Shown here: in pieces, positions 1 through 64,000 of the stretch
How positions within the stretch are numbered: position 1 is the first letter of the stretch
Layout: each line of letters starts with the position of its first letter
Assembly (NCBI RefSeq): GCF_003264855.1
Contig: NZ_NFZS01000006.1
Span: 1-64,000 of the forward strand
Length of the DNA: 64,000 nucleotides
Source: Dyella jiangningensis
Lineage (GTDB): Bacteria > Pseudomonadota > Gammaproteobacteria > Xanthomonadales > Rhodanobacteraceae
Direction of reading: 5' to 3'
Notes under the pieces: model-generated
Databases searched by the model: none
What the model was told of the DNA's origin: nothing
What the model saw: the letters and a program-made list of their open reading frames with translations, nothing else
Program-made: the position numbers and the translations under genes

Positions 1-91
1 GCTCGGCCACCTCCGTAACGGGGTAGCCACGCTCGCTAACCTGCTTAACCGCTTCAGCCTTAAACTCGTCAGTGAAACGCTTGCTGGTCAT
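1..91 (-). CDS. IS3-family transposase OrfA, N-terminal fragment (gene runs off the window)
   Basis: The 30 visible residues begin MTSKRFTDEFKAEAVKQV and continue into a serine-glutamate-arginine-glycine stretch. This is the characteristic start of IS3-family OrfA proteins, whose N-terminal helix-turn-helix binds the element ends. The start codon is at 91-89 with GGAGG a few bases upstream. In this family OrfA is normally followed by OrfB (DDE catalytic domain) through a programmed frameshift; that part would lie to the left and is not visible. The gene is transcribed away from hsdS and its start overlaps the broken hsdS tail in another frame. Confidence 0.85.
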   Translation of the reverse strand, partial: MTSKRFTDEFKAEAVKQVSERGYPVTEVAE

Positions 92-148
92 AGATCCTCC
101 GATCCTCAATAGACACTATCAGGTGTCTACGGAATCGGGGGCGTACCA
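1..148 (-). mobile_element. Left part of an IS3-family insertion sequence, cut by the window edge
   Basis: The minus strand carries the first codons of an OrfA-type IS3 transposase (next entry) with a good ribosome binding site, preceded by about 57 bp of untranslated DNA that breaks the neighbouring hsdS gene. The outer end is placed near position 148, because minus-strand sequence from there begins TGG and HsdS similarity stops at the same point. The exact end and the target duplication cannot be fixed, since the other end of the element lies outside the window. Confidence 0.75.
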
Positions 149-917
149 ACAGCTCGTCGTATGCTCTATCTCTTGGGTCTACCATATCTGTTGAAACATC
201 AACCGTTTCTGACCAGCTTCGCTCACTCCAGCCTCCCCTAAACCCCTTAAAACGAATCTCTGGTACGGCAGCGCCGCCTTGTGGGAACATCTTTTGGAGC
301 ATCGATTTTTTCAGCGCCGCTAGCTTGTCATGCTTGCGCTGATGCAGCCCAATCAGCCGATCCAGCTCTCGGAAATATTCACCGATTTGGGTTTGCTCGC
401 TGGCATCGCGTGGAAGCGTCACCGGCGTGCCCTTAGCTTGCTCAACTGTGTAATGGGCAATGGTGCCGATGTGGCTGATGCTTTTGAGGTATCGGCGAAA
501 AGGGTCAGAAGAGAGAAACGTGTAGAGATAGTGGCTATTCACTGCGTCGCGAATTTTAAACCAAAGAAGATCTGCGTCCTTAAAATATAGAGGCTCATCG
601 TTCTTGACTAAAAAGGGAATACCGATCGAGCCGCCACCAGTGACCAACAGGTCGCCTTTTTTAATGCGCCCTACCTTCGCGGAAAGCTCTTCGTAAAGCT
701 CAATGGAAATGAAAGCCTTTGTATTGTCGTCGCCTTTAAAGTGAGAAACGACATCGCTAGATCGGAAGAACGGAACTCCCGATTTGGTCCATTCATTTTT
801 ATGGACGCGTGCGGCGGATGTAATTGGAAATAGCTCCCCAAACTCCTTTTTATCCCAATCTCCACTGAACTTTCCAAACCGGATTCTTGGCGTCCTGCTA
901 TCGGTTTGCTCTGTCAT
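69..917 (-). pseudogene. hsdS: Type I restriction-modification specificity subunit HsdS, truncated by an IS
   Basis: HsdS gives a type I restriction-modification complex its DNA target through two recognition domains separated by long helices. Seen here: a first target recognition domain (about residues 15-165), the central conserved helix with QTQIGEYFRELDRLIGLHQR (about 175-212), and the start of a second domain (from about 222). Around residue 257, just after DRAYDELL, the reading frame enters IS DNA and stops about 25 codons later. Full-length HsdS proteins are usually near 400 residues, so most of the second domain and the distal helix are missing. The start lies one base after the hsdM stop, so the two are co-transcribed. 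A half-HsdS can sometimes work as a dimer, but a non-functional product is more likely. Confidence 0.85.
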
Positions 918-918
918 T

Positions 919-3501
919 TCAGCTCCCCGCCAGCAAGGTTTTCAATTCCGCGAGGCCTTTAAGGTCGAACTCGTTGGCATCCAATTCCCCGATCATGCCC
1001 GCTAGCTCGGTTTCGGTTTGCTGGATGTAACGGGCGTTGTCAGCGTAGGTGATTTGGTACTTTTGCACGATGGCGTCAAGCTTGCGAATCAGGCCTTCGA
1101 TCTGCTCATCGGGCAGGCTGTGGAGCTCATCGTGGAAAGGGATGATCCACTTGCGTTCGAGCAGTTCGAGGACCTGCGCGTCACTCAAGCCCTCGATCGT
1201 TGCCTTGGTCTTGAGATGCAGTGCGGCGGCACTTTTTTTGATCGCCGCTTTCAGGGTTTTCTCCTCGGCGAGCCAGTCGGCAGCCTTGATGATCCTTGCC
1301 TCGTAGGAGTCGGGATCGAAGTCGCCTGATTTCTTCGCCTCGGCAAGCAGGAGCTTCGCCTCCTTGGCGACGGCGGCATTGACGAATTTGTCGCCCGCGT
1401 CGTTGACTGTGTCGTTGCCCTTGTCTTCTTCGCTCAGGCTCTCCAAGGTTTCCTCTATCGAAGCGGTGATTTCGCTGAGTCGGGCTTCCTTTTCGCGCAG
1501 CGCATCCAGCTCCTTCTTGTGAAGGGTCAACTGCACCAGCTCGAAAGGCATGATTCGACCTTTCCAGCCCTCTTGAACCTCAACGTCTTTGCCATCCTTC
1601 TTTTTGGTGACCAGATTGGGATCCACAACGCGGGAGGCATCGAAGCCTTCAGTCTGAAGGATTTCCAGATCGATGGCGATGGGTTGCCAGTGATCGTCTA
1701 GGATTTGGTAGGCGTGATAGCGGTCGATGAGCGGCAGCGGAGCGAGGCGGGCAAACAGCGCTTCGCTGATGAGCGCTTCCTGTCGGGGAATCTGCAAGGT
1801 GAGGATCTGCTCCAGCAATACGCCGCGCAGCCAGGGCGTGAAATCCACAAAGGCGGCGGTGAATGTTTTGCCGTAGTTCTTCACCTCGGGATGTTCGCGG
1901 ATGACCTGGGCGAGGTCCTCCACCTGTGGCTGGGCGTAAGGCGTGCCGTTGTCGGTAAATAGGGCGGCGCGCAAGCTGGGAAACGCTTTCCAGAAATCCC
2001 CCAGCGCATCCAGCTCGCTCAGCGGGATGCCACCAAACATGGAGGCGTAGAGATCCCAGCTTTCTGCGGGCTCGGACGAATCCACATAGCGCGGGATGTT
2101 GAGGTTGTAGTCATTGGCCTGCAGCTCGGTCTTAGGCACGAGGCGGCTGAAGCGCGGCACGGTAACGCGGACGGTCACGGTATCAGCGATTTTCTTGATG
2201 TCGGACGCGCGCAGTCTGTTGTTTTTCCCCTCCTTGGTGAAACCCTTGGACGCATCCACGATGAGGACATCGCTGCTTTCGCGCTTCTGCCGGAGCACAA
2301 GGATGACGGTGGGGATGCCGGTGCCGAAGAAGATGTTGGCCGGCAGGCCGATGATCGTTTCGAGGTGGTCGTTCTCGATGAGATTTTTGCGGATTGCGCC
2401 TTCCTCACCGCCCCGGAACAGGACGCCGTGGGGCAAGACGATGGCCATGATGCCGTCTGGCTTGAGATGATAGAGATCGTGCAGGAGAAAGGCGTAATCC
2501 GCCTTGGACTTGGGCGCGAGGCCGAAGCGTGCGTAGCGAGGATCGCTGCCTTTGTATTGCGGGTCCCACTTTTGCGAGTAGGGAGGATTCGAGACGACAG
2601 CGTCGAGGTACAGCGGGTTGTAGGTATTTACCGGGTCTTGATCATCGAAATACGGCCAATCGTCTTCCAAGGTGTCGGCATTGCGGGTGACGATGTTGCT
2701 TGGAAGGATGCCGCGCATGACGAGGTTCATGCGCGTGAGGTTGTATGTGTTTTCCTTCAGCTCTTGGGCGAAGTATTTGATGTTGTCTTTATCCGCCATG
2801 TGCTTGGCGATGGACTGGCCGATATTGAGAAGTAGCGAGCCGGAGCCGCTGGTGGAGTCGTAAATCTGGATGGTTTCCCTGTCCCTCACATGGTGCGCGA
2901 TGATCTCGGACATGAGCACGGAAACCTCGTGCGGCGTGTAGAACTCGCCCGCCTTTTTGCCCGCATTGGCGGCAAACATGCCAATGAGATATTCGTAGAT
3001 GAAGCCAAGCACGTCGTAGCCCTGCCTGCCATCCATGGGTATGTCTTTGATGAGCTGGAGCAAGTCGCTGATGGCCTTGGTCTGCTTCGCGGCGGTATCG
3101 CCGAGCTTGCTCAAGCCGGTTTCAAGCGTCTTAAAGATGCCCTCGAAGAGCCGCTTGTGGTTTGGATGAATCAGGCGACTGAAGGCAGAGAGCGCGTCGC
3201 GCACGTGGGAAACATCGAAATCGCCCTTCTCTTCGATCCAGGTAGAAAACAGATGCGAGTAGGAGATGAAGTAGCCAATATGGCCTTTGATGTGATCAAC
3301 GGTTTCCGCGTCGTCCTCTGAGAGTGCGCGGAGTTCCGCGTCACTGAAGTCCTCGTCCTTCGCGAAGCGCACCAATTTGTCGGACAGGTATTTGTAGAAG
3401 ATGAACCCGAGGATGTAATCCTTATATTCGTTGGCCTCGATTTTGGAGCGCATCTGGTTGGCCGATTCCCAGATTTTGGCGGCGAGTTGTTGCTTATTCA
3501 T
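919..3501 (-). CDS. hsdM: Type I restriction-modification N6-adenine methyltransferase HsdM
   Basis: Modification subunit of a type I system: it transfers methyl groups from S-adenosylmethionine to adenine within the site chosen by HsdS. The N-terminal HsdM helical domain (IWESANQMRSKIEANEYKDY) is followed by GEFYTP (about 185-190), the SAM-binding motif DSTSGSGSLLL (about 215-225) and the catalytic NPPY (305-308). The protein is 860 residues, well above the roughly 500 of the classical subunit; residues after about 500 form a charged, helix-rich C-terminal extension found in a long-HsdM subgroup. The gene is tightly linked to hsdS. No hsdR is in the window; it may lie left of the IS or be lost. 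Confidence 0.93.
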   Translation of the reverse strand: MNKQQLAAKIWESANQMRSKIEANEYKDYILGFIFYKYLSDKLVRFAKDEDFSDAELRALSEDDAETVDHIKGHIGYFISYSHLFSTWIEEKGDFDVSHVRDALSAFSRLIHPNHKRLFEGIFKTLETGLSKLGDTAAKQTKAISDLLQLIKDIPMDGRQGYDVLGFIYEYLIGMFAANAGKKAGEFYTPHEVSVLMSEIIAHHVRDRETIQIYDSTSGSGSLLLNIGQSIAKHMADKDNIKYFAQELKENTYNLTRMNLVMRGILPSNIVTRNADTLEDDWPYFDDQDPVNTYNPLYLDAVVSNPPYSQKWDPQYKGSDPRYARFGLAPKSKADYAFLLHDLYHLKPDGIMAIVLPHGVLFRGGEEGAIRKNLIENDHLETIIGLPANIFFGTGIPTVILVLRQKRESSDVLIVDASKGFTKEGKNNRLRASDIKKIADTVTVRVTVPRFSRLVPKTELQANDYNLNIPRYVDSSEPAESWDLYASMFGGIPLSELDALGDFWKAFPSLRAALFTDNGTPYAQPQVEDLAQVIREHPEVKNYGKTFTAAFVDFTPWLRGVLLEQILTLQIPRQEALISEALFARLAPLPLIDRYHAYQILDDHWQPIAIDLEILQTEGFDASRVVDPNLVTKKKDGKDVEVQEGWKGRIMPFELVQLTLHKKELDALREKEARLSEITASIEETLESLSEEDKGNDTVNDAGDKFVNAAVAKEAKLLLAEAKKSGDFDPDSYEARIIKAADWLAEEKTLKAAIKKSAAALHLKTKATIEGLSDAQVLELLERKWIIPFHDELHSLPDEQIEGLIRKLDAIVQKYQITYADNARYIQQTETELAGMIGELDANEFDLKGLAELKTLLAGS

Positions 3502-3820
3502 GGTGACCGGTCATTAGTTTTTTATCACTCGGATTGGGCGAGATTCGCAGCCTCGGATGGGGTCTTAGACACGAGGGGCGGACGTTCAAACCTAGGCGGA
3601 AAAGTATCACACCCAAAACGGGCCTCAATGGACCCGCACTCCCACAGCCGGCAACTTAATGAGGCAAGAATTCCGCCGAAAGAGAAGGATTCAGAGACCT
3701 TTTTCGCCATAGGTCATAGTTCCGAACCTCACCCAAACTGCACCGCTCATAGACTCACCTAGCATTGGAATTTGAAGCCTTCCGCATGCCTGCGAAGCAA
3801 ACTCAAATACTTCCCAGAAG
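3502..3820. other. Intergenic stretch between hsdM and tRNA-Ile2
   Basis: These 319 bases have no convincing gene on either strand. They must hold the hsdM promoter, but no strong sigma-70 match stands out. Base composition is less GC-rich than the chromosome to the right, in keeping with island DNA. Confidence 0.5.
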
Positions 3821-3896
<76 letters not shown>

Positions 3897-4064
3897 ATTG
3901 CCTGCCGGCGTTGCGCCGGCGTGGGGCGGTCATGGTAGCGGGAGCGGGGGTGGGCGTCGACCGGATGGGCGGGCCGAAGAGGCCGGTGTCGATCCCGCGC
4001 ACGCTCATCCGTCGCATACATGAAGGCGGCCATGCTGGCCGCCCCTTGCCGCCAAGGAGCAGTC

Positions 4065-4421
4065 ATGTCTTACATCGATGGTTTCGTGATCGCCGTGCCC
4101 ACGGCCAACCGCGAGAAGTTCGTCGGACACGCCGGTACGCTCGACGCCGTTTTCCTGGAGTTTGGCGCCACCCGCGTGGTGGAGTGCTGGGGTGATGACG
4201 TGCCCGAGGGCAAGCTCACAGACTTCCGCCGCGCCGTGCAGGCGAAGCCGGATGAAACGGTGGTGTTCTCCTGGATCGAATGGCCCGACAAGGCCACCCG
4301 CGATGCCGGCATGGAGAAGGTGATGAAGGACCCGCGCATGGATGTCGCCAACGAGATGCCTTTCGACGGCAAGCGCATGATCTTCGGCGGCTTCGTGCCG
4401 GTGGTGAGCCTGCCGGGCTAG
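4065..4421 (+). CDS. DUF1428 family protein (YbaA-like)
   Basis: A 118-residue cytosolic protein of the DUF1428 family (E. coli YbaA type), a small ferredoxin-like alpha/beta fold of unknown biochemical role. Recognisable parts are the start MSYIDGFVIAVPTANREKF, the central GDDVPEGKLTDFRRAV, and the end PFDGKRMIFGGFVPVV. Length matches the family. The ATG at 4065 is chosen because AAGGAG lies six bases upstream; the longer reading frame from 4020 has no such signal. It stands alone between the tRNA and a short unknown gene. No function is claimed. Confidence 0.9.
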   Translation: MSYIDGFVIAVPTANREKFVGHAGTLDAVFLEFGATRVVECWGDDVPEGKLTDFRRAVQAKPDETVVFSWIEWPDKATRDAGMEKVMKDPRMDVANEMPFDGKRMIFGGFVPVVSLPG

Positions 4422-4619
4422 GCAAGCCCCTGGTCTGGCCGCCAAGGCCCGATGTCCGAGACCTCATGGTCTGGTCGCACCGGCCAGGCCATGGCTTGCC
4501 GCATCGGCTCTCTTCAGCCTGGTGGGCTCGAAGGGGTCCGCTCTGGGTCAATGGCGCATGGCAACCTGGCGGCTGCGGCGGTCATACGGGAAGCACGACG
4601 CCTGCCGATCCGGCGAAGG

Positions 4620-4838
4620 TCACTTCCAGGCTTCTTCGCTGCGTTGCTCGAAGTGGTCGTATGCGGTCACCAGGCCACCGAGGACTTCAGCGGTCGTTTC
4701 GAACAAGGCCTGTGCCTTCGGGTCGGTGACCTTGCCAACGTCCGAGCGGACGTGGCTGATCGACTGTTCCAGCATCGACTTGATCTTCTGCGTGTGGTGT
4801 CTCGGGTCGCTTTCGGGATAGTTGCTGGTGTTGCTCAT
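4620..4838 (-). CDS. Small conserved hypothetical protein (72 aa)
   Basis: A short, polar, probably helical protein starting MSNTSNYPESDPRHHTQK. It has no signal peptide or membrane segment and no family I can name. The start at 4838 is supported by AAGGAG eight bases upstream; an in-frame ATG 13 codons earlier has no such site. The amphipathic helices, about residues 14-70, could mediate dimer formation, but that is only a guess. It faces away from the DUF1428 gene and is monocistronic. Confidence 0.65.
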   Translation of the reverse strand: MSNTSNYPESDPRHHTQKIKSMLEQSISHVRSDVGKVTDPKAQALFETTAEVLGGLVTAYDHFEQRSEEAWK

Positions 4839-5485
4839 CGTCCATCTCCTTACTGTCTGTCGAACGGAAATACACACCCTGCCCTTCAGTGGCGAAGGCG
4901 TGGCATGGGCTCGGCAAACCAGAGGAAACGAAGGGCATCGCCAGAGGCGTTGCCGAGTTCAATCACTGGCGTCGGCGCAGTAGTCGATCATCGAGAGGAT
5001 GCTCAGGCGTTATAGAGAGCGGTGATCGTGCACTGCGAGGAGGCGTCGCTTCCCAACCGGCCCCGACCGTGAAACACGTCCTCCATTGAAGATGTGAGAC
5101 TCGCGTGGCGCGCGTCTATGGGGCGTGACCTGGCGGTGAGCGCCACGGAAATCCATCGGCTTTTCGGTAATGGCCCGAATCACCACCCAGGTTTTTCGCA
5201 GAGCGAAGCACTGCCGTTTCGCGAACTGCCGGCGCGATCTCGCCCGGCTTGGCCGCTGTGAGCCGAAATAACCAAATCACGGGGATGATTGACACTCATC
5301 ACGGGCGACTACTGCGCTCGCTCGGGCGAATGGTGATCTCCATGGATCAATGCGGAGCCGGCCACGGAACGGGGCGCCCAGGTCTCCAGTAGAACTACGT
5401 AGCCGGGTTCCGATCAACTACGGATGCCTGGCATCCGCCGCAAGGGCAAGCTGCGGTCATTTCAGACGCACAGGAGCGGCCACTG
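4839..5485. other. Long intergenic stretch before the DUF1254 gene
   Basis: About 650 bases with only short, unconvincing reading frames. No tRNA, clear terminator or repeat copy from the other families in this window was recognised. It should contain the promoters of the divergent 72-residue gene and of the DUF1254 gene. Confidence 0.45.
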
Positions 5486-6928
5486 ATGACCTCGCGTCTT
5501 CTCTTGGCGGCCATGGTTGCCGCGATCGCAACAGGGGCCATGCCGGTCCCGGCAAGTCCGGATACGTCGAAGAGCGCGGGGATCTCGTCCACGCCCAAGG
5601 AGTTGCAACACCGGAACATCGAGCGCCGCGCTGTCGAGGCGATCCTGTGGGGCATGCCAGCCGTCAATTTCCAGTTGATGCTCGATGCCTTCAAGGCCAT
5701 GGGTGGCGGACCCAATCAGGTCGCGTACTGGTCCCGGCCGGTGAACTGGAAAGACCAGACGCTGACGCCGAATCCGGACACGATCTATTTCACGCCGTTC
5801 TATGACACGCACGACGGCCCGGTAGTGCTGGAGATCCCGGCGGCGGCGGACGGCTCCATTACCGGCAGCGCCGATGATGGCTGGCAGAACCCGCTGGAAG
5901 ATGTTGGGCCGGCGGGCGTCGACAAGGGCAAGGGCGGCAAGTACCTGATCCTTCCTCCCGGCTACAAGGACAAGGTGCCCGACGGTTATATCCCGATGCC
6001 ATCGCATACGTACCAGGGCTTCGCGCTGCTCCGGTCGAACCTGAAGAGTGGCAGCGACGCCGACATCGCCAGCGCCGTCGCCTACGGCAAACGCATCCGG
6101 TTCTATCCCCTGCCCCGCGATGGTGCGGCGCCGGTGGAAACGCGGTTTGTCGATGCCTACGACAAGCCTTACGAGGCGACCATTCCCTATGACTCGCGCT
6201 TCTTCGACGCGCTCGACCGCTTCGTGCAGGCCGAACCGTGGTTGCCTCGCGACAAGGCCATGATCGATCCGCTGGCCGCCATCGGCATCCGGAAGGGCGG
6301 TACCGGTGATGCCCTGGCCGCGAACAAGCCCCTCTTCGACAAGGCGGCCGCTGAAGCCAAAGCCCTCATCGCGCTGTGGACGGAAGACGTGTTCGTTCCA
6401 CCGTTCTATGACGGGACCCACTGGGCCCTGCCGGCTTCTGCAAAGTTCGTGGAAGGCATGAGCACGGACTTCGCCGATCCGGACAGCTATCCGATCGACA
6501 GTCGGGCGGTTGCCTATTCCCTCGCCTATTTCTCGGCCAAGCATCTTGGCGCGGGACAGTTCTACCTGATGACCATCAAGGACAAGGAGGGCCGCCGGAT
6601 GGGCCACGGAAAGAGCTATCGACTGCACGTGCCCGCGAACCCGCCGGTCAAGCTCTATTGGTCCGCGACGGCTTACGACGGGGACACGCACGCGCTCATC
6701 CGCGACACCCGCTGGTCCAGCCGGGGATCGAACACGCCAGGGCTGCAGAAGAATGCGGATGGTTCGGTGGATCTCTATTTCGGGCCGAGCGCGCCGGCGG
6801 GCAAGACAAGCAATTGGGTGCCGACCCATGGCGATGGCAACTTCGAGGTGCTGTTCCGCTTTTACGGTCCGGAGAAGTCGTTCTTCGCGAAGACCTGGAA
6901 GCTGCCGAACATCGAGGTCCAGCCGTGA
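5486..6928 (+). CDS. Exported DUF1254/DUF1214 domain protein
   Basis: A 480-residue protein with a cleavable signal peptide (about residues 1-24, MTSRLLLAAMVAAIATGAMP), so periplasmic or secreted. After the signal come a DUF1254 domain (about 45-190; WGMPAVNFQLMLDAF, then NPDTIYFTPFYDT) and a C-terminal DUF1214 domain (about 370-475) with SATAYDGDTHALIRD and GNFEVLFRFYGPE. Both are beta-rich domains of unknown biochemical function that normally occur together. A shorter member of the same family lies 175 bp downstream on the same strand. The ATG at 5486 follows a weak AGGAG-like site. Confidence 0.88.
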   Translation: MTSRLLLAAMVAAIATGAMPVPASPDTSKSAGISSTPKELQHRNIERRAVEAILWGMPAVNFQLMLDAFKAMGGGPNQVAYWSRPVNWKDQTLTPNPDTIYFTPFYDTHDGPVVLEIPAAADGSITGSADDGWQNPLEDVGPAGVDKGKGGKYLILPPGYKDKVPDGYIPMPSHTYQGFALLRSNLKSGSDADIASAVAYGKRIRFYPLPRDGAAPVETRFVDAYDKPYEATIPYDSRFFDALDRFVQAEPWLPRDKAMIDPLAAIGIRKGGTGDALAANKPLFDKAAAEAKALIALWTEDVFVPPFYDGTHWALPASAKFVEGMSTDFADPDSYPIDSRAVAYSLAYFSAKHLGAGQFYLMTIKDKEGRRMGHGKSYRLHVPANPPVKLYWSATAYDGDTHALIRDTRWSSRGSNTPGLQKNADGSVDLYFGPSAPAGKTSNWVPTHGDGNFEVLFRFYGPEKSFFAKTWKLPNIEVQP

Positions 6929-7103
6929 GACGCGGCACGAGATGACGTCGAGCCTCTACTCCGGCGCGGAAGTTTGGCGGTACAGGCTCACAAGGGTGCC
7001 TCCGAGCTAAGGCAGCATCCCGGAACAGGTAGCACGCACTCCACGCATAGCACTGTGGATTTTCGACATCCCCAAGCCCCGTTCAACGTGCTGAGGTGAA
7101 GAC

Positions 7104-8132
7104 ATGATCCGCCCTACCGCCCTTGCTCTCGCGCTGGCCATGAGCGCAACCGCCATCGCGCAGTCGAACGATCCTGCCAAAGCAGTTCCTGTCAGTCCTG
7201 ACAACTTCGCTCGCGCGGAAAGCGACATGTACTTCGCCGAGGCCATCAAGCTGGCGGGCGGCATCGGCCGGTTCGATCACCGCCGCGAGGTGATGAACGT
7301 CAACAAGCAGACGGTAGTCCGCGCCAACCGCGACACGCTGTATTCGGCGGCCGTGTTCGACCTGGACGCAGGCCCGGTCACCATCACGCTTCCGGATGCC
7401 GGCAAGCGATTCATGTCCCTTATGGCCGTCAACGAGGATGAATACGCCATCGCGGTGGACTACGGCGCCGGGAATCACACCTATACCAAGGATCAGATAG
7501 GAACGCGCTACGTGCTGATCGCCGCGCGAACCTTCGTGGATCCCGGCGACCCCGGCGATCTGGGGAAAGCCCATGCCCTGCAGGACGCCATCAAGGTGCA
7601 ACAGGCGAACAAGGGAAGCTTCGAGGCTCCGCGTTGGGACCCGGTGAGCCAGAAGAAAGTGCGTGAGGCGCTCATCGCGTTGGCGGGAACGCTGCCTGAT
7701 ACCAAAGGCATGTTCGGCACCAGGAAGGACACGGACCCCGTTCGCCACCTGATCGGCGCGGCATCCGGCTGGGGCGGCAACCCCGACAAGGATGCCACCT
7801 ACCTCACCGTGACGCCGCCGAAGAACGATGGCAAGACCGTGTATCGATTGACGGTGAGAGACGTACCCGTCGACGGCTTCTGGTCGATCAGCATGTACAA
7901 CAGCAAGGGTTATTTCGAACCCAACACGTACAACGCCTATGCCATCAACAACCTCAGCGGCAAGAAGAACGCGGACGGATCCGTGACGGTGCAATTCGGC
8001 GGGTGCGACGGAAAGATTCCCAACTGCCTGCCGACCACGCCCGGCTGGAACTATTGGGTGCGCCTCTATCGCCCGCGTGCGGAGATCCTCGATGGCTCGT
8101 GGAAATTCCCCGAGCCGATACCGGCACCTTAG
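7104..8132 (+). CDS. Exported DUF1254/DUF1214 domain protein, short form
   Basis: A 342-residue relative of the preceding gene. A signal peptide (MIRPTALALALAMSATAIAQ) is followed by a short DUF1254 part (NKQTVVRANRDTLYSAAVFD, near residue 70) and a DUF1214 part (about 235-335; VPVDGFWSISMYNSKGYFE, then WNYWVRLYRPR). It is more than 130 residues shorter than its neighbour, mainly in the region between the domains, and the two are clearly divergent, so this is an old pair rather than a recent duplication. It may be co-transcribed with the upstream gene. Function unknown. Confidence 0.88.
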   Translation: MIRPTALALALAMSATAIAQSNDPAKAVPVSPDNFARAESDMYFAEAIKLAGGIGRFDHRREVMNVNKQTVVRANRDTLYSAAVFDLDAGPVTITLPDAGKRFMSLMAVNEDEYAIAVDYGAGNHTYTKDQIGTRYVLIAARTFVDPGDPGDLGKAHALQDAIKVQQANKGSFEAPRWDPVSQKKVREALIALAGTLPDTKGMFGTRKDTDPVRHLIGAASGWGGNPDKDATYLTVTPPKNDGKTVYRLTVRDVPVDGFWSISMYNSKGYFEPNTYNAYAINNLSGKKNADGSVTVQFGGCDGKIPNCLPTTPGWNYWVRLYRPRAEILDGSWKFPEPIPAP

Positions 8133-8336
8133 GCACATGGAAGCGTCACCGGCAAAGGCCGTCGATGCCATCACCTGCAAATGTCTCGAAGCGGTCGTGG
8201 TAGCTGGGCGGATTGGACGTCGCTCTGGCGGGCGCAACCGCCGTGGGGATGTGGGGATGTCGGCTTGCCGGCGCGGGTGACGTAGACTTTCCACCGACGC
8301 GCCGGGTGATGGCGCTTTGTGGATGAAGGATGCGTC

Positions 8337-8708
8337 ATGCGCGAGCTGATCGAGCGGTACCTGGCTGCCTATAACCGCATGGACGTCGACGGCATGCTGG
8401 CGACGATGCATCGCGAAGTGGTGTTTGAGAACTACACGGCGGGCGTGATGAGCGTGCGTACCCAGGGGGCCGATGAATTGCGGCACCTGGCGCAGAGTTC
8501 GAGCTACCTGTTTTCCGCGCGGCGGCAGTTGATCCTGGCTTATGAGGAGCGGGATGGCACGGCGACGGCGCACATCCTGTTCGACGGCACGTTTGCGGTG
8601 GACCTGCCCAACGGGGTGCGGGCCGGGCAGTCGATTACGTTGAATGGGCGCAGCGAGTTTCGGGAGCGGGACGGGTTGCTGGTTTATATCGGGGATTACA
8701 GTGAGTGA
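8337..8708 (+). CDS. Nuclear-transport-factor-2-like (SnoaL-fold) protein
   Basis: A 123-residue protein with the cone-shaped NTF2/SnoaL fold pattern: an N-terminal helix MRELIERYLAAYNRMDVDGM, the strand HREVVFENYTAG, and a C-terminal sheet ending FRERDGLLVYIGDYSE. Such proteins bind small hydrophobic ligands or act as isomerases or dehydratases, and the substrate cannot be told from sequence. No signal peptide. The ATG at 8337 has GAAGGA eight bases upstream, and an earlier in-frame start at 8319 lacks this. It stands alone. Confidence 0.82.
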   Translation: MRELIERYLAAYNRMDVDGMLATMHREVVFENYTAGVMSVRTQGADELRHLAQSSSYLFSARRQLILAYEERDGTATAHILFDGTFAVDLPNGVRAGQSITLNGRSEFRERDGLLVYIGDYSE

Positions 8709-8765
8709 GGTTTTGGGCCTGTTTTAAGGGCCGAACTTGGGGTTCGCGATAAGCGGTGACCGGGG

Positions 8766-8803
8766 CGCTGGGCCCCGGCCTGCGCCGGGGCGACGGGCTA
8801 AAA
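8766..8803. repeat. REP-like palindrome
   Basis: The motif GGCCCCGGCCTGCGCCGGGG followed by CGACGG folds into a GC hairpin and resembles the arm of the inverted repeat at 38678-38699 (TCCGGCCTGCGCCGGAATGA). It lies between two convergent genes, a usual place for REP elements. Confidence 0.5.
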
Positions 8804-8819
8804 ACTCTGGGGCGTTTCG

Positions 8820-11800
8820 TTAGGGGTGGAGGCTGGCGGCTTTGGGGTCGGCGGTGAGGTGGTGGGTGTCTGTTCGGCGCAGCAGGGCGTTGCGCCAGTG
8901 TTGTTGCTGCGCGCTGGTGGATTCGATGAGCCACTGCGGTTTGTTGGCGACCCAGGCGGCGACGGCCACGCCGTCTTCGTAGAGCACGCGGGTGCCGGTG
9001 ACGGCGGGGAGTTTGTTGCCGGCCAGCACGGTGCCCACGAGGTTGAGCGGGTCTGAGCCGCTGACGAGTACGAGTTCGCCTTGCGGCTCTTGCTGGCGGA
9101 TGGCGCGCAGGCGGCCGATGGCTTCGGGCAGGGCGAACTGTTCGCCGACCAGGCCTTCCACGAAGCGGCCGCCGCGGATTTCGCCGCGGGCTTCCAGGCG
9201 GTGGTAGACGCGCAGCAGTTCGCGCCAGCTGGGGAGCCAGGGGGCTTCGCGTTCGAGCAGCTTCCAGAAGACGACGCCGTAGCGGCGTAGGAGGGTGCGG
9301 GCGATGTGTTCGAGGGTTTCGGGGTCGGGCTTTCCGGCGCTGGCTGGGGGTTTCGCAAGACCCGCACCCTCATCCGGCCCTTCGGGCCACCTTCTCCCGG
9401 GGGAGAAGGAAGAGCTGGGGCGCACTAGCGACCAGCGACCTGCGTCTTCGACGCCGGTGAGCATGTGGCGGCGGAGGCGGCGGTGGCGGTGGGCGTCGCG
9501 TTTGGCGGCGGGCACCAGCAAGGCGCGCAGGCCGGCGAAGCTGTCGGCGGTGATGCGGCCGGCGGCGACGAGTTCGCCCAGGGCGTCTTCCAGTTCGGTA
9601 CGCAGCAGGTGCGTGGCGTGCATGAGTTCGTCGAAGAACAGGGCGCCTTCGTCACGCAGGGTGTCGAGCACGGCCTGGGCGCGTGAGGACACGGGGGTGT
9701 CCTGCACTTCTCCCGCGTTGGCGGCGGTGCTGGCCCATACCGGGACGCTGCGGCGCGGCAGCAGCACGATGGGCGTGGCGCGCACGGGGCCGCCGCCACT
9801 GCCGGTGCCGGTGCGCAGACGGCTCCAGCTGATGCGGCCGGCGCGGCACAGGTCGTCCAGCCAGGTGATGGAGTAGTCGTTGATGCGCGCGGGCAGCACT
9901 TCGGTTTCCCACGCGCCGGCGGCGGCCTCGTAGCCTTCGAGCTGGGTGAGCACGGCGGGCAGCGCGTCGGGGCCGCTGAGGCGTGCGCCGGGTGCGGCGT
10001 GCTGCCATTCGAACAGGAAGCGCATGAGGTCGCGGCGGCTGACCGGCTCGATCTCGCGGCGCAGGCGACCGATGGTATAGCGGTGGATGCGCGCGAGCAG
10101 ATGGCGCTCGCACCACTCGATGTCCTGCGTGCCGGGCGTGAAGTGGCCCTGCATCACGTAGCCTTCCGACTGCAGGCGCAGCAGGGTGAGGCCGATGTCG
10201 GACGCGGGTACGTGCAGCGACGCGGCGAGCTGCGGCACGGTGACAGGGCCGAGGCCGGTCAGGCGGCCGCGGACGAGTTCGAGCAGGGCGTCTTCGCGGG
10301 TCCAGGGTTGGGCGGCGTATTCGGCGGGGGCGGTGATGGGTGGATGGAGGGCGGCGTCCGGGTGGACGGATTGCCATTGGGGGAGTTTTTCGGCTGATGT
10401 CCATACGTCGGACTGAGGCAAGAGTGGCCCCTCACCCCGGCCCTCTCCTCGCTCCTCAAAGCCGCGGCCGTCCATGGCCGCTCCCCGCGTACCCCGGAGG
10501 GGAGAGGGAGCTAGGAGCGTCGCACGGTGATTCTTGGCGAGGGACTTGAGCCAGTCGTTCCAGCCTTCGTGGGTGTCGGCTTCGTGTTGGGTGATGCCGC
10601 CGAGGATGCCCAGGGCTTCGTGCATTTCGTCGGCGCTGCGCACTTGCGGCCACGCTTCTTCGCGGACGGAGGCGATGGCGTCTTCGTCGAGGCGGCCGAG
10701 GTCGTCGGCGCTGTCGGCGTCGGTCCAGCGGCGGGATTGCACGGCCTGGGTGCGGCGTTCTTCCAGCGGTGCGTCGTCGAGGTAGGCGTACGGCGCGGCG
10801 TTGAGCACTTCGCCGGCCAGCGGGCTGGGGGCGGCGAGATCGCGGGCGACGACGCGGATGGAGCCTTCTTCCAGCCCGCGCAGGATGTGCAGCAGACCGT
10901 CGACGTCCATCGCTTCGCGCAGGCAGTCGTGCAGGGTCTGGTTGACCAGCGGGTGATCGGGAATCTCGCGTTCGCCGGCAAGGTTTTCCGCGCAGGCCAC
11001 CTGGTCGGGGAAGACGGTGGCGAGCAGGTCTTCGCTCTTCATGCGCTGCAGTTGCGGTGGCACCTTGCGGCCGCCCTGGAAGCGCGGCAGGGCGAGCGCG
11101 GTGGTGGCGTTCCAGCGCCAGCGCACGGGAAACAGCGGCGCATCGAGCAGCGCCTGCACCAGCACGTCTTCGGCGGAATTGGAGTGCAGGTAACGCGCCA
11201 CTTCTTCCAGCGGGAAGCTGTGACTGGTGGACAACGACAGCACGATGGCGTCTTCGGTGGCGGCGGCCTGCAGTTCGAAGTTGAACTGGCGACAGAAGCG
11301 CTTGCGCAGCGCGAGACCCCAAGCGCGATTGATGCGGCTGCCCCACGGCGTATGGATGATGAGCTGGGTGCCGCCGGATTCGTCGAAGAAACGCTCGAAC
11401 ACGATGGTGTCCTGCGTGGGCAGCACGCCGAGCGCGGCCTTGGCGCCGGCCATATAGTCGGCCAGCTGCTGCGCGGCGGCTTCGTTGAGGCCCAGCGTGT
11501 GCATCAGCCAGTGCATGACGGCGGGCACGCCGCCTTCGTCGAGGCGCGTGGCGATCTCTTCGCGCAGGCGCGATACGCCGTGCGATAACTCGTTGGAGCG
11601 GCCCGGCGCTTCGCCCAGCCAGAACGGGATGTTCGGCGGCACGCCCTGCGCATCTTCCACGCGCAGGCGATCGCGCTCCACGCGGATGATGCGGTAGCTG
11701 GTGTTGCCCAGCTGGAACACGTCGCCGGCCAGGCTTTCCACGGCGAAGTCTTCGTTGACCGTGCCGATGATGGTGGCCTGCGGTTCGAGCACGACGAGGT

Positions 11801-13463
11801 AATCGGCCGTGTCGGGGATGGCGCCGCCCGACGTGATGGCAGTGAGTCGTGCATTGCGGCGCGCACGCAGTTGCTTGTGCACGGCGTCGCGATGGATGTA
11901 CGCGCTGCGCGGACCATGCCGCGTGGTGAAGCCATCGGCCAGCATGCGTACGGATTCGTCGAACTGCTGGCGCGTGAGGTTGCGATAGGGATAGGCGCGA
12001 CGCAGCGTGTCGTACAGCGCGTCTTCGCTCCATTCCTGGCAGGCCACTTCGGCGACGATCTGCTGCGCGAGCACGTCGAGCGGTTGCGGCGGCTGGATCA
12101 AGGTGTCGAGTTCGCCGCGACGCACGCAGTCGAGCAGCGCGGTGCATTCCACGAGATCGTCGCGCGTGGTCGGGAACAGGCGCGCTTTCGGCGTGCCGTT
12201 CACCGCGTGGCCGGAGCGGCCCGCGCGCTGCAGGAAGGCGGCGATGGAACGCGGCGAGCCCATCTGGCAGACGAGGTCCACATCGCCGATGTCGATGCCG
12301 AGCTCCAGCGATGCCGTGGCCACCAGCACCTTGAGGTCGCCGCGCTTGAGGCGCTGCTCGGCGTCGAGGCGCTGCTCCTTGGCGAGGCTGCCGTGGTGCG
12401 CAGCAACGGTCTCCTTGCCCATGCGTTCGGAGAGATGTCGCGCCACTCGCTCGGCGAGGCGACGCGTGTTGACGAACACGAGCGTGGTGCGATGCGTTTC
12501 GACGAGATGCGCCAGCTGGTTGTAGACCAGCTCCCAGCAGTCGTTGGACATCACCGATTCGAGCGGCACCGGAGGGACGACGATGGCGAGGTCGCGCTCG
12601 CGCGTGTGGCCGACGTCGATGATGTTGACGGTGTCTTTTTCGATTTCCTTCTCCCTGGGGAGAAGGTGGCCCGAAGGGTCGGATGAGGGTGCGGGGCTTG
12701 TGGCTTCGTTGATAAGAGCGGGGGTTCGCTTTGAACTAACACCATCGCGAGAGTGGCCCCTCACCCCGACCCTCTCCCCGGGGGGGAGAGGGAGTTGAGC
12801 GTGTGCGCCCACGAGAAACTTGGCGACTTCTTCAATCGGCTTCTGCGTCGCCGACAAGCCAATGCGCAGCAGCCTGCGCTGGCACAGCGACTCCAACCGC
12901 TCCAGCGACAGCGCCAGGTGCGCGCCACGCTTGCTCGACGCCAGCGCGTGGATTTCATCCACGATCACCGTGCGCGTACCCGACAGCATGCGGCGGCCCG
13001 ATTCGGAGCCGAGCAGGATGTAGAGCGATTCGGGCGTGGTCACCAGGATGTGCGGGGCCTGCTTGCGCATGCTGTTGCGCTCGGCCTGCGGGGTGTCGCC
13101 GGTGCGTACGGCCGTGCGGATGTCCACGTCGGGCAGGCCCATCGCGGCGAGTTGCGCACGGATGCCTTCGAGCGGGGCTTCCAGGTTGATGCGGATGTCG
13201 TTGGACAGCGCCTTCAGCGGCGACACGTAGACGATGGAGGTGACGTCTTCTAGCGTGCCACCGTTTTCCACGCCTTCGCGCACCAGCGTATCAATGGCGG
13301 CGAGAAAGGCGGTGAGCGTCTTGCCCGAACCTGTCGGGGCGGCCACGAGCGTATGACGGCCCGCCCGAATGGACGGCCAGGCGGCTTTTTGCGGCGCCGT
13401 GGGCTCGCTGAACGCGCCCTGGAACCAGGCCGCGACGGCGGGATGAAAATCGTGCAGTGGCAT
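8820..13463 (-). CDS. lhr: Large ATP-dependent helicase Lhr with in-frame palindromic insertions
   Basis: Superfamily 2 DExH helicase of the Lhr family, DNA-stimulated 3'-5' helicases linked to DNA repair. Seen: Walker A APTGSGKT (about 42-49), [13 protein letters not shown] (about 168-180), IGLSAT (about 201-206), and the second RecA domain with [19 protein letters not shown] and QRAGRSGH, followed by the long Lhr-specific winged-helix and C-terminal region. The product is 1547 residues, about 110 more than typical Pseudomonas-type Lhr. The excess is explained by three low-complexity segments at about 222-278, 983-1014 and 1345-1372, whose DNA matches palindromic intergenic repeats. The frame stays open across all three. 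No partner gene is adjacent. Confidence 0.93.
9345..9420. repeat. Palindromic repeat inside lhr (copy 3)
   Basis: The stretch has CTTCTCCCGGGGGAGAAG with a flanking part reading CATCCGGCCCTTCGGGCCAC. A very similar unit occurs at about 12645-12700 in the same gene. On the coding strand it is translated as [17 protein letters not shown]. Confidence 0.75.
10425..10515. repeat. Palindromic repeat inside lhr (copy 2)
   Basis: The outer parts GGCCCCTCACCCCGGCCCTC and GGAGGGGAGAGGGAG match the repeat at 12750-12797 and at 48143-48180, with an extra inner palindrome around CGCGGCCGTCCATGGCCGC. It is translated in frame within Lhr as a glycine/arginine-rich segment. Confidence 0.7.
12640..12800. repeat. 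Two palindromic repeats side by side inside lhr (copy 1)
   Basis: A unit with TTCTCCCTGGGGAGAAGG (about 12645-12700) is followed after a short spacer by a unit with CCTCTCCCCGGGGGGGAGAG (about 12750-12797). The second matches the intergenic copy at 48143-48180, and the first matches the copy at 9345-9420. Together they add about 55 codons to lhr. Confidence 0.78.
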
Positions 13464-13667
13464 GGGCTTAGGCGTGGCCGGCAGGCGGCTTCAGAGTAAC
13501 CCGAGATGGGGGCGGCGGGGTCGTTTGGCAACGCGCAGGCGAAAAGTTCTACTTTCGTTAACCACCTTCTTTCGATGACAATAGCGTGACGCCGCCGTAC
13601 GCCTTGGTATGTTCTTGCGGCGTACTTTGCTTGCCGTTGCCTTCCTATCATTTCCGGGGAATTTCCA

Positions 13668-15929
13668 ATGACCGCCGCCAGCCCGACGCGCTTCGCCGTG
13701 CTTGCCCTTTCCATTGCCAGCGCCCTCGCCATGGGTGCTGCCTCCTCCGCCCACGCACAGGACGCGACGGCACAACAGAATACGGCCGCCAAGCCCAGCA
13801 AGGCTGTTGAACTGGCCACCGTGAACGTGACGGCTGAAAAGCGCGTCGAGAATCTGCAGAAGGTGCCGATCTCGATGACCGTGCTGACGCCGGCGCAGCT
13901 CGACAACTACGGCCAGTCCGGCGACACCGTGCTTCAGCTCGCCAGCCGCGCGCCGAGCGTGTACGCCGAAACCTCGTACGGCCGTGAGTTCCCGCGCTTC
14001 TACATCCGCGGCCTCGGCAACAGCGACTTCGACCTCAATGCATCGCAGCCGGTGTCGATGGTGTACGACGACATCGTGCAGGAAAACCCGATCCTCAAGG
14101 GTTTCCCGCTGTTCGACCTGCAGCAGGTGGAAGTGCTGCGTGGCCCGCAGGGCACCATGTTCGGCCGCAACTCGCCGGCCGGCGTGATCAAGTTCGATTC
14201 GGTGAAGCCGAGCCAGGACACCAGCGGCTACGCGCGCGTGTCGTACGGCACCAAGGGCACGGCGAATGCCGAGGCCGCGCTGGGCGGTTCGCTGGGCGGC
14301 CACTGGTCGGGTCGCGTGTCGGCGCTGGCGCAGCATCGCGACGGCTGGATCGACAACGGCTACACCGGCGAGAAGGATGCGCTGGGTGCCTATAACGACC
14401 GCGCCATCCGCCTGCAGGCGATGTACGACAACGATGGTTTCAACGCGCTGCTCAACGCACACGCGCGCTGGCTCGACGGCAGCGCGATGGTGAACCGCGC
14501 GAACGCAATCCCGCTGGGCAGCGACAGCCTGGTGCCGGGCTTCCAGCGCGACACGGTGTACCAGGACGGCCGCAACCGCCAGCATCTGTTCTCGTGGGGC
14601 AGCAATGCGCACCTCACCTGGAACCTGGGCGACTACACCTTCACCTCGATCACCGGCTTCGAGAAGGCCACCACGTACAGCCTGGGCGACGTGGACGGCG
14701 GCATCGCCATCCCGCTGAATCCGAGCCAGGACAAGTACGTCACGCCGTTCCCGTCCGAGACGGCCGACGCGCTGCCGCATGACAACCAGATCACGCAGGA
14801 ATTCCGCCTGGCCAGCAATCCGCAGGACCAGCTGAACTGGCAGGTGGGCGCGTACTACTTCTACGAAGACATCGCGATCGTCAATTACGACTACGCCACG
14901 CTCAACAACCACGCGATGGACGGCTATGCGCAGCAGAGCCAGACCACGCGCGCCTGGGCGGGCTTCGGTTCGGTGGACTATCGCCTCACCGACAGTTTCG
15001 ACGTGCGCGCCGGTGCGCGTTACTCGCACGACTCGCGCGATTTCCATGTGGACCGCCTCCTCTCGCCGATCGGCGGCGGCCCGCTGTCGCTGAGCGCCAA
15101 CCCGCATGACGCGCGCTGGAGCGGCGACCTCACCGGCACCTGGACGCTCAACCCGAACGTCAACGTGTACGGCCGCATCGCCAACGGCTTCCGCGCACCC
15201 AGCGTGCAGGGCCGCGTGCTGTTCGCCGACTTCATCTCGCAGGCCAAGCCCGAGACGATCACCTCGTACGAGCTGGGCGTGAAGACCACCGGCATGGACA
15301 ACCGCCTGCGTTTCAACGCGGACGTCTACAACTACATCATGCACAACGAGCAGCTCACCGCGGTGGGCGGCGACATCAACGTCACGCGCCTGATCAACGC
15401 GAAGAAGACCGAAGGCTACGGCGCCGAGTTCGATCTGGAGGCCTACCTCACGCCGAACTTCATCCTCACCGCCGGCGGCAGCTACAACCACACCGAGCTG
15501 AAGGATCCGAACCTGGCCGTGGCGGTGTGTGGCTCGGGCTGCACGGTGACCGACCCGCTCAATGCGCAGGGCAACGCGCTGGTGGACGGCAACCCGCTGC
15601 CGAACGCCCCGAAGTGGATCGGCAACCTCACGGCACGCTACGGCATCCCGTACGGCGAGAGCGGGGAGTTCTTCATCTACACCGACTGGAGCTACCGCAG
15701 CGAGGTGAACTTCTTCCTGTACCAGTCGGAAGAGTTCCGCAGCAAGCCGGTGCTCGAGGGTGGCCTGCGCGTGGGCTACAACTGGGATTTCGGCAAGCGC
15801 GAAATCGCCCTGTACGGCCGCAACATCACCAACAAGCAGTACATCACCGGTGCGATCGACTTCAACAACCGCACCGCGTTCGTCAACGACCCGCGCATCC
15901 TCGGCGTGGAGTTCCGCGCCGACTTCTAA
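13668..15929 (+). CDS. TonB-dependent outer-membrane receptor
   Basis: A 753-residue outer-membrane receptor that would import a substrate using energy from TonB-ExbBD. Signal peptide about 1-30 (cut after SSAHA), TonB-box-like ELATVNVTAEKR (about 47-58), plug domain about 60-170 with LRGPQGTMFGRNSPAGVIKF, then a 22-strand-type barrel closing with the terminal phenylalanine of FRADF. Many receptors of this type in Xanthomonadales take up siderophores or plant-derived sugars, but nothing here fixes the ligand. It is divergent from lhr and followed by a strong terminator, so probably monocistronic. The start is supported by position and by the signal peptide; a GGGGAA run lies just upstream. 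Confidence 0.9.
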   Translation: MTAASPTRFAVLALSIASALAMGAASSAHAQDATAQQNTAAKPSKAVELATVNVTAEKRVENLQKVPISMTVLTPAQLDNYGQSGDTVLQLASRAPSVYAETSYGREFPRFYIRGLGNSDFDLNASQPVSMVYDDIVQENPILKGFPLFDLQQVEVLRGPQGTMFGRNSPAGVIKFDSVKPSQDTSGYARVSYGTKGTANAEAALGGSLGGHWSGRVSALAQHRDGWIDNGYTGEKDALGAYNDRAIRLQAMYDNDGFNALLNAHARWLDGSAMVNRANAIPLGSDSLVPGFQRDTVYQDGRNRQHLFSWGSNAHLTWNLGDYTFTSITGFEKATTYSLGDVDGGIAIPLNPSQDKYVTPFPSETADALPHDNQITQEFRLASNPQDQLNWQVGAYYFYEDIAIVNYDYATLNNHAMDGYAQQSQTTRAWAGFGSVDYRLTDSFDVRAGARYSHDSRDFHVDRLLSPIGGGPLSLSANPHDARWSGDLTGTWTLNPNVNVYGRIANGFRAPSVQGRVLFADFISQAKPETITSYELGVKTTGMDNRLRFNADVYNYIMHNEQLTAVGGDINVTRLINAKKTEGYGAEFDLEAYLTPNFILTAGGSYNHTELKDPNLAVAVCGSGCTVTDPLNAQGNALVDGNPLPNAPKWIGNLTARYGIPYGESGEFFIYTDWSYRSEVNFFLYQSEEFRSKPVLEGGLRVGYNWDFGKREIALYGRNITNKQYITGAIDFNNRTAFVNDPRILGVEFRADF

Positions 15930-15952
15930 GGTCCGGCGGACGATCGACCTCG

Positions 15953-15981
15953 AAGGGAGCGGCCTGGCCGCTCCCTTTTTT
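15953..15981 (+). terminator. Rho-independent terminator after the TonB-dependent receptor
   Basis: GGGAGCGGCC and GGCCGCTCCC form a near-perfect stem followed at once by six T residues, 24 bases after the receptor stop codon. Confidence 0.88.
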
Positions 15982-16048
15982 GGCGCTGCATGCGCCATGG
16001 CGCGCCGGCTTGATGCAGAATCCGGATCTTTCACCACGAGGCCAGCGT

Positions 16049-16894
16049 GTGAACCACCCGGGCGACCACCGCAACGAGCAGCTTCTCACCATGCCCGACG
16101 GGCAGCCGCTGTTCGTGCGGGATTGGCCGCATGCACGCGCGCATGATGCGGTGCTGATCGTGCATGGGCTGGGTGAGCACAGCGGCCGCTACGAGCGGCT
16201 GGCCCAGTGGTTCCACACCCGCGGCTACGCCGTGCGCAGCTACGACCAGCGCGGCCACGGCCGCACGCCCGGCACGCGCGGCGCCTTGAGCCATGCCGAC
16301 GACCTGCTGGAAGACCTGGCCACCGTCTACAACGGCTACGCCGCCACCCTGCCCCGCCCGCCGCTACTGCTCGGCCACAGCATGGGCGGCCTGGTGGCTG
16401 CGCGCACCGTGCTGGATCGGCGCGTACGTCCGCCGGCGCTGGTGCTGTCGTCGCCGGCGTTGAGGACGTGGGAATCGAAGTTCATGCAGCGGTTGGCCGG
16501 GGTATTGGCCAAGGTGGCACCGAACCTGCCACTGCCGAACGGGCTGCCGTTCGACAAGCTTTCGCACGATACCCAGATCGAGCCCGCCTACCGCGGCGAC
16601 CCGCTGCGCCATGGCTGGATCACGCCACGGCTGGCCGATTTCATCTTCCGCGCCGGTGACGCATGCATTGGCGACGCCACCCGCCTGGCCGTACCCACGC
16701 TGTTGCTGGTCGCCGGTTCGGACAAGCTGGTCGACCCCTCCGGCAGCCGCGATTTCTCCGCCGCCGCCTGGGCCGGCAACCACCTCACCACGCGTTATTT
16801 CGATGCGCTGTACCACGAGCTGTTCAACGAGGCGGAGCCGGCGAGAAGCCAGGTGTTGAAGCAGCTGGGGGATTGGTTGCAGAAGCGGGCGTAA
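16049..16894 (+). CDS. Alpha/beta hydrolase, monoacylglycerol-lipase type
   Basis: A 281-residue serine hydrolase of the lysophospholipase/monoacylglycerol lipase group. The oxyanion motif HGLGEHSGR (about 38-46), nucleophile elbow GHSMGG (about 111-116), acid in SDKLVDP (about 227-233) and histidine in ALYHELFNE (about 257-265) form a complete catalytic triad. No signal peptide, so cytosolic or membrane-associated. The GTG at 16049 is chosen because GAGG lies upstream and the protein then begins at the usual family position; an ATG at 16013 is possible but has no ribosome binding site. Confidence 0.87.
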   Translation: MNHPGDHRNEQLLTMPDGQPLFVRDWPHARAHDAVLIVHGLGEHSGRYERLAQWFHTRGYAVRSYDQRGHGRTPGTRGALSHADDLLEDLATVYNGYAATLPRPPLLLGHSMGGLVAARTVLDRRVRPPALVLSSPALRTWESKFMQRLAGVLAKVAPNLPLPNGLPFDKLSHDTQIEPAYRGDPLRHGWITPRLADFIFRAGDACIGDATRLAVPTLLLVAGSDKLVDPSGSRDFSAAAWAGNHLTTRYFDALYHELFNEAEPARSQVLKQLGDWLQKRA

Positions 16895-16911
16895 CGCGCG
16901 CCGTCTCTACC

Positions 16912-17608
16912 CTGTTGGAGCACACCCAGTGCGCGAAAAGCCTGCGGAGAGGTACGACGAATCTCCGCGATCGCGCACAGGGTGCGCTCCTACAAAAAAG
17001 CAGGATTGGGCGCGTGGGGTATCTCTGCCGTTGTGGGGGCGCACCCTGTGCGCGACAAACCTGCGAAACGGCAGCGACGAATCTTCGCGGTCGCCCACAG
17101 GGTGAGCTCCCACAAGCATTCGCTACGGCTTCGCCAAAACACTGCCCTTCACCTGTAGGAGCGCACCCAGTGCGCGAAAAGCCTACGGAGCGGCAACGGC
17201 GAACCTCTGCGATCGCGCACTGGGTGCGCTCCTACAAAGGGACCGCTCCGCCCGCGCCAAATGAATCCTCTTTTCTGTGGGAGCGCACCCTGTGCGCGAC
17301 AAACCTACGAAGCGGTGACGACGAGGCGCCGCGATCGCGCACTGGGTGCGCTCCTACAAGAGAACCGCACTGCCCGCTCCACGACACCTTGTCTCTCCTT
17401 GTAGGAGCGCACCCAGTGCGCGAAGAGCCTATCCCCCAAGGGGCCTCGCGGAGCGGTGACGATGAGGCGCTGCAGTCGCGCACAGGGTGCGCTCCCACAT
17501 GGTGGCGGCGTGTACACAGATCTCTCTGTAGGAGCGCACCCAGTGCGCGAAAAGCCTACAGAGCGGCCACGACGAGCCCACGATCGCGCACTGGGTGCGC
17601 TCCTACAA
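16912..17608. repeat. Tandem array of six REP/BIME-type hairpin units
   Basis: Six units begin near 16912, 17031, 17154, 17276, 17400 and 17527. Each has a left arm like TGTAGGAGCGCACCCAGTGC and a right arm that is its reverse complement, around a centre resembling AAAAGCCTACGGAGCGGCAA. Units are 82-100 bp, spacers are 26-40 bp of unrelated sequence, and the period is 119-127 bp. No protein is encoded. Lone pairs or single arms of the same family occur at 31991, 32774, 47208, 48243 and 63553. Confidence 0.93.
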
Positions 17609-17652
17609 AGGAATGCGCAACCTACGCCACGGCGCAGAAAGAACACGGCGCG

Positions 17653-18555
17653 CTACAACCACTCCCGCTTGCCGGTGAACACGATGGTGAGCCACTCCAC
17701 CCGGATATCACTGCCGAGGCGGTGGGCGATCTGGCTGCGGACTTCGTCGATCGATTCCATGGTGCCCAGCGGGCGCGAAGGATCGACCAGGATGTGGATG
17801 TCGATGAAGCGCATGCGGCCGATCTTGGCGACGTAGCTGCTGAAGTCGAGGTAGCCGCGCTCGTGCACCATGGCCTGCATCACCGCGCGCACGCGCTGGT
17901 CGAGCGCATCGGGGGCCAGTTGCAGTACTTCGCGCAGCGCCTGCCACAGGCTGCCCAGGGGCAGCGGCAGCAGCACGACGACGAGCAGCAGCAGGATGGC
18001 GGAGTCGATGTAGCGCGTCCAATGATCGAGCGTGCCGCCCTCGATGACCGCCGCCAACGCAAAGCCGATCAACACCGCGATGCTGATGCAGCCGCCGATC
18101 AGCCAGCCGCGCGCATCGAGTTGCACCAGCACCGAGCCCAGCTGCTTCGACTGGCGGTTCATCTGGTAGGCCATGCCCATGCTGACCACGCTCATCACCA
18201 CCGCCCATGCGGCGCCGAGGCCGAAGGCGATTTCGTGGCCGCCGGTCAGCAGGTCGTGCAGGGCGGTGAAGGCGGCGTAGCTGCAGATGGCGGTGAGTAC
18301 GGTGGCGTTGAACACCACCATCAGCGGTTCGAGGTGCCAGTAGCCGAACTGGAAACGCCGGCTGCCTTCGCTGGAGACCAGGCGCGACACCAGCAGCGAT
18401 CCGCCGGTGAGCACGACGTCGACCAGCGAGTAGAAACCGTCGAACGCGATCGCCTGCGAACGCATCAGCAGGCCCACGGCGACACAGGCAACGCCAACGA
18501 CGAAGGTGACGGCAATCGACAGGCGCAGCTGGCGTTGTTCGCGAGTGGTATCCAT
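17653..18555 (-). CDS. Cation diffusion facilitator-like transporter
   Basis: A 300-residue inner-membrane protein with about five or six hydrophobic segments and a soluble C-terminal domain (about 210-300; IDIHILVDPSRPLGTMESID), the CDF layout for divalent metal efflux. Characterised members use an Asp/His quartet in helices 2 and 5. Here helix 2 reads FDGFYSLVD, with only the second Asp in the usual place, and the helix-5 motif is LDARGWLIGG in place of HxxxD. The transport site is therefore atypical and metal specificity is uncertain. The start at 18555 is chosen over 18609, since neither has a strong ribosome binding site and the shorter form matches the family. Confidence 0.8.
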   Translation of the reverse strand: MDTTREQRQLRLSIAVTFVVGVACVAVGLLMRSQAIAFDGFYSLVDVVLTGGSLLVSRLVSSEGSRRFQFGYWHLEPLMVVFNATVLTAICSYAAFTALHDLLTGGHEIAFGLGAAWAVVMSVVSMGMAYQMNRQSKQLGSVLVQLDARGWLIGGCISIAVLIGFALAAVIEGGTLDHWTRYIDSAILLLLVVVLLPLPLGSLWQALREVLQLAPDALDQRVRAVMQAMVHERGYLDFSSYVAKIGRMRFIDIHILVDPSRPLGTMESIDEVRSQIAHRLGSDIRVEWLTIVFTGKREWL

Positions 18556-18768
18556 ACGAAAGCCAGTCCCCAGGAGGTCAACGGAAACCACGGATGCACC
18601 GCCGAACACCGGCGCGATCGCCGGCGGCTTCGTGGCGAATTATATGGTGCAGTCCGCCGTCGCCGCTCCGTGAAAGTATGGCGCGGACGCGGCCTGCTCC
18701 TTCACGTTTTGCTTCCACAAAGCGCGCCAGCATGCTCGACGCCTCTGTGCCATCGCCCGGGTGTTGCC

Positions 18769-19482
18769 ATGTCGAACAAGCCCAGTTCGCGGTCACGTCG
18801 CGACTTTTTGCGTCAGTCAATGGTGGCCGTGCCCGCGGTCACCTTGCTGGGCGGCTCGACCCTCGCGCAGCCACCGAATGCAGCGGCATCGGCAGCGGGA
18901 TCGGCTTACTCGCCACGCTATTTCACCGCCGCGGAATGGGACTTCCTGCAGTCGGCGGTCGATCGGCTGATCCCGCACAACGAGGACGGACCCGGCGCGG
19001 TGGAAGCGGGCGTGCCCGAGTTCATCGACCGTCAGATGGAAGACAGTTACGGCCACGGCGGCTACTGGTACATGCAGGGACCGTTCGCCCCCGACGCTCC
19101 GCCGACGCTGGGCTACCAACTGCGCTTTACGCCACGCGACCTGTACCGCACCGCCATCGCCGACGTCGAGAGCTGGTGCCAGAAGCAGCACGGCAAGAAG
19201 TTCTCGGCGCTCTCGCCGGACGAACGCGACGGCGTGCTGCACCAGTTGGAGAAGGGCGAGATCAAGCTGGAGCAGGTGCCGTCCGCGGCGTTCTTCACCC
19301 AACTGCTGACCAATACCAAGGAAGGCTATTTCGCCGACCCTATGTATGGCGGCAACAAGCACATGGGCGGCTGGAAGATGATCGGCTTCCCCGGCGCACG
19401 CGCCGACTATGCCGACTGGATCGAACAGCCGGGCAAGACCTACCCGCTGGGACCGGTATCCATCGACGGGGAGCAGTCATGA
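18769..19482 (+). CDS. Gluconate 2-dehydrogenase subunit 3 family protein (Tat-exported)
   Basis: A 237-residue small subunit of a membrane-bound gluconate-dehydrogenase-type complex. The twin-arginine signal SRRDFLRQS (residues 9-17) with a following hydrophobic stretch shows folded export to the periplasm, probably as a chaperone or escort for the flavoprotein subunit, which has no signal of its own. The subunit 3 domain covers about 45-225 (ERDGVLHQLEKGE, then DPMYGGNKHMGGWKMIGFPG). Its stop overlaps the next start (ATGA), so the two are translationally coupled. The ATG at 18769 is chosen because it gives the Tat signal. Confidence 0.9.
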   Translation: MSNKPSSRSRRDFLRQSMVAVPAVTLLGGSTLAQPPNAAASAAGSAYSPRYFTAAEWDFLQSAVDRLIPHNEDGPGAVEAGVPEFIDRQMEDSYGHGGYWYMQGPFAPDAPPTLGYQLRFTPRDLYRTAIADVESWCQKQHGKKFSALSPDERDGVLHQLEKGEIKLEQVPSAAFFTQLLTNTKEGYFADPMYGGNKHMGGWKMIGFPGARADYADWIEQPGKTYPLGPVSIDGEQS

Positions 19483-21254
19483 TCCGCATGAAACCGGTCG
19501 ACGTGGTGATCGTCGGTTTCGGCTGGACCGGCGCGATCATGGGCATCGAGCTGGCCGAGGCGGGATTGGACGTGCTCGCGCTGGAACGCGGCGTGTTCCG
19601 CGACACCTCGCCGGACTTCACCTATCCGCACAACGCCGACGAACTGGCCTACGGCATTCGCGGCAAGCTGTTCCAGCCGCTGGCCAACGAGACCATCACC
19701 ATCCGCCACGGCGTCAACGACACCGCGCAGCCTTATCGCCAGTATGGCTCGTTCCTGTTCGGGCACAACGTCGGCGGCGCCGGCCTGCACTGGAATGGCC
19801 AGCATTACCGGCCCTCGCCGGAAGACCTCGTGCTGGAAAGCCACATGCGCCAGCGCTATGGCGCGAAGTTCATGCCGGACGACATGCAGATCCAGGATTG
19901 GGGCGTGACCTACGACGAACTGGAGCCCTTCCTCGAACAGTTCGAGTACGTGTGCGGCACCTCGGGTCGCGCGGGCAACCTCAATGGCGAGATCCGCGAT
20001 GGCGGCAACCCGTTCGAGGGTCCGCGCAAGCGCGAGTATCCGAATCCACCGGTGGCCGATAACTATGCCGCACGGCTGTTTTCCGATGCGGCGCGATCGC
20101 TCGGCCACAAGCCGTTTCCGCAGCCGTCGTCGAACGCGTCGCAGCCCTACACCAACCCCTACGGCGTGCGCCTGGGGCCGTGCAACCTCTGCGGTTACTG
20201 CGAGCGCTTCTGCTGCTTCATGTATTCCAAGGCGTCGCCACAGACGACCATCCTGCCGGTGCTGATGCGCAAGCCCAACTTCTCGCTGCGCACGCAGAGC
20301 CACGTGACGCGCGTGAACCTGGACAGCACGCGCAAGCGCGCCACCGGCGTCACCTACATCGACGCGCAGGGCCGCGAGGTGGAGCAGCCGGCCAACCTGG
20401 TGATCGTCGCGGCCTTCCAGATGCACAACGTGCGGCTGATGCTGCTGTCGGGCATCGGCACACCGTACGACCCGGCCACCGGCAAGGGCGTGATCGGCAA
20501 GAACTACGCGTACCAGATGATGAGCAACATCAATCTTTTCTACGACAAGGACGTGCAGATCAATCCGTTCATCGCCGCAGGCTCCGGCGGCAACGCGATC
20601 ATCGACGACTTCAACTCCGACCATTTCGACCACGGGCCGCACGGTTTCGTGGGCGGCGGCTACATCCTCGGCGGCCAGACCGGTGGCCGACCGATCCAGC
20701 AGCTGTCGCTGCCGCCGGGCACGCCGGCCTGGGGCGACAAGTGGAAGCGCGCCGCCAAGGAAGCCTACCTGCACACCACCAGCGTGCAGACGCATGGCTC
20801 GGTGATGTCCTATCGCGATCGCTACCTGGATCTTGACCCGACCTACAAGGATCGCTTCGGCCAGCCGTTGTTGCGCATGACCTTCGACTGGCACGACAAC
20901 GAATACAAGATGACGCGGTTCCTTACCGACCGCGCGCAGGACATCGCCAATGCGATGAAGGCCCGCCAGACCTCGCAGACCATCCGCAAGCAAGGCGACC
21001 ATTACGACGTGCGCCAGTACCAGACCACGCACACCACCGGCGGCGTCATCCAGGGAGCCTCGCCGGAAACCAGCGCGCTCAACTCGTTCCAGCAAAGCTG
21101 GGACGTGCCGAACGTGTTCGTCACCGGCGCCTCGGCGTTTCCGCAGAACATCGGCTACAACCCGACCGGCCTCATCGGCGGCCTCACCTATCGATCGGTG
21201 AAGGCGATCCGCGAGACCTATCTCAAGAACCCCGGCCCCCTGGTGCAGGCATGA
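19479..21254 (+). CDS. GMC-family FAD oxidoreductase, gluconate-dehydrogenase-like large subunit
   Basis: A 591-residue FAD-dependent sugar or sugar-acid dehydrogenase. FAD-binding GFGWTG lies at 13-18, and the C-terminal GMC region has HTTGG and SAFPQNIGYNPTGLIGGL. A cysteine cluster CNLCGYCERFCC (about 235-246) resembles the 3Fe-4S-binding region of FAD-glucose and gluconate dehydrogenases that pass electrons to cytochrome c. With the Tat-exported partner upstream and cytochrome c downstream, it would oxidise substrate in the periplasm and feed electrons to quinone. The substrate could be gluconate, 2-ketogluconate, glucose or sorbitol and is not fixed by sequence. ATGA overlaps join all three genes. 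Confidence 0.9.
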   Translation: MIRMKPVDVVIVGFGWTGAIMGIELAEAGLDVLALERGVFRDTSPDFTYPHNADELAYGIRGKLFQPLANETITIRHGVNDTAQPYRQYGSFLFGHNVGGAGLHWNGQHYRPSPEDLVLESHMRQRYGAKFMPDDMQIQDWGVTYDELEPFLEQFEYVCGTSGRAGNLNGEIRDGGNPFEGPRKREYPNPPVADNYAARLFSDAARSLGHKPFPQPSSNASQPYTNPYGVRLGPCNLCGYCERFCCFMYSKASPQTTILPVLMRKPNFSLRTQSHVTRVNLDSTRKRATGVTYIDAQGREVEQPANLVIVAAFQMHNVRLMLLSGIGTPYDPATGKGVIGKNYAYQMMSNINLFYDKDVQINPFIAAGSGGNAIIDDFNSDHFDHGPHGFVGGGYILGGQTGGRPIQQLSLPPGTPAWGDKWKRAAKEAYLHTTSVQTHGSVMSYRDRYLDLDPTYKDRFGQPLLRMTFDWHDNEYKMTRFLTDRAQDIANAMKARQTSQTIRKQGDHYDVRQYQTTHTTGGVIQGASPETSALNSFQQSWDVPNVFVTGASAFPQNIGYNPTGLIGGLTYRSVKAIRETYLKNPGPLVQA

Positions 21255-22645
21255 ACGCCGCGGCCCGCCGTCGGCGTGGTGGCAGTGGCGTGCTGCGCGT
21301 CATCCTGGTGCTGATCGTGCTGGTGGTGCTGGCATGGTTTGCCACGGTGGTTTTCCAGGGTGGCGGCGGCAACGCATCGGCCGCTGCACCGGCACCCAAC
21401 GACGAACTGCTGAAGCAGGGCGAGTACGTTGCACGCCTCGGCGATTGCGCGGCCTGCCATACCGCCCCTGGCGGCAAGCCGTATGCCGGCGGGCTCGCCA
21501 TCGCCTCGCCGATCGGCACCATCTACAGCACCAACATCACGCCGGACGCCAAGACCGGCATCGGCAACTACAGCTATGGCCAGTTCGAGCGGGCCGTACG
21601 GCGCGGCATCAACGCCGCCGGCCATACGCTGTACCCGGCGATGCCGTATCCCTCGTACGCCAAGGTGAGCGATGGTGACATCCAGGCGCTGTATGCGTAT
21701 TTCATGCATCGCGTGGCGCCGGTGGAACAGGTCAACCATCGCGAGGACATCCCCTGGCCGCTCTCGATGCGCTGGCCGCTCACCTATTGGCGCTGGCTGT
21801 TTGCGCCGAAAGTGGCGCCGGTGGAAACGGCAGCGACGGGCGATGCCGCGCTTGCACGCGGGCAGTACCTGGTGGAAGGCCTGGGCCACTGCGGCGCCTG
21901 CCACACGCCACGCGCCTTCACGCTGCAGGAAAAGGCGTTGACGCCCGACGACAGCACCTACCTCAGCGGCGGCGTGAACGACAACTGGGTGGCGCCGAGC
22001 CTGCGCGGCGAGGTGGCCAGCGGCCTGGGCAGCGTCGACCAGGAGGAGCTGGTCGCATTGCTGAAGAATGGCCGCTCCGCGCGCAGCGCGATCTTCGGCG
22101 GCATGAGCGACGTGGTCCAGCACAGCACGCAGTTCATGAGCAATGAAGATCTCGCTGCGATCGCGCACTTCCTCAAGTCGCTGCCGCCCAAGCGTGCGGA
22201 AACGGCGCTGACCTATGACCAGGCAACCCGCACCGCGCTTTACGCCGGCAACACCGACAAGCCGGGTGCGCGGTTGTACGTCGACAACTGTGCGGCCTGC
22301 CATCGCACCGACGGCCACGGCTATGGCGAGGTGTATCCGGCATTGGCGGGCAACCCCGCGGTCAATGCGACCGACCCGACCTCGCTGGCGCGACTGGTGC
22401 TGCACGGCGGCACCATGCCTTCCGGCCGCGAGGCACCCACGCAATTCACCATGCCCGCCTTCCGCGATCGCCTGAGCGACCAGCAGATCGCAGAGGTGCT
22501 GACCTACGTGCGTTCCAGCTGGGGCAACCGCGGCGGCACCGTCACCGCGTCGAAGGTTTCCGACCTGCGCAGGTTGCCCGCGCACCAGCAGAACCTGATG
22601 ACGGGTTACGACCCGCGCGTAGGTGAGCAGCCGACCCAGCCCTGA
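21251..22645 (+). CDS. Membrane-anchored tri-haem cytochrome c subunit
   Basis: A 464-residue cytochrome subunit of the dehydrogenase complex. One N-terminal membrane helix (about 15-35, VILVLIVLVVLAWFATVVF) is followed by three cytochrome c domains, each with a CxxCH haem motif: CAACH near 66, CGACH near 214 and CAACH near 347. Proteins of this type take electrons from the flavoprotein and reduce ubiquinone. It overlaps the flavoprotein stop by four bases and ends the operon, with only 15 bp before the convergent oprM-type gene. Confidence 0.92.
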   Translation: MNAAARRRRGGSGVLRVILVLIVLVVLAWFATVVFQGGGGNASAAAPAPNDELLKQGEYVARLGDCAACHTAPGGKPYAGGLAIASPIGTIYSTNITPDAKTGIGNYSYGQFERAVRRGINAAGHTLYPAMPYPSYAKVSDGDIQALYAYFMHRVAPVEQVNHREDIPWPLSMRWPLTYWRWLFAPKVAPVETAATGDAALARGQYLVEGLGHCGACHTPRAFTLQEKALTPDDSTYLSGGVNDNWVAPSLRGEVASGLGSVDQEELVALLKNGRSARSAIFGGMSDVVQHSTQFMSNEDLAAIAHFLKSLPPKRAETALTYDQATRTALYAGNTDKPGARLYVDNCAACHRTDGHGYGEVYPALAGNPAVNATDPTSLARLVLHGGTMPSGREAPTQFTMPAFRDRLSDQQIAEVLTYVRSSWGNRGGTVTASKVSDLRRLPAHQQNLMTGYDPRVGEQPTQP

Positions 22646-22660
22646 CGGCCGGGCGCTGCG

Positions 22661-24187
22661 TCAGCGTTGCGCCACTGCGGCGGTGCCCTCCACGCTGCCG
22701 GACCAACCGCCGCCCAGCGCACGGAACATGGCGACTGCCGCGCGCGCATCGTCGGCATGCACGCGGGCAAGCTGGTCGCGCGAGCTCAGCAACTGGCGAT
22801 CCTCATCCAGCACTTCGATCAGGCTGACGGCACCGCCCTTGTACGCATCCTGCGCGGCGTCGCGTGCCTGTTGGTGCGCGGCCACTTCGTCGGTGAGTTC
22901 GCGGTGCTGCGATTCCAGCTCGGCGAGCGAGACGATGGCATTCTCCACGTCTTCGGTAGCGCGCAGCATCGACTGCCGGTATTGCGCCAGCGCTTCGACG
23001 TTGGCGCCCTTGGCCTGCGCTACCTCGGCGTCGACGCGGCCGAAATCGAACAGGCGCCAATGCAGGCCGAGCACCGCCTGCGGCTGGAACGCGGCGGACG
23101 AGAACAGCGAACCGCTGTGCAGCGTCTCGAAGCCGAGCAGTGCACCCAGCGATACCTTGGGGTAGTACTCGGCCGTGGCCACGCCGATGCGTGCGTTCGA
23201 CGCGGCGAGCTTGCGCTCGGCGGCGATCACGTCGGGGCGGCGGCTCAACAGCATCTGCGGGCCGCCCTCCGCACCGACGGCCGGCACGGCGTACGTTGCG
23301 CCCGGTGCCTGCAATTCGCCCGCGTAAGTGCCCGGCGCCGCGCCCATCAGCACGTCGAGACGATTGAGCTGTTGCGCGAGCGTGATGCGCAACGGCGGCA
23401 AGGTGGCCCTTGCCTGCAGCAGCAGCGCCTGGGCCTGCGCGAGTTCGCGCGAGGTGGCGAGGCCGCCGGCAAGGCGAACCTTCACCAGCTCCACCAGCTG
23501 CGCCTCGGTATCGATCTGCTGTTGCGCGAGGCGCAGGCGTTCCTGTGCGCCACGCGCCTGGAAATAGCTGTCGGCCGCCTCGGCGGCGACCATCACGCGC
23601 ACGCCATCCTGATTCGCCTCGGCCGCTTCAGCCTCGGCTTGCGCGGCTTCGGCGCCACGATGCAGGCCACCGACCAGATCCAGCTCCCAGCTGGCGCCCA
23701 CGCCGATGTTCTCCAGCGTCTGCGTGCGCTTGTAGCCCGGCGTATGACTGGCGAGCTCGCCGAGCGGACTCTGGGTGGACTGGTACTGCTGCACCACCTG
23801 CGCATCGAGGCTGCCTTGCGGCTTGAGTTGCGCGCCAGCTTCACGGGCGGCGGCACGCGCCTGGTCGACGCGCGCGATGGCCGCGGCGAGATCCAGGTTC
23901 TGCGTCATCACGCGACCGATGATGAGGCTGAGTTCGGGATCGTCGAAGCCGCTCCACCAGGTGTCGAGTGCGGGCGCGGGACGCGTCACGTCCCGCGTTT
24001 CCAGCAGTGCCTGGCTCGCATAACCCGCATGGGCTTTCACGTCGGGGCGAACGTAGTCGGGACCGACCATGCAACCGGCAAGCCCCACCATGGCAGCGGC
24101 CATCGCCGCCAGGCGAAGGGTGAAACGACGCGACGTCCGCGACCACGGCGAACGGGCGACCGAAGAAGACGACAGCGTGGTGTTCAT
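22661..24187 (-). CDS. Outer-membrane efflux lipoprotein, OprM/NodT family
   Basis: A 508-residue outer-membrane channel of the TolC-like RND/MFS efflux type. The lipobox LAGC puts the acylated cysteine near residue 39, followed by VGPDYVRP, a typical start of this family. Two outer-membrane efflux repeats follow, with LLSRRPDVIAAERKL near 315 between them. It is the last gene of an operon with an inner-membrane MFS pump and a periplasmic adaptor, 55 bp downstream of the pump gene. The ATG at 24187 is used because AGGA lies nine bases upstream. Confidence 0.93.
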   Translation of the reverse strand: MNTTLSSSSVARSPWSRTSRRFTLRLAAMAAAMVGLAGCMVGPDYVRPDVKAHAGYASQALLETRDVTRPAPALDTWWSGFDDPELSLIIGRVMTQNLDLAAAIARVDQARAAAREAGAQLKPQGSLDAQVVQQYQSTQSPLGELASHTPGYKRTQTLENIGVGASWELDLVGGLHRGAEAAQAEAEAAEANQDGVRVMVAAEAADSYFQARGAQERLRLAQQQIDTEAQLVELVKVRLAGGLATSRELAQAQALLLQARATLPPLRITLAQQLNRLDVLMGAAPGTYAGELQAPGATYAVPAVGAEGGPQMLLSRRPDVIAAERKLAASNARIGVATAEYYPKVSLGALLGFETLHSGSLFSSAAFQPQAVLGLHWRLFDFGRVDAEVAQAKGANVEALAQYRQSMLRATEDVENAIVSLAELESQHRELTDEVAAHQQARDAAQDAYKGGAVSLIEVLDEDRQLLSSRDQLARVHADDARAAVAMFRALGGGWSGSVEGTAAVAQR

Positions 24188-24242
24188 GAGGATGTCCTGA
24201 GCCACAGGCTCGGCTAACAAGGGAAAGGGGGAAACGTCGGGT

Positions 24243-25841
24243 TCAGTGCGAATCCGCGGACGGGCCGACCGGCGGCGCTACCTTGCGCATCAGCGGCACC
24301 AGCACGGTGGCGACGACGAAACAGACCATGATCACGAGGAAGGCATCGGCGTAGGACTGCGTCTGCGCCTCGCGATAGGCGAGCTGCCACAGCTGATGAA
24401 GCGCGCTGTTGGCCGCTTCCGTCGTGTTCGATCCCAGTTCGGCAATATGGCCACCGGCCTGCGTCAGCCACTGGTTCATCGCCTCGTTGTCGACATTGAG
24501 ATGTTCGGCCAGGCGATAGAAATGCAGATTGGTGCGGTCGTTGAGCACGGTGGCGCACACCGCGATGCCGATCGCGCCGCCCAGGTTGCGCATCAGGTTG
24601 AACAGGCCGGATGCAAGCTTGAGTCGCGCCGGCGCCAGGCCACCCAGCGTCAATGTCACCGTCGGCGGTACCGCGAGCTGTTGCGCCATGCCGCGCAGTG
24701 CCTGTGGCAGCAGCAGTTCATGGCCTCCCCAGTCGTGCGTGATCGGCGTGAAATCCCACATCGAGACCGCAAACAACGCCAGGCCCGCCATCATGATCCA
24801 GCGCAGGTCGTAGCGCTGAGCAAGGAACGAGTACAGCGGAATGGTGAGGATCTGGAACACGCCGGTGGAGAAGATGGCTTCACCGATTTCCAGCGCGCTG
24901 TAACCGCGCACGCGTCCGAGGAACAACGGCGTGAGGTAGATGGTGGCGAACAGGCCGATGCCGGTGACGAAGGAGAACAGACAGCCCAGCGCGAAGTTGC
25001 GGTCGCCCAGCGCACGAAGGTCGACGACGGGGTGATCGTAGGTCAGGCTTCGAAACACGAACCCGATGCCCGCCAGACCCGACAGCCAAGCTGTGGTGGT
25101 GATGGTCTGGTCGCTGAACCAGTTCCAGCGCGGGCCCTCTTCCAGCGTGTATTCCAGGCAACCAAGGAAGATGGCGAGCAGCACCATGCCCAGGTAGTCG
25201 GCATGACGCAGCAGCGAGTAGTCATGTGAATCGATGTTCACCAGCAGCGGCACGGCGATGGCGACGAACAGGCCAGGCACCAGGTTGACGTAGAACAGCC
25301 AGTGCCATGACGCGTGGTCGGTGATCCAGCCACCCAGCGTCGGGCCCAAGGTGGGTGCCAGCGAGGCGATCGCGCCGATGGTGGCCGCGGCAATCACACG
25401 CTGCTTGTTGTGGAAGAACACGAACGCGGTGGTGAACACCATCGGGATCATCGAGCCGCCGAGAAAGCCCTGCAGCGCGCGGAACGCGATCATGCTCTGG
25501 ATATCCCACGCGATGCCGCACAGCAGGCTGGCGATGGTGAATCCAAGCGCGGAGAACGCGAACAGCCAGCGAGTTGAGAGTACTTTCGACAACCAGCCCG
25601 ACAGCGGAATCACCACGATCTCGGCGATAAGGTAGCTGGTCTGCACCCACGCCGTTTCGTCCGTGCCGGCGGAGAGACCGCCGCCGATATCGCGCAAGGA
25701 AGCCGAGACGATCTGGATGTCCAGCAGCGCTATGAACATGCCCACGCACATGCTGGCGAAGGCGAACACCTTTTGTGTCATGCCGAGCGTGGCCGGATCG
25801 ACCGGCCCCGCAAACCGCATGGCGGAGGCCGTGGTGTTCAT
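24243..25841 (-). CDS. emrB: DHA2-family MFS multidrug exporter (EmrB type)
   Basis: A 532-residue inner-membrane proton-driven exporter with about 14 hydrophobic helices. Family marks include motif A region LSGWLSKVLSTRW (about 78-90) and LGPTLGGWITDHASWHWLFYVN in helices 5-6, the antiporter motif C area. It would work with the EmrA adaptor and outer-membrane channel encoded on either side to expel hydrophobic compounds across both membranes. The start overlaps the emrA stop by four bases (ATGA), showing coupled translation. Specific drugs cannot be predicted. Confidence 0.93.
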   Translation of the reverse strand: MNTTASAMRFAGPVDPATLGMTQKVFAFASMCVGMFIALLDIQIVSASLRDIGGGLSAGTDETAWVQTSYLIAEIVVIPLSGWLSKVLSTRWLFAFSALGFTIASLLCGIAWDIQSMIAFRALQGFLGGSMIPMVFTTAFVFFHNKQRVIAAATIGAIASLAPTLGPTLGGWITDHASWHWLFYVNLVPGLFVAIAVPLLVNIDSHDYSLLRHADYLGMVLLAIFLGCLEYTLEEGPRWNWFSDQTITTTAWLSGLAGIGFVFRSLTYDHPVVDLRALGDRNFALGCLFSFVTGIGLFATIYLTPLFLGRVRGYSALEIGEAIFSTGVFQILTIPLYSFLAQRYDLRWIMMAGLALFAVSMWDFTPITHDWGGHELLLPQALRGMAQQLAVPPTVTLTLGGLAPARLKLASGLFNLMRNLGGAIGIAVCATVLNDRTNLHFYRLAEHLNVDNEAMNQWLTQAGGHIAELGSNTTEAANSALHQLWQLAYREAQTQSYADAFLVIMVCFVVATVLVPLMRKVAPPVGPSADSH

Positions 25842-26944
25842 GGCGCGCTGCTCTCGTGACCGGTGCGGGTATCCACTTCCGCCACCACCGACAGGCCGGG
25901 GCGCAACACGCCCAGCGCATCGTCATGGCTGTCGAGAATTACACGCACCGGCACGCGCTGCACGATCTTCGTGAAGTTGCCGGTGGCGTTCTCCGGCGGC
26001 AGCACGCTGAACTGCGCACCGGTCGCCGGTGCCAGGCTGCCGAGATGACCATGAAATACGCGCCCGGGCATCACGTCGGCGCGCACGTTCACCGCCTGCC
26101 CCGACTGCATGCGGGCGAGCTGATCCTCCTTGAAGTTCGCATCCACCCACAGGCCATGCGCAGGCACCACCGACAACAACTGCGAGCCGGCCGCGGCATA
26201 CGCGCCCACGCGCGCGCGGCGGTTGCCGATGACACCGTCGAAGGGCGCGCGCAATTCGGTATAGCCCTCGTTGAGGCGCGCGATATCGAGTTCCGCCTTG
26301 GCCTGCTCCAGCGCAGCGCGCGCCTGCAGCTTTTGCGATTCGATCACGTCGATCTGTCGCTGCGCGGCCATCAGTGCAGCCTGCGCCTTGGTCGAAGCAG
26401 CCTTGGCGGTCTTGAAGGTGGCGTCGGCGCGCTGCGCGCTTTCGGTGGAGACGGCGGAGCGGCTGGAAAGATCGCGATAGCGTGCCTCGTCCTGCTGCGA
26501 GCGCAAGGTTTCCGCATCCGCAGCGAGCACGCCGGCCTGCGCCTGGTGGATCACTTCCTGCTGCAGGCGCTCGTTGGCGTCGAGGTTGGTCAGCAACGCC
26601 TGCTCCGCGGCCACCGCGCCTTCGGCCTTGGCGACGGCGGCGCGATAGTCGCGATCGTCGATCTTCACCAGCAGGTCGCCGGCATGCACGAACTGGTTGT
26701 CGGTGACGGCGAGCTGGGCGATATAGCCGGACACCTTCGGACCGACCACGGTGATGTCACCGCCGACATAGGCGTCATCGGTGTCTTCGATGAAGCGGCC
26801 GACGCTCCACCAATGCACACCGTAGATCACGGCCGCGACGACCGCCGCACCGGCCAGGGCGCGTACGATGCGCTTTCGCTTGTTGCGCGGTTCGGCGATG
26901 GGAATGGCAGGCGTGTCCGCCCGCTCGACGACGATGCTGCTCAT
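25838..26944 (-). CDS. emrA: HlyD/EmrA-family periplasmic adaptor
   Basis: A 368-residue membrane fusion protein. It has a short cytosolic N-terminus, one membrane helix (about 27-48, VRALAGAAVVAAVIYGVHWW), a beta-barrel/lipoyl region starting DAYVGGDITVVGPKVSGYI, a long coiled-coil hairpin (about 110-215), and the return lipoyl strand ELRAPFDGVIGNRRARVG. It links the EmrB pump to the outer-membrane channel. It starts 30 bp after the hxlR-type regulator, giving an operon in the order regulator-adaptor-pump-channel. Confidence 0.93.
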   Translation of the reverse strand: MSSIVVERADTPAIPIAEPRNKRKRIVRALAGAAVVAAVIYGVHWWSVGRFIEDTDDAYVGGDITVVGPKVSGYIAQLAVTDNQFVHAGDLLVKIDDRDYRAAVAKAEGAVAAEQALLTNLDANERLQQEVIHQAQAGVLAADAETLRSQQDEARYRDLSSRSAVSTESAQRADATFKTAKAASTKAQAALMAAQRQIDVIESQKLQARAALEQAKAELDIARLNEGYTELRAPFDGVIGNRRARVGAYAAAGSQLLSVVPAHGLWVDANFKEDQLARMQSGQAVNVRADVMPGRVFHGHLGSLAPATGAQFSVLPPENATGNFTKIVQRVPVRVILDSHDDALGVLRPGLSVVAEVDTRTGHESSAP

Positions 26945-26974
26945 GAGACGAACTCCAGGGAGAGGTGGGAGGAT

Positions 26975-27481
26975 TCAGTGCCGGTCCGCGGCGAGATGCG
27001 CGTTCCTGAAATCAACATTGATGCGCGTGCGCTCATCGGCGGACGGGCCGGCCACGATGCTGTGGCGGCCGCGCGTGATGCGCTCGCCGGTGCGCAGATC
27101 GACCTGCGCCAGCTCCACCGGTTCACCCGTGGTCGTATCGGTGAGCAGGATGCTCGGCCCTTCCGGTGCGAAGTGGCGGTTGCCCCAGGCCATCAGCGCG
27201 AGCAGCACGGGGCGAAAGTCGCGACCTTGCTCGGTGAGCACGTATTCGTAGCGTTTCGGACGCGCGCAATACGGACGACGCTGCAGCAGGCCTGCCTGCA
27301 CCAGGTCGCGCAGGCGCCGGCTGAGAATGTTCGGCGCGATGCCCAGGCTCTGCACGAAATCGTCGAAGCGGCGGATGCCATAGAACGCATCGCGCAGGAT
27401 CAACATGCTCCACCCGTCACCGGCCCGCTCCAGGCCGCGGGCGACGGGACACTGCATGCTTTCGAAGCTTTTGCGTTGCAT
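26975..27481 (-). CDS. HxlR-family transcriptional regulator
   Basis: A 168-residue winged-helix regulator. The family opening CPVARGLERAGDGWSMLILR (from residue 11) is followed by the recognition region FDDFVQSLGIAPNILSRRLR and wing PYCARPKRYEYVLTEQG. HxlR proteins such as YodB and QorR sense electrophiles or disulphide stress through a cysteine near position 6-12; C11 is in place here. It heads the efflux operon, and a palindrome overlaps the -10 box of its promoter, so it probably represses itself and emrAB-oprM. Confidence 0.9.
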   Translation of the reverse strand: MQRKSFESMQCPVARGLERAGDGWSMLILRDAFYGIRRFDDFVQSLGIAPNILSRRLRDLVQAGLLQRRPYCARPKRYEYVLTEQGRDFRPVLLALMAWGNRHFAPEGPSILLTDTTTGEPVELAQVDLRTGERITRGRHSIVAGPSADERTRINVDFRNAHLAADRH

Positions 27482-27507
27482 GACGGGAGCCTCGCTCCGC
27501 GCTTTAG

Positions 27508-27521
27508 ATGATGACTATCAT
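27508..27521. promoter_or_regulatory. Candidate operator upstream of hxlR
   Basis: The palindrome ATGATGACTATCAT (ATGAT, four bases, ATCAT) overlaps the predicted -10 box. A 12-of-14 copy, ATGACGACCATCAT, sits at 28293-28306 upstream of tetR and the SDR gene. Confidence 0.55.
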
Positions 27522-27546
27522 ATAAATCGAAACTTGCAGAATGCAA
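27517..27546 (-). promoter_or_regulatory. Sigma-70-type promoter for the efflux operon
   Basis: On the minus strand, TTGCAT (27546-27541) is followed after 18 bases by TATGAT (27522-27517). This is a good sigma-70 match, about 35 bases before the regulator start codon. Confidence 0.6.
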
Positions 27547-27648
27547 GCGACTTTTTGTGACGCTGGCGTCAAGGTCGGGCGCGGGCATGCAGCCGGCTTC
27601 AGCCGCCAGGATCGGCGGCAGCCCGTATGGCGAACGGGGGGAGCGGTT

Positions 27649-28233
27649 TTAGCTGGCGGGGATCAGCGCCAGCGCGGCCTTGCGCCCCGCGGCGAGGATG
27701 TCGTCCGACACGTCGGTATCGGCCACCGCGCGTGCCATCGCCAGCGTGCCGACCAGCGTGGAGAACAGCGCCATCGCCGTCGCGCGCCGCTGTTTGGGCT
27801 TGAGCGTCCTGGGCAAGGCATCGGCCAGCAGCGCCACCATGTGCTCGACGCCACGCGTGAATTCCTCGCGCACCACGTCGGCGCCGCGTGCAATCTCGGG
27901 TGACAGCGCGGCGGCCACGCAACCTTCGGCCATGGCATCGCGATGCCGCGCACTGAGGTAGCTGTTGATCACCGCCTCCACGCCGCCGCGCTCGGGGTCG
28001 TGCAGCACTTTTTCCAGCCGCTCGTAGGTGTTGCTCCAGGCCTGGCTGACTGCTTCGCGGGCCAGGTCGTCCTTGGACTCGAAGTGGTTATAGAAGCCGC
28101 CCTGCGTGAGACCGATGTCGCCCATGAGGTTGGCGACGCCCACCGCGGCGATGCCTTCGCCGCGAAAGCGTGCCGCCGCGGTGTCGATGATCCGCTGCCG
28201 CGTGGCTTCCTTGTGACCTTTGCTGTAGCGCAT
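27649..28233 (-). CDS. TetR/AcrR-family transcriptional repressor
   Basis: A 194-residue one-component regulator. The N-terminal helix-turn-helix (about 10-55; RQRIIDTAAARFRGEGIAAV, then GLTQGGFYNHFESKDDL) is followed by an all-helical ligand domain with AEGCVAAALSPEIARG, the pattern of the AcuR/NemR-like branch that senses reactive or aldehyde compounds. It is divergent from an SDR gene and shares a near-identical palindrome with the hxlR promoter. The ATG at 28233 is preferred because AGGAAAAGAG precedes it; an upstream in-frame ATG at 28287 lies within the regulatory region. Confidence 0.9.
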   Translation of the reverse strand: MRYSKGHKEATRQRIIDTAAARFRGEGIAAVGVANLMGDIGLTQGGFYNHFESKDDLAREAVSQAWSNTYERLEKVLHDPERGGVEAVINSYLSARHRDAMAEGCVAAALSPEIARGADVVREEFTRGVEHMVALLADALPRTLKPKQRRATAMALFSTLVGTLAMARAVADTDVSDDILAAGRKAALALIPAS

Positions 28234-28276
28234 GGCTCTTTTCCTGCCGACCTCTGGCCGGCCATTGAAAACCGTC

Positions 28277-28306
28277 TTGCCGATCATATCAAATGACGAC
28301 CATCAT
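28277..28306 (+). promoter_or_regulatory. Candidate SDR promoter with overlapping operator
   Basis: TTGCCG (28277-28282) and CATCAT (28301-28306), spaced 18 bases, form a moderate sigma-70 match. The palindrome ATGACGACCATCAT at 28293-28306 covers the spacer end and -10 box. Confidence 0.4.
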
Positions 28307-28351
28307 CCAAAACCGGTCAACCGGCCCCTCCCGTCACAAAGGTCACCCCTC

Positions 28352-29056
28352 ATGAACATCCAAGGCTCCATCGCCCTCGTCACCGGCGCCAACCGCGGCC
28401 TCGGGCTCGCCTACGCCAAGGCGCTGCTCGCCGCCGGCGCGCGCAAGGTCTACGCCGGTGCGCGCGATCCATCCACCGTCACCCTGCCCGGTGTGATTCC
28501 GGTCAAGCTCGATGTCACCTCTCCGCAGGATGTCGCGGCGGCCGCGGCGCTATGCGGCGACGTCGATCTCGTGATCAACAACGCCGGCATCAGCGGCGGC
28601 GCGTTCCTGCTGGACGCCACCGACGGCGAGGCCACGCTGCGCCGCCTGCTGGAGACCAACCTGCACGGCATCCACGCCATCGCCGTCGCGTTCGCTCCGG
28701 TGCTCAAGGCCAACGGCGGTGGCGCGCTGGTGAACATGCTCTCCGCGTTGAGCTGGCTGAGCCTGGAGTCGACGAGCGCCTATTCGGTGTCCAAGGCGGC
28801 CGCGTGGGCGCTGACCAACAGCCTGCGCAATGAATTGCGTGCGCAGGGTACGCAGGTACTGGGCGTGCATGCGGGCTACATCGACACCGACATGGTCAGC
28901 CACATCGATGCGCCCAAGAGCAGCCCGACGGACATCGCCGCGCGGACCCTGGAGGCCCTGGCCAAGGGCGAGTCCGAAGTACTGGCCGACGAGACCTCCC
29001 GCCAGGTGAAGGCCGGCTTCGGCGCCACGCCCGCGGTCTACCTCGGCGCGGCCTGA
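28352..29056 (+). CDS. Short-chain dehydrogenase/reductase
   Basis: A 234-residue NAD(P)-dependent oxidoreductase with Rossmann fold. TGANRGLG (11-18) binds the cofactor, NNAG lies near 75, the catalytic serine is in NMLSALS, and the YxxxK pair is Y144/K148 (YSVSK). Substrate unknown. It is divergent from the tetR gene with a shared regulatory gap, a common arrangement where an SDR detoxifies the compound sensed by the regulator. The ATG at 28352 starts the cofactor domain at its normal distance; no strong ribosome binding site is seen. Confidence 0.92.
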   Translation: MNIQGSIALVTGANRGLGLAYAKALLAAGARKVYAGARDPSTVTLPGVIPVKLDVTSPQDVAAAAALCGDVDLVINNAGISGGAFLLDATDGEATLRRLLETNLHGIHAIAVAFAPVLKANGGGALVNMLSALSWLSLESTSAYSVSKAAAWALTNSLRNELRAQGTQVLGVHAGYIDTDMVSHIDAPKSSPTDIAARTLEALAKGESEVLADETSRQVKAGFGATPAVYLGAA

Positions 29057-29215
29057 TAGACGGCCATCCGGCGGCCCCGAAACGTACCCGCGGCTCGGGG
29101 CCGCCAAGCCATTCGTCATCGAATGGTCAAAAAATCCGCGTGCGTTGCAGCGCACCACTGGACGAATGCGCTCAAGGGAGTCACCCTTACCGTCTCCCCC
29201 GCTCCAGGATCGTCC

Positions 29216-30235
29216 ATGAGAACGCCAACCCGTGCCGCCGCCACGCTGCTTGCTGATCTTGGCGGCACCAACGTGCGATTCGCGTTGGCTGATCCGGGTC
29301 GCGCCAACCCGCTGATGGACGACAGCGTGCGTCGCTACCGCGTCAAGGACCACGCATCGCTGGCCGAAGCCATCCGCCAGTATTTCGAAGACACCGGCCA
29401 CACTGCACCGCGCGCGGTGATCGCAGCCGCCGGTCGCGTGAGCGAAGGCGAGACGGTCAAGGTCACCAACAATCCCTGGCAGGTCGCCGCGCATTCGCTG
29501 CAGGCCGAGTTGGGCATGGAGTCGGTGCACCTCGTCAACGATTTCGCCGCACAGGCCATGGCAGTGCCGCTGCTCGCGCACGACCAGCTTTCCTCGGTGG
29601 GTCCGCAGGCGCTGCCGCACCTTGGCCAGCGTGAACAGCAGACGTTCGTGGTGATGGGCCCGGGCACGGGTCTTGGCGTTGCCGGCCTGATGCGTCGCGA
29701 AGGCCACTGGATCGTGCTGGAAACCGAAGGCGGCCACGCCGGTTTCGCCGCGCACACCGCGGAAGACGTGGAGATCCTGCATCGCCTCAATGATCGCTTC
29801 GGCCGCGTGTCCAACGAACGCATGATCTGCGGCAACGGCCTGGTGAACCTCTATCTCGCGCTGGCCGACATGGCCGGCCAGCCGGCCGAGGAATACACGC
29901 CCGAAGACATCACCGCGCGCGCCGAAGCGGGCAGCGATCCGCTGTGCGTGCGCACGGTGGAAACGCTGGCCGGCATCTTCGGCAGCGTCGCCGGCGATCT
30001 CGTGCTCAGCCTCGGCGGCTGGGACGGCGTGTACCTCACCGGCGGCGTGCTGCCGATCCTGCTGCCGTGGATCAAGCGCGGCGGCTTCCGCGAACGCTTC
30101 GAGTCGAAGGGCCGGTTCCGCGAAACGATGGAACAGGTGCCGACGATTGCGATGATGCATCCGGAACCGGGCCTGCTCGGCGCCGCCGCACTCGCCGTGC
30201 TCGACGCCGGCAAGCCGCTGGTTCCGGGCGCCTGA
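29216..30235 (+). CDS. glk: Glucokinase
   Basis: A 339-residue cytosolic enzyme that phosphorylates glucose with ATP, feeding glycolysis, Entner-Doudoroff and the pentose phosphate route (gnd is also in this window). Phosphate-binding DLGGTN (14-19), NPW and LVNDFAAQA (sugar and catalytic Asp region, about 104-112), GPGTGLG (about 153-159), ETEGGHAGF (about 174-182) and SLGGWDGVYLTGG are the family marks of bacterial Glk. The ATG at 29216 is chosen because AGGA lies upstream; the frame is open from 29123 but without a signal. Confidence 0.93.
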   Translation: MRTPTRAAATLLADLGGTNVRFALADPGRANPLMDDSVRRYRVKDHASLAEAIRQYFEDTGHTAPRAVIAAAGRVSEGETVKVTNNPWQVAAHSLQAELGMESVHLVNDFAAQAMAVPLLAHDQLSSVGPQALPHLGQREQQTFVVMGPGTGLGVAGLMRREGHWIVLETEGGHAGFAAHTAEDVEILHRLNDRFGRVSNERMICGNGLVNLYLALADMAGQPAEEYTPEDITARAEAGSDPLCVRTVETLAGIFGSVAGDLVLSLGGWDGVYLTGGVLPILLPWIKRGGFRERFESKGRFRETMEQVPTIAMMHPEPGLLGAAALAVLDAGKPLVPGA

Positions 30236-30260
30236 GGCGACCGCCAGCCGGGGTTTGCAC

Positions 30261-30545
30261 TCAACGGTACTGCCGCGTGAGGGCGAACGTGGCGTCGCCG
30301 TTCGTGCGCTCGATAAAGTAATCGAGCATCACGCTGTCGGCCGCCTGCGCTGCCGGCGTCAGGCGTTCCACATCGATCGCGTGCACGCCGCAACCAATGC
30401 GCTCCGTAAGAGCTGGCTGGTCGGCACTGCAGGTCGGCTGGACGATGCGACCCTCGAAAGTGAGCCGACCACTCGTACCTTGCGCCCCTGCCGTGCCGAT
30501 GCATGCGGCACATGCCACAAGAGCAAGCAGACGTTTGCGTGTCAT
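30261..30545 (-). CDS. Small exported protein, fimbrial-subunit-like N-terminus
   Basis: A 94-residue precursor with signal peptide (MTRKRLLALVACAACIGTAG) and the mature start GRLTFEGRIVQPTCSADQPA. A beta-strand followed by PTC resembles the first strand and first cysteine of chaperone-usher pilin subunits, with a second cysteine about 12 residues later. It is much shorter than a pilin (about 150-180 residues) and lacks the usual C-terminal end, so it may be a decayed subunit or a distinct small secreted protein. No usher or chaperone gene is nearby. The start at 30545 has GGAGA seven bases upstream. Confidence 0.6.
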   Translation of the reverse strand: MTRKRLLALVACAACIGTAGAQGTSGRLTFEGRIVQPTCSADQPALTERIGCGVHAIDVERLTPAAQAADSVMLDYFIERTNGDATFALTRQYR

Positions 30546-30782
30546 GACGTTTCTCCGACGAAATGAAGGTGCGTCGTACGGGCCATCCGTCGAGGTCGCT
30601 GGTGGCGACATGTCGTTTCCGGCGAATGCGCCCGGTCGACGAAGACAGCGTGCGCCGTCCGCATCGCGCTGTCTGTCAGGCCCGCGATGCGCCTACATCA
30701 CGATGTGCTGCGAATCACATGGACGAGGAAGCGCCTGCACGGGTGCTACTCTGTGCGTCCTGATTCGATCGAGCCAATCGCC

Positions 30783-31466
30783 ATGCCACGCGGTGACACA
30801 GCCTTCCTGTTCGATCTCGACGGCACGCTGGTCGACAGCGTCTATCAGCACGTATTGGCCTGGAAGGAAGCGCTCGACCGCGAAGGCGTGGAGCTGTCGG
30901 TGTGGCGCATCCATCGCAAGATCGGCATGAGCGGTGGCCTGTTCACCAACATCCTGCTGCGCGAAACCGGCCTGGAGATCACCGAGGAACGCCTGACGCG
31001 CCTGCGCACCTGGCACGCCGAGGCGTACAACCGCCAGGCGATGCAGGGCTCGGTACGACCATTGCCCGGTGCGCGCGAACTGCTCGCCTTCCTTACCGAG
31101 GAAGACATTCCCTGGGCCATCGCCACCAGCGGGCGCATGCAGACGGCAGCGCACAATCTGGAAGCACTCGGTGTCGATCCATCGAAGGTGCCGGTGGTGA
31201 CGCGCGACCAGGTGCGTTATGCCAAGCCCGATCCCGATCTGTTCGTCACCGCCGCGCAACGCCTCGGCGTGGACATCCATTACAGCCTCGTGGTCGGCGA
31301 CAGCATCTGGGACATGCTCGCTGCGCAGCGCGCACGCGCGCTCGGCATCGGCCTGCTTTCCGGCGGCTATGGACAGGAAGAACTGGAAGATGCCGGCGCA
31401 TTCCGCGTGTATGAAGACCCGGCCGATCTGCTCAAGCACATCGACGAAGTCGCCGCGCGACGTTAG
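30783..31466 (+). CDS. HAD-superfamily phosphatase, phosphoglucomutase/phosphatase-like
   Basis: A 227-residue cytosolic HAD hydrolase with subclass I cap. The nucleophile motif is DLDGT (D11, D13), motif II IATSGR, motif III lysine in YAKPDPDLF, and motif IV VVGDSIWDML. The cap sequence RKIGMSGGLFTNILLRETG fits phosphoglycolate-phosphatase/beta-phosphoglucomutase-like members. It probably removes phosphate from a small sugar phosphate; its position after glucokinase suggests sugar metabolism, but the substrate is unknown. No strong ribosome binding site before the ATG at 30783. Confidence 0.88.
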   Translation: MPRGDTAFLFDLDGTLVDSVYQHVLAWKEALDREGVELSVWRIHRKIGMSGGLFTNILLRETGLEITEERLTRLRTWHAEAYNRQAMQGSVRPLPGARELLAFLTEEDIPWAIATSGRMQTAAHNLEALGVDPSKVPVVTRDQVRYAKPDPDLFVTAAQRLGVDIHYSLVVGDSIWDMLAAQRARALGIGLLSGGYGQEELEDAGAFRVYEDPADLLKHIDEVAARR

Positions 31467-31581
31467 CGCGAAGTAAAAATGCACGCGGTGACGCGTTGTC
31501 AGACGTGCATGTCAGGCGCGATTCATCGCCACGCGAGCGGTTGTTGCTAGTCTCGAAGACCTCTACCGATCGGAGGCCGAC

Positions 31582-31905
31582 ATGCGCCGATACCTCGCCA
31601 TGCTTCCTCTCGCCCTGCTCGCCGCGTGCTCGCCCGCCTCGCCACCGCCCGACCAGAAACCGCCCAAGCCGCAAGCCGCACAGAGCGTTCCCGACAACGC
31701 GACGCTGGGCTCGACTGAATGGTACGCGTGGGTCGACGAACGCCTGCATATCACCGACGACGGCCACGGACCCGATCGCGGTTCTCCTGAATGGAACCGC
31801 GCGGTACAGCACAAGCTGGGGCAGGAGGCGCCGCAGTCACCGCCTGGTTCACCGCAGTGGCAACAAGCGGTGGATGCGTTGTTGAGGACCAGGCCGGCGA
31901 TGTGA
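31582..31905 (+). CDS. Small lipoprotein with three GSxEW-type repeats
   Basis: A 107-residue precursor. The signal MRRYLAMLPLALLAAC ends in lipobox LAAC (cysteine 16), so the mature protein is membrane-anchored. A proline-rich linker follows, then three copies of a short motif, each beginning Gly-Ser/Thr: LGSTEWYAWVDERL, RGSPEWNRAVQHKL and PGSPQWQQAVDALL, spaced about 28 residues. No family recognised. GGAGG lies six bases before the ATG. Confidence 0.75.
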   Translation: MRRYLAMLPLALLAACSPASPPPDQKPPKPQAAQSVPDNATLGSTEWYAWVDERLHITDDGHGPDRGSPEWNRAVQHKLGQEAPQSPPGSPQWQQAVDALLRTRPAM

Positions 31906-31990
31906 GGTTGCGGGGTGTGTCGTCGTGGCAAGGTGGCTGACGTGATATGCGCACGAATGGCGCCTGCGCCGTGTGCGTTTCTCGCTCTTT

Positions 31991-32063
31991 TGTAGGAGCG
32001 CACCCAGTGCGCGACCGCAGCGGTCATCATCGACACCAATCGCGCACTGGGTGCGCTCCTACA
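31991..32063. repeat. REP/BIME pair of the 17-kb array family
   Basis: Left arm TGTAGGAGCGCACCCAGTGC and its reverse complement at the right end, with a short unrelated centre. Confidence 0.9.
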
Positions 32064-32117
32064 GGGAAGCGAGCCCGCTCTTGGCTCCGGCTCTTGGCTC
32101 CGGCTCTTGACCTCCAC

Positions 32118-32278
32118 TCCCCTATGCCACGAGCAGGCGGGAGGTGGAACAGCCCGCAGGGTGGCTGGCATGGATGCCGGCCAGTGGATCGTCAGTGCAG
32201 GACGCCCTGTCGATCCACCCCGCCTCCCGTCTGCGACCCCGCAGGGGCGCGGCATCGGGGTGGCCTCTCTTTTGGTTA
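32118..32278 (+). repeat. Composite dispersed repeat, copy A, first block
   Basis: About 160 bp closely match, in reverse orientation, positions 63833-63990 (roughly 90 percent by eye). It has an inner palindrome CATGGATGCCGGCCAGTG and GCAGGGGCGCGGCATCGGG. Reading frames through it (MPRAGGRWNSP type) are not treated as genes. It is interrupted at 32278 by an IS30-derived element. Confidence 0.85.
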
Positions 32279-32585
32279 GGCGGTGTCAATCTAGAAGTGC
32301 ATCATCGATGGCCTGAGCGAGGTCATCGCGCCCCAGTGCCCGCATGAGCATCTCCGCCGGACAGTGATAGTCGAGGGTGGCTCGTGGACGCAGGTTCATC
32401 TCCCGCGCGATGGCATCGAGCTTGCGCTGGCTGGAGCGACCCAGCAACCGCCCCAACTGCCTTGCGCTCTCGCCACGGGCCTTGCCCACCATGATCGCAC
32501 CTCGCTCTTCGGCGCTCAGATGGCTGTAGTGCTGTCCCATGCATCACCTCGTCGTGGGGTGTTGCACTTGATGTTAGAGACCGCC
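32279..32585 (-). mobile_element. 307-bp deletion derivative of an IS30-family element (MITE-like)
   Basis: Terminal inverted repeats of 23 bp at 32279-32301 and 32563-32585 match at 17 positions (both read GGCGGT at the outer end and AAGTGCA at the inner end). A TTA triplet flanks each side (32276-32278 and 32586-32588), as expected of a 3-bp target duplication. Inside is only a shortened transposase frame. Confidence 0.8.
32286..32540 (-). pseudogene. IS30-family transposase with large internal deletion
   Basis: The 84-residue frame joins an N-terminal helix-turn-helix of IS30 transposases (YSHLSAEERGAIMVGKARGE) directly to a C-terminal end (MNLRPRATLDYHCPAEMLMR). Everything between, including the DDE catalytic core of about 250 residues, is missing. 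The frame has stayed open across the junction. It cannot catalyse transposition; it could at most bind the element ends. Confidence 0.82.
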
Positions 32586-32800
32586 TTACTTTTCTCTGGC
32601 CAAACAGAGAAAAGTGACCCGGGCCGCGGCAGCGGGCCGGAAGCCCGCCGCCCCACTGGACTCCTTCCGGTCACAGGCGAGCAAGCTGGCGGTATCGCGA
32701 CAACCGAAGGCTGTCGCTATTGGGTCCCGGCCTGCGCCGGGATGACGAACATGAAGACCGAGGCGAAAGGCTGTCGCGCACTGGGTGCGCTCCTACATTG
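32586..32800 (+). repeat. Composite dispersed repeat, copy A, second block
   Basis: About 90 bp (32656-32745) match the reverse complement of 63603-63692, including GGTATCGCGACAACCGAAGG. It ends with a REP arm, TCGCGCACTGGGTGCGCTCC, at 32774-32797, matched by the arm at 63553 in copy B. Confidence 0.8.
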
Positions 32801-32877
32801 GAGGGGCAGTGGGGCCGCCAGGAAAACCAGAGGTTTTGGCTTGATCGTCTTCCCGGAAGAAGACGAAAAAACTTCCA

Positions 32878-35800
32878 TCAACCTGGCGCCAGCAACGCAT
32901 CCAGGTCCGCTTGATCAAAGCTGAGCCTCTCGCGCGTACCACCACCTTCCAGCACCGCTTCCGCCAACTCCGCCTTGCGCGCCTTCAGCTCCTCGATGCG
33001 CTCCTCCACCGTGCCGCCGGTGATCAGGCGGAACACGAACACCGGCTTGTCCTGGCCGATGCGATGTGCGCGATCGGATGCCTGCGCTTCCGCCGCGGGG
33101 TTCCACCATGGGTCGTAGTGGATGACGGTGTCGGCGGCGGTGAGGTTGAGGCCCACGCCGCCGGCCTTCAGCGACAGCAGGAACAGCGGTACCTCGCCCT
33201 CCTGGAACTGGCGCACCGGCTCGGCGCGATCGCGCGTTTCGCCGGTGAGCGTGACGTAGCGGATGCGGCGGCGATCCAGCTCGTGCGCGATGAGCTTGAG
33301 CATTTCGGTGAACTGCGAGAACAGCAGCACCTTGCGGCCTTCGGCGAGCAATGCCGGCAGCATGTCCATCAGCAATTCGAACTTGGCCGAGTCGCGCACG
33401 CCGCGCGCGGCTTCCAGTTTCACCAGGCGTGGATCGCAGCAGACCTGGCGCAGTTTCAACAGCGCATCGAGCACCACGATGCCGCTGTGCGCGATGCCGC
33501 GTTGCGCGATCACCTCGCGCAGTTCGTCCGCCAGCGACAGGCGCAGGCTTTCGTAGAGTTCGCGCTGGCGGCCTTCCAGCACCACGCGGCGCGTGATCTC
33601 GGTCTTGGGCGGCAGCTCGTTCGCCACCTGCGACTTCGTGCGGCGCAGGATGAAGGGTGCGAGGCGACGATTGAGGCGATCCTGGCATTCGGTGTCGCGA
33701 TGACGCTCGATCGGAATGCGGTAATGGCGGCGGAACGCGCCCTCATCGCCCAACAACCCGGGCACGGCGAGATCGACCTGCGACCACAGTTCGCCCAGGT
33801 GGTTTTCCAGCGGCGTGCCGGTGAGGCAGATGCAGCGCGGCGCGCGCAGGCTCAGCACGGCGCGGCGCGCCTGCGTGCGCGGATTCTTCACCTGCTGCGC
33901 TTCGTCCAGCACGATCAACGCGAACGGCTGCTTGCGCAGCGTCACCACGTCGCGCGGCAGCAGCGCGTAGCTGGTGAGCACGATGTCCTGCGCACCCAGC
34001 TGCGAGAAGTCGCCGCCGCGCTGCGGACCGTGCAGCGCGAGCACGCGCAGCGACGGCGCGAAGCGCGCGATCTCCGCCTGCCAGTTCGGAATGAGGCTGG
34101 TGGGCACCACCACCAGGGCCGGCTCGGTGAGCACGCCGCGCTCCTTGAGCGCCAGCAGGTGCGTGATGAGCTGCAGCGTCTTGCCCAGGCCCATGTCATC
34201 CGCAAGCACGCCGCCGACGCCGGCCTCGGCCAGCGCGTTCAACCAGCGCAGGCCTTCGCGCTGGTACGGACGAAGTTCGACGGTGAGGCCGTCGGGCACG
34301 GCATCGCTGGCGCGTTCGGCGGCATCGCGCAGGCGCGCGGTGAAACCGCGCAGCACCTCGGGTGCGACCAGTTCGCCGCCGCTGGGCAGCGCCTCGACCA
34401 GCTCTTCGAGTCGACCGGCCTGCACGCGCGGCAGATGCAGCTTGTTGCGCGGACGTTCGAGGTATTCGGCCAGCGGCGCCAGCAGGCCGCGCAATTCCTT
34501 CAGGCGCACCGGCACGCGGCGGCGTTCGTCCACCGGGGCGTACCACACGGCGTCCTCGGGCTCGTTCGGCACCGGGCTCAGGTTCAACTGGTGATCGGCC
34601 AGCGCCTGCGCCACGGCGGGCAGCAGGTTGTGGCGCTTGCCTTCCAGTTCGATGCCGATTTCCAGGTCGAAGGCGTGGTCGTCGGCGTCTTCCACGGCAT
34701 TGCCGTACCAGCGCACCGGGCCTTCCAGCACTTCGAACGGGAAGCTGGGCGCATAGTCGAGCACGAAGCCTTCGGCCTCCAGCTTCGGACGCAAGGCGAG
34801 CCAGCGTGCCGGCGTATTCACTTCCAGCGCGCCCGCGTAACCCTTGCCCGGGAACAGCCACGCATCGTCGGGCAGCGTGTCGGCGAGATCCCAGGGCAGG
34901 CCTTCGGTGTCCACGCCCGGCGTGAGGCCGGCGCGTTCGAGCTGCTCCATGGCCGAGAGTTCTTCGGCGCGGCGGCGGGTAATTTCCACCAGGTGGCCAT
35001 TGCGCACGCGCCGCACCAGCGGCTCGCCACCGCGACCGGGCAGGCGTTCGCCGGCGTAATCGAAGGCCAGGCGCGCATAGGCCAGCGGCGGCGTACCCGC
35101 GGCCAGGCGCGCGTGACGGGTCAGCGCGTGCAGGGTGAGTACGGGCTTGGGCGCCAACTCGGCGCGGCGCATTTCACCGAGTACCTGCGGCAGCGGCAGG
35201 CGGTGCGAAAGGCGGCTTTGCGGCAACGCGTTGCGAAGGATCTGGCTGTATTCGTGTTTCAGCGGCGGCAGGTCCAGCCACTGGGTCTCTTCCAGCGGCG
35301 CTTCCAGATGGCCGAGCTCGGCGCGTTCGGCGTCCAGGTACCACAACGCATCGATGCGCAGTACACGATGGTTGGTCGGCAGGCACGGCTGCAGGCGTTG
35401 GCTGCCATCGTTCTCCAGGTGCCACTGCCAGTTGAGCTGGTGCCCCTTGCCGCGCGACAGGCGCAGGCCAGCCAGGCCCCCGAGGAAACAGGGCGCGGTG
35501 TCGAGGATCTCCGCCAGCAGTGCATCGCCGACGTGGCCGGCCAGCCGCGCGTAGCTGCGGCTCTTGCGCAGACTCTGCGGCAGGCCGAGCACGGTGGCGG
35601 CCAGCCGTTGCTCGTGCGGCTCCAGCGGCTGCTGGCCCAGATGCTTGCTGTCCAGCGGGGAGGGACGCACGAAGCGACCCTGTTCGGCCACGGCCAGAAG
35701 CACGGGCGCGACATCCACGTGCGCGTAGGACGCCCCCTCCTCCGGAACCACCTCGAGGAAGAAGCCCAGCACGCCGCGCTCCTGCGCCGCGCCAGTCGCT

Positions 35801-35904
35801 GACGACGCCAGCAACTTGCGCCAGACGCCGGGCAGCGTCGCGTCGCCGCTGTCGCTGCGTTGCTGGTTCTGACGGTCGTGCCGTTTATCGTCCGGTGACT
35901 GCAT
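32878..35904 (-). CDS. SNF2-family DEAD/DEAH-box helicase
   Basis: A 1008-residue cytosolic Swi2/Snf2-type ATPase that would translocate on DNA or remodel nucleoprotein. The C-terminal half has both RecA lobes: DDMGLGKT (about 567-574), VVPTSLIPNW, DEAQQVKN (about 667), LTGTPLENHLGELWS, and the helicase C lobe with LLFSQFTEML, SLKAGGVGLNLTAAD and DRAHRIGQ. The N-terminal 450 residues carry no motif I can name; homologues often have a SWIM zinc finger, which is not seen here. It is separated from gpsA by 122 bp holding a hairpin, so independent transcription is likely. Confidence 0.92.
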   Translation of the reverse strand: MQSPDDKRHDRQNQQRSDSGDATLPGVWRKLLASSATGAAQERGVLGFFLEVVPEEGASYAHVDVAPVLLAVAEQGRFVRPSPLDSKHLGQQPLEPHEQRLAATVLGLPQSLRKSRSYARLAGHVGDALLAEILDTAPCFLGGLAGLRLSRGKGHQLNWQWHLENDGSQRLQPCLPTNHRVLRIDALWYLDAERAELGHLEAPLEETQWLDLPPLKHEYSQILRNALPQSRLSHRLPLPQVLGEMRRAELAPKPVLTLHALTRHARLAAGTPPLAYARLAFDYAGERLPGRGGEPLVRRVRNGHLVEITRRRAEELSAMEQLERAGLTPGVDTEGLPWDLADTLPDDAWLFPGKGYAGALEVNTPARWLALRPKLEAEGFVLDYAPSFPFEVLEGPVRWYGNAVEDADDHAFDLEIGIELEGKRHNLLPAVAQALADHQLNLSPVPNEPEDAVWYAPVDERRRVPVRLKELRGLLAPLAEYLERPRNKLHLPRVQAGRLEELVEALPSGGELVAPEVLRGFTARLRDAAERASDAVPDGLTVELRPYQREGLRWLNALAEAGVGGVLADDMGLGKTLQLITHLLALKERGVLTEPALVVVPTSLIPNWQAEIARFAPSLRVLALHGPQRGGDFSQLGAQDIVLTSYALLPRDVVTLRKQPFALIVLDEAQQVKNPRTQARRAVLSLRAPRCICLTGTPLENHLGELWSQVDLAVPGLLGDEGAFRRHYRIPIERHRDTECQDRLNRRLAPFILRRTKSQVANELPPKTEITRRVVLEGRQRELYESLRLSLADELREVIAQRGIAHSGIVVLDALLKLRQVCCDPRLVKLEAARGVRDSAKFELLMDMLPALLAEGRKVLLFSQFTEMLKLIAHELDRRRIRYVTLTGETRDRAEPVRQFQEGEVPLFLLSLKAGGVGLNLTAADTVIHYDPWWNPAAEAQASDRAHRIGQDKPVFVFRLITGGTVEERIEELKARKAELAEAVLEGGGTRERLSFDQADLDALLAPG

Positions 35905-35968
35905 GCGCGGTCCGAAGGGGCGACCAAAAGATTCAGCTTAGCAAGGCTCTTGCACGTGTGCGCGTCTC

Positions 35969-35996
35969 AACGCCCGGTTTTTTCATACCGGGCGTT
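35969..35996. terminator. Hairpin between gpsA and the SNF2 gene
   Basis: AACGCCCGGT and ACCGGGCGTT form a perfect 10-bp stem around an 8-base T-rich loop. There is no clear T run after the stem for minus-strand transcription, so it may be a weak terminator or an RNA-end stabiliser for secB-gpsA. Confidence 0.5.
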
Positions 35997-36026
35997 CAGA
36001 TACGGAAGAGACAGCTGGAACGGGAC

Positions 36027-37055
36027 TTACGCGGAAGGCGTGAACAGGCCCTTGGGGTATTCCGGCTTCTGCTCGCGACTCATGAGCATCTTGAGCCCCT
36101 CGGCCGGCGTGACCTCGCCGTGCAGCACGGCGCGCACGCCGCTGCTGATGGGGAGATCCAGACCATGCTTGGTGGCCAGACGCATCACTTCGTCGGCGGT
36201 GAGCACGCTCTCGACCACCTGGCCGATCTCGCGCACCGCTTCGTCGATGGCCTTGCCGCGTCCCAGCGCAAGGCCGAGACGGCGGTTGCGCGACAGGTCG
36301 CCGGTACAGGTGAGCACCAGGTCGCCGAGGCCGGCGAGGCCCATCAGCGTCTCGGGACGAGCACCGAGGGCCACGCCCAGACGAAGCATTTCGTTCATGC
36401 CACGCGTGATGAGACCGGCGCGGGCGTTGAGACCCAGCCCCATGCCGTCGGCGACGCCCGTAGCGACCGCGAGCACGTTCTTCATCGCGCCGCCCAGTTC
36501 CGCGCCCAGCACGTCGCTGCCGGAATACGCGCGGAAGTTCGGTGCGTGCAGCAGAAGCGCCATTTCATGCGCGAAGGCATCGTCGTCCGAATGCACGGTG
36601 ACGGCGCTGGGCATGCCGGCAGCCACTTCCTTGGCGAAGGACGGACCGGTCACCACCGCGGCAGCACGGCCGGGGAAGCGTTCGTCCACCAGCTCGTGCA
36701 GGAAGCGGCCCGTGCCCGGCTCGAAGCCCTTGGTCGCCCAGGCGATGCGGGCGTTCGGCTCCAGGTACGGCGCGATCTCCTCCAGCATGGAGGCGAAGGC
36801 ATGGCTGGGCACCACGATCAGCACGACCTCGGCGCCGCGCAGGGCGGCGGCGAGGTCGGCTTCGTAGGTCAGCTCGGAAGGCAGCTCGACGTCGGGCAGG
36901 TAGCGCTGGTTGCAACGGCTCTGCGCCATCGCGGCCAGCGCGGAGGCATCGCGCCCCCACAGCCGGGTCGGCACCTGGTTGCGGGCGGCCAGGGCCGCCA
37001 GCGCGGTGCCCCACGAACCGGCACCCAGGACGGCAAGGGTCGTACGCTCAACCAT
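36027..37055 (-). CDS. gpsA: NAD(P)-dependent glycerol-3-phosphate dehydrogenase
   Basis: A 342-residue cytosolic enzyme reducing dihydroxyacetone phosphate to sn-glycerol-3-phosphate, the acceptor for PlsB (also in this window) at the start of phospholipid synthesis. The nucleotide motif is GAGSWGTA (11-18); [22 protein letters not shown] (about 139-148) and [17 protein letters not shown] with the catalytic lysine (about 188-204), then [19 protein letters not shown] are conserved family blocks. It begins 18 bp after the secB stop, forming the secB-gpsA pair seen in many proteobacteria. Confidence 0.97.
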
Positions 37056-37073
37056 GAGCTTGGCCCTTGCGGA

Positions 37074-37565
37074 TCAGCTGTTGAGCGTCGGGGCGGCGCT
37101 GCCGCTGAGGATGCGGCGCTGCTGTTCGGCGTACAGCGCGTCGAAGTTGATCGGCTGCAGCAGGAACGGCGGGAAGCCGCCCTCCAGCACCAGCGAGGAC
37201 AGCATCTGGCGCGCGTACGGGAACAGCAGGTTCGGGCAGTAGCTGTTGAGGATGCCCGCGAGGTCTTCCTCGGCGAAACCGGCGATGCCGAATACGCCCG
37301 CCTGGTGCACTTCGGCCAGATAGGCCGTGCGCTCGCCCAGGGTGCAGGTCAGGGTCAGGCTGAGCACCACTTCATAGAGGTCATTGCCCAGGTCCACCGA
37401 CTTCTGGCCGAGATTCAGCTGCACCTGCGGCTGCTGCTCGGTCTCGCCCACTTCCTGGAAGATCTGCGGGGCATTGGGGGCCTCGAAGGAGACGTCCTTC
37501 ACGTAGATCTTCTGCAGCACGAGCTGCGGCGCGTTGGCCTGGCCGTTGGCGGTGGCGTCTGCCAT
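37074..37565 (-). CDS. secB: Protein-export chaperone SecB
   Basis: A 163-residue cytosolic chaperone. It keeps preproteins unfolded and hands them to SecA for Sec export, and works as a tetramer. The typical SecB sequence LQKIYVKDVSFEAPNAP (about 18-34) and the end region YCPNLLFPYARQMLSSLVLE (about 109-128), followed by GGFPPFLLQPINFDALY, are clear. The start at 37565 is fixed by GAGGAAAT just upstream; a longer open frame to 38177 has no support. It is the first gene of secB-gpsA and divergent from rpmB. Confidence 0.97.
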   Translation of the reverse strand: MADATANGQANAPQLVLQKIYVKDVSFEAPNAPQIFQEVGETEQQPQVQLNLGQKSVDLGNDLYEVVLSLTLTCTLGERTAYLAEVHQAGVFGIAGFAEEDLAGILNSYCPNLLFPYARQMLSSLVLEGGFPPFLLQPINFDALYAEQQRRILSGSAAPTLNS

Positions 37566-37880
37566 GGGTATTTCCTCTTCGAAAAAGTGTGCGGTGCGTG
37601 AAAACGCAAAGAGTTGGATTGTTCCACACATCCCCGCGGGCCGCCATGCGGCCAGGCGCCCCAAGTGGCAAAACTTGCGCACAGCGCTGTTTCTGGGCGA
37701 GAATACGCGGCTCGACCATGCCGACCCGACCCATCGGGCACGCCCGCCACGCGATGCGGACCTCACGGCAGACGCGAAACGCTCCATCTCCAGCATCGCG
37801 TGGCGCTTGCGCCGCTGGGCCGATGCCGCCCTGGCTAACGGGTGGCAAACGCGCCCCTGGGCGCCTAACAGGAGGTCATC
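37566..37880. other. Divergent promoter region between secB and rpmB
   Basis: These 315 bases carry no credible gene. They should contain promoters for both directions; one candidate for rpmB is given separately. Confidence 0.5.
37675..37704 (+). promoter_or_regulatory. Candidate rpmB-rpmG promoter
   Basis: TTGCGC (37675-37680) and GAGAAT (37699-37704), separated by 18 bases, are a moderate sigma-70 match about 175 bases before rpmB. Confidence 0.35.
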
Positions 37881-38117
37881 ATGGCCCGTATTTGCCAAGT
37901 CACCGGAAAGGGTGTGCGGACTGGTAACAACGTCTCGCACGCTAACAACAAGACCCGTCGCCGCTGGTTGCCGAACCTGCATGAGCGCCGCTTCTGGGTC
38001 CCGAGCGAGAATCGCTGGGTGAAGCTGCGCGTTTCCAACCATGCCCTGCGCACGATCGACAAGAACGGCATCGAAGCCGTCCTCGCCGACCTGCGTGCCC
38101 GCGGCGAAAAGATCTGA
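37881..38117 (+). CDS. rpmB: 50S ribosomal protein L28
   Basis: A 78-residue large-subunit ribosomal protein. The start [20 protein letters not shown] and the basic stretch [18 protein letters not shown] are diagnostic. AGGAGG lies just upstream. It is followed ten bases later by rpmG, the standard bacterial rpmBG pair. Confidence 0.98.
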
Positions 38118-38127
38118 GGATTGAGCC

Positions 38128-38295
38128 ATGGCTAACAGCAAGCAAGACAAGATCCGCCTGATCTCTTCGGCCGGCACCGGCCACTTCTACACCACGCAGA
38201 AGAACAAGAAGAACACGCCGGAAAAGTTCGAGTTCAAGAAGTACGATCCGGTCGTTCGCAAGCACGTGATCTATAAGGAAGGCAAGATCAAGTGA
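38128..38295 (+). CDS. rpmG: 50S ribosomal protein L33
   Basis: A 55-residue ribosomal protein: [20 protein letters not shown] at the start, then [20 protein letters not shown], ending KEGKIK. This is the zinc-independent (C-minus) form, since the CxxC pairs of zinc-binding L33 are absent. A GAGGA site lies eight bases upstream, beginning inside the rpmB stop region. It is co-transcribed with rpmB and followed by a strong terminator. Confidence 0.98.
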
Positions 38296-38379
38296 GCAAC
38301 GGTCCACGCGCATAGCGCGTGGCTTACCGTTGCTCACCCCTGCGAAGGCAGGGGTCCAGCGACTTTGCCTTACCCACAA

Positions 38380-38405
38380 AGAACCCGCCGCAAGGCGGGT
38401 TTTTT
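38380..38405 (+). terminator. Rho-independent terminator of rpmB-rpmG
   Basis: AACCCGCC and GGCGGGTT form an 8-bp stem around GCAA, followed by a run of five T residues. Confidence 0.92.
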
Positions 38406-38538
38406 GTTGCCTGCACTGCCGCGGCCGTCATCGTGGCATAGCGACATATCCGGCACGAAGATCACCTGCGGCACGCAGTGATGATCGGCGATGAACGGGC
38501 ATGCGATGTCTCGTGGAAATGCGCCATGACTTCACGTT

Positions 38539-38699
38539 CGTCATTCCGGCGCAGGCCGGAGGCGCTCTATAACAGCCGAAGGCTGGTCATCCAGTAGCCG
38601 ACACAGCCGCTTGTCGCGTTGCCTCTCATGAGAGCTACAGGGAAGCCAAGCGACACCGACTACTGGTGCCACTGGATTCCGGCCTGCGCCGGAATGACG
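38539..38699. repeat. Inverted REP pair with 22-bp perfect arms
   Basis: CGTCATTCCGGCGCAGGCCG at 38539 and its exact reverse complement ending at 38699 enclose about 117 bp without a gene. The arm type also appears at 8771, near 32727 and near 63605. The rest of 38406-38744 holds nothing else I recognise. Confidence 0.85.
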
Positions 38700-38744
38700 G
38701 GCAAAAGCTTGCCGCATATCGCGAGGCCACCGCATGATGACTCC

Positions 38745-39287
38745 ATGCCACCCGCCCTGTTCCCTTCCCTGCTGGATGCCGCGGACTGGGCGCAACTCGC
38801 GCCACCGGTGCGGCGCGTGCACGGCGAGGGCGAGGTGCTTGAGGCCAGCGGCACGGCACAGGTCGATGGCGATACGCACGCCCTCGCACGCCTGCTGCGC
38901 CGGATCCTGACGCTGCCCGAGCCCGGTGCCGACCAGGCCATTGCCATCACCATCGAACGCGACGGGCAACGGGAAACCTGGACCCGCCGCTTCGCCCGCG
39001 GCCAGATGCGCTCCGTCCTGCAACCCGGCAGTGCGATGGCGCTGCGCGAACGGCTGGGCCCGGTGTCATTGCACTTCTCGCTGCGTCGCGACGGTGACGC
39101 GATCGACTGGCAGCTGCGGCGCATCACCTTGCTGGGCGTGCCCTTGCCGCGCGCACTTTGCGGCCATGTGCTGTCGCGCAGTGGCGCGCACGAGGGTCGC
39201 TATGCCTTCGACATCGACACACGCCTGCCAGGCATTGGCCGCCTGATCGCCTATCGCGGCTGGCTGGAGATCGACCATGTCCGCTGA
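38745..39287 (+). CDS. DUF4166 domain protein
   Basis: A 180-residue cytosolic protein of the DUF4166 family, a domain often found fused to or next to saccharopine-dehydrogenase-like NAD(P)-binding proteins, as here. Seen: PPVRRVHGEGEVLEASGTAQ near the start, WTRRFARGQMRSVL (about 86-99), and the end LPGIGRLIAYRGWLEI. The ATG at 38745 is the only start giving the full domain. Its last 11 bases overlap the DUF393 gene, so the two are co-transcribed. Biochemical role unknown. Confidence 0.82.
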   Translation: MPPALFPSLLDAADWAQLAPPVRRVHGEGEVLEASGTAQVDGDTHALARLLRRILTLPEPGADQAIAITIERDGQRETWTRRFARGQMRSVLQPGSAMALRERLGPVSLHFSLRRDGDAIDWQLRRITLLGVPLPRALCGHVLSRSGAHEGRYAFDIDTRLPGIGRLIAYRGWLEIDHVR

Positions 39288-39690
39288 TGCAGGCCATCCC
39301 GTCATCGTGTTCGACGGTGTCTGCGTACTCTGCAGCCGCTGGGTGGATTTCATCCTGCGCCATGATCGCGACGGCCGCTTCCGATTGGCCGCCATGCAGG
39401 GCGTGGGAGGTCGCGCCTTGCTGGCAGCACATGGCCTGTCGCCGGACGATCCCTCATCGTTCCTGCTGGTGGAGGATGGCGTGGGTTACAGCAACACCGA
39501 CGCGATCGCGCGAGTGCTGCGGCAGCTCGGGGGGCGCTGGCGCCTCGCCGGTTCCCTGATGCGCGTCATGCCCCGGGCCGTGCGTGATCCGCTTTACCGC
39601 TGGGTGGCGCGCCATCGTTATCGCCTGTTTGGCAAGCGCGACCAATGCCGGCTGCCCGCACCGGACGAGGCCTGGCGTTTCATCGACTGA
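39277..39690 (+). CDS. DCC1-like thiol-disulphide oxidoreductase family protein (DUF393)
   Basis: A 137-residue thioredoxin-fold-like protein. The family signature is FDGVCVLCSRWVDFILRHD (about 12-30), with the CxxC pair in VCVLC. A middle helix SNTDAIARVLRQLG and the terminal YRLFGKRDQCRLP are also conserved. It could be a small redox enzyme; no partner is known. It overlaps the DUF4166 gene at its start and the convergent saccharopine-dehydrogenase-like gene by 11 bp at its end. Confidence 0.88.
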   Translation: MSADAGHPVIVFDGVCVLCSRWVDFILRHDRDGRFRLAAMQGVGGRALLAAHGLSPDDPSSFLLVEDGVGYSNTDAIARVLRQLGGRWRLAGSLMRVMPRAVRDPLYRWVARHRYRLFGKRDQCRLPAPDEAWRFID

Positions 39691-40792
39691 CGGTTTCCAG
39701 CCCCGTACGCAGCGCAAATCCATCGAAGCCTTCGATGATCTGTTCCAGCGTGAGCAGGCCCATGCAGGGCATCGCGCCTTTGGCGTCCACCAATCCATCG
39801 GCCATGCGGCGGGCCAGCACGATGGCCGGCGTCACCGGCACCTGCGGACCATCGCCCGCGTCGGCATCGAGCCACCATCGAAGATGCAATGGTGCGCCTT
39901 CGCGATCTTCGCCGCGCAATTCCACCGCCATGCCGCCGACGTCGGAGCCGAACGCCACGAAGCGCTCGCTGAGGCGTCGCAAGGCCGGCGCGTGGCGGGC
40001 AAGGTCGCGGATCACACCGAGCCGCACCAGCACGGCCAGGCTCCAGGTCGCCCATTGCAGCAGCGGCAGCTCCAGCCCCGCACGGAACAGCACGGTGCGC
40101 ACCTGCCGATAGCGCGCCGGAAACAGTTCCAGATCGGGAACGTCGCACACGCCGACGCGTCGCCGGCCAAACGGAAAATGCTGGCGCCGGCTGTCCATCC
40201 AGCCATGCGCTTCATCCCAGCCGCCATTACGCCACACGCGAATGGGACGGCCGCAATAACCCAGGATCGACGCCACCGTGGCATCGCCACGTGGCGTGCG
40301 GTTGCCGGGGTTGATGGCATGCTCGATCGCTTCGAGCGAGGCGAAACGAGGCAGCAAGGCATCGACCACCGCCGCGCTGAGCGCGGGCACGCTGGAGGCA
40401 CCGCTGACCAGCAGGCAGCCCGCGCGCCACGCCTGTGCATCGAGCTGCTCGAAACCACTGACGAAGCCGCGTCCATCCGCCAGATCGATGTAGTGGCTGC
40501 CGCAAGCCATGCAGGCTTCCGCGACGCGATAGTCCTGCCCCTGGAACGGGCCGGCGGCATGGATCACCAACTGCGGACGCAAGGCCGCCAGCGCGTGCGG
40601 GAAGTTCGCATGCCCGGCGTCGAGCGTGGCCACCTGCAGGCGGGCATCGCCGATGGATGCATACAGCGCTTCCAGCGACTCCGCACGGCGCGCCGCCAGG
40701 ATCAGCTCGAAGCGCGCATCGTGGGCGAGCCGTCGCGCGATGCGCGAACCGAACACGCCGGTCGCGCCAATCACCACCACCCGAAGACTCAT
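39680..40792 (-). CDS. Saccharopine-dehydrogenase-like NAD(P)-binding protein
   Basis: A 370-residue protein with an N-terminal Rossmann fold: VVVIGATGVFGSRIARRLA (5-23), then HAAGPFQGQDY and ACGSHYIDLADGR, features of the saccharopine dehydrogenase/reductase superfamily. True saccharopine metabolism is not implied; many bacterial members are of unknown substrate. It converges on the DUF4166-DUF393 pair and shares 11 bases with the latter. All three probably belong to one functional set, since DUF4166 is often fused to this fold. Confidence 0.85.
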   Translation of the reverse strand: MSLRVVVIGATGVFGSRIARRLAHDARFELILAARRAESLEALYASIGDARLQVATLDAGHANFPHALAALRPQLVIHAAGPFQGQDYRVAEACMACGSHYIDLADGRGFVSGFEQLDAQAWRAGCLLVSGASSVPALSAAVVDALLPRFASLEAIEHAINPGNRTPRGDATVASILGYCGRPIRVWRNGGWDEAHGWMDSRRQHFPFGRRRVGVCDVPDLELFPARYRQVRTVLFRAGLELPLLQWATWSLAVLVRLGVIRDLARHAPALRRLSERFVAFGSDVGGMAVELRGEDREGAPLHLRWWLDADAGDGPQVPVTPAIVLARRMADGLVDAKGAMPCMGLLTLEQIIEGFDGFALRTGLETVSR

Positions 40793-40863
40793 CCGCGTGC
40801 GCGCTCCCGTCGTTGGCTTTTCCGATTAAAGCCGAGCCGCGCGCGGATGGGAAACACCGTGCA

Positions 40864-40890
40864 CAAAAAAGCCCGCCTTGCGGCGGGCTT
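40864..40890 (-). terminator. Rho-independent terminator of the desaturase gene
   Basis: On the minus strand, AGCCCGCC and GGCGGGCT flank GCAA and run into six T residues, 26 bases after the desaturase stop. Confidence 0.92.
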
Positions 40891-40915
40891 CTTCGTTCTC
40901 ATCGCATCACACCGA

Positions 40916-42109
40916 TCAGGCGTTGGCGACCGAGTAGCTCTTCAGACGCGCGGCGAATTCCTGCAGCGCGCGGATACCGCTCTGCTCGGCCTCGGCGATC
41001 CACTGCTGCAGGCCCTTGAGTGCCTGGTCGGCACCACGCTGCTCCATCAGGGCGGCGAGGCGAGCGCGGAAATCGCACACGGTGTTGAGCGTCGGGCGCT
41101 TGGCCAGCACGGCCTGCATGCGATCGCGACCTTCGCTGTCCAGCCAGCGGCCGCCATCGGCCAGCGCACGGCGCATGCGGCGCGGCACGGACTTGATGTT
41201 CTCGCCGGCGTGCTGCGCTTCGTCACGCAGGGTCGGCATGATCACGTTGCGGTAGTAGTCGGTCATCGCGGCGAAGCGATGGGTCAGCACGCCCTTGAGC
41301 GTCTCGGCATCCGGCAGGTGCACGTTCGGGCGGACGTCGAGCGTCGGCGCCACGCGCAGCACCTTGGCCAGGCCCACGGCGCGCAGCGCGCAGATGGCGG
41401 CCCAGCCGATGTCGAACTCCCACTTGCGCAGCGCGAACTTGGCCGAGCTCGGGAAGGCGTGGTGGTTGTTGTGCAGCTCTTCGCCGCCGATCCAGAAGCC
41501 CCACGGGATGAGGTTGGTCGCGGTGTCGGCGCTTTCGAAGTTGCGGTAGCCCCACCAGTGGCCGATGCCGTTGACGAAGCCGGCGGCCCAGAACGGGATC
41601 CAGATCATCTGCAGCGCCCACAGCGCGGCACCGATGACGCCGAACAGGGCCAGGTTGATGATGAGCATCAGCGCCGGGCCCCAGTACGGATGGCCGGCGT
41701 AGAGCTTGCGCTCGATCCAGTCGTCCGGCGTGCCGCGGCCGTACTTCTCGAGGTCTTCCTTCACTTCGCTGGCGTCGCGGTAGAGCGACACGCCATCCCA
41801 GAACACCTTCTTGATGCCGTAGATCTGCGGGCTGTGCGGATCTTCCTCGGTCTCGACCTTGGCGTGGTGCTTGCGGTGCACCGCCACCCACTCCTTGGTG
41901 ACCATGCCCGTGGTGAGCCAGCCCCAGAAACGGAAGAAGTGCGAGATCGACCAGTGCAGGTCCACACCGCGATGGGTCTGGCAGCGATGCAGGTACAGCG
42001 TCACCGTGAAGATGGTGAGCTGGGTCATGATCAGCATGTAGATCGTCATGCTGAGCCAACCGGCATGCGTCAGGCCGTTGGACAAGAAATTGAGAACTGC
42101 ATCGAGCAT
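40916..42109 (-). CDS. Acyl-CoA/fatty-acid desaturase (delta-9 type)
   Basis: A 397-residue inner-membrane di-iron enzyme that introduces a cis double bond into acyl chains, adjusting membrane fluidity. Three histidine boxes are intact: HRCQTHRG (about 41-48), HRKHH (about 79-83) and HNNHH (about 213-217), separated by paired membrane segments. The C-terminal 130 residues form a soluble extension ending in FAARLKSYSVANA. It is monocistronic, with its own terminator. The 178 bp upstream contain its promoter region, without a recognisable operator. Confidence 0.92.
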   Translation of the reverse strand: MLDAVLNFLSNGLTHAGWLSMTIYMLIMTQLTIFTVTLYLHRCQTHRGVDLHWSISHFFRFWGWLTTGMVTKEWVAVHRKHHAKVETEEDPHSPQIYGIKKVFWDGVSLYRDASEVKEDLEKYGRGTPDDWIERKLYAGHPYWGPALMLIINLALFGVIGAALWALQMIWIPFWAAGFVNGIGHWWGYRNFESADTATNLIPWGFWIGGEELHNNHHAFPSSAKFALRKWEFDIGWAAICALRAVGLAKVLRVAPTLDVRPNVHLPDAETLKGVLTHRFAAMTDYYRNVIMPTLRDEAQHAGENIKSVPRRMRRALADGGRWLDSEGRDRMQAVLAKRPTLNTVCDFRARLAALMEQRGADQALKGLQQWIAEAEQSGIRALQEFAARLKSYSVANA

Positions 42110-42287
42110 CGGGAAAACACCCAGGTGTATGAAATTTCAGTCTAAACGAGGGGTTTCCGTACCCGCCAGCATGGACGTCGCAAATTATTGTCGCATCTCG
42201 CGGAAGCAGCGAGGTTAATGTGCTGTGTCACGCAAATGACGGCCTCACCCCGTTGTGTGAAGGTGGGGGCGCCGTGACAATCATGCA

Positions 42288-43043
42288 ATGACCGCGCCGA
42301 CCGCCGTACTGGAACTGGATCACATCACCCGACACCGAGCCGGGCGCCCTGCCGTTTCCGGTCTCACGCTACGGCTGGACTCGGGACAGGTACTGGGTTT
42401 GCTGGGCGTCAACGGGGCCGGCAAGTCCACCACGTTGGCGATGATCGCCGGTGCACTGGCACCGGACAGTGGTGGCATCAAGCTGAATGGAAAGGACTTT
42501 CTGGAGCAGCCGGAACTGGCGCGCCGCGTCATCGGCTGGCTGCCGGAACGTGCCCCTCTGTGGCCAGAACTGACCGTCAGCGAACACCTGGAGGCACATG
42601 GTCGCCTGCGTGGCATGCGCGGCGCCGAACTTGCCCAGGCATACCGGCGGATCGTCGAGCGGCTGGAGCTGGGAACACTGGCGCGGCGGCTGGCGGGCGT
42701 GCTTTCCCAGGGCCAGCGCCAGCGGCTGGGATTGGCTTGCGCCCTGCTGCATGGCCCGCAGCTGCTGGTGCTGGACGAACCGGCCAATGCACTCGATCCG
42801 GTGCAGGTGGCGGCGCTGCGCGAGGTGATCCGCGAGCAGGCCGCGGCCGGCACCGCGATCATTCTCTCCACCCATCTGCTGACCGAAGTCACCGCCGCGT
42901 GCGACCGCGTGGCGATCCTGCACGAAGGCCAGCTGCGCTACGACAGCGCGCTCGATGGCGCCGACCACAAGGCGCTGGAACAGACCTTTTTCGACATCGC
43001 CATGCGCGGCAACGGGAGCAACGACAGGATGCAGGCTGCATGA
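42288..43043 (+). CDS. ABC transporter ATP-binding protein (GldA-like)
   Basis: A 251-residue ATPase energising the membrane components encoded downstream. Walker A GVNGAGKST (40-48), signature LSQGQRQRLGLA (about 138-149), Walker B LLVLDEPANALDP (about 157-169) and the switch histidine in STHLL are intact. The closest architecture is the gliding-motility GldA/NatA type, which pairs with a multi-span permease and a GldG-like auxiliary protein, as here. Its stop overlaps the next start (ATGA). Confidence 0.92.
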   Translation: MTAPTAVLELDHITRHRAGRPAVSGLTLRLDSGQVLGLLGVNGAGKSTTLAMIAGALAPDSGGIKLNGKDFLEQPELARRVIGWLPERAPLWPELTVSEHLEAHGRLRGMRGAELAQAYRRIVERLELGTLARRLAGVLSQGQRQRLGLACALLHGPQLLVLDEPANALDPVQVAALREVIREQAAAGTAIILSTHLLTEVTAACDRVAILHEGQLRYDSALDGADHKALEQTFFDIAMRGNGSNDRMQAA

Positions 43044-43825
43044 GCGTGATCGCCGTGACGCGGCTGGAGCTGCGCCGCCTGTTCGTCCGCCCGCTCGCCT
43101 GGGTACTCGCCGCGCTGACGCTGGCGCAGCTGGCGTGGCGCTTCACCCTGCTGCTGGGCGGTTTCCTGGCGGGACAGATCAAGCTTGCCGCACTGCCTGG
43201 CGGCCCCGGTTACACCGACCTGGTGGGCGTGCCCATGCTGAGCAGCATCCTCACCGGCGGCGTGCTTCCCTTCGGCGTGGTGGAACTGGCGCTGATCATC
43301 GTGCCGCTGCTCACCATGTCCTCGATCGCCGGCGAACGCAGCAACGGCACGCTGCCGCTGTGGTTCGCCGCCGGCCTGCCCGCCTCGCGCATCGTGCTGG
43401 GCAAATACCTGGCGCTGATGCTGTGGCTGGTGCTGTGGCTGGCCCTCGCGCTGGCCATGCCGCTGAGCCTGGCGCACGGCGTCACGCTGGACTGGGGCAA
43501 GCTCGCCGCCGCGTCGCTGGGCCTGCTGCTGACCCTGGCCGCGCTCGCGGCGATCGGCGTGGCGTGTTCGGCCTATGCCTCGCATGCCTCCATTGCGGCG
43601 ACCGTGGCGCTGACGCTGGGGCTCGCGCTGGCCGGCGTGGACATCGCGGCGCAGAAAGCCGGCGCCACCAATGGCGTATCCGGCTGGCTGGCGCTGAGCA
43701 GCCATCTCGAAGCCATGCTGCGTGGACTGGTCTCCACCGCCGACATCGCCTGGTTCCTGATCGTGATCGTGGTGGCGCTCGCGCTCGCCACGCAGCGGCT
43801 CGCCGCCGACAAGGAGCGTGGCTGA
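43040..43825 (+). CDS. ABC transporter permease (GldF/ABC-2 type)
   Basis: A 261-residue inner-membrane protein with about six helices: LAWVLAALTLAQLAWRFTLL near 20, FGVVELALIIVPLLTMSSIA near 80, then EERSNGTL-like AGERSNGTLPLWFAAG, a typical ABC-2 permease loop, and further helices to the end. It forms the channel with the upstream ATPase. Start and stop overlap the neighbouring genes by four and one bases. Substrate unknown. Confidence 0.88.
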   Translation: MSVIAVTRLELRRLFVRPLAWVLAALTLAQLAWRFTLLLGGFLAGQIKLAALPGGPGYTDLVGVPMLSSILTGGVLPFGVVELALIIVPLLTMSSIAGERSNGTLPLWFAAGLPASRIVLGKYLALMLWLVLWLALALAMPLSLAHGVTLDWGKLAAASLGLLLTLAALAAIGVACSAYASHASIAATVALTLGLALAGVDIAAQKAGATNGVSGWLALSSHLEAMLRGLVSTADIAWFLIVIVVALALATQRLAADKERG

Positions 43826-45180
43826 TGACGCGCTTCTTCCGGCATTTGAACGGATGGCTATTCGCGCTCGCGCTACTGCTCGCGGCAGGCGCGCTCGGCT
43901 ACCTCACCTCGCGCTACGACCACGTCGCGGACTGGACCTACGGCGGACGCGCCAGCCTGTCATCGGAAAGCCGCGCCGTGCTGGCGACGCTGAAAGGCCC
44001 GGTGGAGATCGTCAGCTACGCCAATCCCCAAGGCGATCTGCGCAACACGGTCGCCAACTTCATGCAGCGCTACCGCCGCGTGAAGCCGGACCTGACGCTG
44101 CGCTTCGTGGATCCGCAACAGGATCCGGCCGCGATGCGCGAGCTGGGCATCACCGTGGACGGCGCGCTGATCCTGCATTACCAGGGCCGTGAGCAGCGCC
44201 TGGACGAACTCTCCGAACGCAGCCTCACCAATGCGCTGGAACGCCTCGCGCGCGGCGGCGAGCGCATCGTCGCCTTCGTCTCGGGCGACGGCGAGCGTCG
44301 CCCCGACGACAAGGGCAACGCCGACCTCGGCATGTTCGTGTCGCAGCTCGAAGGCCGCGGCATGCGCGCGGTGCCGCTGAACTTCGCGCAGGTCACCGCC
44401 GTGCCGCAGCACACCGACCTGGTGGTGCTGGCGAGCCCCGAGCTCGCGCTGCCCGAAGGCGCGGTGAAGGCGCTCACCGATTACGTCGCCAACGGCGGCA
44501 ACCTGCTGTGGCTGAGCGAGCCGACCAACGACGACCTGCATCTGGAACCGCTGGCCGATGCGCTCGGCATCCGCGTCCTGCCGGGCGTGCTGGTGGATGG
44601 CCAGGGCGCCGCGCTGGGGCTGAAGGACCCACGCATGCTCGCACTGGGTGACTATCCCAAGCATGCGATCACCCGCGGCTTCACGCTCACCACGCTGTTT
44701 CCGCAGGCGTCCGCGCTGGCGCTGGCTGCGCGCACCGACTGGCAGGTGGCGCCGTTCCTGCGCTCCAGCGCGCAGAGCTGGACCGAGTTCAAGCCGATCG
44801 ACAACGCGCAGGCATCGACCATTGCCTATGACGCGAATGCGGGCGAATTGAAAGGTCCGCTCGACTTCGGCTTCGCGCTGAGCCGCCTGTCGCCCAGCCC
44901 CGACAAGGCCGAGCAGCGCGTGGTGGTGATCGGCGACGGCGACTTCCTCTCCAACACCTTCCTCGGCAACGGCGGCAATCGCGCGCTGGGCGAACGCATC
45001 TTCGACTGGCTGCTCGGCGACGACGCGCTGGTGCAGTTGCCGCCACGCGGCGCGCCGGATCGCGTGCTGCAGATCTCGCAGGCACAGCTCAGCACGGTGA
45101 CACTCGGCTTTCTGGTGGTGCTGCCGCTGCTGCTGCTCGTGCTGGGTGGCTGGATCGTATGGCGGCGCCGCCGCGCATGA
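43825..45180 (+). CDS. GldG-like ABC transporter auxiliary protein
   Basis: A 451-residue protein anchored by one N-terminal helix (about 10-27) and one C-terminal helix (about 422-444, TLGFLVVLPLLLLVLGGWIV), with a large periplasmic part between. The domain is the GldG/ABC auxiliary type: LKGPVEIVSYANPQGDLRNT near 55, DLVVLASPELALPEGAVKAL near 195, and VVVIGDGDFLSN near 367. In Bacteroidetes GldG is part of the gliding transporter, but homologues in non-gliding proteobacteria have unknown cargo. It starts one base into the permease stop codon. Confidence 0.88.
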   Translation: MTRFFRHLNGWLFALALLLAAGALGYLTSRYDHVADWTYGGRASLSSESRAVLATLKGPVEIVSYANPQGDLRNTVANFMQRYRRVKPDLTLRFVDPQQDPAAMRELGITVDGALILHYQGREQRLDELSERSLTNALERLARGGERIVAFVSGDGERRPDDKGNADLGMFVSQLEGRGMRAVPLNFAQVTAVPQHTDLVVLASPELALPEGAVKALTDYVANGGNLLWLSEPTNDDLHLEPLADALGIRVLPGVLVDGQGAALGLKDPRMLALGDYPKHAITRGFTLTTLFPQASALALAARTDWQVAPFLRSSAQSWTEFKPIDNAQASTIAYDANAGELKGPLDFGFALSRLSPSPDKAEQRVVVIGDGDFLSNTFLGNGGNRALGERIFDWLLGDDALVQLPPRGAPDRVLQISQAQLSTVTLGFLVVLPLLLLVLGGWIVWRRRRA

Positions 45181-45668
45181 AGCGCGCGACGCGGCAGCGA
45201 GTGGTCATGCTGGCCGTTGCGATCGCGCTCGTCGCGCTCGCCGGCTGGCAATGGCGGCGCGATCGGGACGACGCCCCGGGCACCTTGCTCAAGCTCCCTC
45301 CCTCCGACATCACGCAGGTGGAACTTCGCATCGGCAACGGCCCGGCGGAGCATTTTTCCAAGCGCGAGGGCCACTGGTGGCGCGTCGATGGCACGGCGGC
45401 CCGCGCCGATGACGGCCGCCTCGCCGAGCTGGCCGATACCGCCGCCGCCAGCGTACTGAGCTGGCGACCGCTCAGCGACTTCGATCCGACGCGCATCGGC
45501 CTTGCGCCGCCGGTCGCCGTGCTGAGCCTCGACGGCCAGCGCCTGGAGTTCGGCGAAACCTCGGTGACCGGGCCGCAACGCTATGTGCGGGTTAACGATC
45601 GCGTGGCGCTGGTTTCCGTGCGCTATACGCCGCGACCCGCCACGCAGGAAGCGACCAAGGCGCGCTAG
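45177..45668 (+). CDS. DUF4340-like membrane-anchored protein
   Basis: A 163-residue protein with one N-terminal membrane helix (about 9-23, [16 protein letters not shown]) and a periplasmic beta-rich domain ([20 protein letters not shown], then [20 protein letters not shown]) of the DUF4340 type. Genes of this kind regularly follow GldG-like genes, and here the ATGA overlap with the upstream gene fixes coupling. An ATG six codons earlier at 45159 is also possible. It probably completes the transporter complex; its precise role is unknown. Confidence 0.78.
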
Positions 45669-45784
45669 CCTCACGCCGGCGTCGCGTCCTCCGCATCACC
45701 ATGCCCTTTTGCGTCCGCCGGGAGCACTTGCACGGTGCAGGGTCCTCCCCATATCAAGGCGCATCCCCTGGCAGGAGCGACAAC

Positions 45785-47194
<1,410 letters not shown>

Positions 47195-47207
47195 CCCTCT
47201 GCTTTTC

Positions 47208-47277
47208 TGTAGGAGCGCACCCTGTGCGCGATTGGCGTACATCGGCGCCGTGATCGCGCACTGGGTGCGCTCCTACA
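47208..47277. repeat. REP/BIME pair of the 17-kb array family
   Basis: Arms TGTAGGAGCGCACCCTGTGC and TCGCGCACTGGGTGCGCTCC form an inverted pair in the short gap between gnd and mutM. Confidence 0.9.
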
Positions 47278-47303
47278 GTGACGGTTCCTGACCGAGACAC
47301 TCC

Positions 47304-48131
47304 GTGCCCGAACTCCCCGAAGTCGAAACCACCCGCCGCGGCATTGCTCCCCACCTGATCGGCCGCAATGTCACCGGCGTGACATTGCGACGGCCCGATC
47401 TGCGCTGGCCGATACCACCGGAGATCACCGATCTCCTGCCCGGCCAGCGCATCCTCGACGTGGAGCGGCGCGCGAAATACCTGCTGCTGCATACGAAGGT
47501 GGGAAGCGCGCTATTGCACTTGGGCATGACGGGCGTGCTGCGCGTGCTGCCGCCGGATGCCCTGGTCGGCAAGCATGACCACGTCGATATCGCGCTGGAG
47601 CCCACTCGCAGCGAAGGCCCACGCGTACTGCGTTTCACCGATGCGCGTCGCTTCGGCTGCCTGCTGTGGCAGCCGCCGGGCGAGACGCACGACTTGCTGG
47701 CTGGGCTCGGACCCGAGCCGCTTACCGACGACTTCGACGGCGACCTGCTCTGGCGTCTGTCGCGCGGACGCACCGCTGCCGTGAAACTGTTCCTGATGGA
47801 TAACGCCATCGTCGTCGGTGTCGGGAACATCTACGCCAGCGAAGCGTTGTTTGCGGCGGGCATCGATCCGCGCAAGCCCGCCGGCTCAGTGTCGCGGGCC
47901 CGCTATGCACGCCTCGCCGCGGAGGTGAAGCGCATCCTCGCCTGGGCGATCGAACGCGGCGGCACCACGCTGCGCGACTTCATCAATCCGGATGGCGCGC
48001 CGGGCTATTTCTTCCGCGAGTTGCAGGTGTACGGGTGCGAAGGCGAGCCGTGCCGCGTGTGCAAAACACCGATACGGCAGGTGGTGTTGGGCCAGCGATC
48101 GACGTTCTGGTGCCCGAGATGTCAGAAATGA
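47304..48131 (+). CDS. mutM: Formamidopyrimidine-DNA glycosylase
   Basis: A 275-residue base-excision repair enzyme removing 8-oxoguanine and formamidopyrimidines, with AP-lyase activity. The catalytic N-terminus [12 protein letters not shown] (Pro2, Glu3), Lys near 58 in [11 protein letters not shown], and the C-terminal zinc finger [20 protein letters not shown] with final CPRC are intact. The start is GTG at 47304, required because the catalytic proline must follow the initiator residue. Confidence 0.97.
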
Positions 48132-48140
48132 GATGGATGT

Positions 48141-48268
48141 GCTCCCTCTCCCCTTGGGGAGAGGGCTGGGGTGAGAGGCTGCACTAGCCACGAACTATAT
48201 GGTTGGACTGGCTCCAAAGCCGATAGGCCCTGGCAGGCCACATCGCGCACTGGGTGCGCTCCTACAGA
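48141..48268. repeat. Palindromic repeat of the lhr-insert family plus a single REP arm
   Basis: CCCTCTCCCCTTGGGGAGAG with the following GGCTGGGGTGAGAGG is an intergenic relative of the units inside lhr. A lone arm TCGCGCACTGGGTGCGCTCC follows at 48243-48266. Confidence 0.85.
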
Positions 48269-48285
48269 AGGGCGTCGTGAGGCGC

Positions 48286-49050
48286 TCAGTCCGGCCAGCG
48301 GAATTCCACGAAGGTGTTGTTGAAGTCCGGCTCTTCGTCGCCACCGCCCAGGTGCGCCACCAGGCCACCATGCAGGCCTTCGGCGTCGAGCGACTGGCCT
48401 TCGACGAAATGCGCGCCCAGCGCTTCCAGTTCCACCAGGCGCTCGCACAGCATGCCGGCGCGATCGATATCCCGCTCGGGGATGTTGCGAATGCTGATGT
48501 CGGGGCGACCGAACTTGCGCATGCCGCGCGTATGCACCCAGTGTCGCCCCGCCTGCTCTTCGCCGTCGCAAAGGATCAACAGGTGGTTGCGGATGGGCGC
48601 GCCGTCGCGCACGACATAGCGCTGGCGCCAGGTGTTCGCGTCGAACAGGGTGAGGATCTGCGGATCGAGGATGGCGGTGCCGCCCACGTCCAGTAGCGCC
48701 GCCAGCACGCCCAGCGTATCGCGCAGGTAGCCCGTGTCGCCGGCATCGGGCAGGCGCCCGCGCACGACCAGCACTTCCGGGGCATCGAGCGCAAGCTTGT
48801 ACGCCTCGGGCGCGTCTTCCTTGAACATGCGGCCCACGGCGCCCTTCAGCGGATAGCCTTCCCACTGGCGCAGCGCGCCGTGGTGGTGGCTGGTGAGCTC
48901 CATGCCTTCGGGCAGGCCTTCGCTGCCGTAGTCGATGGACGGTGCGCGACCGGCCTGGAACTTACCGAACACATAGAACTGCAGCAGGATTTCCTCGCTA
49001 CCCGGCTGCCAGTGCGGGCGTTGCCAGGCGAGAAATGGGATCTTGGACAT
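48286..49050 (-). CDS. Conserved hypothetical protein (254 aa)
   Basis: A soluble protein, with no signal peptide or membrane segment, starting MSKIPFLAWQRPHWQPGSEE. It has a histidine-rich patch ELTSHHHGALRQWEGYP (about 51-67) and a C-terminal DFNNTFVEFRWPD. I do not recognise a family. AAGGAA lies four bases before the ATG at 49050. It sits 27 bp downstream of tdk on the same strand and may be co-transcribed with it. Confidence 0.75.
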   Translation of the reverse strand: MSKIPFLAWQRPHWQPGSEEILLQFYVFGKFQAGRAPSIDYGSEGLPEGMELTSHHHGALRQWEGYPLKGAVGRMFKEDAPEAYKLALDAPEVLVVRGRLPDAGDTGYLRDTLGVLAALLDVGGTAILDPQILTLFDANTWRQRYVVRDGAPIRNHLLILCDGEEQAGRHWVHTRGMRKFGRPDISIRNIPERDIDRAGMLCERLVELEALGAHFVEGQSLDAEGLHGGLVAHLGGGDEEPDFNNTFVEFRWPD

Positions 49051-49077
49051 ACCGTTCCTTAGATGCGTGCGAAGGGC

Positions 49078-49710
49078 TCAATGCCCCTCGCCCAGCGGCA
49101 GCACCGTCTGCTGCAACTCTATCCTGCCGCGCCCTTCCGTAATGTTCTTGAACTCGGCGCGGCTCACCGAGACATAGCGGTCGTTGCCGCCGATCTCAAC
49201 CTGCGGGCCTTCGGTGACCGCACGGCCCTGGTCGTCCACGCGCACCACCATGGTGGCCTTGCGACCGGTGTGGCAGATAGTCTTGATCTCTTCGAGGTTG
49301 TCCGCCCAGGCCAGCAGGTAGCGGCTGCCCTCGAACAGCTCGCCGCGGAAATCCGTGCGCAGGCCATAGGCGAGCACCGGGATGTTCAACTTGTCCACCA
49401 CATCGCTGAGCTGCCAGACCTGCGTCTTGCTGAGGAACTGCGCCTCGTCGACGAACACGCAGTGCAGCGGGCCACGCTCGTCGATGTCCGCCTGCACCAG
49501 GGCCAGCAGGTTCTCATCCGACGCGAACCGGCGCGCGTTGGCTTTCAGCCCGATGCGCGAAGCCACCACGCCCTCGCCGAAGCGGTTATCCAGCGCCGGC
49601 GTGAGGATGAGCGTGCGCATGCCCCGCTCGTGGTAGTTGTAGGCGCTCTGCAGCAGCGTGGTGGTCTTGCCGGCATTCATTGCCGAGTAATAGAAGTAGA
49701 GCTTGGCCAT
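49078..49710 (-). CDS. tdk: Thymidine kinase
   Basis: A 210-residue cytosolic TK1-like salvage enzyme phosphorylating thymidine. The P-loop SAMNAGKTT (9-17), Walker B FVDEAQF (about 89-95), [17 protein letters not shown] and the lasso region [18 protein letters not shown] are clear. The structural zinc site of E. coli-type enzymes (CHCGRKA and YVSVCRKH) is altered: here CHTGRKA and YVSVSRAEF, so at least two zinc cysteines are lost. The start at 49710 is fixed by the P-loop distance; the open frame to 50205 is only read-through. Confidence 0.95.
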
Positions 49711-49769
49711 GGATCGCCCCGGAAAACGAGCGCACATAGTACTGCGCCACCCGCTCCTATAGCCCTTGG

Positions 49770-50567
49770 CTACTTGCCCGGAGGTGAACCGGGAGGCGCC
49801 ACGTTCTGCAGGTTGCCCACCTCCACCGTGGGCTTGGATTCCACCTGGACCTTCCATTGCAGGTCCTTCATCCTGGTGTAGCTGTCGATGTTCCAGACCG
49901 ACGAGCGATAGAACTGATCCAGGGTCATCCAGGACGGAGCGTTGGCGTTGTATGCGCTGGTGACACCAGCGCCCTGGATGGTGCCCCAGCCGATGGAACC
50001 CACCCTGCTGCCGGTGACGTTCCTTCGTACGTACTCCAGTTCCATCTCCAGGCGATGGAGCGCCACCTTGTCGTCGTACTCGACCAGGATCTCCTGACCC
50101 ACGCGAAGCGCCTGTGCACGCTCGGCTTCGCTCAGCTGGCTCCAGTAGTACTCGCGCTGCGCAATGAAGCGGTTGTAGCCGCGGCTGGAAGCAAGATCCA
50201 TCCATGCATAGGCGCGGGGGCGGTCGACCGGCGTACCCACGCCCTCCCAGTACATGTTGGCCACCGCCGCCTGTGAGGGTTTGTCCGCAAAGGCGCCGGC
50301 GCGCATGAACATCCTCAGTGCGCGCGCCTTGTCGCCATGCTTGTAGGCGGCCATCGCCAGGTCCCGATAGCGCAGGTCCGGGTGTTGGTTGACGATCATG
50401 GGATTGGCCATCATCTCGTCGAACCTTTGAAGCTCCTTCAACGCCCGGGGATCGGTGGCGGCACGATCGAGCAACGCCGCGGCATCAGGCGCGGCTTCCT
50501 GCGCGAATACCGCCGCGCTTGCGCCAAGCCACCAACCGAGCACCCACGCTGTCGTTCTTGTCGCCAT
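49770..50567 (-). CDS. Exported Sel1-like protein, paralogue 1 of 4
   Basis: A 265-residue secreted or periplasmic protein. Signal peptide about 1-23 ([20 protein letters not shown]), then a Sel1/TPR-like helical segment (about 85-130; [20 protein letters not shown]), a block with [20 protein letters not shown], and a variable glycine-rich part before the conserved tail [20 protein letters not shown]. Sel1 repeats mediate protein contacts; no enzyme motif is visible. The start at 50567 is chosen from AGGGAGCGG upstream and the signal peptide. Confidence 0.82.
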
Positions 50568-50702
50568 ACCGTCCGCTCCCTGACGAATCCCGTCATCGAT
50601 GCACCGGGATGCGGCCATTCGGCGCGACACCCGCCCGGCCCATCATAGACTGGCGATGGTGGACCATTTCGGCATTGGGGCAGCACGCCTGTTTCTTCGC
50701 GA

Positions 50703-51545
50703 TCACCTGGCAGGCGGCGTCGCCACGTTCTGCGCGTCACCCACCTCGACCGTTGGCCTGGACTCGACCCGCACCTGCCATTGGAGGTCCTTGAACTTGG
50801 CGTACTCGTTGATCTTCCAGACCGAGGGCCGATAAAACTCGGTGAGGCTCGCCATGGAAGGACCCATCATGTCGAATCCACCGTTCGCGCCAGACGCGCC
50901 GCCGCGCCCCCCAGGCCTCGACATACCCGTGCTACCGCCACCCGTGAATATCGTCGAGCCGCCAAAGCCCATGACCTTGCCGTTTCCCTTGAAGCCGACG
51001 TGGCTGCCGATGGGGTTTCGCCGTATGAATTCGAGTTCCATCTCAAGACGGTGCAACGCGATCTTGTCGTCGTATTCGGCATAGACGTCCTCGCCCACGC
51101 GCAGTGCCTGTGCACGCTCGGCCTCGGTCAGCTGGCTCCAGTAGTACTCGCGTTTCGCGATGAAGCGGACGTAGCCACGGGAAGCGGCAAGATCCATCCA
51201 GGCATAGGCCCGAGGACGATCCACCGAGGTGCCGATGCCATCCCAGTACATGTGGGCCACGGCTGCCTGCGAGGGTTTGTCGGCATAGCTGGCGGCGCGC
51301 ATGAACATCTTGAACGCGCGTTCCCTGGCTCCATTCTTGTAAGCCTCCATCGCCAGCTCACGGTAGTAGATGTCCCGATGCTGCGTGGCCACGCCCGGCA
51401 TGCTCATCATCTCTTCGAATTTATCCAGCTCCCTGAGCTCCTTGGGATTGGTGACCGGCTGACCTGTGGGCGCCTCTTGCGCAAACGCCGCGTGAGCCGC
51501 GCCGACCAGCAGCCCGAGAAGCATTGCCATCGCTTTTCCAGTCAT
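50703..51545 (-). CDS. Exported Sel1-like protein, paralogue 2 of 4
   Basis: A 280-residue relative of the neighbouring genes, closest to paralogue 3. Signal peptide about 1-22 (MTGKAMAMLLGLLVGAAHAA), Sel1-like core [20 protein letters not shown] (about 98-117), and [21 protein letters not shown] glycine/serine-rich insert (about 195-230) with several GGG runs is unique to this copy, before the tail LQWQVRVESRPTVEVGD. Its 5' flank resembles that of paralogue 1 (GCTCCCTGACGAATCCC in both), so duplication included the upstream DNA. Confidence 0.82.
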   Translation of the reverse strand: MTGKAMAMLLGLLVGAAHAAFAQEAPTGQPVTNPKELRELDKFEEMMSMPGVATQHRDIYYRELAMEAYKNGARERAFKMFMRAASYADKPSQAAVAHMYWDGIGTSVDRPRAYAWMDLAASRGYVRFIAKREYYWSQLTEAERAQALRVGEDVYAEYDDKIALHRLEMELEFIRRNPIGSHVGFKGNGKVMGFGGSTIFTGGGSTGMSRPGGRGGASGANGGFDMMGPSMASLTEFYRPSVWKINEYAKFKDLQWQVRVESRPTVEVGDAQNVATPPAR

Positions 51546-51683
51546 GTCGCTCGCTCCCTGACGAATCCCTTCATCGATGCGCCGGCAGCCGTCCGTCCGG
51601 CGTCACGCCCATGCAGCCCAGTCTTGGCTGACCTGGATGGAGCGCCTCGACCTTTGGACCACACGCCCCGATGTCATTCGCGA

Positions 51684-52520
51684 TCACTTGGCAGGCGGCG
51701 TCGCCACGTTCTGCAAATCACCCACGTCGACCGTCGGCTTGGACTCGACGCGCTCCTGCCATTGGATGTCCTTGAACCTGGCGTAATCGTTGACCTTCCA
51801 TATAGACGGGCGATACAGCTCGCTCAGGTTCGCTATCGGAAGGCCCAGATCCTGTTCACTGCCCGATGTAGACGTGGCGTTACCACCGGGACGAGGCAGC
51901 CCCGTGCTGGCGCGACCCGTGTTCATCGTGTGGGTAAAGCCATAAACCTTGCCCGTCCCCACGAAGCCGACGTGACTGCCGACGACATTTCTTCGCGTGA
52001 ATTCGAGCTCCATCTGCAGGCGATGGAGCGCGATCTTGTCATCGTATTCGGCATAGATGTCCTGGCCTACGCGCAGCGCCTGCGCACGCTCGGCTTCGGT
52101 CAGCTGGCTCCAGTAGTACTCGCGTTTCGCGAGGAAGCGGTCGTAGCCGCGGGTCGCGGCAAGATCCATCCATGCGTAGGCGCGAGGACGGTCGACTGCA
52201 GTACCCACGCCCTCCCAATACATATCCGCGATAGCCGCCTGCGAAGGCTTGTCGGCATAGCTGGCAGCACGCATGAACATCTTCAACGCGCGTTCCTTGT
52301 CGCCGTTCTTGTAGGCCTCCATCGCCAGCTCACGATAGAGGATGTCCTTGTGCTGCCTGGCCACGCCCGGCACGTCCATCATTTCTTCGAATTTGGCCAG
52401 TTCCCTGAGGTCCTTGGGGTCGGTAACCGGTTTACTCGTTGGCGCCTCCTGCGCTAGCGCCGCATGGCCCGCGCCGACCAGCAGCCCGAGAACCACCACC
52501 ATCGTTGTTTTTGCAACCAT
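51684..52520 (-). CDS. Exported Sel1-like protein, paralogue 3 of 4
   Basis: A 278-residue member of the tandem family. Signal peptide about 1-22 (MVAKTTMVVVLGLLVGAGHA), core [40 protein letters not shown], a threonine/serine-rich variable part, and the tail DIQWQERVESKPTVDVGD. The ATG at 52520 is preferred because AAGGAG lies eight bases upstream, while the longer frame would need a GTG inside that site. Function unknown. Confidence 0.82.
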   Translation of the reverse strand: MVAKTTMVVVLGLLVGAGHAALAQEAPTSKPVTDPKDLRELAKFEEMMDVPGVARQHKDILYRELAMEAYKNGDKERALKMFMRAASYADKPSQAAIADMYWEGVGTAVDRPRAYAWMDLAATRGYDRFLAKREYYWSQLTEAERAQALRVGQDIYAEYDDKIALHRLQMELEFTRRNVVGSHVGFVGTGKVYGFTHTMNTGRASTGLPRPGGNATSTSGSEQDLGLPIANLSELYRPSIWKVNDYARFKDIQWQERVESKPTVDVGDLQNVATPPAK

Positions 52521-52565
52521 GTCACTCACTCCTTGTGGATTCCGTGTGTCACAGCACGCGATACG

Positions 52566-53360
52566 TCAGCTCGCCGGGTGCGTCTTTTCGGACGAGGTCC
52601 GGATCGGCTCAAGATCGCCCACAGCAACATGCGCCTTCATCATCTGGACTTGCCACTGCAGGTCCTTCATCTGCAGGTATTGCGCTGTGTTGAGGCGTAT
52701 TGCATCGCTGATCGAACTCATGTCCCGGCTGGCAGCCGTGCTTCCCAGCAGGCCTGCAACGCTTTCGCCGCCGGCGGCGCGACTGGCACTGTCGGCATGG
52801 ATCACCACGCCATAGCCCGCCCATCCCAGATGACTTCCCGTGACCTGCGAGCGGATGCTGCCGAGCTCCCGCGTCAGGCGGCGCGCGCCAACGTCATCGC
52901 CATAATCAGCCTCCAGGGACTGGCGCAGGTCGCGTGTCCGATCACGCTCGTCATCGCTCAATTGCGCCCAGTAGAGATCGCGCTGGTGCTGCAGCTCGGG
53001 ATAACCGCGACTGGCGGCAAGATCCATCCATGCATAGGCCAGCGCGCGATCATGCGGAGCCCCGTCGCCGGTCCAGTACATCAGGGCAACGACGGCCTGC
53101 GAGGCCTTGTCGACGTAGCGCGATGCCAGGAGGAAGTTCTCTAAAGCCTCGCGCCTGCGGCCTCCGCGATAGGCGTTCATCCCCAGGTCGCGAAAACGCA
53201 AGTCGGAATGCGCATCGACGAAGGGACCGGTAGCCATGTCGGCCAGCACCGCGCCGCTGCGCTTGAGATCGCCGGACGACACGGCAGCGTGTTGCGCCCA
53301 AGCCGACTCGGCGCCAACGGCGGCGACGAACAGCATCGAAAGCATCGCAAGCCTGCGCAT
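52566..53360 (-). CDS. Exported Sel1-like protein, paralogue 4 of 4 (most divergent)
   Basis: A 264-residue protein with signal peptide (MRRLAMLSMLFVAAVGAESA) and the same layout as its three neighbours: LRFRDLGMNAYRGGRRREAL (compare RELAMEAYKNGDKERAL), core MYWTGDGAPHDRALAYAWMD, DLYWAQLSDDERDRTRDLRQ and a tail MKDLQWQVQMMKAHVAVGD. It is the least similar copy and the first in transcription order. AGGAG lies before the ATG at 53360. Only 45 bp separate it from paralogue 3. Confidence 0.8.
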   Translation of the reverse strand: MRRLAMLSMLFVAAVGAESAWAQHAAVSSGDLKRSGAVLADMATGPFVDAHSDLRFRDLGMNAYRGGRRREALENFLLASRYVDKASQAVVALMYWTGDGAPHDRALAYAWMDLAASRGYPELQHQRDLYWAQLSDDERDRTRDLRQSLEADYGDDVGARRLTRELGSIRSQVTGSHLGWAGYGVVIHADSASRAAGGESVAGLLGSTAASRDMSSISDAIRLNTAQYLQMKDLQWQVQMMKAHVAVGDLEPIRTSSEKTHPAS

Positions 53361-53500
53361 CTCACGCTCCTGTGAGGCGGGCGGCGGCCGGTATCGCCGG
53401 CATCCCTGACCCGACCGGCCGAGCATACAACGGGCGGATGTGTCGGCCGGGTGGACGGCCTCTGCTACCATCGTGCGCCGCTCTCGCCTCTGCGCACACC

Positions 53501-55483
53501 ATGCTCAATCCCCAACAATTGGCCGCCGTCGAACATTGCGACGGTCCGCTGCTGGTATTGGCCGGCGCCGGCTCGGGCAAGACCAGCGTGATCACGCAGA
53601 AGATCGCGTACCTGATCGCCCGCAAGAAGCTCGCCCCGTCCAAGATCGCCGCGATCACCTTCACCAACAAGGCGGCGAAGGAAATGCGCGAACGCGTGGC
53701 CAAGCTGATCACCAGCGAAGACGCCGCCGCGCTCACCGTGTGTACGTTCCACGCGCTGGGCCTGAAGTTCCTGCAGATGGAGCACCAGCGCGCGGGCCTG
53801 CGCAAAGGCTTCTCGGTGCTCGATGCGGACGACAGCGAAGGCATCATCAAGGAGCTCGCGCCCAAGGGTGTCAAGCCCGACGTGCTGTTCGGCATCCGCA
53901 ACCTGGTGAGCCGCGCCAAGAACGCCGGCCTGTCGCCGGAAGAAGCGCTGGCCGCCGCGCGCAGCCCGCGCGAGCTGGATGCTGCCACCATCTACGACCT
54001 CTACCAGCAGCGACTCTCCGCGTTCAACGCGGTGGACTTCGACGACCTGATCCGCCTGCCGCTGCGTATCCTCGAAAGCGACGAGGAATGCCGTACAGCG
54101 TGGCGTGAGCGACTGCGTTACCTGCTGGTGGACGAATACCAGGACACCAACGACGCGCAGTACCGCCTGCTCAAGGCGCTGGCCGGCGAGCGCGGCCGCT
54201 TTACCTGCGTGGGCGACGACGACCAGTCGATCTACGCATGGCGCGGCGCCAATCCCGAGAATATCGACCAGCTCGGCAAGGACTGGCCCGCGCTGCGCGT
54301 GATCAAGCTCGAACAAAACTACCGCTGCGGCAAGCGCATCCTGCGCGCCGCCAACAAGCTGATCGCGAACAACCCGCACCTGCACGAAAAGAAACTGTGG
54401 AGCGAGCATCCGGAAGGTGCGCAGATCCGCGTGCTGGAGTGCAAGGAAAACGAGCACGAGGCGGAACGCGTCGCCGCGATCGCGGTGACGCTGGCGGAAA
54501 AGCACAAAGCGCGCTGGCACGACATCGCCATTCTTTATCGCGGCAATTTCCAGGCGCGCCCGCTGGAAAAGGCACTGCGGCTTGCACGCGTGCCGTACCA
54601 CCTCACCGGTGCGTTGAGCTTCCTCGATCGCGCGGAAGTGAAGGACCTGCTCTGCTATTTGCGCCTGCTCACCAATCCCAGCGATGACGCCGCGTTCCTG
54701 CGCGTGGTGAACGTACCCAAGCGCGAGATCGGTTCGACCACGCTGGAGAAACTCGGCCAGATCGCGCAGACCAGGCACGCGTCACTGCTCGACGCCGCCC
54801 GCAGCGATGCGGTGCTGCGCCAGCTCACGCCGCGTCCGGCCGCGGCGCTTGCTTCGTTCACCAACCTCATGGACGAGTTGCGCAGCGCCTCGCTGCACAA
54901 CAGCGCGGCCGACCTGGTGGAGATGGTGCTCAAGCGCACCGGCTACGCCGAGCAGATCGCCGCCAGCACCACCGATCCCGCACTGCGCGAACGTCGCCTG
55001 GGCAACCTGCGCGAACTGGCGGACTGGTTCCGCGCGATGCAACGCGGCAACAACACGGCCGGCGATCTCGCCGCGCAGCTCGCCCTGCTCAGTCACGCCG
55101 ATCGCGACGAGCCCGGCAACGCGGTGCGCATGATGACGTTGCATGCGGCGAAGGGACTGGAGTTCCGCTTCGTCTTCATTGTCGGCTGCGAGGAAGGCAC
55201 GCTGCCGCACGATGGCGCGATCGATGAAGGGCGCATCGACGAAGAACGCCGCCTGATGTACGTGGGCATCACCCGCGCCAAGGAAATGCTCACGCTGTCG
55301 TGGTCGTCCAAGACCAAGCGCTACGGCGAGGTCCACAGCAACCAGCCGAGCCGGTTCCTGCATGAACTGCCGCAGGACGACCTGCATTGGCAGGGCAAGG
55401 ATCCGGAAGCGGACAAGGAAGTGGTGCGCGAAACGGCCGAGTCGCACATGGCGAAGATCGCGGCGATGCTGGCAGGCAACTAG
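53501..55483 (+). CDS. rep: ATP-dependent DNA helicase Rep
   Basis: A 660-residue superfamily 1A 3'-5' helicase that moves with the replication fork and clears protein blocks. Motif I AGAGSGKTS (21-29), motif Ia ITFTNKAAKEM, motif II VDEYQDTN (about 211-218), motif III GDDDQSIYAWRGA, motif IV QNYRC, motif V TLHAAKGLEF and motif VI YVGITRAKE are all present. Length and the opening LNPQQLAAVEHCDGPLLVLA favour Rep over UvrD (about 720 residues). The frame is open upstream to 53372, but ATG 53501 is the family start. Confidence 0.95.
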   Translation: MLNPQQLAAVEHCDGPLLVLAGAGSGKTSVITQKIAYLIARKKLAPSKIAAITFTNKAAKEMRERVAKLITSEDAAALTVCTFHALGLKFLQMEHQRAGLRKGFSVLDADDSEGIIKELAPKGVKPDVLFGIRNLVSRAKNAGLSPEEALAAARSPRELDAATIYDLYQQRLSAFNAVDFDDLIRLPLRILESDEECRTAWRERLRYLLVDEYQDTNDAQYRLLKALAGERGRFTCVGDDDQSIYAWRGANPENIDQLGKDWPALRVIKLEQNYRCGKRILRAANKLIANNPHLHEKKLWSEHPEGAQIRVLECKENEHEAERVAAIAVTLAEKHKARWHDIAILYRGNFQARPLEKALRLARVPYHLTGALSFLDRAEVKDLLCYLRLLTNPSDDAAFLRVVNVPKREIGSTTLEKLGQIAQTRHASLLDAARSDAVLRQLTPRPAAALASFTNLMDELRSASLHNSAADLVEMVLKRTGYAEQIAASTTDPALRERRLGNLRELADWFRAMQRGNNTAGDLAAQLALLSHADRDEPGNAVRMMTLHAAKGLEFRFVFIVGCEEGTLPHDGAIDEGRIDEERRLMYVGITRAKEMLTLSWSSKTKRYGEVHSNQPSRFLHELPQDDLHWQGKDPEADKEVVRETAESHMAKIAAMLAGN

Positions 55484-55503
55484 CCCGCCAGCCTTTCAAT
55501 CGC

Positions 55504-56535
55504 TCAGATCAACCGCTCGGCCTCCAGCTCGGCCTTGAGATACGCGTAATAGATCGGCCCGGCGATCAGTCCCGGCAGGCCGAACGCCGCTTCCATCAGC
55601 AGCATCGCCACCAGCAGCTCCCACGCACGGGCACGGATCTGGCTGCCCACGATGCGTGCGTTGAGGAAGTACTCGAGCTTGTGGATGAGGATGAGGAAGC
55701 CCAGCGCGGCGACACCGACGCCGAGCGAGATGGACAAGCCGGCAATGGTGATGGCGGTGTTGGAGATGAGGTTGCCGATCACCGGCAGCAGGCCGACGAT
55801 GAAGGTGACCACCACCAGCGTCTTGGCCAGCGGCACATGGATGTCCATCAGCGGCAGCACGCCGAGCAGGAAGATCGCGGTGAACACCGTGTTGATCAGC
55901 GAGATCTTGATCTGCGCGAACACGATGTTGTGGAACGCCTCGGCCAGCCGCTGGCAACGCAGGCCCAGGGCCGCGGCGAGCGGACCGACCTGGTGCGCGG
56001 GACGCGTGCGGCTCAACGCGACGATGGCGCCCAGCACCATGCCGATGAGGATGTGCACGAACACGCGTGCCGCTTCCTTGCCCACCGTCTGCAGGCTCAC
56101 CGAATGCTTGCGGGTGAGCTCCAGCGCCATCACGCGCAGGTCGTCCACGCTATCGGGTAGCCAGCCCACGATGGTCGCCGGCAGCTGCTCGCGCGCCTTC
56201 TCCACCAGCGGCATCAACTGCTGCTGCCAGAGCACTTCGGGGTTGCCGATCTCGTTGCGAAGGAAGCTCACCGCACTGAGGATCAGCAGCACCAGCAGGC
56301 CGACCACGATGGTGCCGAGCAGGGCCACCACCAGCACGCGTGCACGATCACCGGGAACGCGCTTGCCCAGCAGCGGCGCGGTGGACTGCACCAGTTCGTA
56401 GACGAGCAGGCCGGCAAACAGGGCCGGCAACAGGCGCAACCCGAGCACCAGCACCAGGGCGGCGGCGGCCAACATATAGCTGGCCGTGCGGATCGCCGTC
56501 GAAGGAGGGCGCACGAGGGACGGGGCGGTTTCCAT
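55504..56535 (-). CDS. AI-2E family transporter
   Basis: A 343-residue inner-membrane protein with about seven or eight helices, in the PerM/TqsA-like AI-2E family. An N-terminal helix pair (about 17-45), then LVVALLGTIVVGLLVLLILS (about 67-86), a soluble loop, and the conserved C-terminal set with GLLPVIGNLISNTAITIAGL and FGLPGLIAGPIYYAYLKAEL. Members export a range of small molecules or act as Na+/H+ antiporters; autoinducer-2 transport is not implied. It converges on rep with a 20-bp gap. Confidence 0.88.
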   Translation of the reverse strand: METAPSLVRPPSTAIRTASYMLAAAALVLVLGLRLLPALFAGLLVYELVQSTAPLLGKRVPGDRARVLVVALLGTIVVGLLVLLILSAVSFLRNEIGNPEVLWQQQLMPLVEKAREQLPATIVGWLPDSVDDLRVMALELTRKHSVSLQTVGKEAARVFVHILIGMVLGAIVALSRTRPAHQVGPLAAALGLRCQRLAEAFHNIVFAQIKISLINTVFTAIFLLGVLPLMDIHVPLAKTLVVVTFIVGLLPVIGNLISNTAITIAGLSISLGVGVAALGFLILIHKLEYFLNARIVGSQIRARAWELLVAMLLMEAAFGLPGLIAGPIYYAYLKAELEAERLI

Positions 56536-56693
56536 GCAAATTCATGCGAAGGGTGGGGATGCCTCCGAGTCTGTCAGCCGGGCGCGGTGTTAGCCAGCCC
56601 TTGGGCCTGCCCCTATCGCCAGGTGACCCGCGCCGGGCGCTGTTGGCGCGAGTCACAAGGAAGAACGAGGCCGCGTATGTCGACAGACAACCG

Positions 56694-56720
56694 GGGTAAT
56701 GACGCGCGGGTAATGACGCG
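56694..56720. repeat. Short direct repeat in a divergent promoter region
   Basis: GGGTAATGACGCG occurs twice (56694-56706 and 56708-56720), offset by 14 bases, in the 289-bp gap between the divergent AI-2E and acid phosphatase genes. It could be a tandem regulator site. Confidence 0.4.
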
Positions 56721-56824
56721 GACGTGCGCGCAACCAGCGATAGGGAACACGCTCTGAGGAACGACATGTGGCTGTCGTAAACTTCCCCGATCCTGATCGT
56801 TCAGTCTCACAGGGAATCCCTTTC

Positions 56825-57724
56825 ATGTCCGTTCGTTTGCCGGCGGCGCTTGCCGCCTTGATCCTGCTTGCCGGTTGTTCGAGCACGCCCAGCAAGGCGC
56901 CCGCCCCTGCCATGCCTGCACCGACGCCCGCCGCACCCGCTGCGCCCAAGACGTCCGCCGACGACAACCTCAATGCGGTGGCCTGGAGCCAGACCGCGAT
57001 CGAGCATGACCTGATCTACCTGCAGACCTACCGCGACGCCCAGGCGCGCCTGCTCGCCGCCAAGGCCGATGCGAACTGGGACGCGCTGCCCAAGGGCGAT
57101 CGCGTGGCGCCGGCCAAGGGCCTGCAGCCGGCCGTGGTGCTCGACATCGACGAGACCGTGCTCGACAACTCGCCCTACCAGGCGCGTCTGGTCAAAAGCG
57201 GCGGCGAATACAACGAGGCCGACTGGGCGGCGTGGTGCAAGGAACAGCGCGCCCGCGCGTTGCCGGGCGTGGTGGCGTTTACCCAGTTCGCGGCCAAGCA
57301 CGGCATCGCGGTGATCTACATCTCCAACCGCGCCAAGGACCTGGACCAGGACACGCTGGCCAACCTGCGCAAGGAAGGCTTGCCGGTGTCGGGGCCTGAA
57401 GCCTTCCTGGGCCTGGGCACCTTCGTCGAGGACTGCGACCAGGTGGGCACCGAGAAGGGCTGCCGTCGCCAGCTGATCAGCCACAAATATCGCGTGTTGA
57501 TGCAATTTGGCGACCAGATCGGCGATTTTGTGACCGTATTGGCCAACAACGCCGAGGGTCGCCAGAAGGCCATGGCGCCGTACATGGACTGGATCGGCAC
57601 CCGCTGGTTCACCCTGCCGAACCCGACCTATGGCGCATGGGACCCGGCTTTGTTTAATAATGACTGGACGGCGCCGCGCGATGAACGCCGCCGCCAGAAG
57701 ATCCAGTCGCTGCGTTTCGATTGA
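56825..57724 (+). CDS. 5'-nucleotidase/acid phosphatase lipoprotein, e(P4) family
   Basis: A 299-residue outer-membrane-type lipoprotein. Signal and lipobox LLAGC (cysteine near 18), an alanine/proline linker (about 22-46), then a class C acid phosphatase HAD domain. Nucleophile motif VLDIDETVLDNSPYQ (about 104-118), motif II ISNRAKDLDQDTLANL, and FGDQIGDF (about 222-229) with the final metal-binding Asp residues. Haemophilus e(P4) dephosphorylates NMN and haem-linked nucleotides, letting salvage of nucleosides. The ATG at 56825 gives the lipobox; AGGGAA precedes it. Confidence 0.92.
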   Translation: MSVRLPAALAALILLAGCSSTPSKAPAPAMPAPTPAAPAAPKTSADDNLNAVAWSQTAIEHDLIYLQTYRDAQARLLAAKADANWDALPKGDRVAPAKGLQPAVVLDIDETVLDNSPYQARLVKSGGEYNEADWAAWCKEQRARALPGVVAFTQFAAKHGIAVIYISNRAKDLDQDTLANLRKEGLPVSGPEAFLGLGTFVEDCDQVGTEKGCRRQLISHKYRVLMQFGDQIGDFVTVLANNAEGRQKAMAPYMDWIGTRWFTLPNPTYGAWDPALFNNDWTAPRDERRRQKIQSLRFD

Positions 57725-57782
57725 CTATCGAAGCAAGTAAATCAGTAACTTACGCAGCATAAGCTAAAGTATTGCTTTAACT

Positions 57783-57910
57783 TTAACGGGGAGATAAGAT
57801 CCTCCCCGCCAACACCTGCTGACCTTGATAATTCCGCAGGCAAGGCCATTTCCCTTCCGGCTCTGCCGGATTACCCCGTGAGGCCCAACGCCCGCGGGGT
57901 TTTCTTTTTG
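57783..57910 (+). ncRNA. Candidate structured small RNA or 3'-UTR
   Basis: After an AT-rich stretch (57725-57786, unlike its surroundings), four hairpins can be drawn: CGGGGAG/CTCCCCG at 57787-57808, CCTGC/GCAGG near 57811-57836, TCCGGC/GCCGGA at 57855-57870, and a terminator at 57873-57900. No reading frame. It matches no RNA family I can name; a resemblance of GATAAT with nearby bases to a thiamine riboswitch core is too weak. It could be an independent sRNA or the 3' end of the phosphatase mRNA. Confidence 0.45.
57872..57910 (+). terminator. Rho-independent terminator
   Basis: ACCCCGTG and CGCGGGGT pair over 8 bp (one G-T), followed by TTTTCTTTTT. Confidence 0.88.
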
Positions 57911-58041
57911 GGCGACTGAAAAGCGCTTGAACGAGCTCTCAGCTCCGCGCTCCGGCCCTTGTTAGGGCGAAGCCGCGCCCCTTACCCTCCGCCGACCGCC
58001 CGGACCTTGCAGGTCGACCGGCGCCACTTATCAGAGATTCC

Positions 58042-59064
58042 ATGCGTCGCTCATCCGTCTTCTATGCCGTTGGCGCGTTCGTCGTCCTGCTGGTGTTGGC
58101 CACCGCGGCCGCCCTGTTCATGACCGTGCACAAGCCGGGCCCGGCACCGGTGATGGCCGGCGGCGAAACGCCGGAAGCCTCCGTGCAGCAGTCGGTGGCC
58201 CTGATCAAGACGGGTGACTTCGCCGGCTTCTGGAAGCACGCCCTGCCCCCGGCCGACTACGACACGCTGCGCACCGACTGGACCCGCCCGCGCCCCGACG
58301 ATCACCCGATCTCATCGGAAGACCGCGCGGACTTCATCAAGAACATGCAGCAGCTCACCGAGCCCGATGCGGAAACCAAGCTCTACGCCCTGGCGCGCCC
58401 CAAGCTGGCCCAGCTGCAGGCGCAGTACAGCGATCAGGTGCCGGTGATGATCGGCGTCATGCAGGCCATTGCCGCTACCGGCGTGGCGCAGAGCAAGGAG
58501 CTCACCAACCCGCAGAAGCAGCAGGCCACCGAGGTGATCAACGTGCTGGCGCCCTGGGCGCAGCAGGTACCGTGGTTCGACCAGGCCCGCGCGAAGCAGG
58601 CGATCGTCGTGGCGGTGGCCACCGCGCGCAAGCTGGACATCAAGACGCCCGAGCAGCTGCGCACGATGGACTTCGACACGGCCATGCAGAAGTACAGCGC
58701 AGGCTTCATCGGCATCAAGCAGGTCCTGGCCATCTACGGCCTGTCGATCGACGACGTGCTCGACTCGGTGAAGGTCACCACGCTGGAGGATCGCAACGGC
58801 CACGCCCGCGTGCGCGTCGACTACGTGCTGCTGGGCAAGCCGCTGTCGACCGAGTCGGACCTGATCCAACAGGGCGGCCGCTGGTACAGCGCCGACGTGC
58901 TGCAGAACGTGCGCGAGTCGCACGACCGCCTGCTGGCCGCGCCCGCTCCGGGCAGCAGCGCGCCGGAACCGGCGCCCATGCCGGCACCGGCGACCACCTC
59001 CGCGTCCCGCGCGAAACCGTCGGCGACCAACGCACCCGCGCAAGCCGTGGCCACCAAGCACTGA
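58042..59064 (+). CDS. Membrane-anchored conserved hypothetical protein (340 aa)
   Basis: One N-terminal membrane helix or uncleaved signal (about 8-28, FYAVGAFVVLLVLATAAALF) is followed by a mostly helical periplasmic domain (about 45-285) and a proline/alanine-rich C-terminal tail (about 290-340; PAPGSSAPEPAPMPAPATTS). I do not recognise a family. Notable sequence: GVAQSKELTNPQKQQATEVI (about 149-168) and VRVDYVLLGKPLSTESDLIQ (about 257-276). No clear Shine-Dalgarno precedes the ATG. Confidence 0.75.
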   Translation: MRRSSVFYAVGAFVVLLVLATAAALFMTVHKPGPAPVMAGGETPEASVQQSVALIKTGDFAGFWKHALPPADYDTLRTDWTRPRPDDHPISSEDRADFIKNMQQLTEPDAETKLYALARPKLAQLQAQYSDQVPVMIGVMQAIAATGVAQSKELTNPQKQQATEVINVLAPWAQQVPWFDQARAKQAIVVAVATARKLDIKTPEQLRTMDFDTAMQKYSAGFIGIKQVLAIYGLSIDDVLDSVKVTTLEDRNGHARVRVDYVLLGKPLSTESDLIQQGGRWYSADVLQNVRESHDRLLAAPAPGSSAPEPAPMPAPATTSASRAKPSATNAPAQAVATKH

Positions 59065-59113
59065 GTCGGTGGGCCGGTTTAACCGGCTCACCGGTTACAA
59101 TCAGGGGATGCTT

Positions 59114-59384
59114 AAGGATGCTCTGATCTATTCAATGCGGGTGTCACCGACGCTGTCTGCCCGCAGATGTGCGTTGCGGTGGCGAAGGCAGGCTGGTCGC
59201 CTGTCGAGGCAGCGCGGCGCGCAGCTGCGGGCAGACAGCGCCGGCCCTGCGGGTGATGTCCAGAAAGCCCGCACGCCGCGATGCGCGGCTTGCCCAGGCA
59301 GCCAGCCTGCACTGCGCCACGCCCCGCACCCTGCGGGCTTTCTGGACATCATGCCACCCACATTGAATAGATCAGAGCATCCTT
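59114..59384. mobile_element. 271-bp MITE-like element with nested inverted repeats, abutting plsB
   Basis: Terminal inverted repeats of 30 bp (59114-59143 and 59355-59384) agree at 29 positions and start AAGGATGCTCTGATCTATTC. Inside are two further perfect palindromes: 16 bp at 59151-59166 with 59225-59240 (CGCTGTCTGCCCGCAG), and 20 bp at 59254-59273 with 59332-59351 (TGATGTCCAGAAAGCCCGCA). No transposase is encoded and no target duplication is visible. The right end stops three bases before the plsB start codon. Confidence 0.85.
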
Positions 59385-59387
59385 GAT

Positions 59388-62039
59388 ATGTCGACCACGG
59401 ACACTCCCGCCCGTAGCCGCGCGCCCTGGTGGTTCAACCTGGCCGGGCAACTGCTCGAACCCTGGGTGCGCATCCGCCGCGATCCCGCCGAACCCGCCGC
59501 CTTGCTGCAGGCGGGCACGCCGGTTTGCTATGTGATCGAGCGCGATGGCCTTTCCGATGCCCTGATCCTCGATCGCGCCTGCCGCGAGGCGGGCCTGCCG
59601 TCGCCCATGCAGCCGCTGTCGGGCACGCGCCGCAGGCGCTCGGTGTTCGCGCTCGCGCGCCGCGATGGCTGGCTGTTCGGGCGCAATCGCCAGCGCTCGC
59701 CCCAGGAGCCGCTCGGCCAGCTGGTGCGTTCGCTGGAAGGCGATGCGGAACGCGACATCCAGATCGTGCCCGTTTCCATCTATGTCGGCCGCGCACCCAC
59801 CCGCGAATCGGGCTGGTTCAGCGTGCTGTTCTCCGAAAACTGGATCGTGGTGGGCCGCTTCCGCCGCATGCTGGCGCTCCTGCTCAACGGCCGCGACACC
59901 GTGGTGCACTTCTCCACGCCGGTGTCCTTGCGCACGGTGGTGAACGAAGCCGGCGACATCCGCCCCGAACGCCTCACCCGCAAGATCGCCCGCGTGCTGC
60001 GCACGCACTTCCGCCGCATCCGCGCGGCGGTGATCGGCCCCGACCTCTCGCATCGCCGCACCGTGGTCGATGCGGTGCTGAACGCCGAGCCGGTGCGCAA
60101 TGCCATCGCCGCCGTCGCCGCGAAGGAAAACATCAGCCACGCCAAGGCCTGGCGTCGCGCGCACGACATGGTGATGGAGATCGCCGCCGACTATTCGCAC
60201 CCGGTGGTGCGCTCGGTGTCGTTCCTGCTCTCCAACTTCTGGAACAAGCTGTACGACGGCATCGCCATGCACCACTTCGAGAAGGCCCGCGCCGCCGCGC
60301 CCGGCCACGAAGTGGTGTACGTGCCCTGCCATCGCAGCCATGCCGACTACCTGCTGCTGTCCTACCAGCTGCACATGTCCGGCGTGGTCGTGCCGCACAT
60401 CGCGGCCGGCGTGAACCTCAACCTGCCTGGCATCGGCCCGATCCTGCGTCGCGGCGGCGCGTTCTTCCTGCGCCGCAGCTTCAAGGGCAACGCGCTGTAC
60501 TCGGTAGTGTTCAACGAATACCTCGCGCAGCTGATCGACCGTGGCGTGCCGATCGAATACTTCATCGAAGGTGGCCGCTCGCGCACCGGCCGCCTGCTGG
60601 CGCCGCGCGCCGGCATGCTGGTGATGACGGTGCGCGCCTTCCTGCGTGCGCCGCGCCGTCCGGTACTGTTCCAGCCCGTATACATCGGCTACGAGAAGCT
60701 GATGGAGGGCAAGAGCTACGCCGGCGAACTTTCCGGCAAGCCCAAGGAGAAGGAATCGCTGCTCGGCCTGCTGCGTGGCCTGAAGGTGCTGCGCCAGCGC
60801 TATGGCCATGTCGCGCTCAACTTCGGCGAGCCGATCGAGCTCAACCCGCTGCTCGACGCCGCCAGCCCCGACTGGCGTGCCGCCACCGCTGATCCCGACG
60901 CGAAGCCCGAGTGGCTGGGCCGCGTGGTGGATGATCTGGCCGAACGCATCCAGGTCAACATCAACCGCGCCGCGGACGTGAACCCGATCAACCTGCTGGC
61001 GCTGGCCCTGCTCGCCACACCCAAGCACGCGATGGCGGAAAACGACCTGCTGTCGCAGCTGGAACTGATGAAGGCGCTGCTGGAAGAGCAGCCCTTCTCC
61101 GATCGCATCACGCTCACCTCGATGGACCCGGCCGGCATCATCGCCTACGGCGAGCAGATGGGCTGGATCCGCCGCGTGCGTCATCCGCTGGGCGACGTGC
61201 TGGTCACCGAAGGCGAGCAGGCGGTACTGCTCAGCTACTTCCGCAACAACGTGCTGCACCTCACCGCTACCGCGGCGTGGGTGGCGTGCTGCTTCCTCAA
61301 CAACCGCCGCATGTCGCGCGCCTCGGTGCTGCGCCTGGGCCGCATCATCTATCCGTTCATCCAGGGCGAGCTGTTCCTGCCGTGGGACAAGGACGGCTTC
61401 TGCGAACAGCTGCAGGCGACCATCGACTTCTTCGTGCGCCGCGGCCTGCTCGAGGCCACCGGCGACGGCCGCGTGCTGGAGCGCGGTCCGGGCCAGGACG
61501 ATGCCGCCTACCAGCTGCGCATCATCGCGCGCAGCCTGATCCAGGCCTTCGAGCGCTACTACATCACCATCGCCGCGCTGGTGAAGAATGGCCCGCACAC
61601 GCTCACCTCGGCGGAACTGGAAAACGCCTGCACGCTCACCGCGCAGCGCCTTAGCCTGCTCAACGAGTTGTCGGCGCCGGAGTTCTTCGACAAGGCGCTG
61701 TTCCGCGGCTTCATCCAGAAGCTGCGCGAAAGCCGCATCGTATGGACCGACGACGCGGGCAAGCTCGACTACGACAGCGCGCTGGAAGACATGGTGCGCG
61801 ACGCACGCGTGATCCTCGCCCGCGAAGTGCGCCACTCGATCCTCAAGATCACCCCGGGCGGCGACGGCGACAAGGACGCCGGCGGCAAGCCGGTGCCCGC
61901 CGACGCCTCCAGCGAGGCCCTGCACGAGCGGCACGTGGCGGCAGAGCACCATGCCCATGCGCCCACCGAAGCAACACCGGTGGAAACCGCGCCGGCGGCG
62001 CAAGAGGAAACACCAGGCGACATCGCCGGCAAGCAGTGA
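59388..62039 (+). CDS. plsB: Glycerol-3-phosphate 1-O-acyltransferase
   Basis: An 883-residue inner-membrane enzyme that acylates sn-glycerol-3-phosphate at position 1, the first step of phospholipid synthesis (substrate from GpsA). The acyltransferase core has the HxxxxD motif in PCHRSHADYLLLSY (H315, D320), GAFFLRRSF (about 362-370), the substrate motif FIEGGRSRTGR (about 393-403) and PVYIGYEKLMEGKSY (about 429-443). N- and C-terminal domains match E. coli-type PlsB, and the tail ends in an Ala/Glu-rich extension. The ATG at 59388 lies directly behind a MITE-like element and has no clear Shine-Dalgarno. Confidence 0.95.
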   Translation: MSTTDTPARSRAPWWFNLAGQLLEPWVRIRRDPAEPAALLQAGTPVCYVIERDGLSDALILDRACREAGLPSPMQPLSGTRRRRSVFALARRDGWLFGRNRQRSPQEPLGQLVRSLEGDAERDIQIVPVSIYVGRAPTRESGWFSVLFSENWIVVGRFRRMLALLLNGRDTVVHFSTPVSLRTVVNEAGDIRPERLTRKIARVLRTHFRRIRAAVIGPDLSHRRTVVDAVLNAEPVRNAIAAVAAKENISHAKAWRRAHDMVMEIAADYSHPVVRSVSFLLSNFWNKLYDGIAMHHFEKARAAAPGHEVVYVPCHRSHADYLLLSYQLHMSGVVVPHIAAGVNLNLPGIGPILRRGGAFFLRRSFKGNALYSVVFNEYLAQLIDRGVPIEYFIEGGRSRTGRLLAPRAGMLVMTVRAFLRAPRRPVLFQPVYIGYEKLMEGKSYAGELSGKPKEKESLLGLLRGLKVLRQRYGHVALNFGEPIELNPLLDAASPDWRAATADPDAKPEWLGRVVDDLAERIQVNINRAADVNPINLLALALLATPKHAMAENDLLSQLELMKALLEEQPFSDRITLTSMDPAGIIAYGEQMGWIRRVRHPLGDVLVTEGEQAVLLSYFRNNVLHLTATAAWVACCFLNNRRMSRASVLRLGRIIYPFIQGELFLPWDKDGFCEQLQATIDFFVRRGLLEATGDGRVLERGPGQDDAAYQLRIIARSLIQAFERYYITIAALVKNGPHTLTSAELENACTLTAQRLSLLNELSAPEFFDKALFRGFIQKLRESRIVWTDDAGKLDYDSALEDMVRDARVILAREVRHSILKITPGGDGDKDAGGKPVPADASSEALHERHVAAEHHAHAPTEATPVETAPAAQEETPGDIAGKQ

Positions 62040-62049
62040 CGGTTGTCGG

Positions 62050-62073
62050 GAGGGGTGACGAAAGTCACCCCTC
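62050..62073. terminator. Perfect hairpin between plsB and the amidohydrolase gene
   Basis: GAGGGGTGAC and GTCACCCCTC form a 10-bp stem around a GAAA tetraloop, 11 bases after the plsB stop. The following T run is short, so termination may be partial. Confidence 0.6.
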
Positions 62074-62124
62074 TTCGTATCGGCCACTCCCCTAAGATGG
62101 CTGCTTCCATCCGGGGAGCTCACC

Positions 62125-63480
62125 ATGACCACACGCGTTGCCTTCGCGATCGCCGCCGCGCTCGCTCTGCCTGCCGCCCTCGCGGCCGAGGCGCCCGCCG
62201 CCAACCACGACGTCACCGTGCTGCACTGCGCGCGCATGGTCGATCCCGCGGCCGGCAAGCTGCTGGGCGAGACCACCGTGGTGATCGAGGGCAATCGGGT
62301 CAAGGAGATCAAGAGCGGCAACGCCGACGACAAACCTTATCGCGACGCCGCCAGTGCTGCCGGTGGCCGCTTCACCCAGGTCAGCCTGGCCGATGCCACC
62401 TGCATGCCCGGCCTGATCGACTCGCACACGCATCTGTCGTTCGAGACCAGCCCCACCAGCTATTCCGACCAGTTCCGCTGGAACGTCGCCGACTACGCCG
62501 TACGCTCCACCGTATTCGCGCGCCGCACGCTGATGGCTGGCTTTACGTCCGTTCGCAACCTGGGCGACGGCAACAACGAGACCATCGCGCTGCGCAACGC
62601 GATCAACGCCGGCATCGTGCCAGGCCCGCGCATCTTCACGGCAGGCAAGCCCATCGGCACCACCGGCGGCCACGCCGACCCCACCGACGGCTACCGTTCG
62701 GACCTGGCCGGCAACCCGGGCGCGAAGGACGGCGTGATCGACAGCGTCGAAGACGCCTACAAGGCCGTGCGCCAGCACTACAAGGATGGCGTCGACGTCA
62801 TCAAGATCATGCCCTCCGGCGGCGTGCTGGATGAAAGCAGCAGCGCCGACAACGCGCAGATGACCATCGAAGAGATCAAGGCCGTGGTCACCGCCGCGCA
62901 CGACTACGGTTTCACCGTTGCCGCGCACGCACATGGCGCCGAAGCGATCCGCCGTGCAGTGCTGGCCGGCGTCGACTCCATCGAGCACGGCACCTTCATG
63001 AACGACGAGGACATGAAGCTGATGAAGGAACACGGCACCTGGTACGTGCCCACCATCATCGCCGGCAAGTACGTGCAGGAAATGGCCGCCAAGCCGGGCT
63101 ATTACCCGCCGCAGGTCGCCGCCAAGGCGATGCAGGTGGGCCCGATCATCCAGGCCACCGCGGGCAAGGCCTACAAGGCAGGCGTCAAGATCGCCTTCGG
63201 CACGGACGCGGCGGTGTACCCGCACGGCCAGAACGCCAAGGAATTCGAATACATGGTGCAGGCCGGCATGCCGCCGATGTATGTACTGCAGGCCGCGACC
63301 ACGCATGCCGCCGAGCTGCTGCACAAGAAGGACGAACTGGGCCAGATCGCCGTGGGCCGCCGCGCCGACGTGATCGCGGTACCCGGCAACCCCATCGATG
63401 ACATCACGGCGATGCAGAAGGTGTCGTTCGTGATGAAGGATGGCGTGGTCTACAAGCAGGATGGAAAGGTGGCGATGTAA
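62125..63480 (+). CDS. Exported metal-dependent amidohydrolase
   Basis: A 451-residue periplasmic amidohydrolase with signal peptide (about 1-21, MTTRVAFAIAAALALPAALA). The TIM-barrel metal site is intact: PGLIDSHTHLSFE (about 95-107, HxH), lysine in VDVIKIMPSGG (about 227-237), histidines in VAAHAHG and SIEHGT, and the final aspartate in FGTDAAVYPHG (about 355-365). It belongs to the imidazolonepropionase/prolidase-like branch, and a dipeptide or other amide substrate is likely but not fixed. It follows plsB by 85 bp with a hairpin between. Confidence 0.9.
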   Translation: MTTRVAFAIAAALALPAALAAEAPAANHDVTVLHCARMVDPAAGKLLGETTVVIEGNRVKEIKSGNADDKPYRDAASAAGGRFTQVSLADATCMPGLIDSHTHLSFETSPTSYSDQFRWNVADYAVRSTVFARRTLMAGFTSVRNLGDGNNETIALRNAINAGIVPGPRIFTAGKPIGTTGGHADPTDGYRSDLAGNPGAKDGVIDSVEDAYKAVRQHYKDGVDVIKIMPSGGVLDESSSADNAQMTIEEIKAVVTAAHDYGFTVAAHAHGAEAIRRAVLAGVDSIEHGTFMNDEDMKLMKEHGTWYVPTIIAGKYVQEMAAKPGYYPPQVAAKAMQVGPIIQATAGKAYKAGVKIAFGTDAAVYPHGQNAKEFEYMVQAGMPPMYVLQAATTHAAELLHKKDELGQIAVGRRADVIAVPGNPIDDITAMQKVSFVMKDGVVYKQDGKVAM

Positions 63481-64000
63481 CGCCAGCACCCTGGTTCCTC
63501 GCCCATCCGGGGTGAGGGGTCGGTGCTCGTAGTGTCCCTGCCTACCTGCCGCTGTAGGAGCGCACCCTGTGCGCGACCGCCGTTCGCGCCGGTCTTCATT
63601 TCTCGTCGTCCCGGCGTAGGTCGGGACCCAGCAGCGACAGTCTTCGGTTGTCGCGATACCACCAGATTGCTCGCCTGCGACCGAAGAGAGTCCCCGTGGG
63701 ACGGCGGACTCCCGCTCGTCTGCCGACGAGCGGGTTACTTCTCTTTGCGTGGCCACGCACGCGCAGGAGCGCGTGCGAACGGCGAAGCCGGCCCGAAGGG
63801 CGGAGGGCAGGACGCCCGGAGTAAAAGAGAAGTAACCAAGAGAAAGGCCACCCCGATGCCGCGCCCCTGCGGGGCGCAGCCGTGAGGTGGGGTGGATCGA
63901 CAGGGCGTCCTGCCCTGACGATCCACTGGCCGGCATCCATGCCGGCCACCCTTCGGGCTATTCCACCTCCCGCCTGCGCGCGGCATAGGGGTGGGAAGGT
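63481..64000 (-). repeat. Composite dispersed repeat, copy B (inverted), to the window edge
   Basis: Reading the minus strand, the block 63990-63833 matches 32118-32278, then about 130 bp differ, then 63692-63603 match 32656-32745, and a REP arm lies at 63576-63553 as at 32774. The order of parts is therefore the same as in copy A. Short frames here (MPRAGGRWNSP type on the minus strand) are not treated as genes. The differing middle contains an inverted repeat around GCGTGCGAAC and GGCCACGCAC. Confidence 0.85.

Follow-up and report, generated by a model that had tools for sequence, protein, structure and literature searches.

In-frame palindromic repeat DNA recurs at four linkers of the Lhr helicase in Dyella and its relatives

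Palindromic repeat DNA is carried in frame at four linkers of the large helicase-related protein, Lhr, and recurs there across many related bacteria, with unrelated repeat families found in one and the same linker. This pattern suggests that linkers in proteins can serve as places where bacterial repeat DNA lands repeatedly. Our starting point is a 64,000-nt stretch from Dyella jiangningensis (the window), in which the inserts were read from the DNA and their translation is predicted.

Palindromic repeats within lhr and across the genome

The lhr product has DEAD, Helicase_C, WH_Lhr, DEAD_assoc, WH3_Lhr, and WH4_Lhr domains in Pfam, and matches PDB entries 7lhl and 5v9x. Three segments of the gene are in-frame copies of a dispersed palindromic repeat. 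The relevant features of the window are as follows.

8820..13463, minus strand: lhr, Large helicase-related protein, 1547 aa (open reading frame with Pfam and PDB matches)
12645..12794, minus strand: site 1, residues ~222-278, linker between the two helicase domains, a head-to-head doublet
12747..12794, minus strand: site 1 unit CCCTCACCCC-NN-CCCTCTCCCC-loop-GGGGAGAGGG (pattern and alignment)
12645..12700, minus strand: site 1 unit CCTCATCCG-CCCTTCGGG-CACCTTCTCCC-GGGAGAAGG (pattern and alignment)
10420..10511, minus strand: site 2, residues ~983-1014, single in-frame unit separating the Lhr core from the C-terminal winged-helix part
approx. 10450..10494, minus strand: module nested within the loop of site 2, ~45 nt, 15 codons (ends placed by eye)
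9356..9411, minus strand: site 3, residues ~1345-1372, single in-frame unit in the C-terminal part before WH4_Lhr
48142..48188, minus strand: another instance of the unit seen at sites 1 and 2, outside coding frames (GC-frame test)

Alignment of 12747-12794 with the minus-strand copy at 48142-48188 gives 38 identical columns of 48, and alignment of 12645-12700 with site 3 at 9356-9411, in the opposite orientation, gives 52 of 56 (both counted by eye). These alignments confirm a sequence-only reading of the window, which had related the lhr segments to palindromic families found between genes. Its further proposal, that a dispersed palindromic family had inserted in frame with four units in lhr, is also supported. 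The repeats it had described are real, and their layout is revised: site 1 is a single doublet of two units, a form common among the dispersed copies, and site 2 is one unit with a nested module. That module is present or absent among sister species and occurs in some dispersed copies. The first insert, which might form a surface loop, had been placed between conserved helicase blocks, in agreement with an alignment to mycobacterial Lhr in which query residue 229 is followed directly by 288. The site 1 segment is short or absent in other Lhr lineages and is absent from 7lhl. An Rfam search of the window matched a tRNA only.

We refer to four repeat families: F1, the CCCTCTCCCC family found in the window; F2, its CCCTCCCC sister; F3, the GTAG REP; and F4, a GGCAATC/GATTGCC repeat. 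F1 and F2 have a common architecture and are probably sister families. F1 is dispersed in the window's genome. With two mismatches at most, the pattern CCCTCACCCCNNCCCTCTCCC matches the genome 50+36 times, compared with 2+2 for a reversed control; the sequence-only reading depended on this dispersal. As loops vary, an initial fixed-loop pattern recovered the 48142 copy alone, and a second pattern has 2 matches in the window with 0.00 expected from 100 shuffles. The unit type shared by 12645 and 9356 is rare, with 3 genomic matches, 2 of them in lhr. Many dispersed copies are head-to-head doublets and others are single units; the doublets show the dimeric inverted-repeat symmetry that is characteristic of MITEs as short elements.

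The genomic matches form 70 clusters, 65 of which lie outside coding frames by the GC-frame test, contradicting the earlier suggestion that the repeat favours coding DNA. The five clusters within coding frames are the three in lhr, one in an HrpA-like helicase, and one in a linker of dihydrolipoamide dehydrogenase. The chance that three of five intragenic clusters fall in one gene by length is ~1e-8, a figure that assumes an 88% coding genome and was computed after lhr had been singled out. Since this concentration exceeds the length expectation, tolerance alone may not suffice to explain it. An F1 doublet in the frame of an efflux protein failed the coding test and looks to lie upstream of the start. 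Loop length modulo 3 was dropped as a sign of frame purging; it is uninformative, given that 11 nt is already the loop length in 49 of 80 dispersed units.

A search of the genome found no enzyme that moves F1. The sole Y1_Tnp match (C1:375616-375933) is weak at 22.8 bits, and the nearest F1 match is ~2 kb away at C1:373646. GTAG-type REPs are expected to flank a RAYT gene, and no such gene flanked by F1 was found; the Y1_Tnp match is flanked by F3, at 375420 and 376005. By eye, no GTAG or CGTC tag stands beside the stem in the printed copies of F1 units.

Recurrence at four linkers among Lhr proteins

Of 150 order-level genomes, 90 had a match, and 60 were fetched, hand-chosen for spread. The alignment has 101 rows and leaves aside two fragments (L074 and L080), two duplicates (L081 and L082), and the frame-broken lhr of one Dyella genome (G012), in which the frame is broken at sites 1 and 2. 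In these 101 proteins, four linkers, after residues ~223, ~643, ~987, and ~1352, hold 230 of 234 matches to repeat patterns, in a scan that covered the families other than F4 with patterns written after the inserts had been seen. The remaining matches are three outside the linkers in the body, each the same plain coding motif, and one in an N-terminal extension.

Inserts that can be typed to a family and have a stem of at least 8 bp occupy 80 sites in 41 of the 101 proteins. Of 576 control windows, 65 have a stem of 8 bp, but a family-typed insert with such a stem is found in none. The core and C-terminal part lie in a single frame in 40 of the 41 proteins. The least number of changes between occupied and empty states is 15, 3, 14, and 8 for sites 1, 4, 2, and 3, respectively, and 13, 2, 11, and 11 when a stricter label is applied on a tree of 57 rows. 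An F1 label at site 1 of one protein (L144, stem 7) is probably due to chance and is dropped by the stricter count. In genome G088 a TAG falls in one matched piece; the L180 frame there still covers the core and C-terminal part. Inserts at sites 1 and 3 use all three reading frames, so the encoded peptides differ. Comparison with orthologues, which had been proposed earlier, shows that many other Lhr proteins either lack the window's segments or differ in them. That earlier reading had missed the recurrence, by differing families, at the same linkers in Dyella, Rhodanobacter, and certain other relatives. Among the 60 untyped proteins, 16 have at least one linker longer than 16 residues with no recognised repeat, so linkers also lengthen by other routes or through decayed repeats.

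The linker at residue ~987 (site 2) is occupied by F1 in 17 cases, F2 in 1, F3 in 4, and F4 in 1; the GTAG REP occupant is a doublet, and the F4 repeat is unrelated to the other occupants. These families are also dispersed: with lhr copies included, F2 is found at 23 places in G112 and 38 in G122, F3 has 113 matches in G112, and F4 has 6 in G046. The presence of unrelated families argues that this linker was invaded independently. As F1 and F2 are probably sisters, site 2 is the one linker where unrelated sequence firmly establishes independence.

A single ancient insertion in each linker, inherited and diverged past recognition so that the families descend from one element, would account for a site 1 spacer that can be aligned between species and for an insertion point that is nearly constant within the window's clade. 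We consider this very unlikely. It does not fit the occupation of site 2 by unrelated families, each dispersed in its own genome, and the site 1 offset and frame differ between the window's clade and that of D. flava and D. lipolytica. Rows with short linkers are also interleaved with occupied rows, which strains it further.

Hairpin arms and the origin of the inserts

Across 13 Dyella species, the hairpin arms do not change, whereas the fourfold sites beside them drift: fourfold third positions are unchanged at 6 of 6 places in the arms, and in the flanks the figure is 118 of 575 (p 9e-5). Selection on the hairpin could produce this result, and the inserts might be kept because longer linkers are useful or because DNA or RNA hairpins act on lhr expression. 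Site 1 RNA also folds better than its shuffles (z -3.48). However, shuffled sequences fold as well as sites 2 and 3 do (z -0.70 and 0.16), and mRNA structure at all sites was rejected as only site 1 exceeds its shuffles. Moreover, lhr stays open in species with short or decayed linkers, and the unpaired NN within the unit varies as it does among dispersed copies, as expected from exchange. Selection is an unlikely explanation. In a model of the C-terminal half (mean pLDDT 53.6) used solely for this contrast, the site 2 insert scores 31-46 in pLDDT, and the ten-residue blocks on either side score 82 and 94; the N-terminal half model is poor (mean 48.9) and was left unused for site 1.

Palindromes already in the linkers might instead draw in others, or undergo recombination with the dispersed copies, such that a linker once hit stays a hotspot. 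Nested modules are gained and lost in hairpin loops at one site, the rare unit type is common to sites 1 and 3 of the window, and the HrpA-like gene shows the same insertion pattern across the genus, its linker holding F1 in 15 and an F2-type repeat in 2 of 20 Dyella genomes (by eye). Against this, site 2 of Rhodanobacter sp. C03 holds a GTAG REP, whereas its close relatives have six residues there; insertion thus does not require a palindrome recognisable beforehand. We regard such attraction as possible, if somewhat unlikely. It is improbable that the long helicase genes lhr and hrpA are privileged and repeatedly reused acceptors of palindromic elements, through directed insertion or through hairpins kept for an effect on the helicase gene or protein. 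In one version of that idea, the helicase would sense the hairpins of its own gene, as DNA or as RNA.

The best reading, which we consider likely, combines recurrent insertion, survival in tolerant linkers, and arms kept alike by turnover or exchange. Non-autonomous palindromic repeats (REP/MITE-like), moved by a presumed insertion enzyme, would land at many places in the genome. Intragenic insertions would persist if they keep the frame, are free of stops, and lie in a flexible linker. At least four such linkers are present in Lhr, filled repeatedly and independently in Dyella and its relatives. The peptides, if translated as predicted, are rich in P, G, R, and E and would most likely be unstructured spacers that are neutral or nearly so. 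The arms may stay identical via copy turnover and exchange with the dispersed family, or via correction across the palindrome.

Relation to known intragenic repeats

Intragenic REPs and Rickettsia elements are already known; the gene, an untagged family, and the capture of one linker by unrelated families are new. As described in PMC3767692 and PMC10969869, palindromic elements of Rickettsia (RPEs) and Wolbachia are ~100-150 bp long, intragenic, and frame-keeping, and orthologues share insertion sites, in some cases with different RPE groups, helicase and recB-family genes being included. The Dyella repeats are similarly both dispersed and in frame within ORFs, which bears out the Rickettsia-like behaviour first proposed for them. 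They differ in their host group and in being GC-rich, in using all three frames, and in placing unrelated families at one linker. The conserved encoded peptide typical of RPEs was not found among the lhr inserts at sites 1 and 3.

GTAG/CGTC REPs and their dimers were reported in 2013 in coding regions, many of them DNA repair or replication genes, including RNA helicases of O. terrae, and in two Xanthomonas species recB has different REPs at roughly the same position (PMC3733652). F3 in other lhr genes has the same GTAG tag. The accessible text of that paper does not name Lhr or HrpA or describe recurrence over four linkers and many species. Enterobacterial RU/ERIC-like MITEs with ORFs in genes are likewise small mobile repeats that are translated (Delihas 2007, PMC2759123); the portion available concerns other genes and hosts and does not mention repeated capture of one linker. 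Searches of the open-licence literature, supplementary files aside, turned up no description of inserts like these in either Lhr or Dyella.

In the R. japonica study (PMC3767692), where orthologues have different palindromic elements at one position, the authors weighed a hotspot against one diverged insertion, leaned towards a common origin, which they preferred for RPE-4/6/7, and kept hotspots possible. A single linker with unrelated, separately dispersed families supports a hotspot or tolerance model, and the question becomes testable in culturable, free-living bacteria. The findings also point to a route by which long, probably disordered protein linkers may originate and be rewritten by selfish DNA.

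Palindromic repeats in lhr and across the genome

The lhr gene is encoded at 8820-13463 on the minus strand and specifies a Large helicase-related protein of 1547 residues, with 7lhl and 5v9x as solved relatives. Among named relatives, the closest to this Dyella genome is D. jiangningensis SBZ 3-12, with 95% identity over the best tblastn segment. Three segments of Lhr are unlike the remainder of the protein and carry palindromic units:

Site 1, residues ~222-278: palindromic units arranged as a head-to-head doublet
Site 2, residues ~983-1014: one palindromic unit with a second palindromic module inside its loop
Site 3, residues ~1345-1372: one palindromic unit

In the predicted translation, the three segments together have a higher fraction of disorder-type residues (PGESRKQTDN) than the remaining protein (0.72 versus 0.54), and are also richer in P+G+R+E (0.48 versus 0.29). 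Between query residues 229 and 288 the alignment to mycobacterial Lhr is nearly empty, which argues that site 1 is an addition between the two helicase domains. In a structure model, the site 2 insert has pLDDT values of 31-46 and its adjoining blocks reach 82 and 94. Site 3 also scores low, but within a region that is poor overall, and the quality of the N-terminal model is too poor for use.

The dispersed palindromic family, F1, has the unit architecture CCCTCACCCC-NN-CCCTCTCCCC-loop-GGGGAGAGGG. The first part of the unit matches the 4.76-Mb genome 86 times at up to 2 mismatches, versus 4 times for a reversed control. Together with a rarer unit type, F1 forms 70 clusters in 60 fetched stretches and the window. 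Just 5 of these lie within coding frames, as judged by an open frame and third-position GC on both sides, a test that would overlook insertions that disrupted a gene; random placement would put approximately 62 there, assuming a coding share of 88%. The repeat is therefore strongly depleted within genes. The five intragenic clusters are the three lhr sites, an F1-type cluster in a DEAH helicase resembling HrpA (L020), and a repeat doublet in a dihydrolipoamide dehydrogenase (L112, C5:31887-32026), where it sits in the Ala/Pro linker that follows the lipoyl domain; the latter two proteins were named by eye.

The unit type common to sites 1 and 3 has only one further match genome-wide, a hint of exchange inside lhr. 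Portions of the site 1 doublet have matches in 200 plasmid records, mostly from Rhizobium, Azospirillum and Shinella; none of these matches covers more than 80% of the doublet, and the single place inspected is intergenic. Such partial matches argue that hairpins like those of F1 are either old or shared widely. An exact F1 unit plus hairpin is also present in 34 viral-contig stretches (L224-L257), some of which are possibly host DNA. Elsewhere in the window, direct repeats of 134-300 nt spaced ~860-1000 nt apart (49772-53147) look like repeated domains or duplicated genes.

Inserts at four linkers of Lhr

We aligned 101 Lhr proteins, comprising that of the window, 40 from searches of relatives and 60 from an order-level survey in which 90 of 150 genomes gave an Lhr match. 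Inserts of at least 15 residues relative to the majority, inside the conserved body of Lhr, occur in 46 proteins after residue 223 (site 1), 32 after 1352 (site 3), 16 after 987 (site 2) and 5 after 643 (site 4), and in one or two proteins each after residues 648, 964, 1018, 1112 and 1250. Patterns for F1 and two further families, F2 and F3, match the 101 genes 230 times at the four linkers, once in an N-terminal extension and 3 times elsewhere, the last being one plain coding motif that recurs in three lhr genes.

Inserts were typed by a family pattern, composed after the inserts had been seen, together with a perfect stem no shorter than 8 bp. Typed inserts occupy 80 sites in 41 proteins (33 at site 1, 23 at site 2, 21 at site 3 and 3 at site 4). 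The same test was positive in 0 of 576 random lhr core windows; an 8-bp stem alone occurs in 65. Unoccupied site-by-protein cells are at most 16 residues long in 280 of 324 cases. All four linkers are short in 44 of the 60 untyped proteins, and the others have some long linker lacking a recognised repeat; part of these linkers are probably decayed repeats. A single frame runs from the core to the C-terminal part in 40 of the 41 proteins with typed inserts, subject to an ORF choice biased toward intact genes, and the exception (L188) falls below the length threshold at its C-terminal end. One Lhr from the same order (L163) has linkers of 111 and 139 residues containing several palindromes and an Asp-Ala repeat.

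In one Dyella genome (G012), the lhr frame is broken at sites 1 and 2 (L097, L099, L104). The hrpA frame of G012 is also interrupted, around residues 132-159 and distant from the repeat, so base errors in the assembly are possible.

Distinct families at shared linkers

F2, with the architecture CCCTCCCCTGC-NN-GCAGGGGAGGG, is found in lhr of Rhodanobacter and some Dyella. Dispersal within the own genome was covered for the window's genome, G112, G122 and G046: F2 occurs at 23 places in G112 and 38 in G122, and its pattern has no match in the window's genome. Their shared architecture suggests that F1 and F2 are sister families. F3, the GTAG REP, is present as an in-frame doublet in four lhr genes, in each case at site 2 (GTAGGAGCGCACC type in three, GTAGGAGCGGCTTC type in one), and has 113 matches in G112. 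Despite 671 matches in the window's genome, none lies in its lhr at up to 3 mismatches. F4 (GGCAATC...GATTGCC...CTCGCAATGACG) occupies site 2 of L188 and has 6 matches in that genome, the site 2 copy included. By eye, F3 and F4 resemble neither F1 or F2 nor one another, which argues firmly for independent capture by unrelated families at site 2.

Scattered occurrence suggests independent capture at sites 1, 3 and 4 as well, as do the differing insertion offset and frame at site 1. Minimum occupied/empty changes for sites 1, 4, 2 and 3, which lump gains with losses, are 15, 3, 14 and 8 on a FastTree tree of 101 rows, and 13, 2, 11 and 11 on a 57-row DNA tree with a stricter label.

A GTAG REP array and scattered copies (GTAGGAGCGCACCC.GTGCGCGA) are present in the window at 16906-17632, 31984, 47201 and 63546. 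The genome's only Y1-transposase (RAYT-like) match (L110, C1:375616-375933, E 0.001) has a GTAG REP on either side, at 375420 and 376005.

One linker of the HrpA-like protein, inspected by eye in 20 Dyella genomes, carries the F1 doublet in whole or part in 15 (one gene lying partly inside an assembly gap) and an F2-type insert in 2 (G017 and, decayed, G009). In the other three genomes, the sequence is decayed (G005), the frame is lost next to an assembly gap (G014) or the linker is unclassed (G016). In G014, hrpA runs into the gap (L218), probably through an assembly fault, since the preceding bases resemble a transposase-adaptor end.

Invariant arms and relation to known systems

Hairpin arms at site 1 were compared in 13 of 18 clade members with a long F1-type insert; excluding five members with short, lost or decayed inserts biases the comparison toward intact arms. 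The arms CCCTCTCCCC (10/10 columns), GAGAGGG (7/7) and GGGGTGAGGGG (10/11) are invariant or nearly so, and the spacer separating the hairpins drifts. In the flanks, fourfold sites show pooled differences of 0.35-0.39. Fourfold third positions are invariant at 6/6 in the arms, compared with 118/575 for the flanking sequence (p 9e-5). This pattern is expected if copies turn over and exchange with the dispersed family, and equally from hairpin correction or if the hairpin itself is under selection. We lean toward exchange because the unpaired NN varies at site 1 (2/2 columns) as it does among dispersed copies.

Published work describes in-frame palindromic elements (RPEs) in Rickettsia, differing RPE groups near one site of orthologues and inserts in helicase genes (PMC3767692, PMC10969869), as well as REPs inside DNA-repair genes (PMC3733652), with recB of two Xanthomonas hit at about one site. 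In-frame palindromic elements and REPs in repair genes are thus already in print. What is new here is the gene, lhr; a main family, F1, that is untagged, unlike intragenic GTAG REPs; and the repeated capture of the same linkers, which at site 2 involved families whose sequences appear unrelated.
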